A DNA stretch of 64,000 bases, taken from assembly GCA_945903265.1 (NCBI GenBank), contig CAMDNQ010000001.1:62001-126000 (forward strand), given 5' to 3'. The position numbers and the translations under genes were made by a program. The first letter of the stretch is position 1. Each line of letters opens with the position of its first letter. The stretch is from Candidatus Sulfopaludibacter sp. SbA3 (lineage in GTDB: Bacteria > Acidobacteriota > Vicinamibacteria > Vicinamibacterales > UBA2999). Positions 1 through 64,000 of this stretch are shown in pieces. Under the pieces are notes generated by a model that searched no databases, was not told the origin of the DNA, and saw nothing but the letters and a program-made list of their open reading frames with translations.

Positions 1-185
1 GGTATATCTCGGTGGGATCGGTCGCCGGGGCGCTGACGCTCGCGACAGTGGCCGTCATCGATGACCCGCCGACCGCCGTCGTCGCCGGCGCGATCGTCGC
101 GGCGCTCGTGATCGTCCACCGGCACCGCGGTAACCTGGCGCGGCTCGCGGCCGGAACCGAACGCCGCATCGGCCAGCGTATTTAG
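1..185 (+). CDS. plsY: PlsY acyl-phosphate:glycerol-3-phosphate acyltransferase, 3' end only
   Basis: The window opens inside this gene; about 60 C-terminal residues are visible, ending at TAG 183-185. The tail has a hydrophobic segment followed by HRHRGNLARLAAGTE, which matches the conserved C-terminal PlsY motif (HRxNxxRLxxGxE) on the cytoplasmic side of this membrane enzyme. PlsY transfers an acyl group from acyl-phosphate to glycerol-3-phosphate, the first step of phospholipid synthesis. The next gene, gpsA, makes that glycerol-3-phosphate; plsY-gpsA pairing is common and supports both calls. The N-terminal membrane segments are outside the window. Confidence 0.88.
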   Translation, partial: YISVGSVAGALTLATVAVIDDPPTAVVAGAIVAALVIVHRHRGNLARLAAGTERRIGQRI

Positions 186-196
186 TAGGAGGGCAT

Positions 197-1195
197 ATCC
201 GTCACGTCGTCGTACTCGGGGCCGGAGGATGGGGGACAACGCTCGCCGTCCACCTCGCACGCGCAGGCCATGAACCGCGTCTCTGGGCGCGCGACGCCGC
301 GCTCGTGGAGGACATGCGCACGCGGCGGGCCAATGCGGTGTACCTGCCAGACGTCACATTTCCCGACGGACTGCGGGTCACGGGCGACCTTGTCGACGCG
401 GTTCGCGACGCCGACATGCTCGTGGCTGCCGTTCCGTCGCACGGCGCGCGCGCGATTCTCCAGAAGATTTCGAGTCACGTCCGGCCCGACGTCACCGTCG
501 TGAGCACCGTCAAAGGACTCGAGCAGGACACCCTTCTGCGCATGTCGGAAGTGATCGTGGAGGAGCTCGGCCCGCGTGCGAAAGTCGCCGTCCTCTCAGG
601 TCCGAGCTTTGCCGCGGAGGTCGCGCGGCAGCTGCCGACCGCCGTCTCGGTCGCGTCGCGCGATGCCGCCGTTGTCGATCAGGTGCAGGCCGATTTCCGC
701 GCCCCGTATTTCCGGCTGTACGGCACCTCCGATGTCGTCGGCGTCGAGATCGGCGGCGCATTGAAGAATGTGATTGCCATTGCGGCCGGCGTGGCCGAGG
801 GGCTCGGCCTGGGGCACAACGCGCAGGCGGGATTGATCACGCGCGGTCTTGCAGAAATCACGAGGCTGGCCTGCGCCGCGGGCGCGCAGCGCGACACGCT
901 CGCAGGTCTTGCAGGCCTTGGCGACCTGGTACTGACCTGCACGGGCGCCCTCAGCCGCAACAGGCACGTGGGGATCGAGCTCGCCCAGGGACGGTCGCTG
1001 ACCGACGTGCTGTCGGGGATGAAGATGGTCGCGGAAGGCGTCCGCACGACGGATGCCGCGCTGGCGCTTGGACAGCGGCATGGCATTGAGCTGCCGATTG
1101 CCGCCCAGGTGGCGGAGCTGCTGAGCGGGCGCAAGGATGCGCGCACCGCGCTCCTCGAGCTGATGCTGCGGCCCCAGCGCGCCGAGGCGGGATAA
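197..1195 (+). CDS. gpsA: NAD(P)H-dependent glycerol-3-phosphate dehydrogenase, non-canonical start
   Basis: Reduces dihydroxyacetone phosphate to glycerol-3-phosphate for phospholipid synthesis. The Rossmann motif GAGGWGT lies at residues 8-14 when read from 197; the catalytic lysine region GGALKN and the AGLGDLVLTC motif follow. The protein is about 332 residues, normal for GpsA. The first ATG/GTG/TTG in frame is GTG 305, but starting there would delete the whole NAD-binding loop, so the true start must be upstream. The frame is open back to 134 with no ATG, GTG or TTG. ATC at 197, four bases after GGAGGG (188-193), is the best-placed initiation site. Either a rare AUC start or a base error (ATG to ATC) explains this. 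Stop TAA 1193-1195. Confidence 0.88.
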   Translation: MRHVVVLGAGGWGTTLAVHLARAGHEPRLWARDAALVEDMRTRRANAVYLPDVTFPDGLRVTGDLVDAVRDADMLVAAVPSHGARAILQKISSHVRPDVTVVSTVKGLEQDTLLRMSEVIVEELGPRAKVAVLSGPSFAAEVARQLPTAVSVASRDAAVVDQVQADFRAPYFRLYGTSDVVGVEIGGALKNVIAIAAGVAEGLGLGHNAQAGLITRGLAEITRLACAAGAQRDTLAGLAGLGDLVLTCTGALSRNRHVGIELAQGRSLTDVLSGMKMVAEGVRTTDAALALGQRHGIELPIAAQVAELLSGRKDARTALLELMLRPQRAEAG

Positions 1196-1210
1196 TGTCT
1201 GGCTGGTAGT

Positions 1211-1239
1211 GGTAGTTGGTGGTTGGTGGTTGGTAGTTA
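1211..1239 (+). repeat. 29-nt GT-rich repeat, copy A, abutting the ftsY start
   Basis: A 29-base sequence beginning GGTAGTTGG and ending TTGGTAGTTA, built from TGGTGGT-type units, fills the gap between gpsA and ftsY and ends directly before the ftsY ATG at 1240. An identical 29-mer occurs at 48009-48037, directly before the coaE start. Both copies are preceded by GGCTGGT. Its function is unknown. Confidence 0.8.
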
Positions 1240-2163
1240 ATGGGATTTCTTGATCGCCTTCGCGAGGGCCTGAGTCGCACCAAGCAGGAGATCGTCTCGC
1301 GCTTTGACGAGATCGTCGAGCGCGCGGATGCGGAAACCGGGCGCTCGAAGCCGATTGACGTCGATACCGTGGAGGCGCTCGAAGAGCTGCTGATATCGGC
1401 CGACGTCGGGGTCGCCGCGACCGAGCGGATTGTCGGCGCGGTTCGGGCGCGCGCGCACCGTGGTGAGAGCCTGCGCGACCTGGTCAAGGCGGAACTTCTC
1501 GCGATTTTCAGAGCCGTCGATACACCCTCCCAGAATGGCCACGTGCCCCAGGTGACGCTGATTGTGGGCGTCAACGGTACGGGCAAGACGACAACCGTCG
1601 GCAAACTGGCCAATCTGCTGAAGGCCTCCGGGAAAAAGCCGCTCGTGTGCGCGGCCGACACCTTCCGTGCGGCTGCCGTGGAGCAGCTTGCGATCTGGGC
1701 GGACCGTGCCGATGTCGATATCGTGCGCGCGAAAGACGGGTCGGATCCCGCCGCCGTGGTCTTCGACGCCATTCAGTCAGGGCGCGCCCGCGGCCGCGAC
1801 CCGATTCTCGTGGACACCGCCGGGCGGCTGCACAATCGCGCGAACCTGATGAGTGAGCTGGACAAGATTCGCCGTGTGGCGGGGCGAGCGGCCGCGGGCG
1901 CGCCGCACGAAGTACTCCTGGTGCTCGACGCCACCGTCGGGCAGAACGGACTGACGCAGGCGCGTGAGTTCACCAGCGTCGCCGGCGTCACCGGCATTGT
2001 CCTCACGAAGCTCGATGGCACGGCCAAGGGTGGCATCGCGGTCGCCATCGCCCACGATCTCAAGCTGCCGATTCGCTATGTCGGGGTCGGGGAAGGGATC
2101 GACGATCTGATTCCGTTCTCGGCCGACGATTACGTGGACGCCCTGTTCCAGCAGAAATGGTGA
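1240..2163 (+). CDS. ftsY: FtsY signal recognition particle receptor GTPase
   Basis: SRP receptor that docks ribosome-SRP complexes at the membrane. The 307-residue protein is just the NG core: N domain at about 1-90, then the G domain with P-loop GVNGTGKTTT near 105, DTAGR near 190 and TKLDGTAKGG near 255. The acidic A domain of E. coli FtsY is absent, as in many bacteria. ATG 1240 follows a GT-rich repeat immediately; there is no clear Shine-Dalgarno sequence apart from that repeat. The 3' end overlaps the ribD start by 7 bases. Its partner Ffh is encoded about 3 kb downstream, after the riboflavin genes. Confidence 0.96.
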   Translation: MGFLDRLREGLSRTKQEIVSRFDEIVERADAETGRSKPIDVDTVEALEELLISADVGVAATERIVGAVRARAHRGESLRDLVKAELLAIFRAVDTPSQNGHVPQVTLIVGVNGTGKTTTVGKLANLLKASGKKPLVCAADTFRAAAVEQLAIWADRADVDIVRAKDGSDPAAVVFDAIQSGRARGRDPILVDTAGRLHNRANLMSELDKIRRVAGRAAAGAPHEVLLVLDATVGQNGLTQAREFTSVAGVTGIVLTKLDGTAKGGIAVAIAHDLKLPIRYVGVGEGIDDLIPFSADDYVDALFQQKW

Positions 2164-3275
2164 AGGGTTTATCCATCGCAGCTGCAGCAGTGGTGGACGA
2201 TCGGTGGATGGCGCGCGCGTTGGCCAACGCCACGCGGGGGCTGGGTCGTACCACGCCAAACCCGGTCGTCGGCGCCTGTGTCGTCACGAGCGACGGAGTC
2301 GTGGTCGGCGACGGGGCGCACGAGCGGGCCGGCGAGCCCCATGCCGAAGTGTTCGCGCTCGACGAAGCCGGCGCGCGCGCCCGCGGCGCCACGCTCTACT
2401 GCACGCTCGAGCCGTGCGCACATACCGGCCGGACGGGACCGTGTACCGAACGCATCATCGCTGCCGGCATCGCGCGCGTGGTCGCCGCCATGGAGGATCC
2501 CTTTCCGCTTGTCCGCGGCCGCGGCTTTCAGAAACTGCGTGACAGCGGGATTGAGGTCTCGACGGGCATTGGACGCCACGAGGCGGTGCGGCTGAATGGT
2601 CCCTTCTGCACGTCGATCCTCGAAGGACGGCCCTTCGTCATCCTGAAGGCGGCCACAAGCGTGGACGGCAGGATCGCGGCCGCGCCCGGAGAACGAACGC
2701 AGCTGACGTCGCCTGCCGCCGCGCGCCACGCACACGGCGTTCGGGCGCAGGTTGATGCGATTGCGATCGGTTCCGGCACGCTGCTCATCGACGACCCGCT
2801 GCTGACGTGCCGCCACGTCTATCGCGAGCGGCCGCTGACGCGTGTCATCTTCGATCGTGGCCTGCGTGCCGTTCCTGGCGCGCGGGTGTTTTCCACATTG
2901 TCCGATGGGCCAGTCATCGTGCTGACGTCTACCGCGTCACACGGTCTGTACGCCGATCGCGTACGCGCGCTCGAGCAGGCGGGCGCAACCGTCGCGGCGA
3001 TCGAGGATCCGTCACTCGGGGCCTCCATGCGGACGCTGGTGGGCCGGGGGATTCACAGCGTGCTGCTCGAAGGCGGCGTCGCCGTGCACCAGGCGGCCTG
3101 GGATGAGGCCCTGGTCGATTACGCGCAGCTCTACGTCGCGCCGATCGCGCTCGGTACCCGCGGGCCTGGCCTCGCTGGTCCATCGGGATCGTTCCTGGCG
3201 TCATTGTCGGAACAGAAGGTGCGCCAGCTCGGGCCTGACGTGTTGATCGAGGGATATGTTCACCGGCCTCATTGA
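2157..3275 (+). CDS. ribD: RibD bifunctional deaminase/reductase of riboflavin synthesis
   Basis: Converts the GTP cyclohydrolase II product through deamination and NADPH-dependent side-chain reduction. The N-terminal deaminase domain shows the zinc signature HAEVFALDEAG and CTLEPCAHTGRTGPC (residues about 60-100). The C-terminal reductase domain runs from about 155 to 370 (VILKAATSVDGRIA, GSGTLLIDDPLLTCR, LLEGG). Length (372) fits a full fusion enzyme. The start overlaps the ftsY stop; GTG 2160 is an alternative. The 3' end overlaps ribE by 20 bases, so the two are translationally coupled. No FMN riboswitch could fit upstream. Confidence 0.96.
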   Translation: MVKGLSIAAAAVVDDRWMARALANATRGLGRTTPNPVVGACVVTSDGVVVGDGAHERAGEPHAEVFALDEAGARARGATLYCTLEPCAHTGRTGPCTERIIAAGIARVVAAMEDPFPLVRGRGFQKLRDSGIEVSTGIGRHEAVRLNGPFCTSILEGRPFVILKAATSVDGRIAAAPGERTQLTSPAAARHAHGVRAQVDAIAIGSGTLLIDDPLLTCRHVYRERPLTRVIFDRGLRAVPGARVFSTLSDGPVIVLTSTASHGLYADRVRALEQAGATVAAIEDPSLGASMRTLVGRGIHSVLLEGGVAVHQAAWDEALVDYAQLYVAPIALGTRGPGLAGPSGSFLASLSEQKVRQLGPDVLIEGYVHRPH

Positions 3276-3858
3276 AGCCGTCGGCGAAGTCGCGGACGTG
3301 GTGGCCGCCGGATCGGGTTTCCGGGTCCGCATTCGAACGCCGCTGTCCGGCGAGCTGCGCGTGGGGGAGAGCCTCGCCGTGAGCGGGGTGTGCCTCACGG
3401 TCACTGCCGCCGACGGGGGAACGGTGGCCGCGGACATCGGGCCGGAGACCGCTCGGGTGACGACGCTTGGACAGCTCAAGGGCGGGAACGCGGTCAATCT
3501 GGAGCGGTCGATGCCCGCCGACGGCCGGTTCGGCGGCCATTTCGTTCAGGGACACGTGGACGGCGTCGGCCGGGCCGAGCAGATCCGTGAAGACGGGGAC
3601 GCCCACTGGCTGACCGTGTCATTCGGTGAGCCACTCGCGCCATACTTGATTGAGAAGGGCTCGATTGCCGTCGACGGTGTCAGCCTCACGATCGCCGGCC
3701 TGCACGCCGGCACGTTCGACGTGATGCTGGTGCCGCACACCTGGGACCACACGACGCTGCGCACGCTTCGCGCCGGTGACGGGGTCAACCTGGAATGCGA
3801 CATGGTCGGCAAGTATGTGGCCCGGAACGTAGAGCGCGCGCTTCAGCGTGCGCGGTGA
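3256..3858 (+). CDS. ribE: Riboflavin synthase alpha subunit
   Basis: Dismutates two 6,7-dimethyl-8-ribityllumazine molecules into riboflavin and the pyrimidine precursor. The 200-residue protein has the expected two lumazine-binding repeats: the first begins MFTGLIEAVGEV, the second begins near HFVQGHVDGVG (residue about 95). The start lies inside ribD, and the stop TGA 3856-3858 is one base from the ribBA ATG, so this is a tightly coupled operon. The partner lumazine synthase (ribH), often the last gene of such operons, is not next to ribBA. Confidence 0.96.
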   Translation: MFTGLIEAVGEVADVVAAGSGFRVRIRTPLSGELRVGESLAVSGVCLTVTAADGGTVAADIGPETARVTTLGQLKGGNAVNLERSMPADGRFGGHFVQGHVDGVGRAEQIREDGDAHWLTVSFGEPLAPYLIEKGSIAVDGVSLTIAGLHAGTFDVMLVPHTWDHTTLRTLRAGDGVNLECDMVGKYVARNVERALQRAR

Positions 3859-3859
3859 C

Positions 3860-5113
3860 ATGAAGACGAAGAACCCCAAGATCCGCATCGCCAAGGGCGC
3901 GCGCCGCCGCGGGCCATTTGCCTCCGTCGAGGATGCCGTGGCCGCGATCCGCGCCGGCCGCATCGTCATCGTGGTCGACGACGAGGATCGCGAGAACGAA
4001 GGCGATCTGACCATCGCCGCGGACAAGGTCACGCCCCAGGCGATCAACTTCATGGCGCGCCACGGCCGCGGACTGATCTGCATGCCGATGACCGGCGAGA
4101 GGCTCGACCAGCTCGAGATTCCGCTGATGGTCAGCCAGAACACGACGACGTTCAAGACGGCGTTCTGCGTGAGCATCGAAGCGAAGCACGACGTCAGCAC
4201 CGGTATTTCCGCGGCCGACCGATCCGCGACCGTCAAGGCCGCCATCAACGCCAAGACGAAGCCGTCGGATCTTGCGCGCCCGGGTCACATGTTTCCGCTG
4301 CGCGCCCGCGACGGCGGCGTGCTCGTGCGCGCGGGACAGACGGAAGCGGCCGTGGATCTCGCCCGCATCGCCGGTCTCTACCCGGCCGGGGTGATCTGCG
4401 AAATCATGAATGAGGACGGCACCATGTCGCGCGTGCCGGAGCTGACGAAGTTCGCGAAAAAGCACGGTCTGCTGATGATCACCATCGCGGACCTGATTCA
4501 GTACCGCATGCAGACGGAACGGCTGGTCAAGCGCATCGCGACCGCGGCGCTCCCGACCGAGCATGGCGCGTTCAAGATCTTTGCGTTTCAGAATCGCATC
4601 GACGGCGAGACCCATATCGCGCTCGTGCGAGGAGAGATTGGCGACGGCGCCGACGTGCTCGTGCGCGTGCACTCGAAGTGCCTGACGGGCGATGTCTTCC
4701 ACTCGGCGCGCTGCGATTGCGGCGACCAGCTGGAAACCGCACTGGCGCGGATCGCCGAGGAAGGCCGCGGCGTGCTGCTCTACCTCAATCAGGAGGGAAG
4801 GGGCATCGGGCTGGCCAACAAGATTCGCGCGTACGAGCTGCAGGATCAGGGGCTCGATACGGTCGAGGCGAACGAACGCCTCGGCTTCAAGGCCGACCAG
4901 CGCGATTACGGCATCGGCGCGCAGATTCTGAGCGATCTGGGCGTCAAAACCATGCGGCTGCTGACGAACAACCCGCGGAAGTTTGTCGGCCTCCAGGGTT
5001 ACGGACTGGCCATTTCAGACCCGGTTCCGCTGGAAATTCCCGCCTCGGACCACACCCGCCGGTATCTCAAGACCAAGAAGGACAAACTAGGCCACCGACT
5101 GTCCTCGGTGTAA
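3860..5113 (+). CDS. ribBA: RibBA: DHBP synthase / GTP cyclohydrolase II
   Basis: Bifunctional enzyme supplying both riboflavin precursors. The N-terminal half is 3,4-dihydroxy-2-butanone-4-phosphate synthase with the acidic loop VVDDEDRENEGDL and the HDVSTGISAADR region. The C-terminal half is GTP cyclohydrolase II with zinc-ligand cysteines in CLTGDVFHSARCDCGDQ, the EEGRGVLLYLNQEGRGIG motif and the final LLTNNPRKFVGL motif. ATG 3860 gives 417 residues; GTG 3848, inside ribE, would add four. Last gene of the rib block, followed by 88 untranslated bases before ffh in which I see no hairpin or recognisable promoter. Confidence 0.95.
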   Translation: MKTKNPKIRIAKGARRRGPFASVEDAVAAIRAGRIVIVVDDEDRENEGDLTIAADKVTPQAINFMARHGRGLICMPMTGERLDQLEIPLMVSQNTTTFKTAFCVSIEAKHDVSTGISAADRSATVKAAINAKTKPSDLARPGHMFPLRARDGGVLVRAGQTEAAVDLARIAGLYPAGVICEIMNEDGTMSRVPELTKFAKKHGLLMITIADLIQYRMQTERLVKRIATAALPTEHGAFKIFAFQNRIDGETHIALVRGEIGDGADVLVRVHSKCLTGDVFHSARCDCGDQLETALARIAEEGRGVLLYLNQEGRGIGLANKIRAYELQDQGLDTVEANERLGFKADQRDYGIGAQILSDLGVKTMRLLTNNPRKFVGLQGYGLAISDPVPLEIPASDHTRRYLKTKKDKLGHRLSSV

Positions 5114-5201
5114 CATAAGGGTTTGCGTTTGTTAGGGTTAGCGCCATCTGTGTAGGCGGCTGGCCTTTTGGGGTCAGCACCGCAGCCGAACGCCAATTCC
5201 C

Positions 5202-6608
5202 ATGTTCGAGTCGTTAAGTACCCGGGTTCAGGACGTCTTCAAGTCGCTTCGGGGCGAAGTGCGCCTGACGCCCGAGCACGTCGAGACGGCGCTTCGCGAG
5301 ATCCGGCTGGCGCTGCTCGAGGCGGACGTCAACTTCAAGGTCGTCAAGGCGTTCATCGACCGGGTCCGCGACCGCTCGCTCGATCAGGAAGTCCTGAAGA
5401 GCCTGTCGCCGGGCCAGCAGGTCATCAAGATTGTCCGGGACGAGTTGCTCGCGCTCTTCGGCGACGCGGAAGGCGGGCTGCAGAAAAGCGCCCCCACGCC
5501 GCGGGTCGTGCTGCTGCTCGGCCTTCAGGGGTCCGGCAAGACGACCACCGCGGGCAAGCTGGGGAAGTGGCTGACGCGCCAGGGCAAGCACCCGCTGATG
5601 GTGTCGACCGACGTGCGGCGTCCGGCGGCCATCGAGCAGCTCTCGGTGCTGGGAACACAGGCGGAGATTCCGGTGTTCGCGCCAGAGACGATGGACCCGG
5701 TAGCGCGGGCGCGGGGCGCGGTTGCCGAAGCCAAAGCCAAGGGCTTCGACACGGTCATCGTCGACAGCGCCGGCCGTCTTCACATTGACGACGAGCTGAT
5801 GGGCGAACTGCAGGCCATCAAGGACGCCGTACAGCCGTCCGATCTGCTCTACGTCGCGGACGCGATGACCGGGCAGGACGCCATCAAGAGCGCGGGCGAG
5901 TTCAATCGGCGGATCGGCGTCACTGGCGTCGTGCTGACAAAGCTCGATGGCGACGCCCGCGGCGGAGCGGCACTGTCGGTCGTGTCGGTTGTCGGCGTGC
6001 CGATCGCGTTCATCGGCAGCGGCGAGCGGCTCGAGGATCTCGAGCTGTTCCATCCCGATCGCATCGTCTCGCGGATGCTGGGCATGGGCGACGTGCTGTC
6101 GCTGATTGAGAAGGCCGAGCAGGCGATCGACAAGGACGAAGCGGAGGAGCTCGAAGAGAAGCTTCGGAAGAACGAGTTCACGCTGGACGATTTCCGGACG
6201 CAGCTGCGGACCATCAAGCGGATGGGGCCGCTCGAAAGCGTCCTGGGGATGATCCCCGGGCTCGGGAACCTGAAAGAGCTCGCGCAGAACAAGCCCGACG
6301 AGAAGCAGCTCGGGCGCGTCGAGGCCATCATTTCGTCGATGACGGCGGCCGAGCGGCGGAACGACAAGATCATCAACGGCAGCCGGCGGAAGCGGATCGC
6401 ATCCGGGAGCGGCACGACGGTGGAAGAAGTGAACCGGCTGCTCAAGCAGTTCACCGAGATGCGCCGGATGCTCCAGATGATCGGGCAGGGCGGAATGCCG
6501 GGGCTCGGCAAAGGCATGAAGCTGCCGCAGATGCAGAGGGCGTCGGGCGCGGCGTCGGGTAAGAAGAGGAAAAAGGGCGGCCCCTGGGGTCTAATCAAGG
6601 CGCGATAA
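5202..6608 (+). CDS. ffh: Signal recognition particle protein Ffh
   Basis: SRP54 homologue that binds 4.5S RNA and signal peptides. N domain at about 1-85; G domain with P-loop GLQGSGKTTT near 107, DSAGRLH near 187 and TKLDGDARGG near 245; M domain from about 300, ending in a methionine-rich tail (MRRMLQMIGQGGMPGLG) that forms the hydrophobic groove. Length 468 is normal. It leads directly into rpsP, 12 bases on, as in the classical ffh-rpsP-rimM-trmD-rplS arrangement. No 4.5S RNA gene was recognised in the window. Confidence 0.96.
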   Translation: MFESLSTRVQDVFKSLRGEVRLTPEHVETALREIRLALLEADVNFKVVKAFIDRVRDRSLDQEVLKSLSPGQQVIKIVRDELLALFGDAEGGLQKSAPTPRVVLLLGLQGSGKTTTAGKLGKWLTRQGKHPLMVSTDVRRPAAIEQLSVLGTQAEIPVFAPETMDPVARARGAVAEAKAKGFDTVIVDSAGRLHIDDELMGELQAIKDAVQPSDLLYVADAMTGQDAIKSAGEFNRRIGVTGVVLTKLDGDARGGAALSVVSVVGVPIAFIGSGERLEDLELFHPDRIVSRMLGMGDVLSLIEKAEQAIDKDEAEELEEKLRKNEFTLDDFRTQLRTIKRMGPLESVLGMIPGLGNLKELAQNKPDEKQLGRVEAIISSMTAAERRNDKIINGSRRKRIASGSGTTVEEVNRLLKQFTEMRRMLQMIGQGGMPGLGKGMKLPQMQRASGAASGKKRKKGGPWGLIKAR

Positions 6609-6620
6609 AAAGGAGACGGA

Positions 6621-6896
6621 ATGTTATCGATTCGTTTGAGGCGGGCGGGGTCGAAGAAGAAGCCCTTTTTCCGCGTGGTGTTAGTGGAGGCCCGGTCGGG
6701 TCTCATCGGCGACTTCGTGGAGAACCTCGGCACGTACAATCCGCGCTCGAAGCCGGCGAAGTTCGAGGTCGACAAGACGCGTATTGAGCACTGGCTGAAG
6801 CACGGCGCGCGGCCGTCAGACAGCGTCCGGACGCTGATCACCAAGCACCTGTCGCGTGATCTTTCGGTGCCGACCGAGGCGCCGGCGGTTCAGTAA
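6621..6896 (+). CDS. rpsP: 30S ribosomal protein S16
   Basis: Small-subunit assembly protein. The 91-residue product starts MLSIRLRRAGSKKKPFFRVV, the standard S16 N-terminus, and has the GDFVENLGTYNPRSKP segment. A good ribosome-binding site (AAAAGGAG) lies 6 bases before ATG 6621. The stop codon TAA shares its last base with the khpA ATG. Confidence 0.97.
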   Translation: MLSIRLRRAGSKKKPFFRVVLVEARSGLIGDFVENLGTYNPRSKPAKFEVDKTRIEHWLKHGARPSDSVRTLITKHLSRDLSVPTEAPAVQ

Positions 6897-7162
6897 TGGC
6901 GGATGAGGCAGCCGTCGACGGCGCCAGCCCGCTGCGCGCGGTCGTCGAAGTGGTCGTGCGCGCCCTGGTCGATCAGCCCGATGCCGTGCGTGTCACCGAG
7001 AGCGTACGGCGCGGCATGACGGTGCTCGAGCTGACGACGGCTCCCGGCGACATGGGCAAGATCATCGGCAGGCAGGGACGCACGGCGGCCGCGATCCGAA
7101 CGCTCGTGGCGGCAACCGCCGAGCGCCACGGACAGCGCGCGCAGCTCGACATACGGGACTGA
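6896..7162 (+). CDS. khpA: KhpA KH-domain RNA-binding protein
   Basis: Small (88 aa) single KH-domain protein with the RNA-binding GxxG loop in GKIIGRQGRTAAAIRTL. In Firmicutes KhpA pairs with KhpB/Jag and affects cell division and sRNA binding. Its place between rpsP and rimM is conserved in many phyla, which suggests a role linked to ribosome maturation. It overlaps rpsP by one base (TAATG). Confidence 0.93.
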   Translation: MADEAAVDGASPLRAVVEVVVRALVDQPDAVRVTESVRRGMTVLELTTAPGDMGKIIGRQGRTAAAIRTLVAATAERHGQRAQLDIRD

Positions 7163-7169
7163 CGTGACC

Positions 7170-7197
7170 GGATCCCGGATCCCCGATCCCGGATCCC
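7170..7197. repeat. GGATCCC-type palindromic repeat before rimM
   Basis: A 28-base block made of repeated GGATCCC/GATCCC units fills most of the khpA-rimM gap. It is largely self-complementary. If rimM were started at GTG 7164, the block would be translated as GSRIPDPGS, which is not part of RimM. It belongs to the same class of low-complexity junction repeats seen elsewhere in this window. Confidence 0.6.
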
Positions 7198-7211
7198 TGT
7201 CTTGGGACGAC

Positions 7212-7784
7212 ATGGTTCTCGTGGGGCGCATCGCCCGCCCGCATGGATTGCGAGGGCAGGTGGCGGTGAACCCCGAGACCGATTTCGTCGACGAGCGGTT
7301 CCGGGAGGGTGCGACGCTCTGGATTCTCGGTGACGTCCATGGTGACGTCCTGAGCGACGCCCAGCCGCAGCCGCTGACCGTCGCGTCGGTGCGTATCCAG
7401 AATCGAACCCCGATCGTCGCCTTTGACGGGTTCATGCGGATCGAGGATGTGGAGCCGCTGGCGGGCAGGGAACTGCGGGTGCCGGAGTCATTTCTGGCGC
7501 CGCTCGAGGCGGGCCGCTACTACGAGCATCAGCTGATCGGCTGCGCGGTGGACACGATCGACGGGCGTCCTGTCGGCACGGTGGTCCGGGTCGAAGGCGG
7601 GGCGGGCGGAAGCCGGCTGGTGATCGAGGGGGCGCGGAGCGAAATCCAGGTCCCGATGGTCGAGGGCATCTGCGCGAAGGTGGACGTGGCCGCGCGAAAG
7701 ATCCGGATTGACCCGCCAGACGGACTGCTGGAGCTGAACGAGACGAAGGCGAAGGCGGGTCGCGTCAAGCCGGCCCGGGTATGA
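7212..7784 (+). CDS. rimM: RimM 16S rRNA processing factor
   Basis: Binds S19 and helps mature the 30S head. The N-terminal RimM domain begins MVLVGRIARPHGLRGQ, the hallmark sequence; the C-terminal PRC-barrel covers residues about 100-190 (YYEHQLIGCAVDT, EIQVPMVEGIC). ATG 7212 gives 190 residues, the family norm. GTG 7164 would add 16 residues encoded by a repeat and is disfavoured. The stop overlaps trmD (ATGA). Confidence 0.95.
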   Translation: MVLVGRIARPHGLRGQVAVNPETDFVDERFREGATLWILGDVHGDVLSDAQPQPLTVASVRIQNRTPIVAFDGFMRIEDVEPLAGRELRVPESFLAPLEAGRYYEHQLIGCAVDTIDGRPVGTVVRVEGGAGGSRLVIEGARSEIQVPMVEGICAKVDVAARKIRIDPPDGLLELNETKAKAGRVKPARV

Positions 7785-8527
7785 AGTTCGATATAGTGAC
7801 GATCTTCCCGCGCATGGTGGAGGCGGGCCTTGCCGAGGGCGTGGTCAGCCGGGGCATCGAGCGGGGGATCCTCAGCGTGCAGGTTCACGACCTGCGCACG
7901 TATACGACCGACCGCCATCGCACCGTGGATGACGTCCCGTACGGGGGCGGACCGGGGATGGTGATGAAGCCCGAGCCGCTGGCGCGGGCGGTCGAAGACA
8001 TTACGCAGCGGCGCGGCACGCCAACCTCCGTGATTCTGCTGTCCCCGCAGGGACGCAGGTTCGACCACGCCGAGGCGGTCAGGATGAGCGCGCTTCCGCA
8101 TGTCGTGCTGCTGTGCGGACGATATGAGGGGATAGACGAGCGGGTCCGCACCGGGGTCGCGACCGACGAGCTGTCGATCGGCGATTTCGTGTTGAGCGGC
8201 GGAGAGCTGGCGGCGCTGGTCGTCGTGGATGCGATCAGCCGGCATCTCCCGGGGGTCGTCGGGGATGCGCGGTCCGTGGCGGAGGATTCTTTCTCCCGCG
8301 GCCTGCTGGACTACCCGCACTACACGCGGCCGTCGGAGTTTGCGGGGGGTCAGGTGCCCGACGTGCTGCTGTCGGGGCACCACGAGGACGTGCGGCGGTG
8401 GCGGAAGATGGCGTCCCTGCGGCGGACGCTGGAGCGGCGCCCCGACCTGATGAACATCGCGTCCCTGGATGACGAAGGACGCGCGATGCTGGATGAGATT
8501 CGGAACGAACAGGAGAGAAAGTCATGA
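7781..8527 (+). CDS. trmD: tRNA (guanine-37-N1)-methyltransferase TrmD
   Basis: Methylates G37 of tRNAs to prevent frameshifting. The SPOUT-fold trefoil-knot motifs are visible: [24 protein letters not shown] and [14 protein letters not shown], with the catalytic aspartate region [10 protein letters not shown] and a C-terminal domain with [17 protein letters not shown]. Length 248 is typical. Overlaps rimM by 4 bases and rplS by 4 bases (both ATGA). Confidence 0.97.
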
Positions 8528-8880
8528 GCGCTGCGATGGAACTGGTCGAGAAGGCACAGTTGACCACCAAGCCGGAGATGAAGCCGGGCGATACGGTCAA
8601 GGTGCACGTCAAGGTGCGCGAAGGCGACAAGGAACGCATCCAGATTTTCGAAGGCATCATCATCGGCGTGCGCCGGGGCGGCATCCGGGCGTCCTTCACC
8701 GTCCGGAAGGTCTCCTTCGGCCAGGGCGTGGAGCGCATCTTCCCGATGCACTCGCCGTCGATCGCCAAGGTTGAGGTCATCCGGTCGGCACGCGTCCGCC
8801 GCGCGAAGCTGTATTTCCTGCGCACGCTGAAGGGCAAGGCGGCCAGGATGAAGGAAACCGCGCGCCGCGTGACCCCGTAA
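8524..8880 (+). CDS. rplS: 50S ribosomal protein L19
   Basis: Large-subunit protein at the 30S-50S interface. The 118-residue sequence has the L19 pattern [31 protein letters not shown] and [11 protein letters not shown]. It overlaps the trmD stop. Last gene of the rpsP-rplS block; rnhB follows after 25 bases. Confidence 0.97.
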
Positions 8881-8905
8881 GTACCCCGGGGTTGTCCGGT
8901 TCGCC

Positions 8906-9529
8906 ATGGTGAAAGTCCGCGCGATGCGAACCCTCGAGAACGCCATGCGGCGTTGGGGGTTCTATCGCGTGGCCGGATGCGATGAAGTGGGGCGCGGCTG
9001 CCTGGCCGGTCCCGTCGTCGCGGCCGCGGTCATCCTCGATCCCAACAGATACATAGCCGGCGTTCGCGACTCCAAGCTCGTGCCGGCGCCCGAGCGGGAG
9101 CGCCTCTACGGTCTGATCACGCGCACCGCGCTCGGCTGGGGCGTCGCGTCGGCGCCGCCGGGCGAAATCGACGACATCAATATTCACCGCGCGTCGCTGC
9201 AGGCGATGGCGCGCGCCGTCATGTCGATCGCGCCGCTTCCCGACCTGGTCCTGGTCGATGCCTTCATCATTCCGGGCCTCGGAATCGCCCAGCGTCCCGT
9301 GCTCCATGGCGACCGGCGCTGCACCGCCATCGCCGCCGCGTCGATCGTGGCCAAGGTCACGCGCGACCGCGAGATGCTGGCCTACCATGCCGCCGACCCG
9401 CGCTACGGGTACGATCGGCACAAAGGGTATGCCACGGCGGACCACCTGGCCGCGCTGGCGCGTTTCGGCTACTCGGAGATCCATCGACGCTCGTTCAGGC
9501 CGTCGTCGCTGTTTGATAGGATCGACTGA
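8906..9529 (+). CDS. rnhB: Ribonuclease HII
   Basis: Removes misincorporated ribonucleotides and RNA primers. The acidic catalytic residues sit in AGCDEVGRGCLAGPVVAAAV (Asp-Glu), LVLVDAF (Asp) and KVTRDREM (Asp). The length of 207 is normal. ATG 8906 is used; GTG 8909 and ATG 8924 are alternatives before the conserved core. rnhB after rplS is a common arrangement. Confidence 0.95.
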   Translation: MVKVRAMRTLENAMRRWGFYRVAGCDEVGRGCLAGPVVAAAVILDPNRYIAGVRDSKLVPAPERERLYGLITRTALGWGVASAPPGEIDDINIHRASLQAMARAVMSIAPLPDLVLVDAFIIPGLGIAQRPVLHGDRRCTAIAAASIVAKVTRDREMLAYHAADPRYGYDRHKGYATADHLAALARFGYSEIHRRSFRPSSLFDRID

Positions 9530-9550
9530 CCCCTCCGCAGTTGTTGTTCC

Positions 9551-11077
9551 GTGGGATTAGATCGCGAGGCCGCACTCAAGAAAGCGGAGAAATTTCTCCG
9601 CCAGGGAAAGCTCGATTCAGCCATTGAGGAGTACGTGCGGCTGATCGACGAGCAGCCGCGCGACTGGAACTCCATCAACGCCCTGGGCGATCTCTACGTG
9701 CGCGCCGGCAACACCGAGCGCGCCGTCGCGCAGTTTGCCCGCGTGGCCGATCATCTCTTCGACGAAGGGTTCCTCCCGAAAGCGTCGGCGCTCTACAAGA
9801 AAGTCCTCAAGGTGCATCCGCGGCACGAACACACAGTGTCGCGCCTGGCCGAGATTGCCACCCGCCAGGGGCTGCTGGCGGACGCGGCGATGTACCTGCG
9901 GCAGCTCCTCGACGAGCGCCGCACCCGCGGCGACGAGCAGGGCGTCCAGGACGCGATGGCACGGCTGCGGGCCCTCGACGAGGACGGCCGGGACGCGCAG
10001 CCGCCCGCTCAAGCGCCGGTGGCTCAGGCGCCGCCAGAGCCAGCGGCCGACGACCCCAGGCAGCTTTTCGAACTGGCGCGCACGCAGCTATACGCGGGCG
10101 AGGAGCTTCAGGGGCGGACCGTGCTGATGCGGGCCCTGACGCTCGATCCCATCCGCCAGGGGGAGGCGCTGCAGCTCGCCCTGGATCTGGCCGCCGACGG
10201 CCGCATCGACACCGCCTTCGGATGTGTGGACGTCATCACGGATGCGGCCCTCCTCGACGGCGACTGGCAGCGCGCGATCGATACGCTGCAGACATTCGTG
10301 GACGCCGCTCCGCACCTGCCGGCGAGCATCAAACTCGTAGACCTGTGCGTCGATGCCGGCCTCGATGACCACTTGCGGACGGCGCAGGCGCAGCTGACCG
10401 ATGCCTATCTCGCGCAGGGGAGCGCCGCGGAAGCCCGGATCATCGCCGAAGACCTGCTGGAGCAGGATCCCGACTCGGAAGTCCACGCTGAACGGCTGCG
10501 TCGCGCATTGGGGCTGCTCGAGGTGCCCGATACCGAGAGCGTCATCGCCGAGATCCGCGGGCGACGCCAGGCGCCGGCAGGAGACGATCTCGAGTCGGAG
10601 GCCCCGCCGAGCGCTGGGCGCGAGCCCGCTTTCGAAGCGACGGAAATCGACCTGAGCGACGCGCTGTCGGGCCTCGAGACGGCCACGACGGTGGCGGAGC
10701 AGGTAGACCCCGCCCTGATCCTGAAGCGGGCGATCGATCACATGCAGGCGGGGCGGGTCGAGGAGGCGCTGAGGGACCTCCAGGAGGCGGCGGCCCAACC
10801 GCGGACACGCGCGCGCGCGGCGGCGGAGCTGGGACGCCTGTACAGCGGGCGCGGCGACCTCCATGCGGCGGTGCAGTGGTTCGAGCTTGCGGCCGACGGT
10901 CCAGCCACAACCCAGGACGAGGCGTACGAAGTGCTGTACGACCTGGCTGACGCGCTGGCGCGTCTCGGCGAAGCGTCGCGCGCGCTGGCTATCCTGATCG
11001 ATCTCGACGCCGAGGCGGGCGATTTCCGCGACGTGCGGTTCCGCATCGAGCAGCTGGCAGGGAGCCGCGGCCAGTGA
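9551..11077 (+). CDS. Tetratricopeptide-repeat protein of unknown function
   Basis: A 508-residue soluble protein starting at GTG 9551. Its first ~110 residues are TPR-like (KAEKFLRQGKLDSAIEEY, WNSINALGDLYVRAGNTERA), and more helical repeats follow, with proline/alanine-rich linkers near 155 and 345. No signal peptide or catalytic motif is visible. A late segment (ILKRAIDHMQAGRVEEALRDL) repeats the TPR pattern. It overlaps the next small membrane gene by 4 bases (GTGA), so the two are probably co-translated. Likely a scaffold or assembly factor; the partner is unknown. Confidence 0.75.
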   Translation: MGLDREAALKKAEKFLRQGKLDSAIEEYVRLIDEQPRDWNSINALGDLYVRAGNTERAVAQFARVADHLFDEGFLPKASALYKKVLKVHPRHEHTVSRLAEIATRQGLLADAAMYLRQLLDERRTRGDEQGVQDAMARLRALDEDGRDAQPPAQAPVAQAPPEPAADDPRQLFELARTQLYAGEELQGRTVLMRALTLDPIRQGEALQLALDLAADGRIDTAFGCVDVITDAALLDGDWQRAIDTLQTFVDAAPHLPASIKLVDLCVDAGLDDHLRTAQAQLTDAYLAQGSAAEARIIAEDLLEQDPDSEVHAERLRRALGLLEVPDTESVIAEIRGRRQAPAGDDLESEAPPSAGREPAFEATEIDLSDALSGLETATTVAEQVDPALILKRAIDHMQAGRVEEALRDLQEAAAQPRTRARAAAELGRLYSGRGDLHAAVQWFELAADGPATTQDEAYEVLYDLADALARLGEASRALAILIDLDAEAGDFRDVRFRIEQLAGSRGQ

Positions 11078-11343
11078 AGCGGCTGATGTTCGTCGCCCTC
11101 TCGATCGAAATAGGACTCGTGCTCCTTGTCATTCCGTGGTCCGCGTTCTGGGAGCGCAATTACTTCGCCCAGATGTTTCCACCGCTCCAGGCCGTCATCA
11201 CCAACCATTTCGTCCGCGGGGCCGTGTCCGGCATGGGGCTCATCAATCTGACGGTCGGCCTCACCGAGCTCGTGTCGATCTTCACGGGCCGCGCGGGCCC
11301 CCGTCACGTCGCCGTCAACCCGTCGCACGCTGCCAACGACTGA
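11074..11343 (+). CDS. Small two-helix membrane protein, unknown function
   Basis: An 89-residue protein started by GTG 11074, overlapping the TPR gene stop. Two hydrophobic segments are visible: about 4-24 (LMFVALSIEIGLVLLVIPWS) and about 46-70 (GAVSGMGLINLTVGLTELVSIF), joined by an aromatic loop with WERNYFAQMFPP. Conserved-looking rather than random, but I do not recognise a named family. The coupling to the TPR gene suggests a shared process at the inner membrane. Confidence 0.65.
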   Translation: MKRLMFVALSIEIGLVLLVIPWSAFWERNYFAQMFPPLQAVITNHFVRGAVSGMGLINLTVGLTELVSIFTGRAGPRHVAVNPSHAAND

Positions 11344-11348
11344 CGCGC

Positions 11349-11993
11349 ATGCGGCCGGTCATCTGCATGATTACGGCATCGGCAGGCGGGACCACCGATG
11401 ATGCCGCGCTCGTGGCGCGCGTCGCCGCAGCGGCACGCGCCGGCGTGCATCTCATCCAAATCAGGCAACCCGCGCGCGATGCCCGCCCGCTCGTCCGGCT
11501 TGTCGAGCGCGCGGTCGCGGCGGTGCGCGGGACCCAGACACGCGTGCTCGTGAACGATCGTCTCGACGTGGCCATGGCCGCTGGCGCGCACGGCGTGCAC
11601 CTGCGCGGCGACTCGATGCCGGCGGCGCGGGTGAGGACGATGGCGCCGGCGGGATTCGTGGTTGGGCGCTCCGTGCACTCGCCTGACGAAGCAAGGAGCG
11701 TGACCTCGGACGGGTCGGTCGACTACGTCCTGGTCGGAACGATCTTTCCGACCGCATCGAAGCCCGGCGCCGCCGTCGCCGGTCTCGGAATGCTCGCGGC
11801 GGCCTGCCACGCGACGAGCGTCCCGGTGCTTGCCGTCGGCGGCATGCAGCTCGAGCGGCTCACGAGCGTCGCGGACGCGGGCGCGGCCGGGGTCGCGGCC
11901 ATCGGATTGTTCGCGGCGCCGTCCATCGACGCGCTGGAGACCACTGTCGAAAGAGTCGTTTTGGCGTTTGACACCCTCCGGACCCTTCCCTAA
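11349..11993 (+). CDS. ThiE/TenI-family TIM-barrel protein, atypical active site
   Basis: A 214-residue thiamine-phosphate-synthase-like barrel starting at ATG 11349. It keeps VNDRLDVA, GVHL, GRSVHS and a DYVLVGTIFPTASKPG segment. However, the lysine of the usual QxRxK motif is gone (LIQIRQPARD), and GVHLGQDD is replaced by GVHLRGDS. A second, canonical ThiE lies at 43223-43879 in the same window. This copy is therefore better read as a TenI-like or specialised ThiE-family protein than as the main thiamine phosphate synthase. It follows the small membrane gene by five bases. Confidence 0.75.
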   Translation: MRPVICMITASAGGTTDDAALVARVAAAARAGVHLIQIRQPARDARPLVRLVERAVAAVRGTQTRVLVNDRLDVAMAAGAHGVHLRGDSMPAARVRTMAPAGFVVGRSVHSPDEARSVTSDGSVDYVLVGTIFPTASKPGAAVAGLGMLAAACHATSVPVLAVGGMQLERLTSVADAGAAGVAAIGLFAAPSIDALETTVERVVLAFDTLRTLP

Positions 11994-11994
11994 C

Positions 11995-12408
11995 ATGAGG
12001 ACCGCTATGGCCCTCACGGAGGCCGCTAAGACGGATTTCGGCACCAGGATGAAGCGATCGCGCGAAGAGCGCGGGGTCTCGCTGCGCCAGATTGCCGACG
12101 TCACGAGGATCTCGGTGGTTGCGCTCGAGGCCCTCGAGCGCAACGAGATCTCGCGGCTGCCCGGCGGCATCTTCTCGCGCGGCATCGTCCGATCGTATGC
12201 ACTCCAGGTCGGCCTCGACCCGGAACAGGCGGTGCGTAACTTCCTCGCGAGCTTTCCCGAAGACTCCGTCACGGTCGGCAGTCCCCACGTCCGTCGCGAC
12301 GATCTCGACGACAGGCCGCGGCGCAGCGGCGCAACTGTCGTGGCGGTCCTCGTCGCGATCTCCGCCCTGCTCGGCGCCATCGTGTACTTCGCCCTGTCGC
12401 TCCGGTGA
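11995..12408 (+). CDS. RodZ-like HTH protein with C-terminal membrane anchor
   Basis: A 137-residue protein with an N-terminal HTH of the RodZ/HTH_25 type (RMKRSREERGVSLRQIADVT, ALERNEISRLPGGIFSRGIV) and one transmembrane helix at the extreme C-terminus (ATVVAVLVAISALLGAIVYF). Full RodZ continues with a periplasmic domain after the helix; here the protein stops there. ATG 11995 is 1 base after the preceding stop and ATG 12007 is an alternative. In RodZ the HTH binds MreB; whether this short form does so is unknown. Overlaps the next gene by 4 bases. Confidence 0.7.
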   Translation: MRTAMALTEAAKTDFGTRMKRSREERGVSLRQIADVTRISVVALEALERNEISRLPGGIFSRGIVRSYALQVGLDPEQAVRNFLASFPEDSVTVGSPHVRRDDLDDRPRRSGATVVAVLVAISALLGAIVYFALSLR

Positions 12409-13091
12409 GCGGGTCCGAAGCCGGCGCGGGGACGCCGCTCCTCGATTTCTTCAAGCGTGGAAACGTCGATCGCGACATCCGTCTGATGGCGGCGCGCGGC
12501 GAGCTCGGCTTGCGTCCCCACGAGCATGCCGCGATGCTGGCGCTGCTCATCGGCGACAGCGATCCGGACGTCGCCAGTGCCGCGAGGGAGAGCCTGGATC
12601 CCGGTGGGCAGGCGACCGTCGCCGCTGGTGAGGCTGCGGACGCGGAGGCTGGTGAGCCCGAGGCCGCGGCCGACGCGCACGACGACCAGACGACGATGGA
12701 GCGGATTGCAGGGATGAATCCCGCGCAGAAGCTGCAGCTGGCCATGCGCGGCACGCGCGAGGCGCGCGCCATTCTCGTCCGCGATGCGAATCGCCTCGTC
12801 GCGATGGCGGTCCTGAGCAGCCCGAAGATTTCGGAGAGCGAGGTGGAGAACATCGCCAAGATGACCAACGTCTCGGAGGACATCCTGCGGACCATCGGCC
12901 AGACGCGGGCGTGGGCAAAGAATTATTCGATCATCTCGGCCCTGGCCAGGAATTCCAAGACGCCGATTGCCGTGTCGCTCACGCTGCTGTCGCGTCTGAT
13001 GGAGAAGGACGTGAAGGCGCTGACGACCGACCGCAATATCCCTGATGTCGTGCGGCTGGCGGCGCGCAAGCGCCTGACGCCTACGAGGTAG
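12405..13091 (+). CDS. Uncharacterised helical protein
   Basis: A 228-residue protein starting GTG 12405 inside the end of the RodZ-like gene. The N-terminal ~65 residues and the C-terminal ~125 residues look helical, separated by a low-complexity Ala/Glu/Asp linker. The C-terminal half contains MNPAQKLQLAMRGTREARAI, SSPKISESEVENIAKMTNVS and RTRAW-like segments suggestive of HEAT-like or armadillo-like packing. I do not recognise a named family. Its 3' end overlaps, tail to tail by 11 bases, a small minus-strand gene. Confidence 0.65.
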   Translation: MSGSEAGAGTPLLDFFKRGNVDRDIRLMAARGELGLRPHEHAAMLALLIGDSDPDVASAARESLDPGGQATVAAGEAADAEAGEPEAAADAHDDQTTMERIAGMNPAQKLQLAMRGTREARAILVRDANRLVAMAVLSSPKISESEVENIAKMTNVSEDILRTIGQTRAWAKNYSIISALARNSKTPIAVSLTLLSRLMEKDVKALTTDRNIPDVVRLAARKRLTPTR

Positions 13092-13353
13092 CTTTCTTCC
13101 GCGGCGGGCGCCGGTCCGACGCCCATTCCTTCCGCATCTGCGCCAGGCCCTCCATATACACCGTCGCCTTTTCGCGCTCCTCTTCGGTGGCGAGCGACTT
13201 CAGCAGGTCGATCGCGTGGGCGAAGTCGTGCTGAATGGTCTTTTTCGACGTCGCGAAATAGATCTTCCGAATCTCGGCCAGCGCGTCGGCCGGGCCCGGC
13301 CTGCCGCCGCGGAGCGCTCCCAGCGGCACGAACCCCTCGTCGCCGTCGCTCAC
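13081..13353 (-). CDS. Small helical protein downstream of polX
   Basis: A 90-residue protein starting at GTG 13353, overlapping the polX stop by 4 bases (GTGA), so it is coupled to polX. It has an amphipathic helical core (EIRKIYFATSKKTIQHDFAHA, LLKSLATEEEREKATVYMEG) and a basic tail (RRPPRKKATS). No named family is recognised. The basic tail and coupling would fit a nucleic-acid-related accessory role, but this is only an inference. Confidence 0.6.
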   Translation of the reverse strand: MSDGDEGFVPLGALRGGRPGPADALAEIRKIYFATSKKTIQHDFAHAIDLLKSLATEEEREKATVYMEGLAQMRKEWASDRRPPRKKATS

Positions 13354-15128
13354 GCCGCCCTCCGGGTCCGCCGCAGAAGCGGCCGCAGTTCCTCGAGGGA
13401 TTTCGTGTTGAGGACGCTCGCGGGCGTGGTCCACGCGCGCCGCGCGACCTGCAGGCCCCATTGCATGTTGGCCAAAGCGCCGGCGGAGTGCGCGTCGGTC
13501 GAAATGACCAGCATCACCCCGCGCTCGTGCGCCAGCCGCGCATGCGCGTCGTTCAGATCGAGCCGCGCGACGCCCCGCGAGACGTCGACCTGGCAGTTGA
13601 TTTCCAGCGCGACCCCGTGACGTCCGGCGGCGGCCATGACCGCATCCATCTGCATCCGAATCGGTTCGCGCTTCAACAGCAGCCGCGCCGTCGGATGCGC
13701 CAGGACGTCGACCCATGGGTTTTCGAGCGCCCGCAGGATTCTGTCCGTCATCTGCGTCTCGTCCTGGGCGAAATGGGAGTGGATCGACGCAATCACGATG
13801 TCGAGCTGGGCGAGGCAGTCGTCCGCAAGATCCAGCCGGCCGTCCGGCAGGATGTCGCATTCGATGCCGGCCAGCAGCGTCAGATTGCCGAACCGGCCGT
13901 TTCGTGCACGGACAGCCGCCGCGTGCGCCAGCGCGCGCTCTTCGTCGAGGCCATTGGCCATTGCCAGCGCCTTGCTGTGGTCGGTGATGGCGATGTACTG
14001 ATATCCCCGCCGCGCCGCCGCGGCCGCCATCGCGTCAATGTCGTCACGGCCGTCGCTCGCCGTGGTGTGCATGTGCAGATCGCCGCGAATGTCCGATGCC
14101 GCGACGAGATGGGGAAGCCGCCCCTCGGCCGCCGCCTCGATTTCGCCCCGGTTCTCCCGGAGCGAGGGGTCCACCCACGCCAGCCCGAGGGTTTCGTAAA
14201 TCGATTCCTCGGTCTGTCCGGCCACTTTCACGTTATCCGTGGTTCGGAACAGCCCGTATTCGTTCAGCTTGAATCCCTGGTGGATGGCGCGGTCGCGAAG
14301 CAGGATGTTGTGCGCCTTCGAGCCCGTGAAGTACTGCATCGCGGCGCCACGGCTGCCGGGAGGGACCAGGCGCAGGTCGGCCTGGAAGCCGCCACGCAGG
14401 CGCACGCTCGATTTGGTGTCGCCCTGGCCGAGGATGCGTTCGACATGTGGATAGGCCACAAACACCTCCATGAGCGAAGTGGAGGCGCCTGTCCCGAGCG
14501 AAGCGTAGGGACCGCTGGCCAGGATATCGATATCGCCGCAGGTCTCGCAGCCTCGGCGCACGCTGCCGACCGGCGTGAAATCGACGCCAGGCGCGCGCTC
14601 CTCCAGGTAGGCGATGAGCTCGCCGGCAATCGCCGCGGTGTCGGCGAGGAGGTGGCGGCCGGCATCCTTCTGACGCTCCTCGATGGCCTTGAGGATCAGG
14701 GCCTCTTTCTTCGGCCCCATGCCTTTGAGCTCGCGCAGCCGCCCACTGCGGGCGGCATCCGCGAGCTCCTCGACAGTCCTGATGTTCAGGCTGCCGTACA
14801 GGACCGCGACGGTCTTCGGCCCGACGCCCTGCAGCCGCAGCAGATCCAGGATGGTCGGCGGAAATTCCTGGAGAAGTTCAGCGTGATAGCCGCACACGCC
14901 GGTTCCGGCGAGCTCCCTGATCTTCGCAGCGAGATCTTTCCCAATCCCGGGCAACGCGCGCAGCTGCGTCTCGTCCATCAGCGCGACAGGGTCGCCCCAT
15001 GCCTTGATCGTGTCTGCGCCCGATCGGTACGCCCGGATCTTGAAGCCGTTCTCGCCCTTGATTTCGAGCAGGTCGGCGATCTCGCCGAAGATCTGCGCCA
15101 CCTGCAGGTTATCCACGCGTGAGGCCAT
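13350..15128 (-). CDS. polX: DNA polymerase/3'-5' exonuclease PolX with PHP domain
   Basis: Family X repair polymerase fused to a PHP phosphoesterase. From ATG 15128 (592 aa): 8-kDa and helix-hairpin-helix region at about 1-130 (ALPGIGKDLAAKIRELA, LLRLQGVGPKTVAVLYG), palm domain with GSVRRGCETCGDIDILAS (both catalytic Asp present) and GFQADLRLVP (third Asp), then C-terminal PHP domain with HMHTTASDGRDD, ITDHSKA, GIECDILPDG, HSHF and STDAHSAG metal-ligand motifs. It fills gaps in base-excision repair. It overlaps the upstream GHMP kinase by 20 bases. A degenerate paralogue is at 28275-29555. Confidence 0.94.
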   Translation of the reverse strand: MASRVDNLQVAQIFGEIADLLEIKGENGFKIRAYRSGADTIKAWGDPVALMDETQLRALPGIGKDLAAKIRELAGTGVCGYHAELLQEFPPTILDLLRLQGVGPKTVAVLYGSLNIRTVEELADAARSGRLRELKGMGPKKEALILKAIEERQKDAGRHLLADTAAIAGELIAYLEERAPGVDFTPVGSVRRGCETCGDIDILASGPYASLGTGASTSLMEVFVAYPHVERILGQGDTKSSVRLRGGFQADLRLVPPGSRGAAMQYFTGSKAHNILLRDRAIHQGFKLNEYGLFRTTDNVKVAGQTEESIYETLGLAWVDPSLRENRGEIEAAAEGRLPHLVAASDIRGDLHMHTTASDGRDDIDAMAAAAARRGYQYIAITDHSKALAMANGLDEERALAHAAAVRARNGRFGNLTLLAGIECDILPDGRLDLADDCLAQLDIVIASIHSHFAQDETQMTDRILRALENPWVDVLAHPTARLLLKREPIRMQMDAVMAAAGRHGVALEINCQVDVSRGVARLDLNDAHARLAHERGVMLVISTDAHSAGALANMQWGLQVARRAWTTPASVLNTKSLEELRPLLRRTRRAA

Positions 15129-16095
15129 TCCGCTCGATCGAGAAATCGAGCAGCCGCGCGCCGCCAGCGGCGAGCGCCTGGCGAATCGCGTCGCGGCGCT
15201 CCGGCGGTCCAAAGCTGAACAGGCATCCGCCGCCGCCGGCGCCGCACACCTTGGCCGCGGTGGCGCCCGCCGACATCGCGCGCGAGATCAGCGCGTCAAT
15301 CGCCGGCGTCGTGACGCCCGGAGCCAGTCGCTTCCGGTTCTCCCACTCGCTGGCAACGGCTCGGCCGACCGCGTCCCAGTCGCCTGCGACCAGCGCCTCC
15401 CGCATCGCGGCGGCTGTGTCGCGGATCCGCTCGAAGCACTCGAAGACGCGCGCGTCACCGTCGATGTGCTTCTTCGTAATCTCCCAGTTATTGGTGCCCG
15501 AGTTTCGCGGTTCTCCTGTGTAGTAGAGCACCAGGCGCTGCTCGAGCGCCGACCGGTCGACGTCCAGGGGCACGCGGCGCAGGCGGTCGACGTCGAGCTG
15601 CAACGCCGCGATCCCGCCGTACAGCGCCGGCCGGTAGTCCTGGAGGCCGGTGGGCACCGCAATCGCCTGCGCTTCGACATTCATCGCCAGCTGCAGCAGC
15701 GCTTCGGGCTCGTAATGGTTCCGGCCCCACTCGGCAAAGGCCGCACAGACGGCGACATTCAACGCCGACGACCCCGCGATGCCGGCACCCGCCGGCGACT
15801 CGCAGGACGTCGTCAGGGTGAGTCCCCGCGCCTCGAAGAAGTGGGCGAGAAGCGAGAGGAGGCGCAGCTCCTTCCGGTCGCGCAGCTCGCGCCAGTGGCC
15901 GGCTTCGACGGTGACGCCGGTGTCGAGCGATCGGATGACGATGCGGTCGTCCGCGCGCGGCTCGATGGTCGCCCGGGCGCGCAGGCTGATCGCGGCGTTG
16001 ATGGTCTGGGCGCCGGGGTGAAACAGGTACAGCGGCCAGATGTCGAGGGTGCCGCCCGCCAGATCGATACGGGTCGGGGCAGACGTCGTGATCAC
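15109..16095 (-). CDS. GHMP-family sugar kinase (HddA-like)
   Basis: A 328-residue cytosolic kinase from GTG 16095. All three GHMP motifs are present: N-terminal TSAPTRIDLAGGTLDIW, ATP loop ESPAGAGIAGSSALN near 105-120, and C-terminal VCGAGGGGCLFSF near 285. The N-terminal motif resembles heptose-7-phosphate or fucose/galactose-type kinases, but the substrate cannot be fixed from sequence. It is divergent from the peptidoglycan-recycling cassette nagZ-ldcA-mpl, which raises the possibility of an amino-sugar substrate (inference). A TATAAT ends six bases before the GTG, suggesting leaderless expression. First gene of a polX-containing minus operon. Confidence 0.82.
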   Translation of the reverse strand: MITTSAPTRIDLAGGTLDIWPLYLFHPGAQTINAAISLRARATIEPRADDRIVIRSLDTGVTVEAGHWRELRDRKELRLLSLLAHFFEARGLTLTTSCESPAGAGIAGSSALNVAVCAAFAEWGRNHYEPEALLQLAMNVEAQAIAVPTGLQDYRPALYGGIAALQLDVDRLRRVPLDVDRSALEQRLVLYYTGEPRNSGTNNWEITKKHIDGDARVFECFERIRDTAAAMREALVAGDWDAVGRAVASEWENRKRLAPGVTTPAIDALISRAMSAGATAAKVCGAGGGGCLFSFGPPERRDAIRQALAAGGARLLDFSIERNGLTRG

Positions 16096-16101
16096 GACGG
16101 A

Positions 16102-16107
16102 ATTATA
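16102..16107 (-). promoter_or_regulatory. -10 element TATAAT for the GHMP kinase
   Basis: On the minus strand TATAAT is followed by TCCGTC and then the GTG start. A transcript would begin at or within a base or two of the start codon, and no Shine-Dalgarno sequence exists. No clear -35 is visible. Confidence 0.55.
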
Positions 16108-16125
16108 TGACCGTGTCGTTCGCAC

Positions 16126-16249
16126 TTCTGCGTTCTGCCTGCTCGGTTCGTGTTCATGTTCGGGTTCGCGTTCGAACCGAACCCCGAAGGCGAACGGAAC
16201 CGGAACGGGACCGGAACCTGAACACGAACCGAGCACAGAGAACCCAGAA
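16126..16249. repeat. 124-bp imperfect palindrome of GGTTCG/GTTC units
   Basis: Between the divergent GHMP kinase and nagZ. The left arm starts TTCTGCGTTCTG and includes TGCTCGGTTCGTGTTCA; the right arm contains the exact reverse complement of that 17-mer and ends AACCCAGAA. The interior is a run of GTTCGGGTTC/GAACCGGAAC-like units. The whole block could fold into one long hairpin. It lies between the two divergent -10 elements (16102-16107 and 16284-16289). Confidence 0.75.
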
Positions 16250-16283
16250 GCGTGAACTGCGGTTCTATGCGTGAACGCGGTTC

Positions 16284-16289
16284 TATAAT
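16284..16289 (+). promoter_or_regulatory. -10 element TATAAT for nagZ
   Basis: A perfect TATAAT one base before ATG 16291 and seven before GTG 16297, within a short direct repeat of GCGGTTCTAT (two copies, about 16258-16288). The usual -10 to start-site distance would place transcription at about 16296, so GTG 16297 may be the real, leaderless start. Confidence 0.55.
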
Positions 16290-16290
16290 C

Positions 16291-17418
16291 ATGGGCGTGC
16301 CATCCTCGATTCGACGGCAGATTGGTCAGTTGCTGATTGGCTGCCTGCCGGGCACCACCATTCCGCCGGAGATGCGAGCGCTTGCGCGCGACTTCGGCCT
16401 CGGCGGCATCATCCTGTTTGCCCGCAACATCGAAGCGCCCGACCAGGTCGCGGATCTCGCTCGTGAAATCCAGACGCTGGCGACCGATGTGCCCCTGTGG
16501 GTCAGCGTCGACCAGGAAGGGGGGCGCGTCGCACGGCTCCGGGCGCCTTTTACCGAGTGGCCGCCGATGGCCACGCTCGGCCGGAGCGGAGACGCCGCGC
16601 TCGCGGGGCGCTTTGCGGCGGCCCTCGCCGCGGAGATGCGGGCGGTGGGGGTCACGCTCGACTACGCGCCGGTCCTCGACGTCCACACGAACCCGAAGAA
16701 CCCGGTCATTGGCGACCGCGCGCTCGCGGAAGACGCGGAAATGGTGGCCAGGCTGGGCGTGGCAATCATCGAGGGGTTGCAGCGCAACGGAGTGGCCGCC
16801 TGCGGCAAGCACTTTCCGGGTCACGGCGACACCGCTGTGGACTCCCATCATGCGCTGCCTCTCGTCGAGCATCCGCCCGACCGGATTCGCCGCGTCGAGT
16901 GCGTTCCGTTTCGCGCGGCCATCCAGGCGAACGTCGCGTTCATGATGACGGCGCACGTGCTGGTCCCTGCCTTCGACGAAGAAAAACCGGCCACGCTCTC
17001 GCGGCGGATTGTGTACGACCTGTTGCGCGATGAGCTGGATTTCACCGGCGTGATCCTGAGCGACGACCTCGAGATGAAGGCGCTGGCGGCAACCTATTCC
17101 GTTGCGGAGGCGGCGGTCGGATCGATTCAGGCGGGGTGCGACGGCGTGCTGATTTGCCGGGCGCTCAGCGACGATCGCGGCCGGGACATCGATGTGCAGG
17201 CGGCCGCGCTCGAGGCGCTCGTCCATGCTGTCGAGGACGACCAGATTCCGTACAAGCGGCTCGAGGACGCGCTGGCGCGGCAGCGGCGCGCGAAGGAGCG
17301 TTTTCTGGCCATGCAGATGGCGGCGCCCGTGGCTGCTGCCGGCCGGAAAGCGCTTCGCCAGGTGATCGGCTGCGACGCGCATCGCCGCGTAGCGGAAGAA
17401 ATGGCGCGCTATCTGTGA
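16291..17418 (+). CDS. nagZ: NagZ-type beta-N-acetylhexosaminidase (GH3)
   Basis: Removes GlcNAc from cytosolic GlcNAc-anhydroMurNAc-peptides during peptidoglycan recycling. There is no signal peptide, matching a cytosolic site. GH3 motifs: VDQEGGRVARLR, the NagZ-specific His-containing loop KHFPGHGDTAVDSHHALP and the nucleophile region LSDDLEMKA. ATG 16291 gives 375 residues; GTG 16297 is favoured by promoter spacing. The gene overlaps ldcA (GTGA) and is followed by mpl, forming a complete recycling trio. Confidence 0.93.
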   Translation: MGVPSSIRRQIGQLLIGCLPGTTIPPEMRALARDFGLGGIILFARNIEAPDQVADLAREIQTLATDVPLWVSVDQEGGRVARLRAPFTEWPPMATLGRSGDAALAGRFAAALAAEMRAVGVTLDYAPVLDVHTNPKNPVIGDRALAEDAEMVARLGVAIIEGLQRNGVAACGKHFPGHGDTAVDSHHALPLVEHPPDRIRRVECVPFRAAIQANVAFMMTAHVLVPAFDEEKPATLSRRIVYDLLRDELDFTGVILSDDLEMKALAATYSVAEAAVGSIQAGCDGVLICRALSDDRGRDIDVQAAALEALVHAVEDDQIPYKRLEDALARQRRAKERFLAMQMAAPVAAAGRKALRQVIGCDAHRRVAEEMARYL

Positions 17419-18335
17419 TTCGGCCGCGCGCGCTGCGGACGGGCGACCGCATCGCCATCGTCTCGCCGGCGAGTCCTTTTTCGCGTGACGAGCTCGATGC
17501 CGGCGTTGCCGAGCTCCGCCAGCTCGGATACGAGCCGGTCGTCGACGACGCCATCTTCGAGGAGCACCTGTTCTCATCGGGCACGGCGGAAAGCCGGGCC
17601 GCGTCGTTCCGTCGGGCGTGGTCAGATCCGAGCATCGCGGCGCTGGTGGCGGTGCGCGGCGGTTACGGGAGCGTCGAGTTGCTGCCCCTGCTGGCCGACT
17701 GGAAGCCGCAGCAGGCGCCGAAGCTGTTCATCGGCTACAGCGACAACACATCTCTGCTGTCCTGGCTGACGTGCCAGTGCGGGATGACCGCGCTCCACGG
17801 CCCGATGCTCGAGCGCAGGCTCGCGCGGGGCGAGGAGGGCTACGACCGCGCCTCCTTTTCCACGCTGGTCGCGGGCAGAGGCGCCGGGTTCGAACTGGCG
17901 CCCGACGGGCTCGCGGTCGTGAAGGCCGGGGAAGCTGCAGGGGCGCTTTACGGCGGCACAATCACGCAGCTCGTGGGTTCCCTCGGCACGCCGTTCGCCT
18001 TCGCGCCACCGCGCGACAGCGTCTTGTGGCTCGAGGACGTCAACGAACGGCCGTATCGCATCGCGCGGATGCTCACACAGCTCCGGCAGGCTGGCATTCT
18101 GGCCAACGCACGAGCGCTGATGTTCGGCGAGATGCGCGGCTGTCAGCAGGACGGCGGTCCCACCATGGACGACGTGCTCGCCGCTCTCGCGCGCGACTTC
18201 GACGGTCCCGTGCTGAAGGGATTCCCGTCAGGCCACACGGCCGGTCCAGCGTGGACCCTGCCCCTTGGCGTGCGCGTCCGGCTGCGCGCCGGTTCGCGGC
18301 CCGCGGTCGTCGTCGAGGAGTCGCCGGTTGAGTAA
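17415..18335 (+). CDS. ldcA: LD-carboxypeptidase (peptidase S66)
   Basis: Cleaves the terminal D-Ala from tetrapeptides so that the tripeptide can be reused. From GTG 17415 the protein has 306 residues and a typical S66 beginning, TGDRIAIVSPASPFSRDEL. The nucleophile serine is in IGYSDNTSLL, the glutamate in LEDVNERPYR and the histidine in FPSGHTAGP; the GGYGSVELLP segment is also typical. No signal peptide, so cytosolic LdcA rather than a secreted enzyme. It overlaps nagZ and mpl at both ends. Confidence 0.92.
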   Translation: MIRPRALRTGDRIAIVSPASPFSRDELDAGVAELRQLGYEPVVDDAIFEEHLFSSGTAESRAASFRRAWSDPSIAALVAVRGGYGSVELLPLLADWKPQQAPKLFIGYSDNTSLLSWLTCQCGMTALHGPMLERRLARGEEGYDRASFSTLVAGRGAGFELAPDGLAVVKAGEAAGALYGGTITQLVGSLGTPFAFAPPRDSVLWLEDVNERPYRIARMLTQLRQAGILANARALMFGEMRGCQQDGGPTMDDVLAALARDFDGPVLKGFPSGHTAGPAWTLPLGVRVRLRAGSRPAVVVEESPVE

Positions 18336-19737
18336 CGGACGACGGATTCATTTCATCGGCATCTGCGGCACGGCGATGGCCACCGTCGCCGCCTTGCTGA
18401 AGCAGCGCGGCCACGATGTGCGCGGCTCCGACCAGAACGTCTACCCGCCGATGAGCGATTTCCTGGCGGGGGAGCGCATTCCGATCATGAGTCCGTTCGC
18501 AGCGGATCACATCACCTCCGACATCGACCTTGTCGTTGTCGGCAACGCCATCTCGCGCGGTAATCCCGAGCTGGAAGCGGTGCTCGAGCAGAAAATCCGT
18601 TATTGCTCGCTGCCCGAAGCGATACGCGATCACTTCCTGTGGGAGGCCAGGTCGATCGTCCTGGCCGGCACCCACGGCAAGACGACCACCACGGCGCTGA
18701 CCGGCGCATTGCTCGCGGATGGGGGACTGGACCCCACCGTCCTCGTCGGCGGCATCGTCCTTGGATTTGGCGACGGCGGGTCGAGTTATCGCGTCGGCCG
18801 CGGGCGCGACTTCGTGATCGAAGGCGACGAATACGACAGCGCGTTCTTCGACAAAAGCGCCAAGTTCCTCAAATACCTGCCCGACATCGCCGTCATCAAC
18901 AACATCGAATTCGACCACGCCGATATTTACGCCGACCTTGATGCCGTCCGGCTCGCGTTCAGACGGCTGGTCAACCTGGTGCCGCGAAACGGTCTTCTCC
19001 TGCTGGGCGCTGACAGTCCGCACGCGGCTGACTTGCGACAGTTCGCCGTCAGCCAGGTCGAGACGTTTGGCACGTCCAGCGATGCGATGTGGCGTGCCGA
19101 GAACATCCGGCATGCGGATGGCCTGACACGGTTCACGGTCATGAAGGCGAATGTCCCGTTCGGTCACTTTGAGTCGCCGCTTCTTGGCGTGCATAACGTC
19201 CGGAACGCCCTCGCGGGCATTGCCATTGGGCACCGCGTCGGTATTTCAGCGGATCGCCTCGCTGCAGGTCTCCGGGCGTTCAAGGGCATCAAGCGCCGTC
19301 AGGAAGTTGTGGGCGTAGAGGGCGGGGTGACGGTCCTCGACGATTTTGCCCATCACCCGACGGCGGTACTCGAGACGCTCAATGCGTTGAGGACGGGGTA
19401 TCCCGGCCGGCGCATCTGGGCGGTGTTCGAGCCGCGTTCGGCTTCGTCGTGCCGACGCGTATTCCAGGACGACTTCGCCGCGGCCTTCGGCAGCGCCGAC
19501 GAGACGATCATCGCAGGAGTGTTCCGATCGTCGCTTCCCGAGCCGGAGCGCCTGTCAGAGGAGCGCCTTGTGGCGGACCTGACGGTACGCGGCCAGCGCG
19601 CGCGGTGCATCAAAGAGGTGGACGACATCGTCCGCGCCATCGTCGCCGAGCACAAGGCGGGCGACATCGTGATGCTGATGTCGAACGGCGGCTTTGGCGG
19701 GATTCACCAGAAGCTGCTCCGGGCGCTGGCAGCGTGA
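18328..19737 (+). CDS. mpl: Mpl UDP-MurNAc:tripeptide ligase
   Basis: Joins recycled L-Ala-gamma-D-Glu-meso-DAP tripeptide to UDP-MurNAc. From TTG 18328 (469 aa), it begins RRIHFIGICGTAMATVA, has the Mur-ligase ATP loop AGTHGKTTTTAL near 110, the DEYDSAFFDKSAKF segment, HNVRNALAGIAIG and the DDFAHHPTAV motif typical of Mpl. TTG is the only start that retains the glycine-rich N-terminus, and it overlaps the ldcA stop. Mpl is specific for recycling, so the organism reuses meso-DAP peptides. Confidence 0.94.
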   Translation: MSNGRRIHFIGICGTAMATVAALLKQRGHDVRGSDQNVYPPMSDFLAGERIPIMSPFAADHITSDIDLVVVGNAISRGNPELEAVLEQKIRYCSLPEAIRDHFLWEARSIVLAGTHGKTTTTALTGALLADGGLDPTVLVGGIVLGFGDGGSSYRVGRGRDFVIEGDEYDSAFFDKSAKFLKYLPDIAVINNIEFDHADIYADLDAVRLAFRRLVNLVPRNGLLLLGADSPHAADLRQFAVSQVETFGTSSDAMWRAENIRHADGLTRFTVMKANVPFGHFESPLLGVHNVRNALAGIAIGHRVGISADRLAAGLRAFKGIKRRQEVVGVEGGVTVLDDFAHHPTAVLETLNALRTGYPGRRIWAVFEPRSASSCRRVFQDDFAAAFGSADETIIAGVFRSSLPEPERLSEERLVADLTVRGQRARCIKEVDDIVRAIVAEHKAGDIVMLMSNGGFGGIHQKLLRALAA

Positions 19738-21407
19738 ATGGCCGCGCAGACAGGCGCGTCATCGAGGCCGGGGATGCGGCTCTGCTGCTGCAGATTGGGC
19801 CGCCGGGATCACCGGCTGTGTTCGACGCGGACGTCAACCGTCAGGCGATCGGCATTGCCGACGCGATCCGGCGTGCACGCCGCGCCGGCGTGCGTGACGT
19901 TCTCTCGACGTACCGTTCCGTGGCCGTGTTCTTCGACCCCCTGGAAGCCGACGTCGACGATCTTCGCGCCGCCCTCGAATCGTGCGAGCCGATGGAGCCC
20001 ACAGGCGAAGCTGCGCGACACATCGAGGTGCCAGTCGTCTACGGCGGTCACGACGGGCCGGACCTCGACGAGGTGGCGGCATTCGCAGGCTGCGATGCGG
20101 CGACGGTCATCGAACGCCACCTCAGTCGCACCTACCGCGTATTCATGCTCGGATTTCTTCCGGGCTTTCCCTACATGGCGTCCGTAGATCCGTCGATTGC
20201 CGTGCCGAGGAAGCCGACGCCGCGGATCAGCGTTCCTCAAGGATCGATCGGAATCGCCGGGCAGCAGACAGGCATCTATCCCTCTGATTCACCCGGCGGC
20301 TGGCAGATCATCGGCCGCACGCCCTTGACGCTGTTTGATCCGGCTCGAACCCCACCCGCGCTGCTTGCGCCAGGCGATCTCGTCCGATTTGTTCGGGCCA
20401 CATTCGACATTGTGGAGCAGCGCGAAGCACCAGGCACCAACTCCGGACCAGGCACCAAGCACGAGGCACGAGGCACCATTACGGTTCTGCGGCCCGGACT
20501 CATGAGCACCATCCAGGACCGCGGACGCTGGGGGCATCAGCACCTGGGCGTGCCGCCGGCAGGTCCGATGGATCGTGCTGCGCACGATCTGGGCAACCGG
20601 CTCGTCGGGAACTTTCCTGATGCGGCGACTATTGAATCGACACTTCTTGGCCCCGAGCTTCGATTTGAGCGTCGGGTCCGTGTGGTGGTTACGGGCGCGG
20701 ACCTGTCGCCAGGAGCGAACGGGATCGCCATCGCTCTTGATGCGCCGGCGGAGTGTGCCCCAGGGAGCGTGTTGCGCTTTGGCAGCCGGAAGTCCGGAGG
20801 GCGGGCGTACATCGCATTCGCAGGCGGCATCGACGTCCCGGAGGTCCTTGGTAGCCGGGCGACCCACGTCCAGAGTGGCATGGGCGGCTTTGACGGACGC
20901 TTGCTGCGTGCCGGGGACACGTTCGGCGTGGGCGAGGCTCATCCGTCGGCTTCGTTCGGGCCAGGCCAGGCCTGCCCCATGCCCGGACGGTCTGACGTCG
21001 TTCGCGGCGGCGCGCGGCTGCGGGTGATGCGCGGTCCGCAGGCCGGCTATTTTGACGATGCAGCATTCGACCGTCTGCAGCACTCGAGGTTCATCATCTC
21101 GCCGCAGTCCAATCGCATGGGGTATCGGCTGAGCGGCCAGCGGATTCCGGTTGGCGCCGCCGGCGACATGATCTCCGACGCCGCCTTCACAGGAGCGATT
21201 CAGGTGCCGCCCTCTGGCGATCCGATTCTCCTCATGGCCGATCGGCAGACCACGGGCGGCTACCCGCAAATCGCGGTGGTCATCTCGGCCGACATCCCCG
21301 TGGCGGGCCAGCTGCTCCCTGGCGACTGGATCGAGTTCGAGTGGTGCACGCGCGCGGATGCGATGGCCGCGCTGCGTGAGCGGCGTCATTCGAACGGCAC
21401 CGACTGA
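19734..21407 (+). CDS. pxpBC: Fused 5-oxoprolinase subunits PxpB-PxpC (KipI-KipA)
   Basis: Two normally separate subunits in one 557-residue chain from GTG 19734. PxpB part (about 1-225): FMLGFLPGFPYMAS, PRKPTPRISVPQGSIGIAG, SPGGWQIIGRTPL. PxpC part (about 250-550): DRGRWGHQHLGVPPAGPMDR, QSNRMGYRLSG and GDPILLMADRQTTGGYPQIA. The linker (APGTNSGPGTKHEARGT) is encoded by a low-complexity DNA repeat. PxpA, needed for ATP-dependent opening of 5-oxoproline, is not in the window. The gene overlaps mpl and precedes murB, so it sits inside a cell-wall operon; a link to glutamate or 5-oxoproline salvage is inference. Confidence 0.9.
   Translation: MNGRADRRVIEAGDAALLLQIGPPGSPAVFDADVNRQAIGIADAIRRARRAGVRDVLSTYRSVAVFFDPLEADVDDLRAALESCEPMEPTGEAARHIEVPVVYGGHDGPDLDEVAAFAGCDAATVIERHLSRTYRVFMLGFLPGFPYMASVDPSIAVPRKPTPRISVPQGSIGIAGQQTGIYPSDSPGGWQIIGRTPLTLFDPARTPPALLAPGDLVRFVRATFDIVEQREAPGTNSGPGTKHEARGTITVLRPGLMSTIQDRGRWGHQHLGVPPAGPMDRAAHDLGNRLVGNFPDAATIESTLLGPELRFERRVRVVVTGADLSPGANGIAIALDAPAECAPGSVLRFGSRKSGGRAYIAFAGGIDVPEVLGSRATHVQSGMGGFDGRLLRAGDTFGVGEAHPSASFGPGQACPMPGRSDVVRGGARLRVMRGPQAGYFDDAAFDRLQHSRFIISPQSNRMGYRLSGQRIPVGAAGDMISDAAFTGAIQVPPSGDPILLMADRQTTGGYPQIAVVISADIPVAGQLLPGDWIEFEWCTRADAMAALRERRHSNGTD
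20426..20477 (+). repeat. AGGCACC-type repeat inside the pxpBC linker
   Basis: About 52 bases built from variants of GCACCAGGCACC and GCACGAGGC, lying exactly at the PxpB/PxpC boundary and read in frame. It resembles the intergenic junction repeats of this window, which suggests it was once a spacer between two genes. Confidence 0.6.
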
Positions 21408-21408
21408 C

Positions 21409-22494
21409 ATGGCCATCCAGCCTGCCGCCGGAGTGCCGCTCGCGCCATTGACGACGCTGGGCATCGGAGGCGCGGCGCAATGGTTTCTGCGCGCCACCAC
21501 GCCGGAAGACGTTGCCGACGCGCACGAGTGGAGCGCGCGGGCCGGGCTGCCCCTGTTCATACTCGGCGGCGGCAGCAATGTCGTGATTGCAGATGCCGGC
21601 ATTCCGGGCCTGGTTGTCACGATGGCCATCGGCGGGACCGAGTTCCGCCGGAGTGGCGATGAGACGATCGTGTCGGCAGGGGCCGGCGCGCGGTGGGATC
21701 CGCTCGTCCGGGAGGCCGTGGACCGCGGACTGGCTGGCCTCGAATGCCTGTCCGGCATCCCGGGCAGCGTGGGTGGGACGCCGATTCAGAACGTGGGCGC
21801 CTACGGACAGGATGTCTCGAGCGTGATTCAGGACGTGACCGTTTTCGATCGTGAATCCCGCGAGCTCCTCGTCATCGCCGGTGCCGATTGCGGCTTTGGG
21901 TACCGTACGAGCCGCTTCAAGCATCGCGACGCCTCGCGGTTCGTCGTCTGCCGTGTGACGTTCAGATTGCGGCAGGGAGTCCCGACAGTCACATATCCAG
22001 ACGTGGTGAAGCTTCTTCAACAGAAGGCCGGCCGGACGCTGACGGTCGGCGACGTGCGTGAGGCCGTCCTGACAACTCGGCGCCTGAAGGGGATGGTGCT
22101 CGATCCCTCCGACCCGGATACGCGGAGTGTCGGGTCGTTCTTCACCAACCCGGTCGTTGAGGCAGGAATTCATGCTCGCGTGGCGTCGGCCTCCGGCGAA
22201 TCCGTTCCGGGCTTCGCCGCAGGCGCCGGACAGGTCAAGATGTCTGCGGCGTGGCTCATCGAGCGGGCCGGATACGCCCGTGGCCATCACGCCGGTCGCG
22301 TAGGGCTCTCGTCCAAGCATCCGCTGGCGATTGTGAATCGCGGTGGCGGGACGGCACGTGACGTGCTGGACTTCGCGTCGCAGATCAAGCGCGCAGTCGT
22401 CGATCGGTTCGGTATCTGGCTTGTGCCGGAGCCGGTATTCGTCGGGCTGGACGGGGATCCGGCCGTGTCGTACCTGGGTCAGAAGGGTTCGTAG
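21409..22494 (+). CDS. murB: UDP-N-acetylenolpyruvoylglucosamine reductase MurB
   Basis: FAD enzyme reducing the enolpyruvyl group to form UDP-MurNAc. From ATG 21409 (361 aa): FAD-binding part with TTLGIGGAAQWF, ILGGGSNVVI and SGIPGSVGGTPIQNVGAYGQ; substrate Arg in YRTSRFKHRD; catalytic Ser in VGSFFTNP; C-terminal Glu near VPEPVFVG. The gene is one base after pxpBC and 34 bases before murA, giving the unusual order murB-murA in one operon with the recycling genes. Confidence 0.95.
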   Translation: MAIQPAAGVPLAPLTTLGIGGAAQWFLRATTPEDVADAHEWSARAGLPLFILGGGSNVVIADAGIPGLVVTMAIGGTEFRRSGDETIVSAGAGARWDPLVREAVDRGLAGLECLSGIPGSVGGTPIQNVGAYGQDVSSVIQDVTVFDRESRELLVIAGADCGFGYRTSRFKHRDASRFVVCRVTFRLRQGVPTVTYPDVVKLLQQKAGRTLTVGDVREAVLTTRRLKGMVLDPSDPDTRSVGSFFTNPVVEAGIHARVASASGESVPGFAAGAGQVKMSAAWLIERAGYARGHHAGRVGLSSKHPLAIVNRGGGTARDVLDFASQIKRAVVDRFGIWLVPEPVFVGLDGDPAVSYLGQKGS

Positions 22495-22528
22495 AGCGCA
22501 TGCGTGAGCGTGCGCGCCGTGAGGATGA

Positions 22529-23788
22529 ATGTCGACGCTGTTGATTGAAGGCGGCCACCGGCTGCAGGGGCGCGTAGCGGTCGAAGGGAACAAGAATGCG
22601 GCGCTGCCGCTGCTGGCGGCATGCCTGCTCACCGAAGACGAATGCGTGCTCGAGAACGTCCCGCGCATCGGGGACGTTGAGGTGATGGCGCGCCTGCTGC
22701 TCGACGTCGGCGCCGAAGTCGACGGGATCGGCAGCACGACGTTGCGCATCCGCACGCCGAAGGTGACCACCCACGAGCCCGACCGGGCGCTGGTCGGGCG
22801 CCTGCGCGGATCGGTGCTCCTGCTCGGTCCGCTGCTGGCACGCGTGGGCCGCGCGCAAATCGCGCCCCCGGGCGGCGATTTTCCGGCGCGCCGATCGATC
22901 GCGACGCATCTCGAAGCCCTCCTGCACATGGGCGCCCGGCAGGGCGGCAGCGGGGATTACCTGCTCGAGGCGCCGGATGGCCTGGTTGGCGCCTCGATGT
23001 ACCTGTACGAGGCGTCCGTTACCGGGACCGAGACCGCCCTCCTGGCTGCGGCTGCGGCCCGGGGCGTCACCGAGATCCGGCACGCGGCGATGGAGCCGCA
23101 TGTCGTGGAGCTCTGTGAGTTCCTGCAGAAGATGGGCGCGGATATCTCCGGCATCGGCAGCTCGACGATCCGCGTTGAGGGCGCGAAGCGGCTGGGCGGT
23201 GCGAGGCATACCCTCGGCGGCGATTACATCGAGGCCGGCAGTTGGGCGGTAGTAGGCGCCATTACCGGCGGAGAGATCGATATCGAGGGTGCACGCGAAT
23301 CGGAGATCGAAGTTGTAGCCGCGGTGCTGAAGCGGATGAACGTGCAGTGCGGAATGCGCGACGGCGTGTTCGAAGTGAAGCCGTCTTCGCCCAAGTCCGT
23401 CCGCAGAATTACCACGGGACTCTGGCCGGCTTTTCCGAGTGATCTGATCAGTCTTGTCACCGTCCTTGCGACGCAGGCTGAGGGACGGACCCTCGTGCAC
23501 GACTGGATGTACGAGCTCCGTCTTTTTGCCCTGGAGCAGATGAGCGGCATGGGCGCCGACATGTTCCTCGCCGACGCTCACCGCATCATCGTGACCGGGC
23601 CAACTCGCCTGCGCGGCGGCCGCGTACTTGATAGCCGGGACCTCCGGTCGGGAATGTCGCTGATCGCCGCCGGACTTGCCGCCGACGGCCAGACGCGGGT
23701 GCAGCCGCTTGAAACAGTGGAGCGGGGCTATAGCCGGCTTGTGGAGCGCCTCGAAGGGCTGGGCGCCAAGGTCGCGAAGGTCGAATAG
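22529..23788 (+). CDS. murA: UDP-N-acetylglucosamine 1-carboxyvinyltransferase MurA, Asp-type
   Basis: First committed step of peptidoglycan synthesis (PEP + UDP-GlcNAc). The 419-residue protein keeps GNKNAALP (Lys22 equivalent), the PAFPSD catalytic Asp, and SRDLRSG (Arg397 equivalent). The active-site loop reads PPGGDFPARR where E. coli has PGGCTIGARP, so Cys115 is replaced by Asp. In other bacteria, such as mycobacteria and chlamydiae, this change gives insensitivity to fosfomycin. The loop after the Asp is also divergent. A ribosome-binding-like GAGGATGA precedes ATG. Convergent with the secretin gene, two bases apart. Confidence 0.9.
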   Translation: MSTLLIEGGHRLQGRVAVEGNKNAALPLLAACLLTEDECVLENVPRIGDVEVMARLLLDVGAEVDGIGSTTLRIRTPKVTTHEPDRALVGRLRGSVLLLGPLLARVGRAQIAPPGGDFPARRSIATHLEALLHMGARQGGSGDYLLEAPDGLVGASMYLYEASVTGTETALLAAAAARGVTEIRHAAMEPHVVELCEFLQKMGADISGIGSSTIRVEGAKRLGGARHTLGGDYIEAGSWAVVGAITGGEIDIEGARESEIEVVAAVLKRMNVQCGMRDGVFEVKPSSPKSVRRITTGLWPAFPSDLISLVTVLATQAEGRTLVHDWMYELRLFALEQMSGMGADMFLADAHRIIVTGPTRLRGGRVLDSRDLRSGMSLIAAGLAADGQTRVQPLETVERGYSRLVERLEGLGAKVAKVE

Positions 23789-23789
23789 G

Positions 23790-25610
23790 TCAGGGCTGGC
23801 CGGTGGGCGGCGGGCCTGGGGCGGGCTGCGGCGTCGGCGGCTGGATCGGAATCGCGGGTGACCCCGTCGCCGGAGGCGCGGGCGGTGGCGACGATGGCGG
23901 TATCGCGCCCGGTTCGATCGTGAGCGGAAGGTCGATGATGCCCGAGCCCGCGGCGCCGCGGCCAACGCGGAACGGCCGCAGGTCAGCCTCTTCGAGGTCC
24001 AGGACGCGGACGATATGCGGCGTCAGCGTCAGGACGATATCGGTTTCCTGCGTCTCGCGCCGGTTGTGGGCGAACAGCCGCCCGATGACGGGGAGCTCGC
24101 TCAGGCCGGGGATGCCGGATGCGACGCGCCGCTCATCGTCACGAATCAGGCCCGCCAGGAGGTTGGTCTCTCCGTCGCGCAGGCGGATCACCGTGCTGAT
24201 CTCCCGGTTGCCGAACGTCGGCAGTCCTCCGAATCCCGTCCCCGAGATGCTGCTTACCAGAATCTTCAGCGCCAGCGACACCTCGCCGTCATGGTGGGTC
24301 CGCGGCGTGATGTCGATGTTCACCCCGATGTTCTCGTAGTTGAACGAGGTGATCGGCTGCTGGGCCACGCCGCCGGTCGCAAACGGCGTGAAGGTAGTGA
24401 CCGGCACCGGCACGCGCTCGCCGAACCGCGCGGACGCCGTCATGCCTTCAGACGTGCGCAGCTGGGGATTGGCCAGCGTGCGCGTGTTGCTGTCGGTCTT
24501 GAGCAGCCGGTAGAAGAGTCCCGGCAGGTTTGTCAGGAAGACATCCGCACCCGTCAGGCTGCGAAGATCCCTCAGCGTGAATTCGTCACGGTTCACGTCG
24601 ACGTTCCCGTTGATACCTGTCGATCCGGGCGATGCGATCTGCAGTCCGTACTCGCGGAGCCGCGTGCGGTCGATCTCGAGGAGCTCCACTTCAATCACGA
24701 CTTCGGGGCGCGCCTTGTCGATCGCGGCGATCAGACGACCGGCCGCGGCGACGCGCTCGGGGGTGTCCTTGATCGAGAGGGCATTGGTGGCGGTGATCGG
24801 CGCGAGCCGGCGGTTGTCGATGACGATGCGCAGAAGATCCAGGGTTTCCTTGACGTCGGCGTTGCTCAGGTAAAACGTCTGGACGATTTCGTCTTCGTAC
24901 TCGGTGCGCTTGGCCGGCGTGTCGGGAACGATCGTCACCGTCCGCTGCGCGGTCACACGATAGAAATTGCGCGTCGCCACGGAGAGCGACTCGAGGCCGT
25001 TCTCGACGCTGGCGTTGCGAAGATCGATGGTGACGGGCTGGTCGCGGAACTGCGGATCGAACACGATGTTCAGATTGGCGAACCGGGCCAGGGCCGCGTA
25101 GATGTCGCGGGCGCTGGCATCACGGAACGTCAGCGACGCCGGCAGCCGGATGTCTGTGGGCAGCTCGAGACCCGACGGCGGCAGGTTCTGCGAGCGCTGA
25201 ATGAGTGTTTCGAGCTCCGTCTTGCCCTCGCGCGCGACGGCGACCTTGGTGCGGAGCTGATTCCGGACCATGGTCAGCAGCTCATCGACGTTGGTATCGC
25301 CGGGATTCAGCTCTGACGCGAGCTGGAGCTCCACCAGCGCCTCTTCCAGCCTTCCTGACGCGTGGTGACGGCGGGCGCGAGTGAAATGGTCCTGCGCGGC
25401 GCGCAGCTTCGATCGGTCGAGTCCCTGGCGCGCGGCGCGGTTATCCGGATCCTCCTGGAGCGCCCTGGTGTAATCGACGACAGCGCGGTCATATTCCTGC
25501 GCAAGCTCGGCGTCCTTGCCCGAGCGGAGCGCCGCCGCCGTGGCGCAACCGGCCAATAGGAGTGTGACAAGGAGGAGCGAGGCGAGTCTGGAGTTAACGT
25601 GTGCTGTCAT
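23790..25610 (-). CDS. Lipoprotein secretin (GspD/PilQ family) with TPR N-terminus
   Basis: A 606-residue outer-membrane channel candidate. From ATG 25610 it has a lipoprotein signal (LLLVTLLLAGC, lipid Cys 22), a TPR-like region at about 30-125 (AELAQEYDRAVVDYTRALQ), an N0/STN-like domain (LTFRDASARDIYAALARFAN), an N1-like domain, then the secretin core ending in the VIRLRDGETNLLAGL and TDIVLTLTPHIV signatures, plus a proline-rich tail. It differs from the PilQ at 37940-40174 in having a lipid anchor and no AMIN domains. It overlaps lolA upstream by 17 bases. A type II secretion or orphan secretin role is possible. Confidence 0.82.
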   Translation of the reverse strand: MTAHVNSRLASLLLVTLLLAGCATAAALRSGKDAELAQEYDRAVVDYTRALQEDPDNRAARQGLDRSKLRAAQDHFTRARRHHASGRLEEALVELQLASELNPGDTNVDELLTMVRNQLRTKVAVAREGKTELETLIQRSQNLPPSGLELPTDIRLPASLTFRDASARDIYAALARFANLNIVFDPQFRDQPVTIDLRNASVENGLESLSVATRNFYRVTAQRTVTIVPDTPAKRTEYEDEIVQTFYLSNADVKETLDLLRIVIDNRRLAPITATNALSIKDTPERVAAAGRLIAAIDKARPEVVIEVELLEIDRTRLREYGLQIASPGSTGINGNVDVNRDEFTLRDLRSLTGADVFLTNLPGLFYRLLKTDSNTRTLANPQLRTSEGMTASARFGERVPVPVTTFTPFATGGVAQQPITSFNYENIGVNIDITPRTHHDGEVSLALKILVSSISGTGFGGLPTFGNREISTVIRLRDGETNLLAGLIRDDERRVASGIPGLSELPVIGRLFAHNRRETQETDIVLTLTPHIVRVLDLEEADLRPFRVGRGAAGSGIIDLPLTIEPGAIPPSSPPPAPPATGSPAIPIQPPTPQPAPGPPPTGQP

Positions 25611-26286
25611 CGCTGATGACGTCGACGCCACGGGGTATACGGAACGCAAACTCCTTATCGGATATTCCCTGGTTTTCCTTCAGGTTGTTGAAAGTCAGCG
25701 TGGAATCGCCCCCCTGGCGGTCGCGTGTCGTGAGGGCCCGGATCTGGAGCGTTATCGGGTCGACAGCCACGACCAGGTATTCATATTCGGGCTCGGACCG
25801 GCGCGGCGTAAGCTTCAGCATCGTCGGGCCCGTCGCGGCCGCGTCGGGATACGTGGCTGTGAAATCGCGTGCAATGTCACCCTTGCCGGCCAGAAAGAGA
25901 GCGGGGGTGGTCGCCTCGTTGTCTGGGGGCACCGCGCGAACAATCACCTGACGGTCGTCGGGGATGTACGAATACACCTTGGCGCCGTCGGAGATGAATT
26001 CCTTCTTTTCGGGCGCCGTGTAGGTCCAGCGCATCAAGCCGGGCTTCTTGACGAGGACGCGGCCGCGCTCCGTTGTCTGCGTGCGCAGGACGCCGCCCCG
26101 GTATGTGTGAACGAAGTCCGCGGAGAAGTCCCTGATGCCTTTGTACCGCTGCTGCAGCGATTTGGCGAGCGCGTCAGGGGCTGACACTGGGGCTGGAGGC
26201 GTCGCCGGCCGCGCCTGACCGTGTACGGCGCTTTGAGTCAAGACCGGCGCGAAGACCAGCATCGTCAGCAGAACAGTTCGAATCAT
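25594..26286 (-). CDS. lolA: LolA outer-membrane lipoprotein carrier
   Basis: Periplasmic chaperone that carries lipoproteins to the outer membrane. From ATG 26286 (230 aa) there is a Sec signal peptide (IRTVLLTMLVFAPVLTQS, cleavage near HGQA) and the LolA fold pattern: IRDFSADFVHTYRGG, GRVLVKKPGLMRWTY, SDGAKVYSYIPDDRQV and PRGVDVISDD at the end. GGGATCCG precedes the start. Translational overlap with a lipoprotein secretin suggests that LolA supplies its delivery. Confidence 0.87.
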   Translation of the reverse strand: MIRTVLLTMLVFAPVLTQSAVHGQARPATPPAPVSAPDALAKSLQQRYKGIRDFSADFVHTYRGGVLRTQTTERGRVLVKKPGLMRWTYTAPEKKEFISDGAKVYSYIPDDRQVIVRAVPPDNEATTPALFLAGKGDIARDFTATYPDAAATGPTMLKLTPRRSEPEYEYLVVAVDPITLQIRALTTRDRQGGDSTLTFNNLKENQGISDKEFAFRIPRGVDVISDDSTR

Positions 26287-26347
26287 CGGATCCCTGCCCT
26301 TCTTCAAGCTTCGCGCCAACGACGGGAGGTCAAAAGCCCATGTTCCG

Positions 26348-28282
26348 CTATTTTTGGCCCATTTTCGCGAACTGCAGTGTGGCCGCGGGGATACGAAAGC
26401 GTGGCTGGGGTGCGAAGAGGCTGGCGGCGTAATAGGGCGCCGAGACCCTCCCGTCGGACCCCAGCCATATCAGATTGACGCCTCGCTCCAGGAACATCAG
26501 CCGTTGCCGATCCCGCAGCACGTGCCCGAAGCCGGCACGGCGGAACGTGTCGATGGGCAGCCAGGACTCCATTCGTACCGTCAGTTGTTCCTCGAAGATC
26601 GAAAACGTCTCGCTGAACGGACGGCCCGACGATCGGTACACCTGCGGGCGTTCGCCGGCAACGCCCGCGAACAGCTCGTACGCGTCTGACGCGCGCTGTG
26701 GCACCCGCGCGCCGGTCAACGCCGACAGCGCGCGGTTGAAGTCGTCGAGATCCAGAGGCGTCTCCCGCGGAGGCGTGAGCAGGACAAGCACGTAGGGCAT
26801 CCCCCGCGGCACCAGCGCGAACGACTGCTCCATGGGCAGGATCGATGTCGTCGGGTCTTCAGCCATTGCGCCTGGATCGATGACCCCGGCCAGCTCACGC
26901 GCCGCATCGCCATTCAGCACGAGGTCCCGCCCGAGTTCATGGTTATCCTGCAGAAAGAGCGGCCAATGCGTCAGCACATCGCCGAGCCTGACCCACGACA
27001 GGTCCGGGCGCAGATGTCTGCCCGTATAGAGCAGGACATTTTCGAGCTGCCAGTTCATCTGCGACACGAAGAGCGAGTTGGAATCGCGCACGCCCTGGGT
27101 GAGCACGGCAATCAGCTGCTGCCCTCGCCGATCGTCATGCCGATCCACCACCGGCCACGTCGTCCATCCCCGCCAGCCGGCGTACCCCAGCGCGAAGCCC
27201 AACACGAGCAGTGGGGCGAGCCTTGTCAGGCTCGCCTCGCGGACCTGACAAGGTCCGCGCCACAGTGCACTGATGCCTGCGACCGCCGCGCCGGCGGCAA
27301 ACGCCGTCACCAGATGCGCGGGCAGAAAGAAGACGTGCGAGTCGCCGACGTTGTAGGTGAGCGCGAAGATCGTCGACGCGGCGTACATGGTCAGGATCAG
27401 GCAGAACCATGCGCGTGACGTTCGCCAGAGCATGACAAGACCGGCGCAGGCAAGCGCCAGGCCCGCGATGCCGAACTGCTGGCGCGCATCGAACAGCCAC
27501 ATGGCGAGCCGATCGGTGATCTGGTCGGCGCCGACGCCGAGGACCATCGTTTCGCGCCAGTCCTGCTTGGTCGTGTCGAACCAGAAGGCAGCGAGCCCTT
27601 CGACAGGCGACGCAGGGGCGGTGAACGCCCCCCATACCGACATGTAGTTCGGGGCGTACTGCAGCGCCCCGAGCGCTGCAATTCCCACGGCCGTGGCCGC
27701 GACGCGCGCGTTCAGCAGGTCGCGCCGCGACCCGCTTGTCTGGAACAGGAAGAGTGCAAACGGAATGAGCAACAGGATCATCGTGAGGTGGTTGCCGAAC
27801 GACAGCGCGTAGACGGCCAGCACCAGCACCAGTCGGGGGTATGAGGGTCGGGACGCATACCAATAGAGGGCGAGCAGGCACCCGGCAATCAGCGTGAGGT
27901 GGAGGGTATAGACCTCGGCGATGATCGCCTGCGACCAGAAGGTGTAGGAAAAGGCGAGGAGCAGACCGGCGACAATCCCGGCGGCATGCGAGCGCATAAC
28001 CGTGGCGCACAACACCGTCAGCAGCCCGACCGCCGCCGCGCCCCATATCGCCGAAAAGAGATTGAGCGCGCGCGCCGGATCACCAGGGCTCGCGGCGAGG
28101 ATGAAGGGGCGGGCGAGGCCGTAGTAGAGCGGATAGGCCTGCCGGGCGCTGACTTCCGGCCACAGGACTGCCGCCTGAAAGCCCCCTGTGTCCCCCAGAT
28201 CGACGCCCGGCAGCAGTGTCTGCGTGTACGCCCAGAACGCGAGGGTGGCGACGACGCACGCGGTTGCGATGTACCTAGCCAC
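26348..28282 (-). CDS. DUF2723-family multi-pass membrane protein (glycosyltransferase-like)
   Basis: A 644-residue integral membrane protein with about ten hydrophobic helices in the first 400 residues and a soluble C-terminal part. The early motif LLPGVDLGDTGGFQAAVLW resembles the acidic loop of DUF2723/GT-C proteins related to protein O-mannosyltransferases, followed by a helix with ARQAYPLYYGL. The acceptor and donor are unknown. The start overlaps the upstream PHP gene by 8 bases. The adjacent downstream genes encode lipoprotein transport, so an envelope glycosylation role is plausible but unproven. Confidence 0.72.
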   Translation of the reverse strand: MARYIATACVVATLAFWAYTQTLLPGVDLGDTGGFQAAVLWPEVSARQAYPLYYGLARPFILAASPGDPARALNLFSAIWGAAAVGLLTVLCATVMRSHAAGIVAGLLLAFSYTFWSQAIIAEVYTLHLTLIAGCLLALYWYASRPSYPRLVLVLAVYALSFGNHLTMILLLIPFALFLFQTSGSRRDLLNARVAATAVGIAALGALQYAPNYMSVWGAFTAPASPVEGLAAFWFDTTKQDWRETMVLGVGADQITDRLAMWLFDARQQFGIAGLALACAGLVMLWRTSRAWFCLILTMYAASTIFALTYNVGDSHVFFLPAHLVTAFAAGAAVAGISALWRGPCQVREASLTRLAPLLVLGFALGYAGWRGWTTWPVVDRHDDRRGQQLIAVLTQGVRDSNSLFVSQMNWQLENVLLYTGRHLRPDLSWVRLGDVLTHWPLFLQDNHELGRDLVLNGDAARELAGVIDPGAMAEDPTTSILPMEQSFALVPRGMPYVLVLLTPPRETPLDLDDFNRALSALTGARVPQRASDAYELFAGVAGERPQVYRSSGRPFSETFSIFEEQLTVRMESWLPIDTFRRAGFGHVLRDRQRLMFLERGVNLIWLGSDGRVSAPYYAASLFAPQPRFRIPAATLQFAKMGQK

Positions 28283-29555
28283 GCGATCGTTTGCGGGCGA
28301 CGAAGGCGCGAACGTCGGCGGTCGTGCGGGTGTTCAGAACGTGCCGCGGCTCGACCCACCCCCGGCGCGCGGTCCCGACGCCGAATTTCATCTGTCGTGC
28401 GAGCGACTCGATTCGGTGGCAATCGCTGTCGATGACCAGCGTCACGCCGGCGCCGGCGGCCTGCCGGGCGATGTCGCCGTCGAGATCGAGATGCCCGGGT
28501 GCGCCGTCGACTTCGAGCGCAGTACCCGTCTCGACCGCCGCGGTGAAGAGGCGGTCGAAATCGAGCTCGTATCCCGCGGACTGTGCCGGCGATCGATTGG
28601 CGGGGTGGGTGATCACGTTGACCAGCGGGTGGTCGATCGTCTTGAGATACCGCTCCGTCAGCCGGCGTCCGTTATGGCCGCCGCTGTCGTGAAGCGATGC
28701 CAGCACGATGTCGAAGCCGCGCAGGAGATCGTCATCGAAATCCAGCGTGCCGTCCGGCATGATGTCCACCTCGATCCCGTGGAGGATCTCGATGCCGGTG
28801 ACCGTCTCGCGCAGCGCGTCCACTTCCTTCCGCTGCTTCGCCACGTCCGCCCGTGCGAGCTTGCGCGACGACCATGCGCTCTCCGAGTGGTCGGTGATCG
28901 CGACGTAGTCATAGCCCAGCTGCTTCGACGCACTGACCACGTCGGCAATGGTGTCCTGCCCGTCGCTCCACGTGGTGTGGGTGTGCAGGTCCCCGCGTAT
29001 ATGGCGTTCTTCGATGAGCTGCGGAAGCCGTCCGGACGCCGCCGCCTCGACTTCGCCTGTCCCGTTGCGCAGCTCGGGCGCGATAAATGACAGGTTCAGG
29101 CGGCCGTAGAACTCCGTCTCCGTGAGACAGGGAATATGCGCGGCGTTTTCGTCGGTAAGTGTCGCGTCCGCGAAGCGGAGCCCGGCGTCGGCCGCGCGCC
29201 GGCTCAGCTGGTCGGTATGAGCTCTGGAGCCGGTATGCCATACCAGGGCGGCGCCGGCGTGTTCCTGGACCGCAAGGTGAAGCGTGACGATTCCACGCCC
29301 CGTCTGGACGGTGATGCTGGTGGCGGTGTGACGACTCGAGGCCTGGACGGCAGGAAGACGCCCGAACGCGCGCAGGAGGTCTGCGTGGGCGGACGCTGGC
29401 ACGATCCCGAGAAGGGCGACGTCACCGACGTCAGGCGCGAAGCGCCGCAGGCTGCCGACCGGTGAAATCATGTCGGCGCCGATCCCCGCCCGCCGCGCGT
29501 CGGCGATGATCGACGAGGCGAGCATGTGCGCCCGCCCCAGGGGCATTCGGGACAT
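28275..29555 (-). CDS. PolX-like protein with degenerate polymerase core and intact PHP domain
   Basis: A 426-residue paralogue of the PolX at 13350-15128 lacking the 8-kDa/HhH region. The N-terminal ~165 residues align to the PolX palm and thumb: SPVGSLRRFAPDVGDVALL against GSVRRGCETCGDIDIL, so the second catalytic Asp is Ala; GIVTLHLAV replaces GFQADLRLV, so the third Asp is Thr. The C-terminal PHP domain is complete (LHTHTTWSDG, ITDHSES, GIEVDIMPDG, LASLHD, THPANR, DSDCHR). Probably a PHP phosphoesterase or nuclease without polymerase activity. ATG 29555 or 29546 are likely starts; GTG 29564 lies in a repeat. Confidence 0.83.
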   Translation of the reverse strand: MSRMPLGRAHMLASSIIADARRAGIGADMISPVGSLRRFAPDVGDVALLGIVPASAHADLLRAFGRLPAVQASSRHTATSITVQTGRGIVTLHLAVQEHAGAALVWHTGSRAHTDQLSRRAADAGLRFADATLTDENAAHIPCLTETEFYGRLNLSFIAPELRNGTGEVEAAASGRLPQLIEERHIRGDLHTHTTWSDGQDTIADVVSASKQLGYDYVAITDHSESAWSSRKLARADVAKQRKEVDALRETVTGIEILHGIEVDIMPDGTLDFDDDLLRGFDIVLASLHDSGGHNGRRLTERYLKTIDHPLVNVITHPANRSPAQSAGYELDFDRLFTAAVETGTALEVDGAPGHLDLDGDIARQAAGAGVTLVIDSDCHRIESLARQMKFGVGTARRGWVEPRHVLNTRTTADVRAFVARKRSRG

Positions 29556-29565
29556 CGAAGGCACA

Positions 29566-29650
29566 AGTCAGCAGTCAGAAGTCACAAGTAGCAACCAAAT
29601 TGTACCTTGGTGCTTTCTTGTGACTTGTGACCTGAGCCTTCTGACGTGTG
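29566..29650. repeat. Imperfect palindromic repeat (AAGTCACAAGT units)
   Basis: Between the glsB stop and the PHP gene start. The left half carries GTCAGCAGTCAGAAGTCACA, the right half TTGTGACTTGTGACC and CCTTCTGAC, imperfect reverse complements around ATTGTACC. It can fold into a hairpin and contains TACAAT on the minus strand, which could serve as a -10 for the PHP gene. Confidence 0.6.
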
Positions 29651-29653
29651 ACT

Positions 29654-29914
29654 TTACGGGCGAACCGTCCGGCGGCCGACCATCATCCGGTAGATGACCA
29701 GCAGCACGATGGCGCCGATGAACGCCATGATCCACCCGGCGGGTTCACCTTCCGCGTAGAAGCCCATTGCCCGTCCCACGAAGCCACCCAGCACGGCGCC
29801 GGCGATCCCCAGAAGCATCGTCACGATGATGCCGCCCGGATCACGGCCCGGCATGACCAGCTTCGCGAGCGCGCCGATGATCAGACCGAAAAGGATCCAT
29901 CCCAGAATTCCCAT
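29654..29914 (-). CDS. GlsB/YeaQ/YmgE-family small membrane protein
   Basis: An 86-residue protein with three hydrophobic helices and glycine zipper character: MGILGWILFGLIIGALAKLV, the PGRDPGGIIVTMLLGIAGAV motif typical of the transglycosylase-associated family, and a last helix ending in RRTVRP. Members are often stress-induced; function is uncertain. A good Shine-Dalgarno GGAGGA lies 6 bases before ATG 29914. Confidence 0.88.
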   Translation of the reverse strand: MGILGWILFGLIIGALAKLVMPGRDPGGIIVTMLLGIAGAVLGGFVGRAMGFYAEGEPAGWIMAFIGAIVLLVIYRMMVGRRTVRP

Positions 29915-29980
29915 CTATATCCTCCATACTCAAACGTTTCGCGTGTCGGGGAAATGCAAGGGGAAGGCCGGAGCGCGTGA

Positions 29981-29986
29981 TAAACT
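29981..29986 (+). promoter_or_regulatory. Possible -10 element for tRNA-Ala
   Basis: TAAACT preceded by TGA (extended -10-like TGATAAACT), 27 bases before the tRNA. No convincing -35 is visible. Weak assignment based on position only. Confidence 0.3.
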
Positions 29987-30013
29987 GAAGCGTCTTTTCC
30001 AACAGGGACCTTC

Positions 30014-30089
30014 GGGCGGCTAGCTCAGCTGGGAGAGCGCTGCGTTCGCAATGCAGAGGTCAGGGGTTCGATCCCCCTGCCGTCCACCA
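30014..30089 (+). tRNA. tRNA-Ala (anticodon CGC), CCA encoded
   Basis: A full 76-base cloverleaf: acceptor GGGCGGC pairs with GCCGTCC and includes the G3:U70 wobble pair that defines alanine tRNAs; D-arm GCTC/GAGC; anticodon stem CTGCG/TGCAG with loop TTCGCAA, anticodon CGC reading GCG codons; T-arm AGGGG/CCCCT with loop TTCGATC; discriminator A then CCA encoded in the DNA. pfkA follows 32 bases later. Confidence 0.97.
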
Positions 30090-30121
30090 ATCTTCCCTCA
30101 CGCCGACGTCACACACTTCTC

Positions 30122-31207
30122 GTGAAAAATACCGTCAAGAAAATCGGCGTGCTTACCGGCGGGGGAGACGCTCCCGGCCTCAACGCCGTGATTCGTGCCG
30201 TCGTGAAATCGGCCTACAACTCCGGAGTCGCCGTCCTCGGCCTCGAGGACAGCTTCGACGGCCTGATTCATCCTGAAAAGTCCCGTCCGCTCAGCCCGCG
30301 CGACGTCACCGGGATTCTGCGACTGGGCGGCACGATCCTCGGCACCGTCAATCGCGGCGACCCCTTCCTCGAACCGATTGAGACCTCCGAGGGCACGTTC
30401 AACTACGCGGACCGCGTCATCGACATGTTCAAGCGGGCGGGGCTCGACGCGCTGATCTGCATCGGCGGCGACGGCACCCTGGCCATCTCGCACGAGTTCT
30501 CGAAGAGGGGCATTCCCCTCGTCGGCGTCCCCAAGACCATCGACAACGACATCATGGGGACCAACAGCTCCTTCGGGTTCGACACGGCCGTCAGCTTTGC
30601 GACGGAGTCGATCGATCGCCTGCACAGCACCGCCGAAGCGCACCGCCGGATCATGGTGGTCGAGGTCATGGGCCGCAATGCCGGCTGGATTGCGCTGCAC
30701 AGCGGCGTCGCCGGCGGCGCCGATGTGATCCTGATCCCGGAGATTCCCTACGACCTCGACAAGGTCGCGGAGTGCATCCGCGCGCGCGATGCCTGGGGCG
30801 CCCGTTTCAGCATCGTGGTAGTTGCCGAGGGAGCCAAACCGAAAGGCGGCAAGGTGTCGGTTGTCGCGGAGGCGCACGGCGCCAGCCCCGAGCGGCTCGG
30901 CGGCGCGGGCATGTACGTCGCGAACGAGCTCGAGGCGCGGACCGGGAAAGAATCGCGTTTCGTCGTCCTGGGGCATCTGCAACGGGGCGGGGCGCCGACG
31001 CCGTTCGACCGGACGCTGGCGACCCGGTTCGGCGGTAAAGCGGTGGAGCTGGTGCTGGCGGGACAGTTCGACGTCATGGTTGCGAACCATCCGCCCGACA
31101 TCGTGGCCGTACCCCTCGCAGACGTCGTTGGCAAGCAGCGCCTGGTGCCGCTGGACTATGACCTGGTCCACACGGCCCGGAGGCTGGGCGTGTCGTTCGG
31201 GGATTAG
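30122..31207 (+). CDS. pfkA: 6-phosphofructokinase, mixed-signature type
   Basis: Phosphorylates fructose-6-phosphate in glycolysis. The 361-residue protein starts GTG 30122 (VKKIGVLTGGGDAPGLNAV). It has GGDGT in the nucleotide loop (Gly at the E. coli 104 position) and PKTIDND with Lys at position 124, where ATP-specific E. coli enzyme has Gly. The MGRNAGWIAL and RGGAPTPFDR motifs are normal. Gly104/Lys124 is found in the mixed ATP/PPi long-chain group, so donor use is uncertain. Its 3' end overlaps frr by four bases, tail to tail. Confidence 0.92.
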   Translation: MKNTVKKIGVLTGGGDAPGLNAVIRAVVKSAYNSGVAVLGLEDSFDGLIHPEKSRPLSPRDVTGILRLGGTILGTVNRGDPFLEPIETSEGTFNYADRVIDMFKRAGLDALICIGGDGTLAISHEFSKRGIPLVGVPKTIDNDIMGTNSSFGFDTAVSFATESIDRLHSTAEAHRRIMVVEVMGRNAGWIALHSGVAGGADVILIPEIPYDLDKVAECIRARDAWGARFSIVVVAEGAKPKGGKVSVVAEAHGASPERLGGAGMYVANELEARTGKESRFVVLGHLQRGGAPTPFDRTLATRFGGKAVELVLAGQFDVMVANHPPDIVAVPLADVVGKQRLVPLDYDLVHTARRLGVSFGD

Positions 31208-31773
31208 TGGCCCAGTAGTTCCTGATCCTTCTTCTTCTGCAGCTCGTCGATCATCTTGACGTGGTCGTCGGTGATCTTCTGGACGTGCTCCAGGCCCTTC
31301 CGCTCATCGTCTTCGGAAACCGTGTGGTCCTTCAGCAGCTTCTTCAGGCGCTCGTTGGCGTCCCGCCGGACCAGGCGGATCGCGTTCCGTCCCTCCTCGG
31401 CCTGCTTGTGCACATGGCGTGAGAGCTCCTTGCGGCGCTCCTCGGTGAGCGCCGGAATCGGGATGCGGACGATCTTCCCGTCGTTTGCCGGATTCAGCCC
31501 CAGGTCGGCGGCCGTGATGCCTTTCTCGATCGCCTTGAGGAGCGAGGGATCGAATGGCTGCGCCACGATCATGCCAGGCTCGGGGATCGACAGCGTCGCG
31601 ACCTGATTGAGCGGGACCCGCGAGCCGTACGCTTCGACGTGCACCGCGTCGAGCAGACTGACGGCGGCGCGGCCCGTCCGCACGCCTGCCATCTCGCGGC
31701 GGACCCGCTCGATGCCGGCATCCATCCGGGTCTTCACCTCGCCGAACATGCCTTTTAAGTCGCTGAATTCCAT
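31204..31773 (-). CDS. frr: Ribosome recycling factor
   Basis: Splits post-termination ribosomes with EF-G. The 189-residue protein shows the RRF pattern: MDAGIERVRREMAGVRTGRA, VPLNQVATLSIPEPGMIVAQ, IPIPALTEERRKEL and RRDANERLKKL. It is the last gene of the rplM-rpsI-rpsB-tsf-pyrH-frr block, 8 bases after pyrH. Confidence 0.97.
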   Translation of the reverse strand: MEFSDLKGMFGEVKTRMDAGIERVRREMAGVRTGRAAVSLLDAVHVEAYGSRVPLNQVATLSIPEPGMIVAQPFDPSLLKAIEKGITAADLGLNPANDGKIVRIPIPALTEERRKELSRHVHKQAEEGRNAIRLVRRDANERLKKLLKDHTVSEDDERKGLEHVQKITDDHVKMIDELQKKKDQELLGH

Positions 31774-31781
31774 GTCGTCAC

Positions 31782-32513
31782 CTACATGCCAACGGTCGTG
31801 CCGACCGGTTCACCCTGCACGACGCGGCGGATGTTCCCGGCCTCACGGAGATTAAAAACCACGATCGGCAGCTTGTTGTCCATGCACAGGGAAATGGCCG
31901 TGGCGTCCATCACCTTGAGCTGGCGTTCGAGCACCTGGAGGTACGAAATCGAGGCAAATTTGGTGGCCTTGGGATCGAGCATCGGGTCGGCGGTGTACAC
32001 GCCGTCCACTTTCGTTCCCTTCAGGATGACTTCGGCCTTGATCTCCATCGCGCGGAGAGCCGCCGCCGTATCGGTCGTGAAATAGGGATTGCCGGTGCCC
32101 GCGGCGAAGATGACGACGCGCCCCTTTTCCATGTGGCGGATGGCCCTCCGCCGGATGAAGGGCTCTGCCACCGCGCGCATTTCGATGGCGGTCACCACGC
32201 GGGTCTGGATGTTCTGCTGCTCGAGGGCGTCCTGGAGGGCGAGGCCGTTGATGACCGTCGCCAGCATGCCCATGTAGTCGGCCGTGGCCCGGTCCATCCC
32301 ACGGACGCTCGCGGCGACGCCCCTGAAGATATTGCCGCCGCCGATGACGATGGAGGTCTGCACGCCCATCGCCTGGATGTCCCCGACGTCGCGCGCGATC
32401 CGGGTCGTGACGGCCGGGTCGATCCCGAACTGCTGCTCGCCCATGAGCGCCTCGCCCGAGAGCTTGAGGAGGACGCGCTTGTAGACCGGGCCTGACGAGG
32501 GGGGAGCAGACAT
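31782..32513 (-). CDS. pyrH: UMP kinase
   Basis: Hexameric amino-acid-kinase-fold enzyme making UDP. Motifs: [44 protein letters not shown] and [12 protein letters not shown]-like [15 protein letters not shown]. Length 243 is normal. A TATAAT (32522-32527, minus) ends 8 bases before the ATG within the tsf-pyrH gap, implying an internal leaderless promoter in addition to read-through from tsf. Confidence 0.97.
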
Positions 32514-32521
32514 CGAACGGA

Positions 32522-32527
32522 ATTATA
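32522..32527 (-). promoter_or_regulatory. -10 element TATAAT for pyrH
   Basis: Perfect TATAAT on the minus strand; the 8-base spacer TCCGTTCG leads straight to ATG 32513. No Shine-Dalgarno sequence fits in this spacer. Confidence 0.55.
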
Positions 32528-32534
32528 TTCCGCT

Positions 32535-33140
32535 CTAGTCCGCCGACTCGCCGACCCGGTATCGCGTGAAGCGATTAATCGTGATGTTCTCGCCGGTTTT
32601 CGCCGTCGTCTCGGCGATGAGCTGCGCGATGGTCAGCTTGTCGTCGCGGATGAAGGGCTGGTCCAGCAGCACGAACTGCGTGTAGAAGCTGGTCAGCTTG
32701 CCCTCGATAATCTTGTCGAGCACGTTCGCCGGCTTGCCGGAGCTCTCCATCTGGGCGCGGTAGATGCTCCGTTCCTTTTCGATCGCCTCGGCCGGCACCT
32801 CGTCGCGCCGCACCCACTTCGGGTCCGCCGCCGCCACGTGCATGGCGAGCTCCCTGACCAGGTTCTGGAACGCGTCGGTGCGCGCCACGAAGTCGGTTTC
32901 GCAGTTCACCTCGATGAGCACGCCAATGCGCCCGCCCATGTGGATATAACTGCTGATCAGTCCATTGCCGGTCGCGCGTCCGGCGCGCTTGGCCGCCTGC
33001 GCGAGCCCGCGCTTGCGGAGGAGCGTCGTCGCCTCGTCGAAGTTGCCGTTGGCCTCGGCCAGCGCGGCCTTGCACTCCATCATGCCGGCGCCCGTCGCGT
33101 CGCGCAGTTTCTTGACCTGATCTGCCGTAATAGTTGCCAT
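32535..33140 (-). CDS. tsf: Elongation factor Ts
   Basis: Nucleotide exchange factor for EF-Tu. The 201-residue form starts VKKLRDATGAGMMECKAALAE (UBA-like domain) and has the NCETDFVARTDAF motif. It is a short EF-Ts, lacking much of the second core subdomain of the E. coli protein (283 aa), as in many non-proteobacterial lineages. Downstream of rpsB with a hairpin in the 75-base gap. Confidence 0.96.
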   Translation of the reverse strand: MATITADQVKKLRDATGAGMMECKAALAEANGNFDEATTLLRKRGLAQAAKRAGRATGNGLISSYIHMGGRIGVLIEVNCETDFVARTDAFQNLVRELAMHVAAADPKWVRRDEVPAEAIEKERSIYRAQMESSGKPANVLDKIIEGKLTSFYTQFVLLDQPFIRDDKLTIAQLIAETTAKTGENITINRFTRYRVGESAD

Positions 33141-33164
33141 GTGAATCTCTCGTTAGCGTCGTAC

Positions 33165-33192
33165 AAAGAAAGCGCCGGCGAAAGGCCGGCGC
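33165..33192 (-). terminator. Hairpin with short T-rich tail between rpsB and tsf
   Basis: A perfect 8-bp stem (GCGCCGGC / GCCGGCGC, 33172-33179 with 33185-33192) and a 5-base loop. Read on the minus strand it is followed by TTTCTTTG. This fits an attenuator that lowers tsf relative to rpsB; the imperfect T-run suggests partial rather than full termination. Confidence 0.55.
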
Positions 33193-33215
33193 ATCGAACG
33201 GCTGCCGGTGGGACC

Positions 33216-34025
33216 TTACGCGCCCGCCGGTGTGACTTCGGCGCGGCGCTGAGGACGGTTGACACGGGTGAGCCGTGCCGCGGCATCGGCCGCCGCCGCC
33301 TCTTCGACCTTTGCCGCATCTTCCTCGGCCAGCTTCGCTTCGCGCATGCCGCGTCCGCTCACGACCGCCTCGGCCATCCTGGAGGCGAACAGCCGGATCG
33401 CGCGGAGCGCGTCGTCGTTGCCGGGGATGACGTAATCAACTTCGTCGGGATCGCAGTTGGTGTCGACGATGCCAATCACCGGAATTTTCAGCTTGCGCGC
33501 CTCGTCCACGGCGATCTTTTCCTTGCGGGTATCGACGACGAAGATCGTGTCGGGAAGGCGGCTCATGTGCCGGATGCCCTCGAGGTTCTTGAGGAGCTTC
33601 CGCTTTTCCTTTTCCGCGCGGGCGATCTCTTTCTTGGAGAGCGTGTCGTAGCGCCCGTCGGTCACCATCGCTTCGAGGTCGCGCAGGCGTCCGAGGCTGC
33701 GCTGGATGGTGGTGAAGTTGGTGAGGAGCCCGCCGAGCCAGCGCTGGTTCACGAAGAACATGCCGCAGCGCTGCGCTTCTTCAGAGATCACGTCCTGGGC
33801 CTGCCGCTTGGTGCCGACAAACAGCACCGTCTTGCCTTCGGCTGCGAGGTTGGTGACGAATTCTTCGGCGTCGCGGAACTTCCGGGCCGTCTTGTTCAGG
33901 TCCAGAATGTAGATGCCGTTCCGCTCTCCGAAGATGTATTCCTTCATCTTCGGGTTCCAGCGCTTCGTCTGGTGTCCGAAGTGCACTCCCGCTGCTAGCA
34001 GGTCCTTGATCGCGATCCCGGGCAA
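33216..34025 (-). CDS. rpsB: 30S ribosomal protein S2
   Basis: Small-subunit protein. From TTG 34025, [20 protein letters not shown] and [19 protein letters not shown] are diagnostic; the C-terminal ~45 residues are a variable Ala/Glu-rich extension. 269 residues. The start codon TTG is preceded by a strong GGAGGGAG ribosome-binding site. It is 16 bases downstream of rpsI. Confidence 0.97.
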
Positions 34026-34041
34026 GCTCCCTCCCTTCCTC

Positions 34042-34434
34042 TTAACGTTTACTGAACTGGAACCGTTTGCGCGCGCCGGCCATGCCGTACTTCTTGCGTT
34101 CCTTGATGCGGGAATCCGACGTGAGCAGGCCGTCCTTCTTCAACTGACGGCGCAGTTCGGCGTTGGACGCGACGAGCGCGCGCGAAATCCCGAGGCGGAT
34201 GGCGCCGGCCTGGCCGTTCACGCCACCGCCGGCCACGGTCGCCAGAATGTCGAACTTCTCGCCGGTCTCCGTCAGGACCAGCGGCCGCCGGACCTGCATG
34301 CGCAGCTGGTCGGTGGGGAAGAAGTTCTCGAAAGCTCTGTGATTGACGGTGATGGCGCCCGTGCCGGGGCGAAGGAATACGCGAGCGGTGGACGTTTTGC
34401 GGCGTCCGGTGGCGTAGTACTCGATACTGGCCAA
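34042..34434 (-). CDS. rpsI: 30S ribosomal protein S9
   Basis: The 130-residue protein has [19 protein letters not shown] and ends [11 protein letters not shown], the basic tail that reaches the P site. The start is TTG 34434, three bases after the rplM stop; GGAGG from the end of rplM lies about a dozen bases upstream. Coupled with rplM as in most bacteria. Confidence 0.97.
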
Positions 34435-34437
34435 AAT

Positions 34438-34869
34438 TTACGCGACCTCCAACTTCGATGGCTGCTGGGCGGCGTGCGGATGGTCAGGGCCCGCATAGAC
34501 CTTGAGCTTGCGGTACATCGCATCACCCAGCTTGGACTTCGGCAGCATGCCGCGGACGGCTTCCTCGACCAGCCGGATCGGCTGGCGCTTGCGGACGACC
34601 GAGGCGCGCTCCTCGCGGAGCCCACCCTCGTATCCGCTGTGCCGGCGATACATCTTCTGTTCTTCCTTGCGGCCCGTCAGCTTGACCGTCGCCGCATTGA
34701 TCACGACGACATGGTCGCCCGTGTCGATGAACGGGGTGTAGATGGCCTTGTGCTTGCCCTGAAGCAGTTTCGACGCAAGAGTCGAAACGCGCCCGAGAAC
34801 CTGTCCCTGGGCGTCGATGACGTGCCACCGGCTATCTGCGCTCTTTGCGCTCGCAATAAACGTACGCAT
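34438..34869 (-). CDS. rplM: 50S ribosomal protein L13
   Basis: Early-assembly large-subunit protein, 143 residues, with RWHVIDAQGQVLGRVSTLAS, GDHVVVINAATVKLTG and AVRGMLPKSKLGDAM motifs. First gene of the translation operon; a near-consensus promoter lies about 110 bases upstream and the leader contains a 22-base hairpin. Confidence 0.97.
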   Translation of the reverse strand: MRTFIASAKSADSRWHVIDAQGQVLGRVSTLASKLLQGKHKAIYTPFIDTGDHVVVINAATVKLTGRKEEQKMYRRHSGYEGGLREERASVVRKRQPIRLVEEAVRGMLPKSKLGDAMYRKLKVYAGPDHPHAAQQPSKLEVA

Positions 34870-34908
34870 GAAAAGGGAATCCTTCGGCGGGAGGTCCAGA
34901 GTCGCTAG

Positions 34909-34930
34909 CGCGAACCCTCAGGGGTCCGCG
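34909..34930 (-). promoter_or_regulatory. Hairpin in the rplM 5' leader
   Basis: The minus-strand leader RNA contains a 9-bp stem (CGCGGACCC with GGGTTCGCG, one G-U pair) closing a CTGA tetraloop, about 40 bases before the rplM start. In E. coli L13 represses its own operon through the rplM leader; a similar role here is a hypothesis. Confidence 0.5.
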
Positions 34931-34978
34931 TGGAGGAGTCACAATCTGTGTCGACCAGACCTACAGCCGCAAACCCCA

Positions 34979-35007
34979 ATGATACGGATAGTTGCCGGGG
35001 GTGTCAA
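34979..35007 (-). promoter_or_regulatory. Sigma-70-type promoter of the rplM operon
   Basis: On the minus strand TTGACA (35007-35002) and TATCAT (34984-34979) are separated by exactly 17 bases. This is the best full promoter seen in the window, which fits its position before ribosomal genes. Transcription would start near 34972, giving an approximately 103-base leader. Confidence 0.8.
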
Positions 35008-35074
35008 GATTGAACCCCTGGCGGCCCGCCCGTGTTGTCCCGGCGAAAACGGCCGATAAGACAGCTCGACAGGC

Positions 35075-36136
35075 ATGTTTCGTAAAACCAAGAGCCTCGT
35101 GGGCCTCGACATCGGGTCGAGCGCGGTCAAGGCAGTGGAGCTCAGGCCGGCAGGCAAAGGATACCGGGTAGCGGCGTTTGCCGTCGAACCGGTCCCGCCG
35201 GACTCCATTGTCGACGGCGCCATCATCGATGCCGGCGCGGTTGCCGATGCCATTCGCCGCATCTTCGAGGGCAATAAGGCATTCAAGGCGAAGGACGTGT
35301 GCGCGTCGCTCTCCGGGAACGCGGTGATCGTGAAGAAAATCACGCTGCCCGTGATGACCGCCTCCGAACTGGACGACTCCATTTCGTGGGAGGCGGAGCA
35401 GTACATCCCGTTCGACATCCAGGACGTGAACCTCGACTATCAGATCCTGGACCCCGGCACGGGTCCGGACTCGCGCGGCAGCATGGACGTCCTGCTGGTC
35501 GCGGCCAAGAAGGAAAAAATCGGCGATTACACCGGCGTCATCGCGCAGGCCGGCCTGACGCCGGTCGTCGTGGATGTCGACGCGTTCGCCCTCCAGAATG
35601 CCTACGAGGCGAACTACGGCCTGGACGCCCGCGAGGTTGTCGTCCTCATGAACGCCGGCGCCAGCGCCATCAACATCAATATCCTGCAGGGCGACCAGTC
35701 GGTGTTCACCCGCGATATCTCGCTCGGGGGGAACGCCTATACCGAAGCGGTCCAGCGCGAGCTCGGGTTGCCATTCGAGGCCGCAGAGCAGCTCAAAAAG
35801 GGCATTCCGGTCGACGGCGCGACGTACGAAGAGGCGTAGCCGGTGCTGCACGCCGTGACCGACAACGTGCTGCTCGAAATGCAGAAGACGTTCGACTTCT
35901 TCAAGGCGAGCGCCTCGTCTGAACAGATCGACCGCATCATGCTGAGCGGCGGCGCATCGCGCGTCGACGGGTTCCGCGAAATGCTGCAGGAGCGCTTCGG
36001 TATTCCCGTTGAGGATTTCGATCCGTTCCGCACCATTGGCTGGGACGCCAAGAAGCTCACCGGCGACGCGGCGGATGTGGCGCCCACGGCGGCGGTGGCC
36101 GTCGGTCTCGCGCTGCGGCGGGTAGGCGACCGATGA
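35075..36136 (+). pseudogene. pilM: PilM type IV pilus assembly ATPase-like protein, interrupted by in-frame TAG
   Basis: Actin-fold cytoplasmic protein that binds PilN in the type IV pilus alignment complex. The N-terminal part shows LVGLDIGSSAVKAVEL (phosphate-1 loop) and SLSGNAVIVKKITLP; the C-terminal part shows IMLSGGASRVDGFREML (adenosine motif). Together, 353 codons, a normal PilM length. At codon 255 (35837-35839) TAG replaces a sense codon between TYEEA and PVLHAVTDN, and the same frame continues to TGA 36136. GTG at 35843 could restart translation at once. Possible explanations are recent inactivation, a split protein, readthrough, or a base error (CAG to TAG). Confidence 0.85.
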
Positions 36137-36772
36137 TTCGCATCAATCTGCTCGGGGTCGAGCGTACGCGCACCCGAAAGGCCATCGCCTTTGACATCGG
36201 GCAGCAGCTCACCCTCGCCGCCAGTCTCATTCTCCTGAGCGCCGCGCTCGGCATTGGCTGGTGGTACTGGACGCTGTCACAGAGCTCCGCACAGCTCGAT
36301 ACCGACCTGGCAGGCGCGCGGCAGGAAGCCACCCGTCTGCGGACGCTGCTCACGGAAGTCGGGCAGTTCGAGGCGCAACGGCAGCAGCTGCAGCAGCGCG
36401 TCACGCTGATCTCGGAACTCCGCAGCGGTCAGAAGCATCCCGGTGCAGCTCCTCGATCACATCAGCCGCAGCCTCCCCGACATGCTGTGGCTGACCACGA
36501 TGGCGCAGCAAGCCGACGAGGTGACGATTGAGGGACAGAGCACGACCCTGATCGCGCTGTCAGACTTCGTCGGCAACCTGAGCACGGGCACCCTGCTGGA
36601 GCGGCCCATTGAAATCGTCGACAGCCAGGTGCAGCCGGCCACGGGGCCCGGGGCCCAGCCCGGTCTCGAGTTGATTCAGTTCACCGTGCGCGCCCGCATC
36701 AACCGGCCGGACCCGCCGGCCGCGGCGCCTGGAGGACGGGGAGCCCCTGCCGGACGTGGAGGCCGCCCATGA
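36133..36772 (+). pseudogene. pilN: PilN type IV pilus assembly protein, +1 frameshift
   Basis: Bitopic inner-membrane partner of PilM and PilO. The N-terminus has the PilM-binding INLLGVERTR motif and a transmembrane helix (LAASLILLSAALGIGWWYW), then a coiled coil. After SELRSGQKHP the frame changes: CAT CCC GGT at 36436-36444 carries one base too many. Removing one C gives CAT CCG GTG and continues as QLLDHISRSLPDMLWLTTM, the expected PilN sequence, to TGA 36772. In the original frame translation ends at 36531. A GTG at 36443 begins the downstream part. Overlaps pilM and pilO by four bases each. Confidence 0.83.
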
Positions 36773-37413
36773 ATGTGAGCCTCAATCGGTTGCCCTGGTA
36801 TGGACAGATCGGGGCTTTCGTCGGGTTGGCGCTGCTTGGCGTCGGCGCGTTCTGGTACGCGTACGTGCGTCCGGCCGAGGCGAGTCTCGCCGCGCGGCGG
36901 GCCGAACTGGATACATTGCGCGCCGAGATCACGCGCGGCCTCGCGACCGCGCAACAGCTTCCGGAATTCCGGAGCCAGGTCGCCGGCCTGGAGTCTCAGC
37001 TCGATCGTCTTCGCGTCGTGCTGCCGGAGGAGCGCGACGTGTCGGATCTGCTGCGCCGCGTGCAGGCGATGGCGACGCAGTCCAATCTCACGATCCGCGG
37101 CTTTGCCCCGCAGGCCATTACTACGCGCCAGATGCACGCGGAGTGGCCCATCGGACTGCAGCTCGAGGGCTCGTACCACGACCTCGGGACGTTCCTCGAG
37201 CGCGTCAGCAAGTTTCCCCGAATCATCAATGTCACCGGCCTCACGATTCGCGCGGTTCCCGCAACGGCGCCGGGCGGGTCAGCGACGATCACCGCTGATT
37301 GCATTGCCACGACGTTCGTCCTGATCGAGCAGCCGGCCGGCGCGGCCGGGGGACGCGGTGCGGCCGCGGGCCGTGGCGCCGCAGCAGGGCCTGGCGCCGG
37401 AGGCCGTGGATGA
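36769..37413 (+). CDS. pilO: PilO type IV pilus alignment protein
   Basis: Bitopic inner-membrane protein that pairs with PilN. 214 residues: short cytoplasmic N-terminus, one helix (GAFVGLALLGVGAFWYAYV), a coiled coil (ASLAARRAELDTLRAEI) and the periplasmic ferredoxin-like domain with the IGLQLEGSYHDLGTFLERVS motif of PilO. The tail is a Gly/Ala/Arg low-complexity run. Intact, unlike pilM and pilN. Overlaps pilP by four bases (ATGA). Confidence 0.9.
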   Translation: MNVSLNRLPWYGQIGAFVGLALLGVGAFWYAYVRPAEASLAARRAELDTLRAEITRGLATAQQLPEFRSQVAGLESQLDRLRVVLPEERDVSDLLRRVQAMATQSNLTIRGFAPQAITTRQMHAEWPIGLQLEGSYHDLGTFLERVSKFPRIINVTGLTIRAVPATAPGGSATITADCIATTFVLIEQPAGAAGGRGAAAGRGAAAGPGAGGRG

Positions 37414-37937
37414 CGCCGTGGATGACGACGCATGTTCGCGTCCTCGGCGTGGCGGTCGTGCTTCTGAGCGTCCTTCTCATCGTCGCCGGCGCGGCGGCGC
37501 AGGGCCCTGGCGGCGCAGCTCCGGGCGGAGCGAAGCCCCCTGCGGCCTCGCCAACCCCCACGCCCGAGCAGCTGATCGAACCGGCTGGATTCACCTACAT
37601 GCCCGAAGGCCGGCGAGACCCGTTCGTGAGCCTGGTCGGGCGGGGCGGGACGGCCGCCGGCGGCGGTGTCGGTCCGCGCCCGGTGGGACTCGCGGGACTC
37701 GCCGTCGGCGAGGTGACGCTTCGCGGCACGATGCGCGGGCGCGAAGGATTTGTCGGCGTGCTGCAGGGCGCCGACCAGAAGACCTACATCGTGCGCGCTG
37801 GCGACCGGCTGTTCGACGGCACGATCCGCGCGATCTCGCAGAACGACATGGTCATCGTGCAGCAGGTGAACGATCCGCTCTCGCTGGAAAAACAGCGCGA
37901 AGTGCGGAAAATGCTCCGACAAGTCGAGGCGAATTAA
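37410..37937 (+). CDS. pilP: PilP type IV pilus assembly protein
   Basis: Periplasmic link between PilN/PilO and the PilQ secretin. From ATG 37410, 175 residues: an N-terminal hydrophobic signal (VLGVAVVLLSVLLIVAGAAA), a Pro/Gly-rich linker, then the PilP core with YMPEGRRDPFVSLVG and a beta-sandwich (GVLQGADQKTYIVRAGDRLF, IRAISQNDMVIVQQ). The lipobox cysteine seen in some PilP proteins is absent. Overlaps pilO; pilQ starts 2 bases after the stop. Confidence 0.88.
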   Translation: MTPWMTTHVRVLGVAVVLLSVLLIVAGAAAQGPGGAAPGGAKPPAASPTPTPEQLIEPAGFTYMPEGRRDPFVSLVGRGGTAAGGGVGPRPVGLAGLAVGEVTLRGTMRGREGFVGVLQGADQKTYIVRAGDRLFDGTIRAISQNDMVIVQQVNDPLSLEKQREVRKMLRQVEAN

Positions 37938-37939
37938 AC

Positions 37940-40174
37940 ATGTATCGACGACGACATGCGGTGGTGGTGTTGTGCGCGCTGCTGGCGATCGGGGCCGCGG
38001 CGTCGCTGACCGCGAGCGGCGCGGGAGCTGACCTGGCGACGCTGAAACGGATTGCCTCCCGGGTCGACAGCCGGGCGGGGGTCATCGCGATCGAGGCGTC
38101 GGCGCCCGTCGCCTACGTCGCGGCGCAGCCGGACCCGCGGACGTTCGTCATCGAGCTCCGTGACGTGGAGTCACAGGGGTTCGCCGACGGCTTCACGCCG
38201 GATTCGCGGCATCCGTTCTCGGCCATCTCAGTGGAGCGCGTGCGCGCCGCCGACGGCGCAACGGTGGCGCGCGTGCAGATGACGCTGGCGCACGCGGTAC
38301 GTCCGCGCGTCCGCAGCGTCCGCAACATCATCTACGTCGAGGCCGACCGCCTCGATCAGGCCGTCCGGACGGTCGCGACCAGCAACACCGCGACCAGCAA
38401 CACCAGGGGGCCCGCAAGCGCCATCCTGCATGTGAATGCCGCGAGCCGCGGGACGGCGACGGCGGTCACGCTCTATGGCAGCGGCCGCCTCAGCGCGTCG
38501 CGCGTGGACGCCCCGGCGGAAGGGGCGCCGCGCCTCGTCATCGATCTGGTGAACGCCACGAGTGCCATCGCGAAGACGACGACGGTCGGGCAGGGGCCGG
38601 TCGACAGGGTGCACGTCGCGCTCGATCCGAACTCGCCGCTTGTGACGCGCGTCGTGATGGACCTGAGCCGCCGGGCGCCCTACCGCGTGGAACCGTCCGC
38701 GGATGGCACCGAGCTGACGGTGATTTTCGACGACGCGGGTTCATCACAGGTTCAGGCGGTTCAGGCGGTTCAAGCCGTGCAGCAACCGGTTGCGGTTCAG
38801 CAGGTTCGCGCTGCCGCCCCGCAGGTTCCTGCGATCCAGCTCCTCCAGGCGCAGGCCGCGCCCGCGCCGGCTCCGGTGCCTCCGACCGCGCAGGCGCCGA
38901 CCCTTCCGGGCACAGTGCCGCAGCGATTTACGGGCTTTCCGATCAGTCTGGACTTTCAGGGGGCGGATCTACGCGCCGTGCTGCGCACGTTCTCGGAAAT
39001 CAGCGGCCTGAACGTGGTCATCGATCAGACGATTCAGGGGACGGTTGACGTCGCGCTGCGCGACGTGCCGTGGGATCAGGCGCTCGACATCATCCTGCAG
39101 GCCAACCAGCTTGGGTACTCCGTCGAAGGCACCGTCGTGCGGATATCGCCACTGCGGGTCCTCGCGGCGGAGCAGGCCGAGCGTCAGTAGCTGGCCGAGG
39201 CGCAGGCGCTGGCCGGCGATCTCGAGACGCTGACGCGCACCTTGAGCTATGCCCGTGCCGAACAGGTACAGCCGCTCATTACGACGACCGTACTGTCGCA
39301 GCGGGGCTCGATCACCACCGACCCGCGCACCAACACCCTGATCATTCGTGACCTGCCCGAGCGGCTGGCCACGATCGGCGGCCTGATCGCGACGCTCGAT
39401 CGGCCGGAGCCGCAGGTCGAGATCGAGGCCCGCATCGTACAGACGAACCGCGATTACGCGCGGGAGCTGGGCGTGCAGTGGGGGTTCAACGGCCGCGCGA
39501 CGACGCAGACGGGCAACACCCTGCCAGTGGCGTTTCCGAACCAGGCAGAAATCGGCGGACGCGTCGGCGGCACGCAGGGACCGGACGGAGCCGCCACGAC
39601 CGTCAATCTTCCTGCGACCATCCAGGCGCCTACATCGGCCATCGGACTTGCGCTCGGATCCATCAATGGCGCCCTGAACCTGGATGTCGCCTTGTCCGCG
39701 CTCGAATCAACCGGCAACGGGCGAATCCTCTCGACCCCGCGCGTCACCACGCAGAACAACATCGAGGCGCAAATCCAGCAGGGCATCCAGATTCCGATCC
39801 AGACGATCGCGAACAACACCGTGACGGTGACCTTTCGCGACGCGACGCTCCGGCTGAGCGTCGTGCCGCAGATCACGGCCGCGGGGACGGTGATCATGCG
39901 GATCGTCGTCGCGAACGAGGTTCCGGACTTCACCCGGCAGGTCAACGGCATTCCGCCCATCAACACCCAGAACGCGACGACCCAGGTTCTGGTGAGCGAT
40001 GGGGAGACGACCGTCATCGGCGGCATCCACGTGAACACGGAACAGGTGCAACAGGCGCGGACTCCGGGCTTCTACCGGCTGCCGCTCCTGGGGTGGCTGT
40101 TCCAGAGAAACACCGTGCTCGATGAAAGCCGCGAGCTGCTGATCTTCATCACGCCGCGCATCATCCGGCTGTAG
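37940..40174 (+). pseudogene. pilQ: PilQ type IV pilus secretin, interrupted by in-frame TAG
   Basis: Outer-membrane pore for the pilus; 744 residues across both parts. Order: signal peptide, two AMIN peptidoglycan-binding domains (about 35-130 and 155-270), a Gln/Ala-rich linker encoded by CAGGCGGTT tandem repeats, N0 domain (PISLDFQGADLRAVLRTFSE), then TAG at codon 417 (39188-39190), followed in the same frame by N1 (SITTDPRTNTLIIRDLPE) and the secretin core (NPLD-free VLVSDGETTVIGGI; ELLIFITPRIIRL). The TAG lies between AERQ and LAEAQALAGD, at the N0-N1 junction. CAG to TAG or AAG to TAG would explain it. Confidence 0.86.
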
Positions 40175-40177
40175 GAG

Positions 40178-40789
40178 ATGACTGTGAACGCCACCATGCG
40201 CCACTTGCTGTGTTCGCTGGCCGCCTTGGCCGGCGCTGTCGCCGCCGCCGCCGCCGCCGCCGGGTGCAGCGATATCCTCAGGCAGGATCGCTCGCCCGTG
40301 ACACTCGTCATCGATCGGCTAGAGGCCGCCTCTGGCGCCTCGGGAGCCACGTTGACGTTTACGGGGACACTGCAGTCGGACGTCAGTACGAAGGGGAGCG
40401 TCCTTAATGACACCGGCCGTGTTGCGATACGGCTGATCATGAAGGATGCGCTCGCCGCGCCCACTGTCGTCAACGGCGTGACGATTCAGCGCTATCGCGT
40501 GGCATTCCGGCGCTCGGACGGTCGTAATTCCCCCGGCGTCGACGTGCCTCAGCCGTTCGAGTCGGCGGTGACGTTCACCGTGGCGCCGGGCGCGGCGGTG
40601 TCGCAATCCTTCGAGTTGATCCGGCACGTGGCGAAGCAAGAAGCGCCGCTGTTTTCCCTCGTGCGCAGCACGATCGTTATATCGACCGTTGCTGACGTTA
40701 CCTTTTACGGCCACGACCAAGCTGGCAATGACCTATCTGTCCAGGGAAGTATCGGGGTGCAGTTTGGCGATTTTGCGGATCCGAATTAA
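40178..40789 (+). CDS. Putative lipoprotein downstream of pilQ
   Basis: A 203-residue exported protein three bases after pilQ. The signal has an unusual polyalanine stretch followed by GCSDIL, a plausible lipobox. The rest looks beta-rich, with a segment LTFTGTLQSDVSTKGSVLND and a last part STIVISTVADVTFYGHDQAGN. ATG 40178 is used; ATG 40196 would give a shorter signal. Its place directly after pilQ suggests a pilus- or secretin-associated lipoprotein. No named family is recognised. Confidence 0.7.
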   Translation: MTVNATMRHLLCSLAALAGAVAAAAAAAGCSDILRQDRSPVTLVIDRLEAASGASGATLTFTGTLQSDVSTKGSVLNDTGRVAIRLIMKDALAAPTVVNGVTIQRYRVAFRRSDGRNSPGVDVPQPFESAVTFTVAPGAAVSQSFELIRHVAKQEAPLFSLVRSTIVISTVADVTFYGHDQAGNDLSVQGSIGVQFGDFADPN

Positions 40790-40802
40790 GGACGTGAGAA
40801 CC

Positions 40803-42035
40803 ATGACTAGGGTGGTTGTTACTATTGCTTGCCTGCTAACCGCAGCGTGCACCCTCAATGAGGGCACTGCACCTTCTGTGACTGGTCCGTCGGAGTTCGC
40901 GTTGTCCGTGGCTATGAGCGCTATTCCGGAGCAACTTCCCCGCGATGGAGCCTCTCAATCTGCAATTACGCTCACGGTTCGCGATGGATCAGGCCGACCA
41001 GTTCCGAATCAGCGACTTAGTGTCTCGACTAACGTCGGCTCGGTGAACGCATCCGAAGTAACCACATCCAGCGACGGACGCGCTTCACTCGTGCTTACGG
41101 CGCCGATTGCAGGAACCGTTGGCAACGCAGCGGTGTTGCAGGTCGTCGCTATTGGTAACGGGTCTGCGAGCGTTCCGCGAACTTTCTCGATCCCGTTGTC
41201 CGGCGCCTCCAATACGGTGGCTCCTTCGCCAGACTTTACGCCAAGTACCACGTCCCCTGAAATGCGACAGCTCGTAGTGTTTGATGCCTCAAAGTCAACC
41301 GACGAAGGCGTGCCTTGCAACGACAACTGCACCTACCTCTGGACGTTTGGTGATGGCTCGGTAGCGAGGGGGCGAATTGTCAGTCATGCTTTTTCGACTC
41401 CAGGGACTTATGTTGTAACCCTCGCTGTTACAGACGCAGCGGGGGCCATCCGGACGACTTCGCAGTCACTGACCGTGAAGAATGTCGCAGCTCCGGACGT
41501 AAAAATCACTGTGTCACCGGCGATCCCGATAGCTGGTCAGCAGGCAACGTTTATTGCGACAGCGACGACACCGACAGGCCATAGCGTCCAAAGTTATGCT
41601 TGGGATTTCGGTGACGGGACGACGCAAACTACAACGGCTCCTTCGGCTACGAAGACTTACAGTCGCGTCGGTACTTATACCGCCTCTGTGACGGCGACTG
41701 ACGATCTGGGACAACAAGGAACGGCGACGGTACCTCTCACAGTGGGGAGTGGGATAATTTTCCCGTCGCCTTCTTTTAGCATTTCTCCCACAAATCCTCG
41801 GCCAGCTCAGACGGTCAATTTCAATGCATCGGGAATAACTTCTGCCGGCGGTGCAACCATAACAGCGTACGAGTGGGATTTTGGCGATGGGTCTGCGGCC
41901 GTAACGTCATCCTCGCCATCAGCGCAGCACGCATATGCAACCGAGCAGACGTTCGTCGCGCGTCTAACCGTCACCGATAGTCAAGGGCGTACCGCGACGA
42001 CGACGCAGAACGTGCCCGTGAAGCAGCCGGAGTAA
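40803..42035 (+). CDS. Lipoprotein with Ig-like and three PKD domains
   Basis: A 410-residue cell-surface protein. Lipoprotein signal VVVTIACLLTAAC; an invasin-type Ig-like domain (residues about 30-125, ITLTVRDGSGRPVPNQRLSV); then three PKD repeats, each with the WxFGDG signature (YLWTFGDGSVA, YAWDFGDGTTQ, YEWDFGDGSAA). Such domains support adhesion or glycan contact. Base composition is clearly lower in G+C (mid-50s percent by eye) than all neighbours, with T- and A-ending codons, which suggests transfer or relaxed selection. Likely a pilus-linked adhesin; this is inference. Confidence 0.82.
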   Translation: MTRVVVTIACLLTAACTLNEGTAPSVTGPSEFALSVAMSAIPEQLPRDGASQSAITLTVRDGSGRPVPNQRLSVSTNVGSVNASEVTTSSDGRASLVLTAPIAGTVGNAAVLQVVAIGNGSASVPRTFSIPLSGASNTVAPSPDFTPSTTSPEMRQLVVFDASKSTDEGVPCNDNCTYLWTFGDGSVARGRIVSHAFSTPGTYVVTLAVTDAAGAIRTTSQSLTVKNVAAPDVKITVSPAIPIAGQQATFIATATTPTGHSVQSYAWDFGDGTTQTTTAPSATKTYSRVGTYTASVTATDDLGQQGTATVPLTVGSGIIFPSPSFSISPTNPRPAQTVNFNASGITSAGGATITAYEWDFGDGSAAVTSSSPSAQHAYATEQTFVARLTVTDSQGRTATTTQNVPVKQPE

Positions 42036-42040
42036 ACCGC

Positions 42041-42046
42041 TACAAT
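42041..42046 (+). promoter_or_regulatory. -10 element TACAAT before the M24 peptidase
   Basis: TACAAT ends seven bases before GTG 42054, the same spacing as other leaderless candidates in this window. Confidence 0.45.
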
Positions 42047-42053
42047 CACTTCC

Positions 42054-43223
42054 GTGGGGGATGGATATCGATCCATCCCCCTCTTACACGTGCCGCCCTC
42101 AACAACAGCCTTTCTCGCCGCTCGCCACGCGCGGCTGCACGCCGCGTTTGACGCACTGAGCGTTGACGCGATCGTCATCACGCATCCCACGAACATCCGG
42201 TATCTCAGCAATCACATCGGTTCAGCGGGGATCCTGGTGATGGCGCCGGACGCGTCGCATCTGCTTGTCGACTTCCGATATCAGGAGGCCGTCCAGCAGC
42301 TCCAGGAATCCGAAATGTCCTGCCCCGGCCTTCGCGTCGTCGCGGTGCCCGCGAGCTACGACGAGGCGCTGCTCGGATGTCTCGAGGAAATCGGCGTGTC
42401 GACGGTCGGCTTCGAGGCCGACCACGTGAGCGTCGCGAAGCACGAGTGGTGGCGGAAGGCCGCGGCGGGCCGCGGGTTGGCCCTGACATTCCGCGCCGGC
42501 GAACGTGTGGTCGAGGACCTTCGCATCATCAAGGATGCGGCCGAGATTGCCGCGCTGCGGGAGTCGGCCCGCCGGATCGGTCCTGTGGCGCAGGCGGCGT
42601 TTTCGGCCGCGCGCGCGGGCGTCGTCGAGCGCGACGTCGCGAGTGCCATCGAGTCCGCGATGCGTGCAGCCGGCTACGAGCGCCCCGCCTTCGACACCAT
42701 TGTCGGGTCGGGTCCGCATTCGGCGCTGCCGCACTATCGCGCCGGCGATCGAATGCTCGCACGCGGCGACCTGGTCGTGCTGGACTTCGGCGGCGTCCTG
42801 GACGGATACTGCTCGGACGTGACGCGCACCGTCGCGATCGGGCCGATTTCCTCCGAGGCTCGCCGGATCTATGACGCCGTCCATGATGCGCAGCGAGCGG
42901 CGATCGCGGCCGTCCGGCCCGGAGTCCTCACCACGGCAGTCGATGCCGCCGCTCGCGACATTCTGGAGCAGCGCGGCCTCGGGCCGGCATTCGGGCACGG
43001 CACCGGTCACGGTCTCGGTCTCGACGTGCATGAAGATCCACGAGTGACGAAGCCCCGCACGGACGTACCGGCAATTCCCCTCGCGCCAGGCATGGTCTTT
43101 ACGATCGAACCGGGGGCGTATGTGGCCGGGTTCGCCGGGGTGCGCATCGAGGATGACGTCCTCGTGACCGCCACGGGCTGCGAGATCCTGACGAACGTGC
43201 CCACGGAATTGATCACGCTGTGA
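42054..43223 (+). CDS. M24B-family aminopeptidase (Xaa-Pro aminopeptidase-like)
   Basis: Metallopeptidase removing N-terminal residues before proline. An N-terminal creatinase-like domain (DAIVITHPTNIRYLSNHIGS) and a C-terminal pita-bread domain with metal ligands: VVLDFGGVLDGYCSDVTRT (two Asp), GHGTGHGLGLDVHEDP (His), FTIEPGAYV (Glu) and GVRIEDDVLV (Glu). 389 residues from GTG 42054; GTG 42090 would remove 12 residues that are encoded by the hairpin. The 3' end overlaps thiE. Confidence 0.9.
   Translation: MGDGYRSIPLLHVPPSTTAFLAARHARLHAAFDALSVDAIVITHPTNIRYLSNHIGSAGILVMAPDASHLLVDFRYQEAVQQLQESEMSCPGLRVVAVPASYDEALLGCLEEIGVSTVGFEADHVSVAKHEWWRKAAAGRGLALTFRAGERVVEDLRIIKDAAEIAALRESARRIGPVAQAAFSAARAGVVERDVASAIESAMRAAGYERPAFDTIVGSGPHSALPHYRAGDRMLARGDLVVLDFGGVLDGYCSDVTRTVAIGPISSEARRIYDAVHDAQRAAIAAVRPGVLTTAVDAAARDILEQRGLGPAFGHGTGHGLGLDVHEDPRVTKPRTDVPAIPLAPGMVFTIEPGAYVAGFAGVRIEDDVLVTATGCEILTNVPTELITL
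42056..42081. other. Perfect 11-bp hairpin at the M24 peptidase start
   Basis: GGGGGATGGAT (42056-42066) and its exact complement ATCCATCCCCC (42071-42081) flank an ATCG loop, followed by TCTT. It could terminate transcription of the upstream PKD lipoprotein gene, or form the first structure of the peptidase mRNA, since the predicted transcript starts only a few bases earlier. Confidence 0.65.
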
Positions 43224-43879
43224 TGCCTGTCGGGGACCTCACCCTTCCTCCTCTCAACGCTATCCTCGACGTCGAGACCGCCGCGCGCGAAGGGTGGGAC
43301 GTGATTGCGCTCGGCGAGGCGCTCCTCGCCGGCGGTGCGCGCTTCGTGCAGATCCGCGCCAAGCAGCTGTCTTCCGCGCAGCTCCTGCGTATCAGCGATC
43401 GGCTCGTGACGGCCGGACGCGCGTGCGGCGCGCAGATCATCGTGAACGACCGCGTGGACGTCGCGAAGCTGTCGGGGGCGGCGGGTGTGCACCTGGGCCA
43501 GGACGACATCGCCGTGGCTGATGCGCGGGCGATGCTCGGGCCGAACGCCATCATCGGGTATTCGACACACACCGTGGCGCAAATCGACGCAGCCCTTCTG
43601 GAGCCGGTGACGTATATCGCCGTTGGCCCGGTGTTCGGTACGCGAAGCAAGGCCACGGGTTACGACGCGGTGGGCGTGGCGCTGGTGGAAGAGGCGGTGC
43701 GCCGTGCCGGCGCGGTGCCCGTGGTGGCTATCGGGGGCATCACGCTCGAAACGGCCCCGCAGGTGCTGCAAGCCGGGGCCACCAGCGTGGCCGTCATCAG
43801 CGACCTCCTGGCGGGGGGCGACCCGAAGGCCCGCGTGGCCGCGTACCAGCGTCTGCGTGACGCGTCCCGCGAAGCCTGA
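43223..43879 (+). CDS. thiE: Thiamine phosphate synthase
   Basis: Couples HMP-PP and thiazole phosphate. Canonical motifs: FVQIRAKQL, IIVNDRVDVA, GVHLGQDD, GYSTHT and YIAVGPVFGTRSKATG, all retained, unlike the paralogue at 11349-11993. ATG 43223 gives 218 residues and overlaps the peptidase stop by one base (TGATG). No TPP riboswitch precedes it. Confidence 0.94.
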   Translation: MPVGDLTLPPLNAILDVETAAREGWDVIALGEALLAGGARFVQIRAKQLSSAQLLRISDRLVTAGRACGAQIIVNDRVDVAKLSGAAGVHLGQDDIAVADARAMLGPNAIIGYSTHTVAQIDAALLEPVTYIAVGPVFGTRSKATGYDAVGVALVEEAVRRAGAVPVVAIGGITLETAPQVLQAGATSVAVISDLLAGGDPKARVAAYQRLRDASREA

Positions 43880-43890
43880 ACCCGTGCGGC

Positions 43891-43896
43891 TATAAT
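43891..43896 (+). promoter_or_regulatory. -10 element TATAAT for the first APC permease
   Basis: Perfect TATAAT followed by the 8-base spacer CGCGGCCC and ATG 43905; no Shine-Dalgarno sequence. Fits leaderless transcription. Confidence 0.55.
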
Positions 43897-43904
43897 CGCG
43901 GCCC

Positions 43905-45626
43905 ATGGATTCGAACCTGCTGAAGACCAAGTCGATCGAGCAGCTCGTTGGCGACGTCGAGCATGGCGGAAAAGCGCTCCGCCGCAGCCTGACGGCGTGG
44001 GACCTCACGTTGCTCGGCGTTGGCGGCATCATCGGCACCGGCATCTTTGTGCTCACCGGAACCGCTGCCGCGAACCAGGCTGGCCCCGCGATCATCCTGT
44101 CCTACACCGCCGCCGGGATCGCCTGTGCGTTTGCCGCGCTCTGCTATGCGGAGTTCGCCGCCATGATCCCGATCTCCGGCAGCGCGTATACGTACGCGTA
44201 CGCGACCCTGGGCGAGATTTTCGCCTGGATGATCGGCTGGGACCTGATCCTCGAGTACGCCGTGGGCTCGATGACGGTGGCGATCGGATGGAGCGGGTAC
44301 TTCCAGCGGATTCTCGCCGGATTCGGTGTGTACCTTCCGGTCTGGATGACCGCGGCGTTAGGTGCGGCGCCCGGCGCTGTCCTGAATGTGCCGGCCATGA
44401 TCATCGTGCTCGCGATCATGGTGCTCCTCATCGTGGGTATTCGCGAGAGCGCACGGTTCAATGCCGGGATGGTGATCATCAAGGTGGCGGCCGTACTGTT
44501 CTTTCTGGTCTCCGGCATCTGGTACGTCGACCCGGGCAACTGGCAGCCCTTCATGCCGTACGCGTGGTCCGGGGTTATGACGGGCGCCGCGGTCGTCTTT
44601 TTTGCCTACATCGGGTTCGACGCGGTCTCGACCACCGCTGAGGAGGCCAAGAATCCACGGCGGGACCTGCCCATCGGGATCATTGCATCGCTCGTGGCGT
44701 GCACGATCCTGTATGTGCTGGTGGCCGCAGTGCTGACCGGCATCATCCCGGTGGTCGAATACAAGGATGACGCACAGTTTCTGAACGCACCGGTTGCGTA
44801 CGCGCTGTCAGTGATCGGGCAGGACTGGGCCGCCGGCCTCGTGTCGGCAGGCGCCGTGGCGGGCATTACGAGCGTGCTGCTGGTCATGCTCATGAGCCAG
44901 CCGCGCATCTTCTTCGCGATGAGCCGCGACGGCCTGCTGCCGCGGGGTGTCAGCAAGGTCCATCCGAAGTTCCAGACGCCCTACATCACAACGATCATCA
45001 CGTGCGTCATCGTGGCCATCGTGGCGGGCCTCGTGCCGATTCAGGTCGTCGGCGAGATGACGAGCATCGGGACGCTGTTCGCCTTTGTCGTCGTCTGTAT
45101 GGCGGTCATCGTCCTGCGCCGCACGCGGCCCGACGCGCATCGTCCGTTCCGCGTCCCTGGCGGATCTGTCATCCCGGTTCTCGGCGTGCTGTCGTGCCTG
45201 TACCTGATGGTCAGCCTGTCCGTGATGACGTGGGTGCGGCTGCTCGTCTGGCTCGACCTGGGGATGCTGATCTACTGGTTCTACGGTCGCATGCACAGCC
45301 CGCTGGCGAACAAAGCCGAGGCGGCGGCGCGGACCGCCGGGGAAGCGCTGGGGAACACCCTGAAGATTCTTGGCTACCTGCTGTTGTTCAACGGAGCCGC
45401 CATCCTGCTGCTGGCGCTGCTGACCGAGTGGGGCGTCACGAACGAGATGCTGGCCCGCTGGAGCGAGCTCGATGCGCTGACGAGCCGCGTGGGCATCCGC
45501 GTGACGCCGGAAATCGCCGACCGCCTCGGATTGAACATCATCGGTATCGGCGCCGTGGTGGCCGCTATCGGCTTTGGAGTCGCGAGCGCAACCAGACGAA
45601 AACCGGAAGCCCCAGGAGCACGATAA
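43905..45626 (+). CDS. APC-superfamily amino acid permease (CAT/YfnA-like)
   Basis: A 573-residue inner-membrane transporter with about 14 hydrophobic segments. The N-terminus shows RSLTAWDLTLLGVGGIIGTG (the substrate-binding GxG break in helix 1) and a helix 6 segment FFAYIGFDAVSTTAEEAKNP typical of cationic amino acid transporters. Substrate not predictable. The last 62 bases overlap, tail to tail, the second APC gene on the minus strand. Confidence 0.9.
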   Translation: MDSNLLKTKSIEQLVGDVEHGGKALRRSLTAWDLTLLGVGGIIGTGIFVLTGTAAANQAGPAIILSYTAAGIACAFAALCYAEFAAMIPISGSAYTYAYATLGEIFAWMIGWDLILEYAVGSMTVAIGWSGYFQRILAGFGVYLPVWMTAALGAAPGAVLNVPAMIIVLAIMVLLIVGIRESARFNAGMVIIKVAAVLFFLVSGIWYVDPGNWQPFMPYAWSGVMTGAAVVFFAYIGFDAVSTTAEEAKNPRRDLPIGIIASLVACTILYVLVAAVLTGIIPVVEYKDDAQFLNAPVAYALSVIGQDWAAGLVSAGAVAGITSVLLVMLMSQPRIFFAMSRDGLLPRGVSKVHPKFQTPYITTIITCVIVAIVAGLVPIQVVGEMTSIGTLFAFVVVCMAVIVLRRTRPDAHRPFRVPGGSVIPVLGVLSCLYLMVSLSVMTWVRLLVWLDLGMLIYWFYGRMHSPLANKAEAAARTAGEALGNTLKILGYLLLFNGAAILLLALLTEWGVTNEMLARWSELDALTSRVGIRVTPEIADRLGLNIIGIGAVVAAIGFGVASATRRKPEAPGAR

Positions 45627-47055
45627 GAAATCCAGGCCACGTCGTGGCGGGGCGGTAGACCAGCAACACGATCAGAATCGCGGCGGCGCCGACGATGTAG
45701 AGCGCCGGCAGAACGGGGTAGCCGAAGGCCCGGTACGGCCGCGGCGCATCGGGACGCGTCGCGCGCAGGCGGAACACGCCGGCAATCGTCAGGATGTAGA
45801 AAAGCAGCGCGGCCGACACCACGTAGTCGAGCAGATTTCCGTAGAGGTTGCCGTACTGACCTGTCGCAGGGTCATAGGTTCGCGGCAGCACCAGCACCGC
45901 CGCCCAGATTCCCTGCAGGCCTAAGCCCCACGACGGCACCTGGGCCGCGTTGAGCTTTCCGGCCTTTGCGAAGAAAAGCCCATCCCGCGCCATCGCGTAG
46001 TACGCCCTTGCGCCCGCCAGGATCAGTCCGTTATTGCACCCGAAGGTGGAGATCATGATGGCGATGGCCATCAGCGATACCGCCGCGCCGGGCACGATGG
46101 CGGCGAGCATCGACGTCGCCACCCGGTCCGCGGGCGCCTGCTGGATCGCCTCGAGCGGCAGAACAGCCAGGTAGGCCACGTTCGCGAGCATGTAGAGCGT
46201 GATGACGATGATCGTGCCGAAGGCGAGCGAGAGCGGGATGTTCCGCTGCGGGTCCTTGACTTCGCCGGCGGTGAACGTGATGTTGTTCCACGCGTCCGCG
46301 GAGAAGAGGGATCCCGTCTGCGCGACGCAGAGCGCGACGAAGATGCCGAAGGCAGTCGCCGCCGAGACGCCGTCCGCGATCGGTTCGAAGTTGCGCGGCT
46401 CCCAGAAGTTGCCAAAGTTCGCCAAGGCGGCGGGGGAATTGAGGCCGACGGCAATGCCGATAAGAATCAGAAGCAGCAGCACGCCGGTCTTCGTGGTCGT
46501 GAAGACGTTCTGAATCAGCTTTCCGTATTCAAGGCCGCGGGTGTTCGTCCACGTGAGCAGGGCAATGAGGCTGATGCCCACCAGCTGCGCAGTGGAAAGA
46601 GAGATCGCGTATCCGGCGGACAGGTGTATTGGCGCGACGAGGTACTGATCTTCGGCGATACCCGGCACGAGGATGCCGGCGAATCGGGCGAAGGCGACGC
46701 CCACCGCCGCAATGGTGCCCGTCTGGATCACCATGAACAGCGTCCAGCCGTAGAGAAAGCCCCACATCGGCGAGTACGCCTCACGCAGATAGACGTACTG
46801 CCCGCCGGCCCTCGGCATCATGGCCGCGAGCTCGCCGTAGGCAAGGGCAGCCGTAATCGTGAGGACGCCGGTGACGAGCCAGGCGACGAGCAGCCACCCC
46901 GGGCTCCCCAGCTGCCGCGCCATGCCTGCCGAGACGATGTAGATGCCAGAGCCGATCATCGAGCCCGCAACGACCATCGTCGAGTCGTACAGGCCGAGGC
47001 CGCGCTTGAACTCGGTGTCGAGCGTCGCCGGGGCGGATGCGCGCGGTGAATTCAT
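45565..47055 (-). CDS. APC-superfamily amino acid permease (second)
   Basis: A 496-residue transporter of about 12 helices. Helix 1 has LYDSTMVVAGSMIGSGIYIV and helix 6 FSADAWNNITFTAGEVKDPQ, a pattern close to LAT-type exchangers and different from the neighbouring permease. ATG 47055 or ATG 47064 start it; TAGGAT on the minus strand lies upstream as a possible -10. Substrate unknown. Convergent and overlapping with the other APC gene. Confidence 0.88.
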   Translation of the reverse strand: MNSPRASAPATLDTEFKRGLGLYDSTMVVAGSMIGSGIYIVSAGMARQLGSPGWLLVAWLVTGVLTITAALAYGELAAMMPRAGGQYVYLREAYSPMWGFLYGWTLFMVIQTGTIAAVGVAFARFAGILVPGIAEDQYLVAPIHLSAGYAISLSTAQLVGISLIALLTWTNTRGLEYGKLIQNVFTTTKTGVLLLLILIGIAVGLNSPAALANFGNFWEPRNFEPIADGVSAATAFGIFVALCVAQTGSLFSADAWNNITFTAGEVKDPQRNIPLSLAFGTIIVITLYMLANVAYLAVLPLEAIQQAPADRVATSMLAAIVPGAAVSLMAIAIMISTFGCNNGLILAGARAYYAMARDGLFFAKAGKLNAAQVPSWGLGLQGIWAAVLVLPRTYDPATGQYGNLYGNLLDYVVSAALLFYILTIAGVFRLRATRPDAPRPYRAFGYPVLPALYIVGAAAILIVLLVYRPATTWPGFLIVLLGLPVFVWLRSRLQSR

Positions 47056-47066
47056 GCCCGCCATCC

Positions 47067-47072
47067 TACAAT
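47067..47072 (+). promoter_or_regulatory. -10 element TACAAT for folD
   Basis: TACAAT then the 8-base spacer GAAGACCG and ATG 47081. The divergent APC gene starts on the other side, so this short region serves both genes. Confidence 0.5.
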
Positions 47073-47080
47073 GAAGACCG

Positions 47081-48013
47081 ATGCCCGCACGGATTCTCGA
47101 CGGCCAGGCGCTCGCCGCACGCATTCAGCAGCAGGAAATCAAGCCGCAGGTCGCCGACTTCACCGCGGCACACGGCCGGCCGCCGGGCCTGGCGATTGTG
47201 CTTGTCGGAAATGATCCGGCGTCCGAGGTGTATGTCGGCCACAAGCTGAAAGCGGGCCAGGCGATCGGGTTTCGTGTCGATCTCGAGCGCCTGCCGGCGA
47301 CCTCGTCGCTCTCCGAGGTGCTCGCGCTTGTCGAGCGGCTCAATCAGAGCGATGTCCATGACGGCATCCTGGTGCAGTCGCCGCTGCCGAAGGCGATGGG
47401 CGCCGGCGCCGCCTCGCGTGTCTTCGACACGGTCGCGATCGAAAAGGACGTGGACGGGTTTGCCCCGGCCAGTGTCGGCTTGATGGTGCAGGGGCGGCCC
47501 GCCTTTGTCGCCTGTACGCCCGCCGGTGTAATGGAGCTGCTCGCCCGGGAACACGTCACGCTGGCCGGCCGCCGGGCGGTCGTCATCGGCCGGAGCGATA
47601 TCGTCGGGAAGCCTGTTGCGATGCTGTTACTGCAGCGTGACGCGACGGTGACCGTCTGCCATTCAAAAACGCCGAATCTCGCCGAGGTCTGCCGAGAGGC
47701 CGACATTCTCGTCGCCGCCGTGGGCCGTCCCGGACTGGTCACAAAGGACTTCGTAAAACCGGGCGCGACGGTGATCGACGTCGGTATCAATACGATTACG
47801 GATGCGGCCGCGGCGTCGCGTCTCTACCCGGACGGCCACAAGCGGCTCCTCAAATTCCAGGAGCGCGGCTCGATGCTCGTGGGGGACGTCCACCCCGAGG
47901 TTGCCGAGGTCGCCGGCGCGCTCACGCCGGTACCGGGCGGCATCGGGCCGCTCACCATCACCATGCTGATGCTGAATACGCTGAAGGCTGCCCGTGCCCG
48001 GGCTGGTCGGTAG
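47081..48013 (+). CDS. folD: FolD methylene-THF dehydrogenase/cyclohydrolase
   Basis: Interconverts methylene-, methenyl- and formyl-tetrahydrofolate. Motifs: PPGLAIVLVGNDPASEVYVG with catalytic Lys in HKLKAGQ, DGILVQSPLPK, ACTPAGVMELL, and the NADP-binding VIGRSDIVGKPVAMLLL; the end PGGIGPLTITMLM is diagnostic. 310 residues, slightly long because of the C-terminal RARAGR tail. Its TAG stop (48011-48013) lies inside the second copy of the 29-nt repeat. Confidence 0.96.
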   Translation: MPARILDGQALAARIQQQEIKPQVADFTAAHGRPPGLAIVLVGNDPASEVYVGHKLKAGQAIGFRVDLERLPATSSLSEVLALVERLNQSDVHDGILVQSPLPKAMGAGAASRVFDTVAIEKDVDGFAPASVGLMVQGRPAFVACTPAGVMELLAREHVTLAGRRAVVIGRSDIVGKPVAMLLLQRDATVTVCHSKTPNLAEVCREADILVAAVGRPGLVTKDFVKPGATVIDVGINTITDAAAASRLYPDGHKRLLKFQERGSMLVGDVHPEVAEVAGALTPVPGGIGPLTITMLMLNTLKAARARAGR

Positions 48014-48037
48014 TTGGTGGTTGGTGGTTGGTAGTTA
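48009..48037 (+). repeat. 29-nt GT-rich repeat, copy B, bridging folD stop and coaE start
   Basis: Identical over 29 bases to 1211-1239. It contains the folD stop codon and ends immediately before the coaE GTG at 48038. Preceded, like copy A, by GGCTGGT. Confidence 0.8.
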
Positions 48038-48664
48038 GTGGTGGACGGAACTGACTCACGAGTTCGCCGGGTCGCGCTGACCGGAGGGATTGCCACCGGG
48101 AAGAGCTGGGTGCGCGCCCGTTTCGAGGATCTCGGCGTTCCTGCTATTGATTCCGACGTGCTGGCGCGCGAAGCGGTCGCCGTCGGCACCCCGGGCCTCG
48201 CCGCTGTGGTCACACGCTTCGGGAAGGAGATTCTGATCCCCTCGGGTGCTCTGGACCGCCAGAAGCTTGCCGGGATCGTTTTCGCCGATCCGGATGCGCG
48301 CAGAGACCTCGAAGCGATCGTTCACCCTGAAGTCAGGCGCGCCACCGAAGAGTGGTTCTCCGCGCTCGATCCGCAGTTACACCAATGGGCGCTCGCCGAT
48401 ATTCCGCTGTTGTATGAAACCGGCCGCAACCGCGATTTCGACGCCGTCATCGTCGTCGCCTGCGACCCGGAAACTCAGGTGCGACGGATCATCGAGCGCG
48501 ACGGCCTGTCCGAACACGACGCCCGCCAGCGACTGGCCGCGCAGCTCCCGATCGCCGACAAAGTGGCACAGGCCGATTACGTGATTCACACCGAGGGAAC
48601 GCTCGACGACACCGACGAGCAGGTGAGGAAGCTCTGGCAGTTCTTGTCAGGCCCCGCTGTCTAG
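48038..48664 (+). CDS. coaE: Dephospho-CoA kinase
   Basis: Last step of CoA synthesis. P-loop in VALTGGIATGKSWVRARF; DSDVLAREAV; ADIPLLYETG. 208 residues. Start GTG 48038, directly after the repeat; a second GTG follows at 48041. The stop TAG 48662-48664 overlaps lapB tail to tail by 18 bases. Confidence 0.94.
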   Translation: MVDGTDSRVRRVALTGGIATGKSWVRARFEDLGVPAIDSDVLAREAVAVGTPGLAAVVTRFGKEILIPSGALDRQKLAGIVFADPDARRDLEAIVHPEVRRATEEWFSALDPQLHQWALADIPLLYETGRNRDFDAVIVVACDPETQVRRIIERDGLSEHDARQRLAAQLPIADKVAQADYVIHTEGTLDDTDEQVRKLWQFLSGPAV

Positions 48665-49876
48665 CGGCTTCCCGGTTCTCACATCCTTCACCGGCGCAAT
48701 GCGTTCCTCGACGAACGTGTTCCACTCGTGACATTGCGGGCATTGCCACAACGGCTCCGTACTGCGGTAGCGGCAGCGCCGGCAGACGTGCGGATCGAGG
48801 TAAAACACGGCTTCTCGCGTGAGGTCCACGTATCGGCGGATCAGGCCGGGGTCGAAGGCGAGCGACGCGAGCACTTCCCAGATCTGCTGATGAATGGCCA
48901 GCGCGTGCGGGTGGTGGGGAAGGGCGTCGAGCAATTGATCGAAGGCAGCGTGGTGCTGGCCGGCGGCTGCCAGATGTCGTGAGAGCGCGAGTCTTGCGCG
49001 CCAGCCTTGCATGTCGGCGCTAATCAGGCGCCGGCACATCTCAAGGAACCGGTGCGGCGTGCCGAGGGCCATGTAGGCGCGTTCGAGCCGGTCAAAGGCG
49101 AAATGAGCTTGCTCGGGCACCACATCCACGAGCCGCTCCCAGGCGTCGACGGCGCCCGCCAGGTCGCCGCTCCGTTCGCGTACGTCGCCGAGATTCAGAT
49201 ACGCGGGCACGGTCGTCGCATTTGTATCGATGGCCGCCGAGAAGCTTTTCGCCGCGACGGCAGCCTGTCCCGCCTCCTGCTGGTGCACGCCGATCTCGTT
49301 GCGAAGGAAGCCGAGAATCTGCTGGTCCTCGCCTTCACGCCCTCCGCCGATCTTTGCCACCTGCTCGCGGACGCGCAACGCCTCGGGCCACTGCTGCTGG
49401 TCCTCATGGAGCTTCTGCAAATTGACCAGGGCGTACCGGTTCTTCGGATCGAGCACCAGCACTTCCTGGAAGGCTTCCAGCGCGCGATCGACGAATCCGC
49501 CATGCCGGAAATCCAGGCCGAGGCAGAGCAGCACGTACGCCTGCTCGAGCGGGGTCAGATCGGGCCGCTGCAGGAGCGCCTGGTGAATGTTGATCGCGCG
49601 GCCAACCTGGCCCTTCTGGCGGTACAGATTGCCCAGGATCATCTGGACTTCGAGCGCGTCCGTATCGAGGCTGGTAGCGTGGGTCAGTTCCTCAATCGCC
49701 TGGTCGACCTGGTTGTCGACGAGAAAATTGAGACCCAGCATGTAGTGAGGCGTTTCGCGCAGCCGCCGCCGATCGACCCACCGGCCGTCGCGCAGCTTGT
49801 ACCGCTCCCATGCCTTGCCCACCACTAGCCCGAGGAGCAGGGCAATCAGGACAGCGAGCAGGTACCAATCCGGCAT
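48647..49876 (-). CDS. lapB: LapB (YciM) LPS assembly TPR protein
   Basis: Inner-membrane-anchored TPR protein that controls LpxC turnover in E. coli. 409 residues: N-terminal anchor (LLAVLIALLLGLVVGKAW), then about eight TPRs (HYMLGLNFLVDNQVDQAIEE, GRAINIHQALLQRPDLTPLE) and a C-terminal rubredoxin-like zinc site with paired cysteines CRRC and CPQC. Clustered with kdsD, kdsA and kdsB, which strengthens the LPS-control role. Starts at the kdsD stop (1-base overlap). Confidence 0.93.
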   Translation of the reverse strand: MPDWYLLAVLIALLLGLVVGKAWERYKLRDGRWVDRRRLRETPHYMLGLNFLVDNQVDQAIEELTHATSLDTDALEVQMILGNLYRQKGQVGRAINIHQALLQRPDLTPLEQAYVLLCLGLDFRHGGFVDRALEAFQEVLVLDPKNRYALVNLQKLHEDQQQWPEALRVREQVAKIGGGREGEDQQILGFLRNEIGVHQQEAGQAAVAAKSFSAAIDTNATTVPAYLNLGDVRERSGDLAGAVDAWERLVDVVPEQAHFAFDRLERAYMALGTPHRFLEMCRRLISADMQGWRARLALSRHLAAAGQHHAAFDQLLDALPHHPHALAIHQQIWEVLASLAFDPGLIRRYVDLTREAVFYLDPHVCRRCRYRSTEPLWQCPQCHEWNTFVEERIAPVKDVRTGKPLDSGA

Positions 49877-50847
49877 CAGACCATCTGAGTACGCCAGAGG
49901 TCATGAAGGTGGAGCACCCCTTCGACCCGCTTGTGGCGATCCACGACGACAATGGAGGTGATCTTGCGCTGCTCGAGGATGTTGAGCGCCTCGGCGGCCA
50001 GGATGCCGCGATCGATGGTGACCGGGTTCGCGGTCATGACCTGGGATGCCGTTCGTGTCGAAAGGTCGATCGACGCGCCCATGTGACGACGCAGGTCTCC
50101 GTCCGTGATGACGCCCACCAGGCCGCCGTCAGCGACGACGCAGGTCATCCCGAGTTTCTTCGCGGTCATTTCGTTGACGACCTCGGCCATCGCGGTCGCC
50201 GGACTGACCACCGGCACGCGATCGCCGGCAACCATCAGTTGTTCGACGCGCATGAGGCGCTTGCCCAGCTTGCCGCCGGGGTGAAGATGAGCGAAGTCCT
50301 CTTCACGGAAACCCTTGGCCACGAGCAGCGTCATCGCCAGCGCATCTCCAAGGGCGAGCGCCGCCGTCGTACTCGCGGTCGGCACGAGGTTGAGCGGACA
50401 GGCCTCCTCGGATACGTGGCAGTCGAGCGCGACGTTCGACGCCTGCGCGAGCGTCGAATCCGCGGTGCCGCAGATCGTGATCAGCTGCGCGCCGAGACGC
50501 TTGATGGTTTCGAGCAGGCGAAGGAGTTCGTCGGTCTCACCGCTGTTCGACAGCGCCAGCACGACGTCGTCGGCCTGGATGACGCCGAGGTCGCCGTGAA
50601 CGGCTTCGGCGGGGTGAAGGAAGAAGGCGGGCGTGCCGGTGCTCGCGAGCGTTGCGGCAATCTTGCGGCAGATGATGCCCGATTTCCCCATGCCCGTGAC
50701 GATCACACGCCCGCGGCACTCGAGAAGAATACGAATCGCTTGCTCGAACCGGCCATCGAGCCGCTCCGTGAGCGCCAGAATGGCGGCCGCTTCGGTTTTC
50801 AGGACTTCGCGCGCGGTCGCGAGATCGATGCCCGTCACGTTACTCAT
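49876..50847 (-). CDS. kdsD: Arabinose-5-phosphate isomerase (KdsD/KpsF)
   Basis: Makes D-arabinose-5-phosphate for Kdo. SIS domain with VIVTGMGKSGIICRKIAATL and ALSNSGETDELLRLL, then two CBS domains (about 205-260 and 270-323, RVPVVSPATAMAEVV, GVITDGDLRRHM). 323 residues. Overlaps kdsA by four bases. Confidence 0.95.
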   Translation of the reverse strand: MSNVTGIDLATAREVLKTEAAAILALTERLDGRFEQAIRILLECRGRVIVTGMGKSGIICRKIAATLASTGTPAFFLHPAEAVHGDLGVIQADDVVLALSNSGETDELLRLLETIKRLGAQLITICGTADSTLAQASNVALDCHVSEEACPLNLVPTASTTAALALGDALAMTLLVAKGFREEDFAHLHPGGKLGKRLMRVEQLMVAGDRVPVVSPATAMAEVVNEMTAKKLGMTCVVADGGLVGVITDGDLRRHMGASIDLSTRTASQVMTANPVTIDRGILAAEALNILEQRKITSIVVVDRHKRVEGVLHLHDLWRTQMV

Positions 50848-51674
50848 GACGCGACACCCTCCCGGCTTGCCGCCGCGATCCGTTTCAGCTTGAGGATCAG
50901 GGCCTCCACCTTGTCGAGCCGCAGGGCGTTGGCCGCGTCGCTGCGCGCCTTCGACGGGTTGTCATGCACTTCGAGGAACACGGCGTCGGCTCCAGCGGCA
51001 ACACCCGCGGAGGCAAGCGGCTCGATGTACTGGGCGAGTCCCGTCGTGACGCCGTCACCGGCGCCCGGCAGCTGGAGGCTGTGCGTTACGTCGAAGATCA
51101 CCGGGTAGCCCAGCTCGCGCAGCATCGGCAGCGCGCGCATGTCGACGACGAGGTCGTGGTAGCCGAAGCTCGTGCCGCGCTCGGTTAACAGCACTGATGC
51201 GTTGCCCTCGCCCGTGATCTTCTCGATCACGTGACGCATGTCAGACGGCGCGAGGAACTGTCCCTTCTTGACGTTCACCGGCTTGCCCGTCCGCGCGGCC
51301 GCCACAAGCAGGTCAGTCTGCCGGCACAGGAATGCAGGGATCTGGAGGACGTCGACGACCGCTGCAGCCGGCTCGGCGTGCGCCGGTTCATGAATATCGG
51401 TGAGGACGGGAAGCCCGGTGCGCGCCCGCACGTCGGCGAGGACCTTCAGCCCGGCATCCAGGCCTGGGCCGCGAAACGACGTGCGTGAGGTCCGGTTGGC
51501 CTTGTCGTACGACGCTTTGAAGACCAGGGGCACGCCGCAGCGGCTGGCGATGTCGCGGAGCGCCGACGCGATGTCCAGCGCATGGCCGGCGCTCTCGATG
51601 ACGCAGGGTCCGGCAATGACCGCCAGCGGATGGCCGCCGCCGATGGAGTGGGGCCCTACCTGAACCGGATGCAC
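50844..51674 (-). CDS. kdsA: Kdo-8-phosphate synthase, metal-dependent type
   Basis: Condenses PEP with arabinose-5-phosphate. Motifs: AVIAGPCVIES, FKASYDKANRTS, FRGPGLDAGL, LTDIHEPAHA and VNVKKGQFLAP. The cysteine in GPCVIES is the metal ligand that marks the metal-dependent class (Asn in E. coli KdsA). 276 residues from GTG 51674. TACAAT ends 7 bases upstream, so it may have its own leaderless promoter inside the operon. Confidence 0.95.
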   Translation of the reverse strand: MHPVQVGPHSIGGGHPLAVIAGPCVIESAGHALDIASALRDIASRCGVPLVFKASYDKANRTSRTSFRGPGLDAGLKVLADVRARTGLPVLTDIHEPAHAEPAAAVVDVLQIPAFLCRQTDLLVAAARTGKPVNVKKGQFLAPSDMRHVIEKITGEGNASVLLTERGTSFGYHDLVVDMRALPMLRELGYPVIFDVTHSLQLPGAGDGVTTGLAQYIEPLASAGVAAGADAVFLEVHDNPSKARSDAANALRLDKVEALILKLKRIAAASREGVAS

Positions 51675-51681
51675 GAAACCT

Positions 51682-51687
51682 ATTGTA
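51682..51687 (-). promoter_or_regulatory. -10 element TACAAT for kdsA
   Basis: On the minus strand TACAAT, then AGGTTTC, then the GTG start. It lies in the 23-base pyrG-kdsA gap. Confidence 0.5.
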
Positions 51688-51697
51688 GGTGAAAGGC

Positions 51698-53365
<1,668 letters not shown>

Positions 53366-54142
53366 TTATGCGCTGGTGCCGACGGCCAGCTGCCGCCGCA
53401 CACGGTCAAGGTCCTCCGGGGTGTCCACCCCGATTGAGTCGTGGAGCGTTTCCACCGCGCGAATACGAAAGCCGTGTTCGAGCGCGCGAAGCTGTTCGAG
53501 CGATTCCGCGATTTCGAGCGGCGTCTGAGGCAGTGTCGTCAACGTCAGAAGAAAGTCGCGGCGATACGCATAGAGTCCGATGTGCTTGAAGGCCGCTGCC
53601 GGTTCCCGCGCAAACGGGAGCGGGGCGCGTGAAAAATACAGCGCCCGCTGCGCCGCGTCCACTACAACTTTCACGACGTTCGGGTTGCGATACTCGGCGG
53701 CGGCGTCGATGCGGCGCCGCAGGGTGGACATCGGCGTGTCGGCATCTGCCGCCAGGGCGGCGATCACTTCTTCGATCATCGCGGGCTCGACGAGCGGTTC
53801 GTCTCCCTGGACGTTGACGATGACCTCGCACGCCAGATCCGCCGCGATTTCAGCAATCCGGTCGGTGCCGGTGCGATGCGACGCAGACGTCATGCGAGCG
53901 ATCCCGCCGAAGCCGGTCACGACCGCGGCGATCCGCTCGTCGTCGGTTGCCACGACCACCGCGTCGACGCCGCGCGCCGCCGCCGCGCGCCGATACACAT
54001 GCTCGACCATGGGCCGGCCGCCGATGTCCGCGAGTGCTTTGGCTGGGAGACGGGTTGAGTGGTATCGGGCGGGGATGACGGCGACGGTTTGCAGCGGCTG
54101 TAGGTTTCGCTCGAATGGATTGCGGAACGCTACAGCGTGCAC
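53366..54142 (-). CDS. kdsB: CMP-Kdo synthetase (3-deoxy-manno-octulosonate cytidylyltransferase)
   Basis: Activates Kdo with CTP. Motifs: VAVIPARYHSTRLPAKALADIGGRP split around the nucleotide loop, VQGDEPLV, and HIGLYAYRR; all typical of KdsB. 258 residues from GTG 54142, a little long because of about 19 N-terminal residues before VAVIPAR. TATGAT ends five bases before the GTG. First gene of kdsB-pyrG-kdsA-kdsD-lapB. Confidence 0.95.
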   Translation of the reverse strand: MHAVAFRNPFERNLQPLQTVAVIPARYHSTRLPAKALADIGGRPMVEHVYRRAAAARGVDAVVVATDDERIAAVVTGFGGIARMTSASHRTGTDRIAEIAADLACEVIVNVQGDEPLVEPAMIEEVIAALAADADTPMSTLRRRIDAAAEYRNPNVVKVVVDAAQRALYFSRAPLPFAREPAAAFKHIGLYAYRRDFLLTLTTLPQTPLEIAESLEQLRALEHGFRIRAVETLHDSIGVDTPEDLDRVRRQLAVGTSA

Positions 54143-54147
54143 GGCGA

Positions 54148-54153
54148 ATCATA
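54148..54153 (-). promoter_or_regulatory. -10 element TATGAT for the kdsB operon
   Basis: TATGAT on the minus strand, spacer TCGCC, then GTG 54142. No Shine-Dalgarno sequence. Confidence 0.45.
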
Positions 54154-54240
54154 GCATGCAGAGCTGGGTCGGCACGTGCAGCGACGACCTGCGGCGCAGA
54201 GGTCAAAAGGCCGAAATGTTAAGATGAACAGACGTTATCT

Positions 54241-54768
54241 ATGACCTGGAAAGCGTACGCAGCCGTGTCGGGCGCCACCGTTCTGGCGGGGTGGATGGCA
54301 TCGTCGCCGCCGGCGAATACGCCGGTGACTACGACGTCGCCCGTGCGATCGCCGCGCGCCGCGCGGACGTCCGCGGACGGTGATATCCAGGAGCAGGCCG
54401 AGCGGCTCAGGACGGGACTGCAGGGCGAGCGGAACTATACGAGTCCGCAACGCGATCCATTTCGATTCCAACAGCGAAGCGGCGTCGATCCCGTTCTGGT
54501 GGAGCGAGGGACGGCGTTCGAGCCGCAGCCCGAGCCCGAACCTGAACCCGCGGCAGCGCCGCCGCCGATGTCACTGTCGGGTATTGCGGAAGATCAGGCA
54601 AACGGGGAGACCAGCCGGACGGCGGTCGTCAGTTCGCCCGCCGGTGTCGAACTGGTACGGGAAGGTGATCAGGTTCTCGGTTATCGCGTCGCCCGCATCG
54701 AAAGCGACGCGGTGGAACTTGTCCGCACGTCGGACGGTTCCACGCGACGCCTCACCCTCAAGCGCTAG
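54241..54768 (+). CDS. Exported small protein with PilP/GspC-like domain
   Basis: A 175-residue protein: short N-terminal hydrophobic segment (AAVSGATVLAGWMASSPP), a linker with PQRDPFRFQQ, a proline/glutamate run, and a C-terminal beta domain (AGVELVREGDQVLGYRVARI, VRTSDGSTRRLTL). The RDPF element and the closing beta domain resemble PilP (RDPFVSL, then a beta-sandwich) and the homology region of GspC. It may serve the second secretin at 23790-25610; that link is inference. TAAGAT lies 15 bases before ATG. Confidence 0.65.
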   Translation: MTWKAYAAVSGATVLAGWMASSPPANTPVTTTSPVRSPRAARTSADGDIQEQAERLRTGLQGERNYTSPQRDPFRFQQRSGVDPVLVERGTAFEPQPEPEPEPAAAPPPMSLSGIAEDQANGETSRTAVVSSPAGVELVREGDQVLGYRVARIESDAVELVRTSDGSTRRLTLKR

Positions 54769-54783
54769 GGTCCTTCAGACCCT
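54767..54783. terminator. Short hairpin between convergent stops
   Basis: AGGGTC and GACCCT pair around CTTCA, exactly between the stop codons of the 54241 gene and serA. No T-run follows on either strand, so termination strength is doubtful. Confidence 0.3.
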
Positions 54784-56352
54784 GACGATTCGGGCTTCCT
54801 GAATCGCTTTCGCCTTCTTCAAGTCATCCAGCACAACCTGCGTAATCGGCTTCGTCTCGTCGACGATGACGACGCCCACGGCGTTCGTGCCTTCGCGGCC
54901 AAGCGCGAAGTTGGCGATGTTCACGCCGTGGCGACCGAGGATCGTTCCGATCTCGCCGATGACGCCCGGCTGATCGTTGTTCCGGATGACGATCATGGTC
55001 CCTGCGAGAGGCACCTCGATCTTGATGCCGTCCAGCAGGACGAGGCGCGGTGACGTGCGCTCGAAGACGGCGCCTTCAACCCACCGCTCGCCGTCGCTCG
55101 TATGCAGCTTCACCGAAATCAGGCTCGTGTAGTCGCGCGGCCGGTTGCTGCGGGATTCCACAATTTCGATGCCACGATCGGCCGCAATCGATCGCGCGTT
55201 GACCGGGGTGACGCCGGCTTCCAGAATCGGCTTGAACAGCCCGACCAGGAGGGCGTTCACGATCATGTCGTTGCGCCCTTCGGCGAGCTCGCCGTAATAG
55301 CGAACGCCGAGCATGTGCGCGCGGCTGTCGTTCATCTGGGCGATGAAGGCGCCCAGCCGTTCGCCAAGCTCCACGAACGGGCGAAGCCGGCTGAATTCTT
55401 CTGGCGAGACCGACGGAAAATTGACGGCGTTCCGGATAATCCCGTCCTTGAGGAAGTCGCGAAGCGCCGCGGCGGTTTCCACGCCGACCAGTTCCTGCCC
55501 CTCGCGGGTCGATGCGGCGATGTGCGGAGTCGCCACGACCCGTTCAAGCTTCTGCAGCCGCTGATCGGCGGGCGGCTCCTGCTCGAACACGTCGAGGCCG
55601 GCGCCTCCGACCTGGCCCGCTTCAATCGCGTCGGCCAGCGCGCCCTCGTCGATGAGATCCCCGCGCGCCGTATTGATGATGCGGATGCCCTTCTTGGCGC
55701 GCTTCAGCCGCTCGGCGTTGACGAGCTTTCTGGTTTTCTCGTTGGACGGCATGTGCAGCGACAGGTAGTCGGCGCGCGCAAACAGGTCGTCCAGCGACAC
55801 GAGCTCGATGCCGAGATCGCGCGCAACCTGTTCGGAAATAAAGGGATCGTGCGCCACGATCTTCATCCCGAACGCGGCCGCGCGGCGGGCGACTTCCTGG
55901 CCAATCCGTCCCAGTCCTGCCAGGCCGAGCGTCTTCTCGCGGACTTCTTCGCCCAGGAACTTCTTCTTTTCCCACTTCCCCTGCTTCATCGCCGCGTCGG
56001 CGGCGGGAAGGTGGCGGGCCAGCGAGAGGATCATGCCCAGCGCGAGCTCGGCCACGCTGATGCTGTTCGCCCCCGGCGCGTTCATCACGACGATGCCGCG
56101 ACTGCTGGCGGCCTGGACGTCGACGTTGTCGACGCCCGTGCCCGCGCGGGCAATTGCCCGCAGCTGGGGCGCGGCGGCAATCAGCGGGGCGGTGACTTTG
56201 GTGGCGCTCCGGACGACGATCGCGTCGGCGTCGGCGAGGTCAGTCGCGAGCTGTTCGGGAGTCCGGCCGGTCCTGGCGTCAACGGTCCAACCTTCGGCAC
56301 GCAGGAGCTCGAGCGCGGATGCAGGAAGATCATCAGCAACAACAATTTTCAT
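54775..56352 (-). CDS. serA: D-3-phosphoglycerate dehydrogenase, long form
   Basis: First step of serine synthesis. 525 residues: substrate- and NAD-binding domains with AGTGVDNVD, LAGLGRIGQEVARRAAAFG, NTARGDLIDEGAL and ATPHIAASTREGQ (catalytic His), then an intervening ASB domain (about 315-450) and a C-terminal ACT domain (TMIVIRNNDQPGVIGEIGTI) for serine feedback. Start ATG 56352; TATACT ends 10 bases before it. Confidence 0.96.
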   Translation of the reverse strand: MKIVVADDLPASALELLRAEGWTVDARTGRTPEQLATDLADADAIVVRSATKVTAPLIAAAPQLRAIARAGTGVDNVDVQAASSRGIVVMNAPGANSISVAELALGMILSLARHLPAADAAMKQGKWEKKKFLGEEVREKTLGLAGLGRIGQEVARRAAAFGMKIVAHDPFISEQVARDLGIELVSLDDLFARADYLSLHMPSNEKTRKLVNAERLKRAKKGIRIINTARGDLIDEGALADAIEAGQVGGAGLDVFEQEPPADQRLQKLERVVATPHIAASTREGQELVGVETAAALRDFLKDGIIRNAVNFPSVSPEEFSRLRPFVELGERLGAFIAQMNDSRAHMLGVRYYGELAEGRNDMIVNALLVGLFKPILEAGVTPVNARSIAADRGIEIVESRSNRPRDYTSLISVKLHTSDGERWVEGAVFERTSPRLVLLDGIKIEVPLAGTMIVIRNNDQPGVIGEIGTILGRHGVNIANFALGREGTNAVGVVIVDETKPITQVVLDDLKKAKAIQEARIVRV

Positions 56353-56362
56353 CGATGGTGAA

Positions 56363-56368
56363 AGTATA
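56363..56368 (-). promoter_or_regulatory. -10 element TATACT for serA
   Basis: TATACT on the minus strand, 10 bases before ATG 56352, with no Shine-Dalgarno sequence. A short leader or leaderless transcript is expected. Confidence 0.4.
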
Positions 56369-56505
56369 ATCTGCGGCTGCAGTGATCGCGCGGGACCTCG
56401 CAGGTCAGCGGGCGCACTACGATGGTGCAAACCGCTAAAATGCTCGGGATCGCATGGAATTGACGTCCGCGGTCGCCCCTTTTCAACAGAGTTTTGAACA
56501 GAAAT

Positions 56506-56514
56506 TGTGGATAA
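56506..56514 (-). promoter_or_regulatory. Single consensus DnaA box upstream of mdh
   Basis: TTATCCACA on the minus strand (TGTGGATAA on plus), in the 208-base serA-mdh gap, next to an AT-richer stretch (TTTTGAACAGAAAT). One isolated box is not an origin. By chance about half an exact copy would be expected in 64 kb. Confidence 0.35.
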
Positions 56515-56560
56515 CTCGCACGAGACGTGCGGGACTTCGCCCTAAGAGGATTCAGCGTCC

Positions 56561-57487
56561 ATGAAACGAAAAGTCACAGTGGTCGGAGGCGCCGGCAACG
56601 TCGGCGCGACGGTGGCCCGCTCCATCGCGGAAAAAGAGCTGGCGGATGTCGTCATCATCGATATTGCCGACCAGAAGGCGGCGGGCGTCGCGCTCGACAT
56701 GTACGAGACGTGTCCGATCCTCGGCTCCGACTCGCGCATCATCGGCGGCAGCGACTGGGGCGCCGCAGCCGGCTCCGACATCGTCGTGATTACGTCGGGC
56801 AAGCCGCGGAAGCCCGGCATGAGCCGCGATGACCTGGTGAAAGACAACTTCGCGATCATGCAGAGCATTGCGCCGAACGTCGTGCAGTACTGCCCGAACG
56901 CGATCATCATTCCCGTGGCCAATCCGCTCGACGCGATGGCGCAGGCGCTCTTCCGGCTGACCAAGTTCCCGCGCGAGCGCGTGATCGGCATGGCCGGGGT
57001 GCTCGACTCGGCGCGGATGAGCACGTTTATCGCGATGGAGCTCAACGTGTCGGTCGAGAACGTGCATTCGTTCGTACTCGGCGGCCACGGCGACACGATG
57101 GTGCCGCTCCCGCGGTACTCGACGGTGGCCGGTGTGCCGATCACGGAGCTCCTGTCGAAGGAAAAGATCGACGCGATTGCCACGCGCACTGCCAATGGCG
57201 GCGCAGAAATCACGAAGCTGGTCGGCACGAGCGCCTGGTATGCACCGGGACAGGCGGCGGCCGAGATGTGCGAGGCCATCCTGCGCGACAAGAAGAAGAT
57301 CCTGCCGTGCTCGGTCTTCCTGCAGGGCGAGTACGGCATACGCGATCTCTTTGTCGGCGTGCCGGTGAAGCTCGGGGCGCGCGGCATGGAGGGGATCATC
57401 GAGATCAAGTTGACGGCTGAAGAGGATGCGGCGCTGAAGAAGTCGGCCGCGTCCGTCAAGGAGCTCGTCGACGTCATCGGCATGTAG
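56561..57487 (+). CDS. mdh: Malate dehydrogenase (LDH-like)
   Basis: Oxidises malate to oxaloacetate. 308 residues: [20 protein letters not shown] with acidic IDI for NAD, substrate Arg in [26 protein letters not shown], catalytic His in [15 protein letters not shown]. Belongs to the LDH-like MDH group. AGAGGA lies 10 bases before ATG. Followed by sucC and sucD, so this is a TCA-cycle cluster. Confidence 0.96.
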
Positions 57488-57514
57488 CCGATAGACTCAC
57501 GAAACGGCCTTCCA

Positions 57515-58680
<1,166 letters not shown>

Positions 58681-58681
<1 letters not shown>

Positions 58682-59553
58682 TGGCGGTTCTTCTCGACAA
58701 GAACACCCGGCTTATCGTCCAGGGGCTGACCGGGCGTGAGGGAACGTTTCACGCCAAGCAGGCGGCCACCTACGGCACGACGGTCGTCGGCGGCGTGACC
58801 CCCGGCAAGGGCGGCACGACCCACGAGGGATGGCCGGTCTTCAACAGCGTTCACGATGCGGTGGCGGAAACGGGCGCAAACGCCACGGTGATCTTCGTGC
58901 CGCCGCCGTTCGCGGCCGATGCTGTGATGGAAGCCGCCGACGCGGGCATTGCGCTGGCGGTCTGCATCACCGAAGGCATTCCGGTTGTGGACATGCTGAA
59001 GGCCATGACCTTCATGGAAGGCAAGACGACGCGCCTCGTCGGACCGAACTGCCCGGGCGTCATCTCGGCAGGGAAGGCCAAAGCCGGCATCATCCCGGGC
59101 CATATCTGCAAAGAGGGACGCATCGGCATCGTGTCGAAGAGCGGCACCCTGACCTATGAAGCCATCCACCAGCTGACGCGGCAGGGCATGGGCCAGACGA
59201 CCTGCATCGGGATCGGCGGGGATCCGCTGATCGGCACCACGTTCATCGATGCGCTGCGGCTGTTTGCGGCAGACCCGGACACCGACGCCGTCATCATGAT
59301 TGGTGAGATCGGCGGTACGGCGGAGGAGGAGGCCGGGGACTTCATCAAGAAGGAGTTCAAGAAGCCGGTCGTGGGATTCATTGCCGGGCAGACGGCGCCG
59401 CCTGGACGCCGCATGGGTCACGCGGGCGCGATTATCGCGGGCGGCAAGGGCACAGCCGCGGAAAAGATGGCAGCCCTCACGAAAGCCGGCGTGCACGTCG
59501 TGAAGAGCCCGGCCGACATGGGCGTGAAGATGAAAGAAGTGCTGGGGAAATAG
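58681..59553 (+). CDS. sucD: Succinyl-CoA synthetase alpha subunit
   Basis: CoA-binding subunit carrying the phosphohistidine. 290 residues: [50 protein letters not shown] and active His in [16 protein letters not shown]. Immediately followed by ndk, whose ATG is the next base after the stop. Confidence 0.97.
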
Positions 59554-59967
59554 ATGGAACGAACGTTTGCGATTATCAAGCCGGACGCCGTCGAGCGGCG
59601 GATGGCGGGCAAGATTCTGTCGCGCATCGAAGAGGCCGGCTTCACGATTCGCGGCATTCGGCTGCAGCATCTCTCGAAGCGGGAAGCCGAAGGCTTCTAC
59701 GCCGTTCACCGCGAGCGGCCGTTCTTCGGCGGGCTCACCGATTTCATGTCGTCAGGACCGTGCGTCCTGCTGGCGCTCGAGGCGCCGGACGCGATCAAGA
59801 AGTGGCGCGCGCTGATGGGCGCGACCGATCCGGGCAAGGCCGACGCCGGGACGCTGCGGAAGGACTTCGGCAGCTCCATCGAGCGCAACGCCACGCATGG
59901 GTCCGATGCGCCGGAAACGGCTGCATTCGAGCTGGGTTACTTCTTCCGCGGGATGGAAACGATTTAA
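59554..59967 (+). CDS. ndk: Nucleoside diphosphate kinase
   Basis: Balances NTP pools. 137 residues: [47 protein letters not shown], and phospho-His in [12 protein letters not shown]. Adjacent to sucCD, a pairing often seen because succinyl-CoA synthetase and Ndk share nucleotide products. Confidence 0.97.
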
Positions 59968-60165
59968 GTGGGCCGGCTGCTCATCGTCATTGGCGTCGTG
60001 CTGGTGGCGGTGGGACTGCTGGTGAACATGGGTCTGCCGATCGGCCGGCTGCCCGGTGATTTTGCGGTGCGGCGCGGAAACGTCTCGTTTTACTTCCCGC
60101 TGACCACGTCGATCATTGCGAGTATTCTGCTGACGCTCCTGTTCCTGTTTCTGGGCCGACGCTAG
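59968..60165 (+). CDS. DUF2905 small membrane protein
   Basis: A 65-residue two-helix protein starting GTG 59968, the base after the ndk stop. [20 protein letters not shown], then [20 protein letters not shown] and a last helix, is the DUF2905 pattern. Function unknown. Confidence 0.88.
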
Positions 60166-60175
60166 GACGAGACGC

Positions 60176-60730
60176 ATGCCTTCGATTAAAGCCGACCGGT
60201 GGATCAAGCAGATGGCGCTCGAGCACCGGATGATCGAACCGTTCGAGGACCGTCAGGTGCGCGACGGCGTCATCTCCTACGGCGTCTCGTCGTACGGCTA
60301 CGACATCCGCGTCGCCGACGAGTTCAAGGTCTTCACCAACATCAACAGCACGATCGTCGACCCGAAGAACTTCGATGCGCGGTCGTTCGTGGACATCAAG
60401 GGCGACTGCATCATTCCGCCCAATTCGTTCGCGCTGGCGAAGACCATCGAATACTTCCGCATTCCGCGCGACGTGCTGACGGTCTGCGTCGGCAAGTCCA
60501 CCTACGCCCGCTGCGGCCTCATCGTGAACGTCACGCCGTTCGAACCGGAATGGGAAGGCTTCGTGACGCTCGAAATCTCGAATACGACGCCGCTGCCGGC
60601 CAAGGTGTACGCGAATGAGGGCATCGCGCAGGTGCTTTTCTTCCAGAGCGATGAGCCCTGCGAGGTGTCCTACAAGGACAAGAAAGGGAAGTACCAGGGG
60701 CAGCAGGGGCTGACGCTACCGAAGCTGTAG
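60176..60730 (+). CDS. dcd: dCTP deaminase
   Basis: Provides dUTP for dTMP synthesis. 184 residues: [60 protein letters not shown] and the catalytic Glu in [11 protein letters not shown]. Length matches the classical monofunctional or DUT-fused type. Confidence 0.95.
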
Positions 60731-60751
60731 ACTGGCGCCTCTGCGTACCGC

Positions 60752-61936
60752 ATGACTGACCTCGCGGAGTTCACCGCCCCGATTCCGCCCGACACCTTCC
60801 TGTCGACGTACTGGACGCGCCGCGCGGTGTACCTGCACGACCCGAAGCGCTCCTTCGATCCGTACTTCGGCTGGGAGGCGCTCAACACCATTTTGAACTC
60901 CGGCGAGCTGGTGTATCCGGATACGGCGGTGCGCCGCAAGGATCGCCTCGTCCCGGCCAGCGAGTACACCAAAGGGGGCGACGGCAAACATATCGACCCG
61001 GCTGCGCTGATGCGGCTCGTGCAGGACGGCGCGGGCTTCAGTATTCGTGGCGCCGACGGTCTCTGGCCGCCGCTGCGTGCCGTCAAGACCAGCGTGTACG
61101 ACGCGGTGTACGAGCCCGTGCACACCAACATGTACTACTCGCCGGCCGACCAGGGCTCGCGCTGTCATTACGATCTCCACGAAGTGTTCGTGCTGCAGAT
61201 CGCGGGCGCCAAGCGATGGAAGGTCTTCGAGCCGACCACGCCCTATCCGGTCGAACCATGGCGCGAGGAAGACGCGCCCGGTGCGTCGGCGACGCCATAT
61301 CTCGACGCCACGCTCCGTGCGGGCGACGTGCTCTACGTGCCGCGCGGCCACTGGCACGACGTCCTTGCCGAAGATTCCGCCTCGCTCCACATCACCATCG
61401 GCATCGTCTGCCGCAAGGCGGACGCACTGCTCGACTGGCTGGGCCGTGAGCTGCAGGCCTCGGTGGTCTGGCGGCAGAACGTCCCGCTCATGGGGGCAGG
61501 TACCGCTGACGGACAGCTGCCGGTCACCCCGGACGTCAAGCGCTGGATTGACGGCGTGCGGCAGGTGATGCTCGACACGCTCCGCGACCCGGACGTGTAC
61601 GAGCGCTTCCTGGCGGACATGTTTGCCCAGACGACGCCGGTCGTGCCGGTCGGGCTGTCGGACGAGGGTGTGGTGTCGCCGTCGATCGAGGGGCGGACGC
61701 TGCGGCGTCCCGCCGGCCAGCGGCACATCGTCGCGCAGGGGCCGGACAACTCCGTCGTCCTCAAGGTCGGGGGCGCGGAAATGGCGCTCGAAGGCGTCCC
61801 CCCGCAGCTGCTGGCCCGCATTCTTGCCGCGCCGTCCGTCACGGTGCGCGACCTCGAGGCATGGGCGCCCACACTGGCGCCGGCCGAGCGAACCGAGCTG
61901 CTCGAATCCCTGGTCCAACTGGGCCTCCTCGTATAA
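60752..61936 (+). CDS. JmjC/cupin-type Fe(II) 2-oxoglutarate oxygenase
   Basis: A 394-residue protein related to bacterial ribosomal oxygenases (RoxA/YcfD group) and cupin_4 proteins. Iron triad in SRCHYDLHEVFVLQIAGAKR (His-x-Asp) and YVPRGHWHDVL (distal His). The C-terminal ~100 residues look like a winged helix. RoxA hydroxylates ribosomal L16; the substrate here cannot be assigned. Cotranscribed with dcd. Confidence 0.8.
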   Translation: MTDLAEFTAPIPPDTFLSTYWTRRAVYLHDPKRSFDPYFGWEALNTILNSGELVYPDTAVRRKDRLVPASEYTKGGDGKHIDPAALMRLVQDGAGFSIRGADGLWPPLRAVKTSVYDAVYEPVHTNMYYSPADQGSRCHYDLHEVFVLQIAGAKRWKVFEPTTPYPVEPWREEDAPGASATPYLDATLRAGDVLYVPRGHWHDVLAEDSASLHITIGIVCRKADALLDWLGRELQASVVWRQNVPLMGAGTADGQLPVTPDVKRWIDGVRQVMLDTLRDPDVYERFLADMFAQTTPVVPVGLSDEGVVSPSIEGRTLRRPAGQRHIVAQGPDNSVVLKVGGAEMALEGVPPQLLARILAAPSVTVRDLEAWAPTLAPAERTELLESLVQLGLLV

Positions 61937-61937
61937 T
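61932..61937 (+). promoter_or_regulatory. -10 element TATAAT for the gamma-carbonic anhydrase
   Basis: TATAAT contains the stop codon TAA of the JmjC gene. An 8-base spacer CCGAAGAC leads to ATG 61946, with no Shine-Dalgarno. Confidence 0.55.
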
Positions 61938-61945
61938 CCGAAGAC

Positions 61946-62473
61946 ATGCTTCGCCCGTACCGCTCCGTCCTGCCGACGGTGCACCCCTCTGCGTTCATCG
62001 ATACCAGCGCGCAGGTCATCGGCGACGTCCATGTCGGCGCTGAAAGCAGTATCTGGATGAACGTCGTGGTCCGGGGTGACGTGAACCACATCCGGATCGG
62101 CGACCGTTCGAATATTCAGGACCTGACGTGCATCCACGTCATGCGGGAGACGCACCCGACGACGATCGGCAACGACGTGACGGTGGGGCACAGCGCGGTC
62201 GTGCACGGCTGCACGATCGAGGATCGCTGTCTGATTGGCATGGGCGCCGTGCTGCTGAACGGCTGTCGCATCGGTACGGGGTCGATCGTGGCGGCAGGCG
62301 CGGTGGTGCCCGAGGGCATGGTCATTCCGCCGGGGTCGATGGTCATGGGCGTTCCCGCGAAGGTGCGCCGCGCGCTGACCACCGAAGAAGAGGCGTCCAT
62401 CAAGTGGTACGCCGACAACTACGTGCGTTATCGCCTGGACTTCGTGACCGAGTCCGCGCCGGCACTCGACTAG
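61946..62473 (+). CDS. Gamma-class carbonic anhydrase-like protein
   Basis: A 175-residue left-handed beta-helix protein with hexapeptide repeats (IGDVHVGAESSIWMN, IGNDVTVGHSAVVHG, IGMGAVLLNGCRIG). Zinc-ligand histidines appear as CIHV, VGHSAVVHG, and RGDVNHIRIG carries the conserved Arg/Asp. Closest to the CaiE/YrdA group, which may or may not hydrate CO2. Confidence 0.9.
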   Translation: MLRPYRSVLPTVHPSAFIDTSAQVIGDVHVGAESSIWMNVVVRGDVNHIRIGDRSNIQDLTCIHVMRETHPTTIGNDVTVGHSAVVHGCTIEDRCLIGMGAVLLNGCRIGTGSIVAAGAVVPEGMVIPPGSMVMGVPAKVRRALTTEEEASIKWYADNYVRYRLDFVTESAPALD

Positions 62474-62480
62474 CGTTCAT

Positions 62481-63797
62481 ATGGCACGGACTGAACCGGC
62501 GCGCGGGATGCGCGACTTCCTTCCGGAAGACGTGCGGCGGCGCGAACACGTCATCGTCGTCATCAAGCGCGTCTATGAGCGCTATGGCTTCGAGCCGCTC
62601 GAGACGCCGGCGGTCGAGAATCTCGAGACCCTGCTCGGCAAGTACGGAGACGAGGGCAACCAGCTCATTTACAAGATCCTCAAGCGCGGCGAAGGTGAGG
62701 CAAGTGGGGAAGCGGACCTCGCGCTGCGCTACGACCTCACGGTGCCGCTGGCGCGTGTCGTCGCGCATCACCACGCGAAGCTGCCGCGTCTGTTCAAGCG
62801 GTATCAGATTCAGCCGGTCTGGCGCGCGGATCGCCCCGCGCGCGGGCGCTTCCGCGAGTTTTACCAGTGCGACGTGGACGCGCTGGGATCGACGTCGCCG
62901 GTGATCGAAGCCGAACTCTGCGCGGCCGTCGCAGACGCCATGGTGGAGCTCGGATTCGCGGAGTTCTCGATCCGGCTCAATCATCGCCAGCTGCTGACGT
63001 CGATGCTGAATGCCTCTGGCATTACCGAAACGCTCCACGGTGCGGCCCTCGTCGCTCTGGATAAGGAAGACAAAATCGGCGTCGACGGCGTGCGGCAGGA
63101 GCTCGCGCAACGCGGCGTCTTGCCTGAGTCGGCGCGGAGCCTGTTCGCGGCGATCGGCGCGTTGCGGGATCGCGCGCCGGTCTCCGGACTCGACGAGACG
63201 GGCGTTGCGGCCCTGGCGAATCTCGACGCGATCGAGACGATGGCGAAGGGCACACAGGCGGAGGCGCGTCTCCGCCGCGATCCGAGCCTCGCGCGCGGGC
63301 TGTCGTACTACACGGGCGCGATCATGGAAGTGAACGTGGCCGACCTGGCGGGGAGCCTCGGCGGCGGCGGCCGGTACGACAACCTGGTCGGGATGTTCTC
63401 CGGCCAGCAGATCCCGGCCTGCGGCTTTTCGCTCGGCCTGGAGCGCATCCTGGTCGTGATGTCGGAGCGCGGCATGTTCCCGGCCTCGCTGGCCACCACG
63501 CCTGCCGATGTGATGGTCGCGGTGTTCGACGCCGCTGGGCTGCCACACGCGATGCGTGTCGCCGGCCAGATGCGCGAGGCTGGCCTGCGCGTCCTCGTGT
63601 ATCCAGACGCCGACAAGATCGGCAAGCAGATCAAGTACGCTGATGGACGCGGCATCCCCTTCGTGGCGCTCCTTGGAGCGGACGAAATTGCGAAGGGGGA
63701 CGTGACGGTCAAGAACCTGGCCGCCCAGTCCCAGCAGACCCATTCCCAGTCCGCCGCCGGCGCGGCGATTCTCGAGGCGTTGAAGAACCGTGGCTGA
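62481..63797 (+). CDS. hisS: Histidyl-tRNA synthetase
   Basis: Class II aminoacyl-tRNA synthetase, 438 residues. Motif 1 region [14 protein letters not shown], motif 2 [15 protein letters not shown], histidine A loop [15 protein letters not shown], motif 3 [11 protein letters not shown], and a C-terminal anticodon domain. The segment [20 protein letters not shown] resembles the shorter, non-E. coli HisRS form. Overlaps aspS by 8 bases. Confidence 0.96.
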
Positions 63798-64000
63798 GCA
63801 ACTTGGCGATCTGACCCGCACGCATACGTGTGGCGCGCTCCGCGTGGAGGACGTCGGCGCGGACGTCGTGCTGCTCGGCTGGGTCCATCGCGTCCGCGAT
63901 CTCGGCGGCCTGCTGTTCATCGACATCCGCGACCGCGGCGGCGTCACCCAGATCGTCTTCGACAAAGACGACGAGGCGCTGATGGCGAAGGGGAAGCGGC
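63790..64000 (+). CDS. aspS: Aspartyl-tRNA synthetase, 5' end only
   Basis: Only the first 70 codons are in the window. From GTG 63790: [40 protein letters not shown] and [15 protein letters not shown] form the N-terminal OB-fold anticodon-binding domain of bacterial AspRS. hisS-aspS pairing is common. Confidence 0.94.

Follow-up and report, generated by a model that had tools for sequence, protein, structure and literature searches.

Probable recent decay of the type IVa pilus in an uncultured acidobacterium with broken pilM, pilN and pilQ genes and a deleted motor block

We analyzed a stretch of DNA of 64,000 bases (hereafter the window; bases 62001-126000 of contig C1) from the genome G000, which comprises 3.52 Mb in 45 contigs and is estimated to be 98.9% complete. 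Three genes for a type IVa pilus in this window, pilM, pilN and pilQ, are each broken by a single lesion, and the comparison with relatives revealed that a second locus of the same machine, on contig C10, has been damaged by the deletion of a block of motor genes. We consider it very probable that the three lesions are real and that they reflect recent decay of a pilus that has lost its motor block.

Results

Lesions in pilM, pilN and pilQ

The positions of the genes and lesions are listed in Table 1. The product of pilM matched PF11104 (255.6 bits, positions 1-339, with one TAG inside), and it is thus a PilM-type actin-like protein. The tblastn orthologues of pilN, pilO, pilP and pilQ lie downstream of pilM in the same order as in the relatives. 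All relatives compared in this study belong to genera other than that of G000, and none shares its genus. The closest named relatives of PilQ are metagenome genomes of Acidobacteriota, including one of Vicinamibacterales.

Table 1. Genes and lesions of the pilMNOPQ locus, numbered from the first base of the window
Feature	Positions	Strand	Remark
pilM, broken	35075..36136	+	TAG in frame at 35837 after 254 codons; next 98 codons still conserved
Nonsense lesion in pilM	35837..35839	+	Gln or Arg codon in most relatives
pilN, broken	36133..36772	+	+1 frameshift after about 100 codons
Extra single A in pilN	36433..36434	+	Relative to all relatives; either of two As
pilO, open, conserved	36769..37413	+
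pilP, open, conserved	37410..37937	+
pilQ (secretin), broken	37940..40174	+	TAG in frame at 39188 after 416 codons; following 327 codons conserved
Nonsense lesion in pilQ	39188..39190	+	Lys codon in most relatives

The frame of pilM is conserved on both sides of the TAG, with 64-86% identity to the relatives over the gene. At the column of the TAG, a sense codon was found in 20 of 20 relatives; it was mostly Gln or Arg, and occasionally Lys, Leu, Ile or Pro. When 396 genomes of the phylum were searched, G000 was the only genome with an internal stop in pilM among about 150 best matches listed. Direct alignment of pilN showed a single open frame in all 20 relatives, and the extra A of G000 lies inside the sequence CAGAAG at 36430-36435. 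That is, the first frame could be aligned to residue 100-103, where 'GQ' is followed by 'SIPVQLLDH' in the next frame. The site of the pilQ stop is occupied by a sense codon, mostly Lys, in 18 of the 18 relatives alignable there. Split pilM, pilN or pilQ genes were not found among the relatives examined, and relative to these intact orthologues the three genes of G000 have the disrupted frames of pseudogenes.

An earlier note, made from the letters of the window, had reported the two TAG codons at the positions given in Table 1 and had proposed a comparison with close relatives. This comparison bore out both stops, since every alignable relative has an intact frame at all three sites. The note had also placed an extra base in pilN near 36439; the extra base is real in the alignment, but it lies at 36433, 5-6 bases away. 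The conserved codons downstream of each lesion agree with its remark that recognizable protein is still encoded there.

Clustering of the lesions

We compared contig C1 with the ORFs of three relatives (about 400 kb), which covered 142 kb of it in sense frames. Besides this screen, which extended over about half of the contig, selected gene families were examined. In the 142 kb, pilM and pilQ were the only gene bodies having an in-frame stop flanked by well-conserved sequence. Of the 69 gene calls in the window, 62 could be compared with the ORFs of relatives, and no further broken gene was found among them, in line with the earlier note, which had seen no other among about 60 apart from an odd start codon of gpsA. 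The frameshift screen of the same 142 kb gave zero cases, but it also missed pilN; it is therefore not exhaustive, and frameshifts elsewhere are less well excluded than stops. By our own arithmetic, if three lesions were scattered at random over 142 kb, the chance of finding all of them inside 3.4 kb would be about 0.002.

The gene families gave a similar picture. None of the 53 ABC-ATPase matches elsewhere in G000 contained an internal stop, and the same was true of the ATPase and GspF/Tad-type matches. Generally poor assembly quality is thus unsupported by either the C1 screen or the gene families. A candidate stop at window position 46940 was checked in detail and proved to lie before the start of a folD-like gene, opposite a permease gene that runs divergently; other candidates of the screen (e.g. 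25682 and 34739) were judged from position and composition to be antisense or upstream-of-start frames. An ab initio decoder of coding potential was dropped, because it could not distinguish the lesions from same-frame gene junctions.

Deletion of the motor block on contig C10

In the relatives, the order of genes at the second locus is efflux genes and a Yip1-type gene, then the block porV-pilB-pilT-pilC-pilS-pilR-pilA, then a vitamin-K-reductase-like gene, ABC genes and pilD, where the gene names are presumed from sequence features and knowledge of the families. The full block is found in five relatives (G011, G001, G003, G005 and G006), and the block is also present in others, for example G009, G014, G015, G025, G026, G029 and G031.

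On C10 of G000, both flanks of the block are intact on one contig, and about 8 kb between the Yip1-type gene and pilA are missing. The efflux genes are followed by the Yip1-type gene (107191-107898), a remnant of porV, pilA (105974-106507) and the rest of the flank. The remnant (106749-106979) corresponds to the first 77 codons of porV, is 71% identical to that of G011 and lies about 240 bp from pilA. The distance from the start of porV to the start of pilA is 8.7 kb in G011 and about 0.5 kb in G000, and no trace of pilB, pilT, pilC, pilS or pilR was seen at this locus. The segment C10:106507-107191 (L260:3507-4191) has the form of a scar of the deletion of about 8 kb, in which the 77 codons of porV abut the region upstream of pilA.

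We also looked for these components elsewhere in G000. With PF00482, the PilC of type IV pili was absent from the genome, and only GspF (on C21) and Tad members were found; in most relatives, a PilC is found besides GspF and scores above it. The remaining PilB-like ATPase (on C8, adjoining a DnaJ-type gene) and PilT-like ATPase (on C30) are 44-46% identical to the motors of G011; for the motors encoded in the block of nearly all other relatives, the identity to those of G011 is about 64-88%. These values show that the two ATPases are paralogues, and we therefore rejected them as type IVa motors. A putative broken PilC on C39 and C44 was rejected as well, for the sequence is that of a Tad-type gene divided over two contigs. 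The end of C39 and the start of C44 overlap by exactly 149 bp through this gene, and the two contigs should probably be joined.

Thus the block is gone, there is no PilC elsewhere and the ATPases are only distantly related paralogues, which leaves the type IVa pilus of G000 with neither motors nor platform. A functional type IVa pilus calls for orthologues of PilB, PilT and PilC and for open pilM, pilN and pilQ; G000 has only paralogues of the former, and broken frames of the latter. No pilus is expected to form without PilB and PilC, so assembly would not be expected in G000 even if pilM, pilN and pilQ were whole.

Pilus genes that remain open

Open frames are kept in G000 by pilO, pilP, pilA, pilD and the minor-pilin genes. 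The intact frame of pilA, together with a conserved promoter motif of the -24/-12 type upstream of it, counts against the explanation by decay. The motif, GGCAC-N5-TTGC (L260:3600-3620, minus strand; also in L243, L245, L246 and L265), occurs upstream of pilA in all genomes looked at. It is retained in both genomes that lack PilR (G000 and G017), where it may be a sigma-54-type promoter left behind.

The motor block in other genera

G017 (97% complete), which represents another genus of the same family, has on C93 a full-length porV, then about 0.4 kb, and then pilA, with pilB to pilR missing (L265:3028-5009). The end point in or near porV differs from that in G000. The sole PF00482 protein of G017 is of the GspF type, and its pilM is open. 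In pilN of G017, about 72 residues match and the last 25 or so do not, at the end of a contig (L016:2557-2839), which represents either a broken gene or an assembly edge. Judged by PilM, G011, G015 and G002 are closer to G000 and retain the block, so the losses in G000 and G017 are most simply regarded as separate.

Other arrangements were also seen. At the block site of G010 (L253) and G007 (L258), there are more divergent pilB, pilT and pilC genes (35-67% identity), which gives the impression of a replaced motor set, and no match to pilS or pilR was found there. No PilM orthologue was found in the genome of G014 (91% complete), in which the motor block is present (L264); this may be a gap, or a loss in the reverse order.

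Discussion

Our findings can be considered as follows. Judged against the relatives, the deletion on C10 removed both motors (PilB for extension and PilT for retraction), the platform PilC of the inner membrane and the regulators PilS and PilR. The alignment complex and secretin encoded by pilMNOPQ would then no longer serve a pilus, and pilM, pilN and pilQ would have gained null mutations by drift. The ongoing loss of pili, one of several options named in the earlier note, is supported by this deletion, which lies at a second locus outside the window. It is the likelier order that the deletion preceded the point lesions, although the loss of function may instead have coincided with them. We infer both the age and the order of these events from comparison with other genera.

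Little neutral time would have passed since the loss, as suggested by the small number of missense changes at conserved sites. Of 304 otherwise invariant positions in eight stretches of pilMNOPQ, G000 differs at 3, which is no more than in other species. Under a model of random substitution in which a transition is given four times the frequency of each transversion, nonsense changes would make up about 2.6% of the changes in these genes. Two nonsense changes thus fit some tens of substitutions, and with many more, further violations of invariant columns would be expected; three or fewer violations have a probability of 0.07 with 60 substitutions, and of 0.002 with 100. If this model holds, constraint on these genes has been gone for roughly 1% of neutral divergence or less. 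The earlier note had considered the damage to be either recent or being decoded.

The same arithmetic fits random sequence errors equally well, and by itself it cannot separate decay from error; it is the deletion on C10 that does so. An error of sequencing or assembly, or a chimaeric consensus of strains, might have produced the lesions in cells that make intact proteins. G000 is indeed a draft assembly, the overlap of exactly 149 bp between C39 and C44 is typical of short-read graph assemblies, and the conserved positions of the lesioned genes are otherwise almost unviolated. However, the 142 kb compared contain no further in-frame stop lesion, the ABC-ATPase matches are clean, the extra base of pilN lies outside any long homopolymer, and the loss of pilB, pilT, pilC, pilS and pilR strikes the same machine elsewhere. 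We therefore regard an artefact as quite unlikely, and the view of the earlier note that random sequence error is improbable appears to hold. In a draft of 45 contigs, C1 or C10 may nevertheless have been misassembled locally.

Explanations in which the broken genes still function fare worse. The lesions might be switchable by phase variation, or each half might work as a protein of its own, and pili would then be made under certain conditions; a GTG just past the stop of pilM could be taken in favor of this idea, as could a TTG about 50 bases past that of pilQ. But there are no repeat tracts at the three lesion sites, the relatives examined have no split genes, and PilB and PilC are absent. 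Split proteins, phase variation or a mixed-strain consensus may still apply at a single site, but none of them is needed as an explanation, since no assembly is expected of a pilus that lacks PilB and PilC; we think it very improbable that pili are made in either of these ways. Suppression or reassignment of TAG, by which full-length PilM and PilQ would be made, seems hardly credible. Both stops are TAG and the codons past them are conserved, but the frameshift of pilN would survive readthrough and the motors would still be missing. Moreover, G000 has 44 tRNA matches, and no CUA anticodon was present among the anticodons that ARAGORN read in their fetched loci. This makes readthrough unlikely, and TAG is an ordinary terminator that ends 99 of the 288 genes called on C1, pilQ itself included. 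The readthrough suggested in the earlier note is thus unsupported, as is its alternative that the damage is being decoded.

Returning to decay and the deletion of the motor block, we most likely see a recent gene loss that is ordinary in kind, but its staging is unusually clear and it has been caught early. The dismantling of a whole machine can be followed in an uncultured bacterium: the motors and platform were lost as a block, the genes of the base are starting to break, and the pilin and minor-pilin genes are still open. A practical consequence is that a call of 'type IV pili present' made from pilA, pilMNOPQ or paralogues of PilB and PilT would be wrong for G000. The independent loss of the block in two genera that keep pilA and its promoter might be a sign of recurring selection against piliation; we put this forward tentatively and consider it rather doubtful. 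If it were true, phages that depend on the pilus or a shift to another habitat, for example, would have driven the losses rather than plain drift.

In a search of the literature, we found nothing specific on loss of type IV pili in Acidobacteria. In other bacteria, pilQ is reported to be pseudogenised in three strains of Legionella pneumophila, and in one strain of Acinetobacter baumannii a phage is reported to interrupt it (PMC11472951). These cases resemble ours in that single lineages have acquired null changes in core genes of the pilus. They differ in that G000 is an uncultured acidobacterium, known from its sequence alone, in which several core genes at two loci are affected.

Compared with type IVa pili in general, the order pilMNOPQ and the pilB-pilT-pilC-pilS-pilR-pilA cluster of the relatives are clear orthologues of the known system. 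G000 departs from this system in having lost the block of motor, platform and regulator genes and in having three of its five alignment-complex genes broken.
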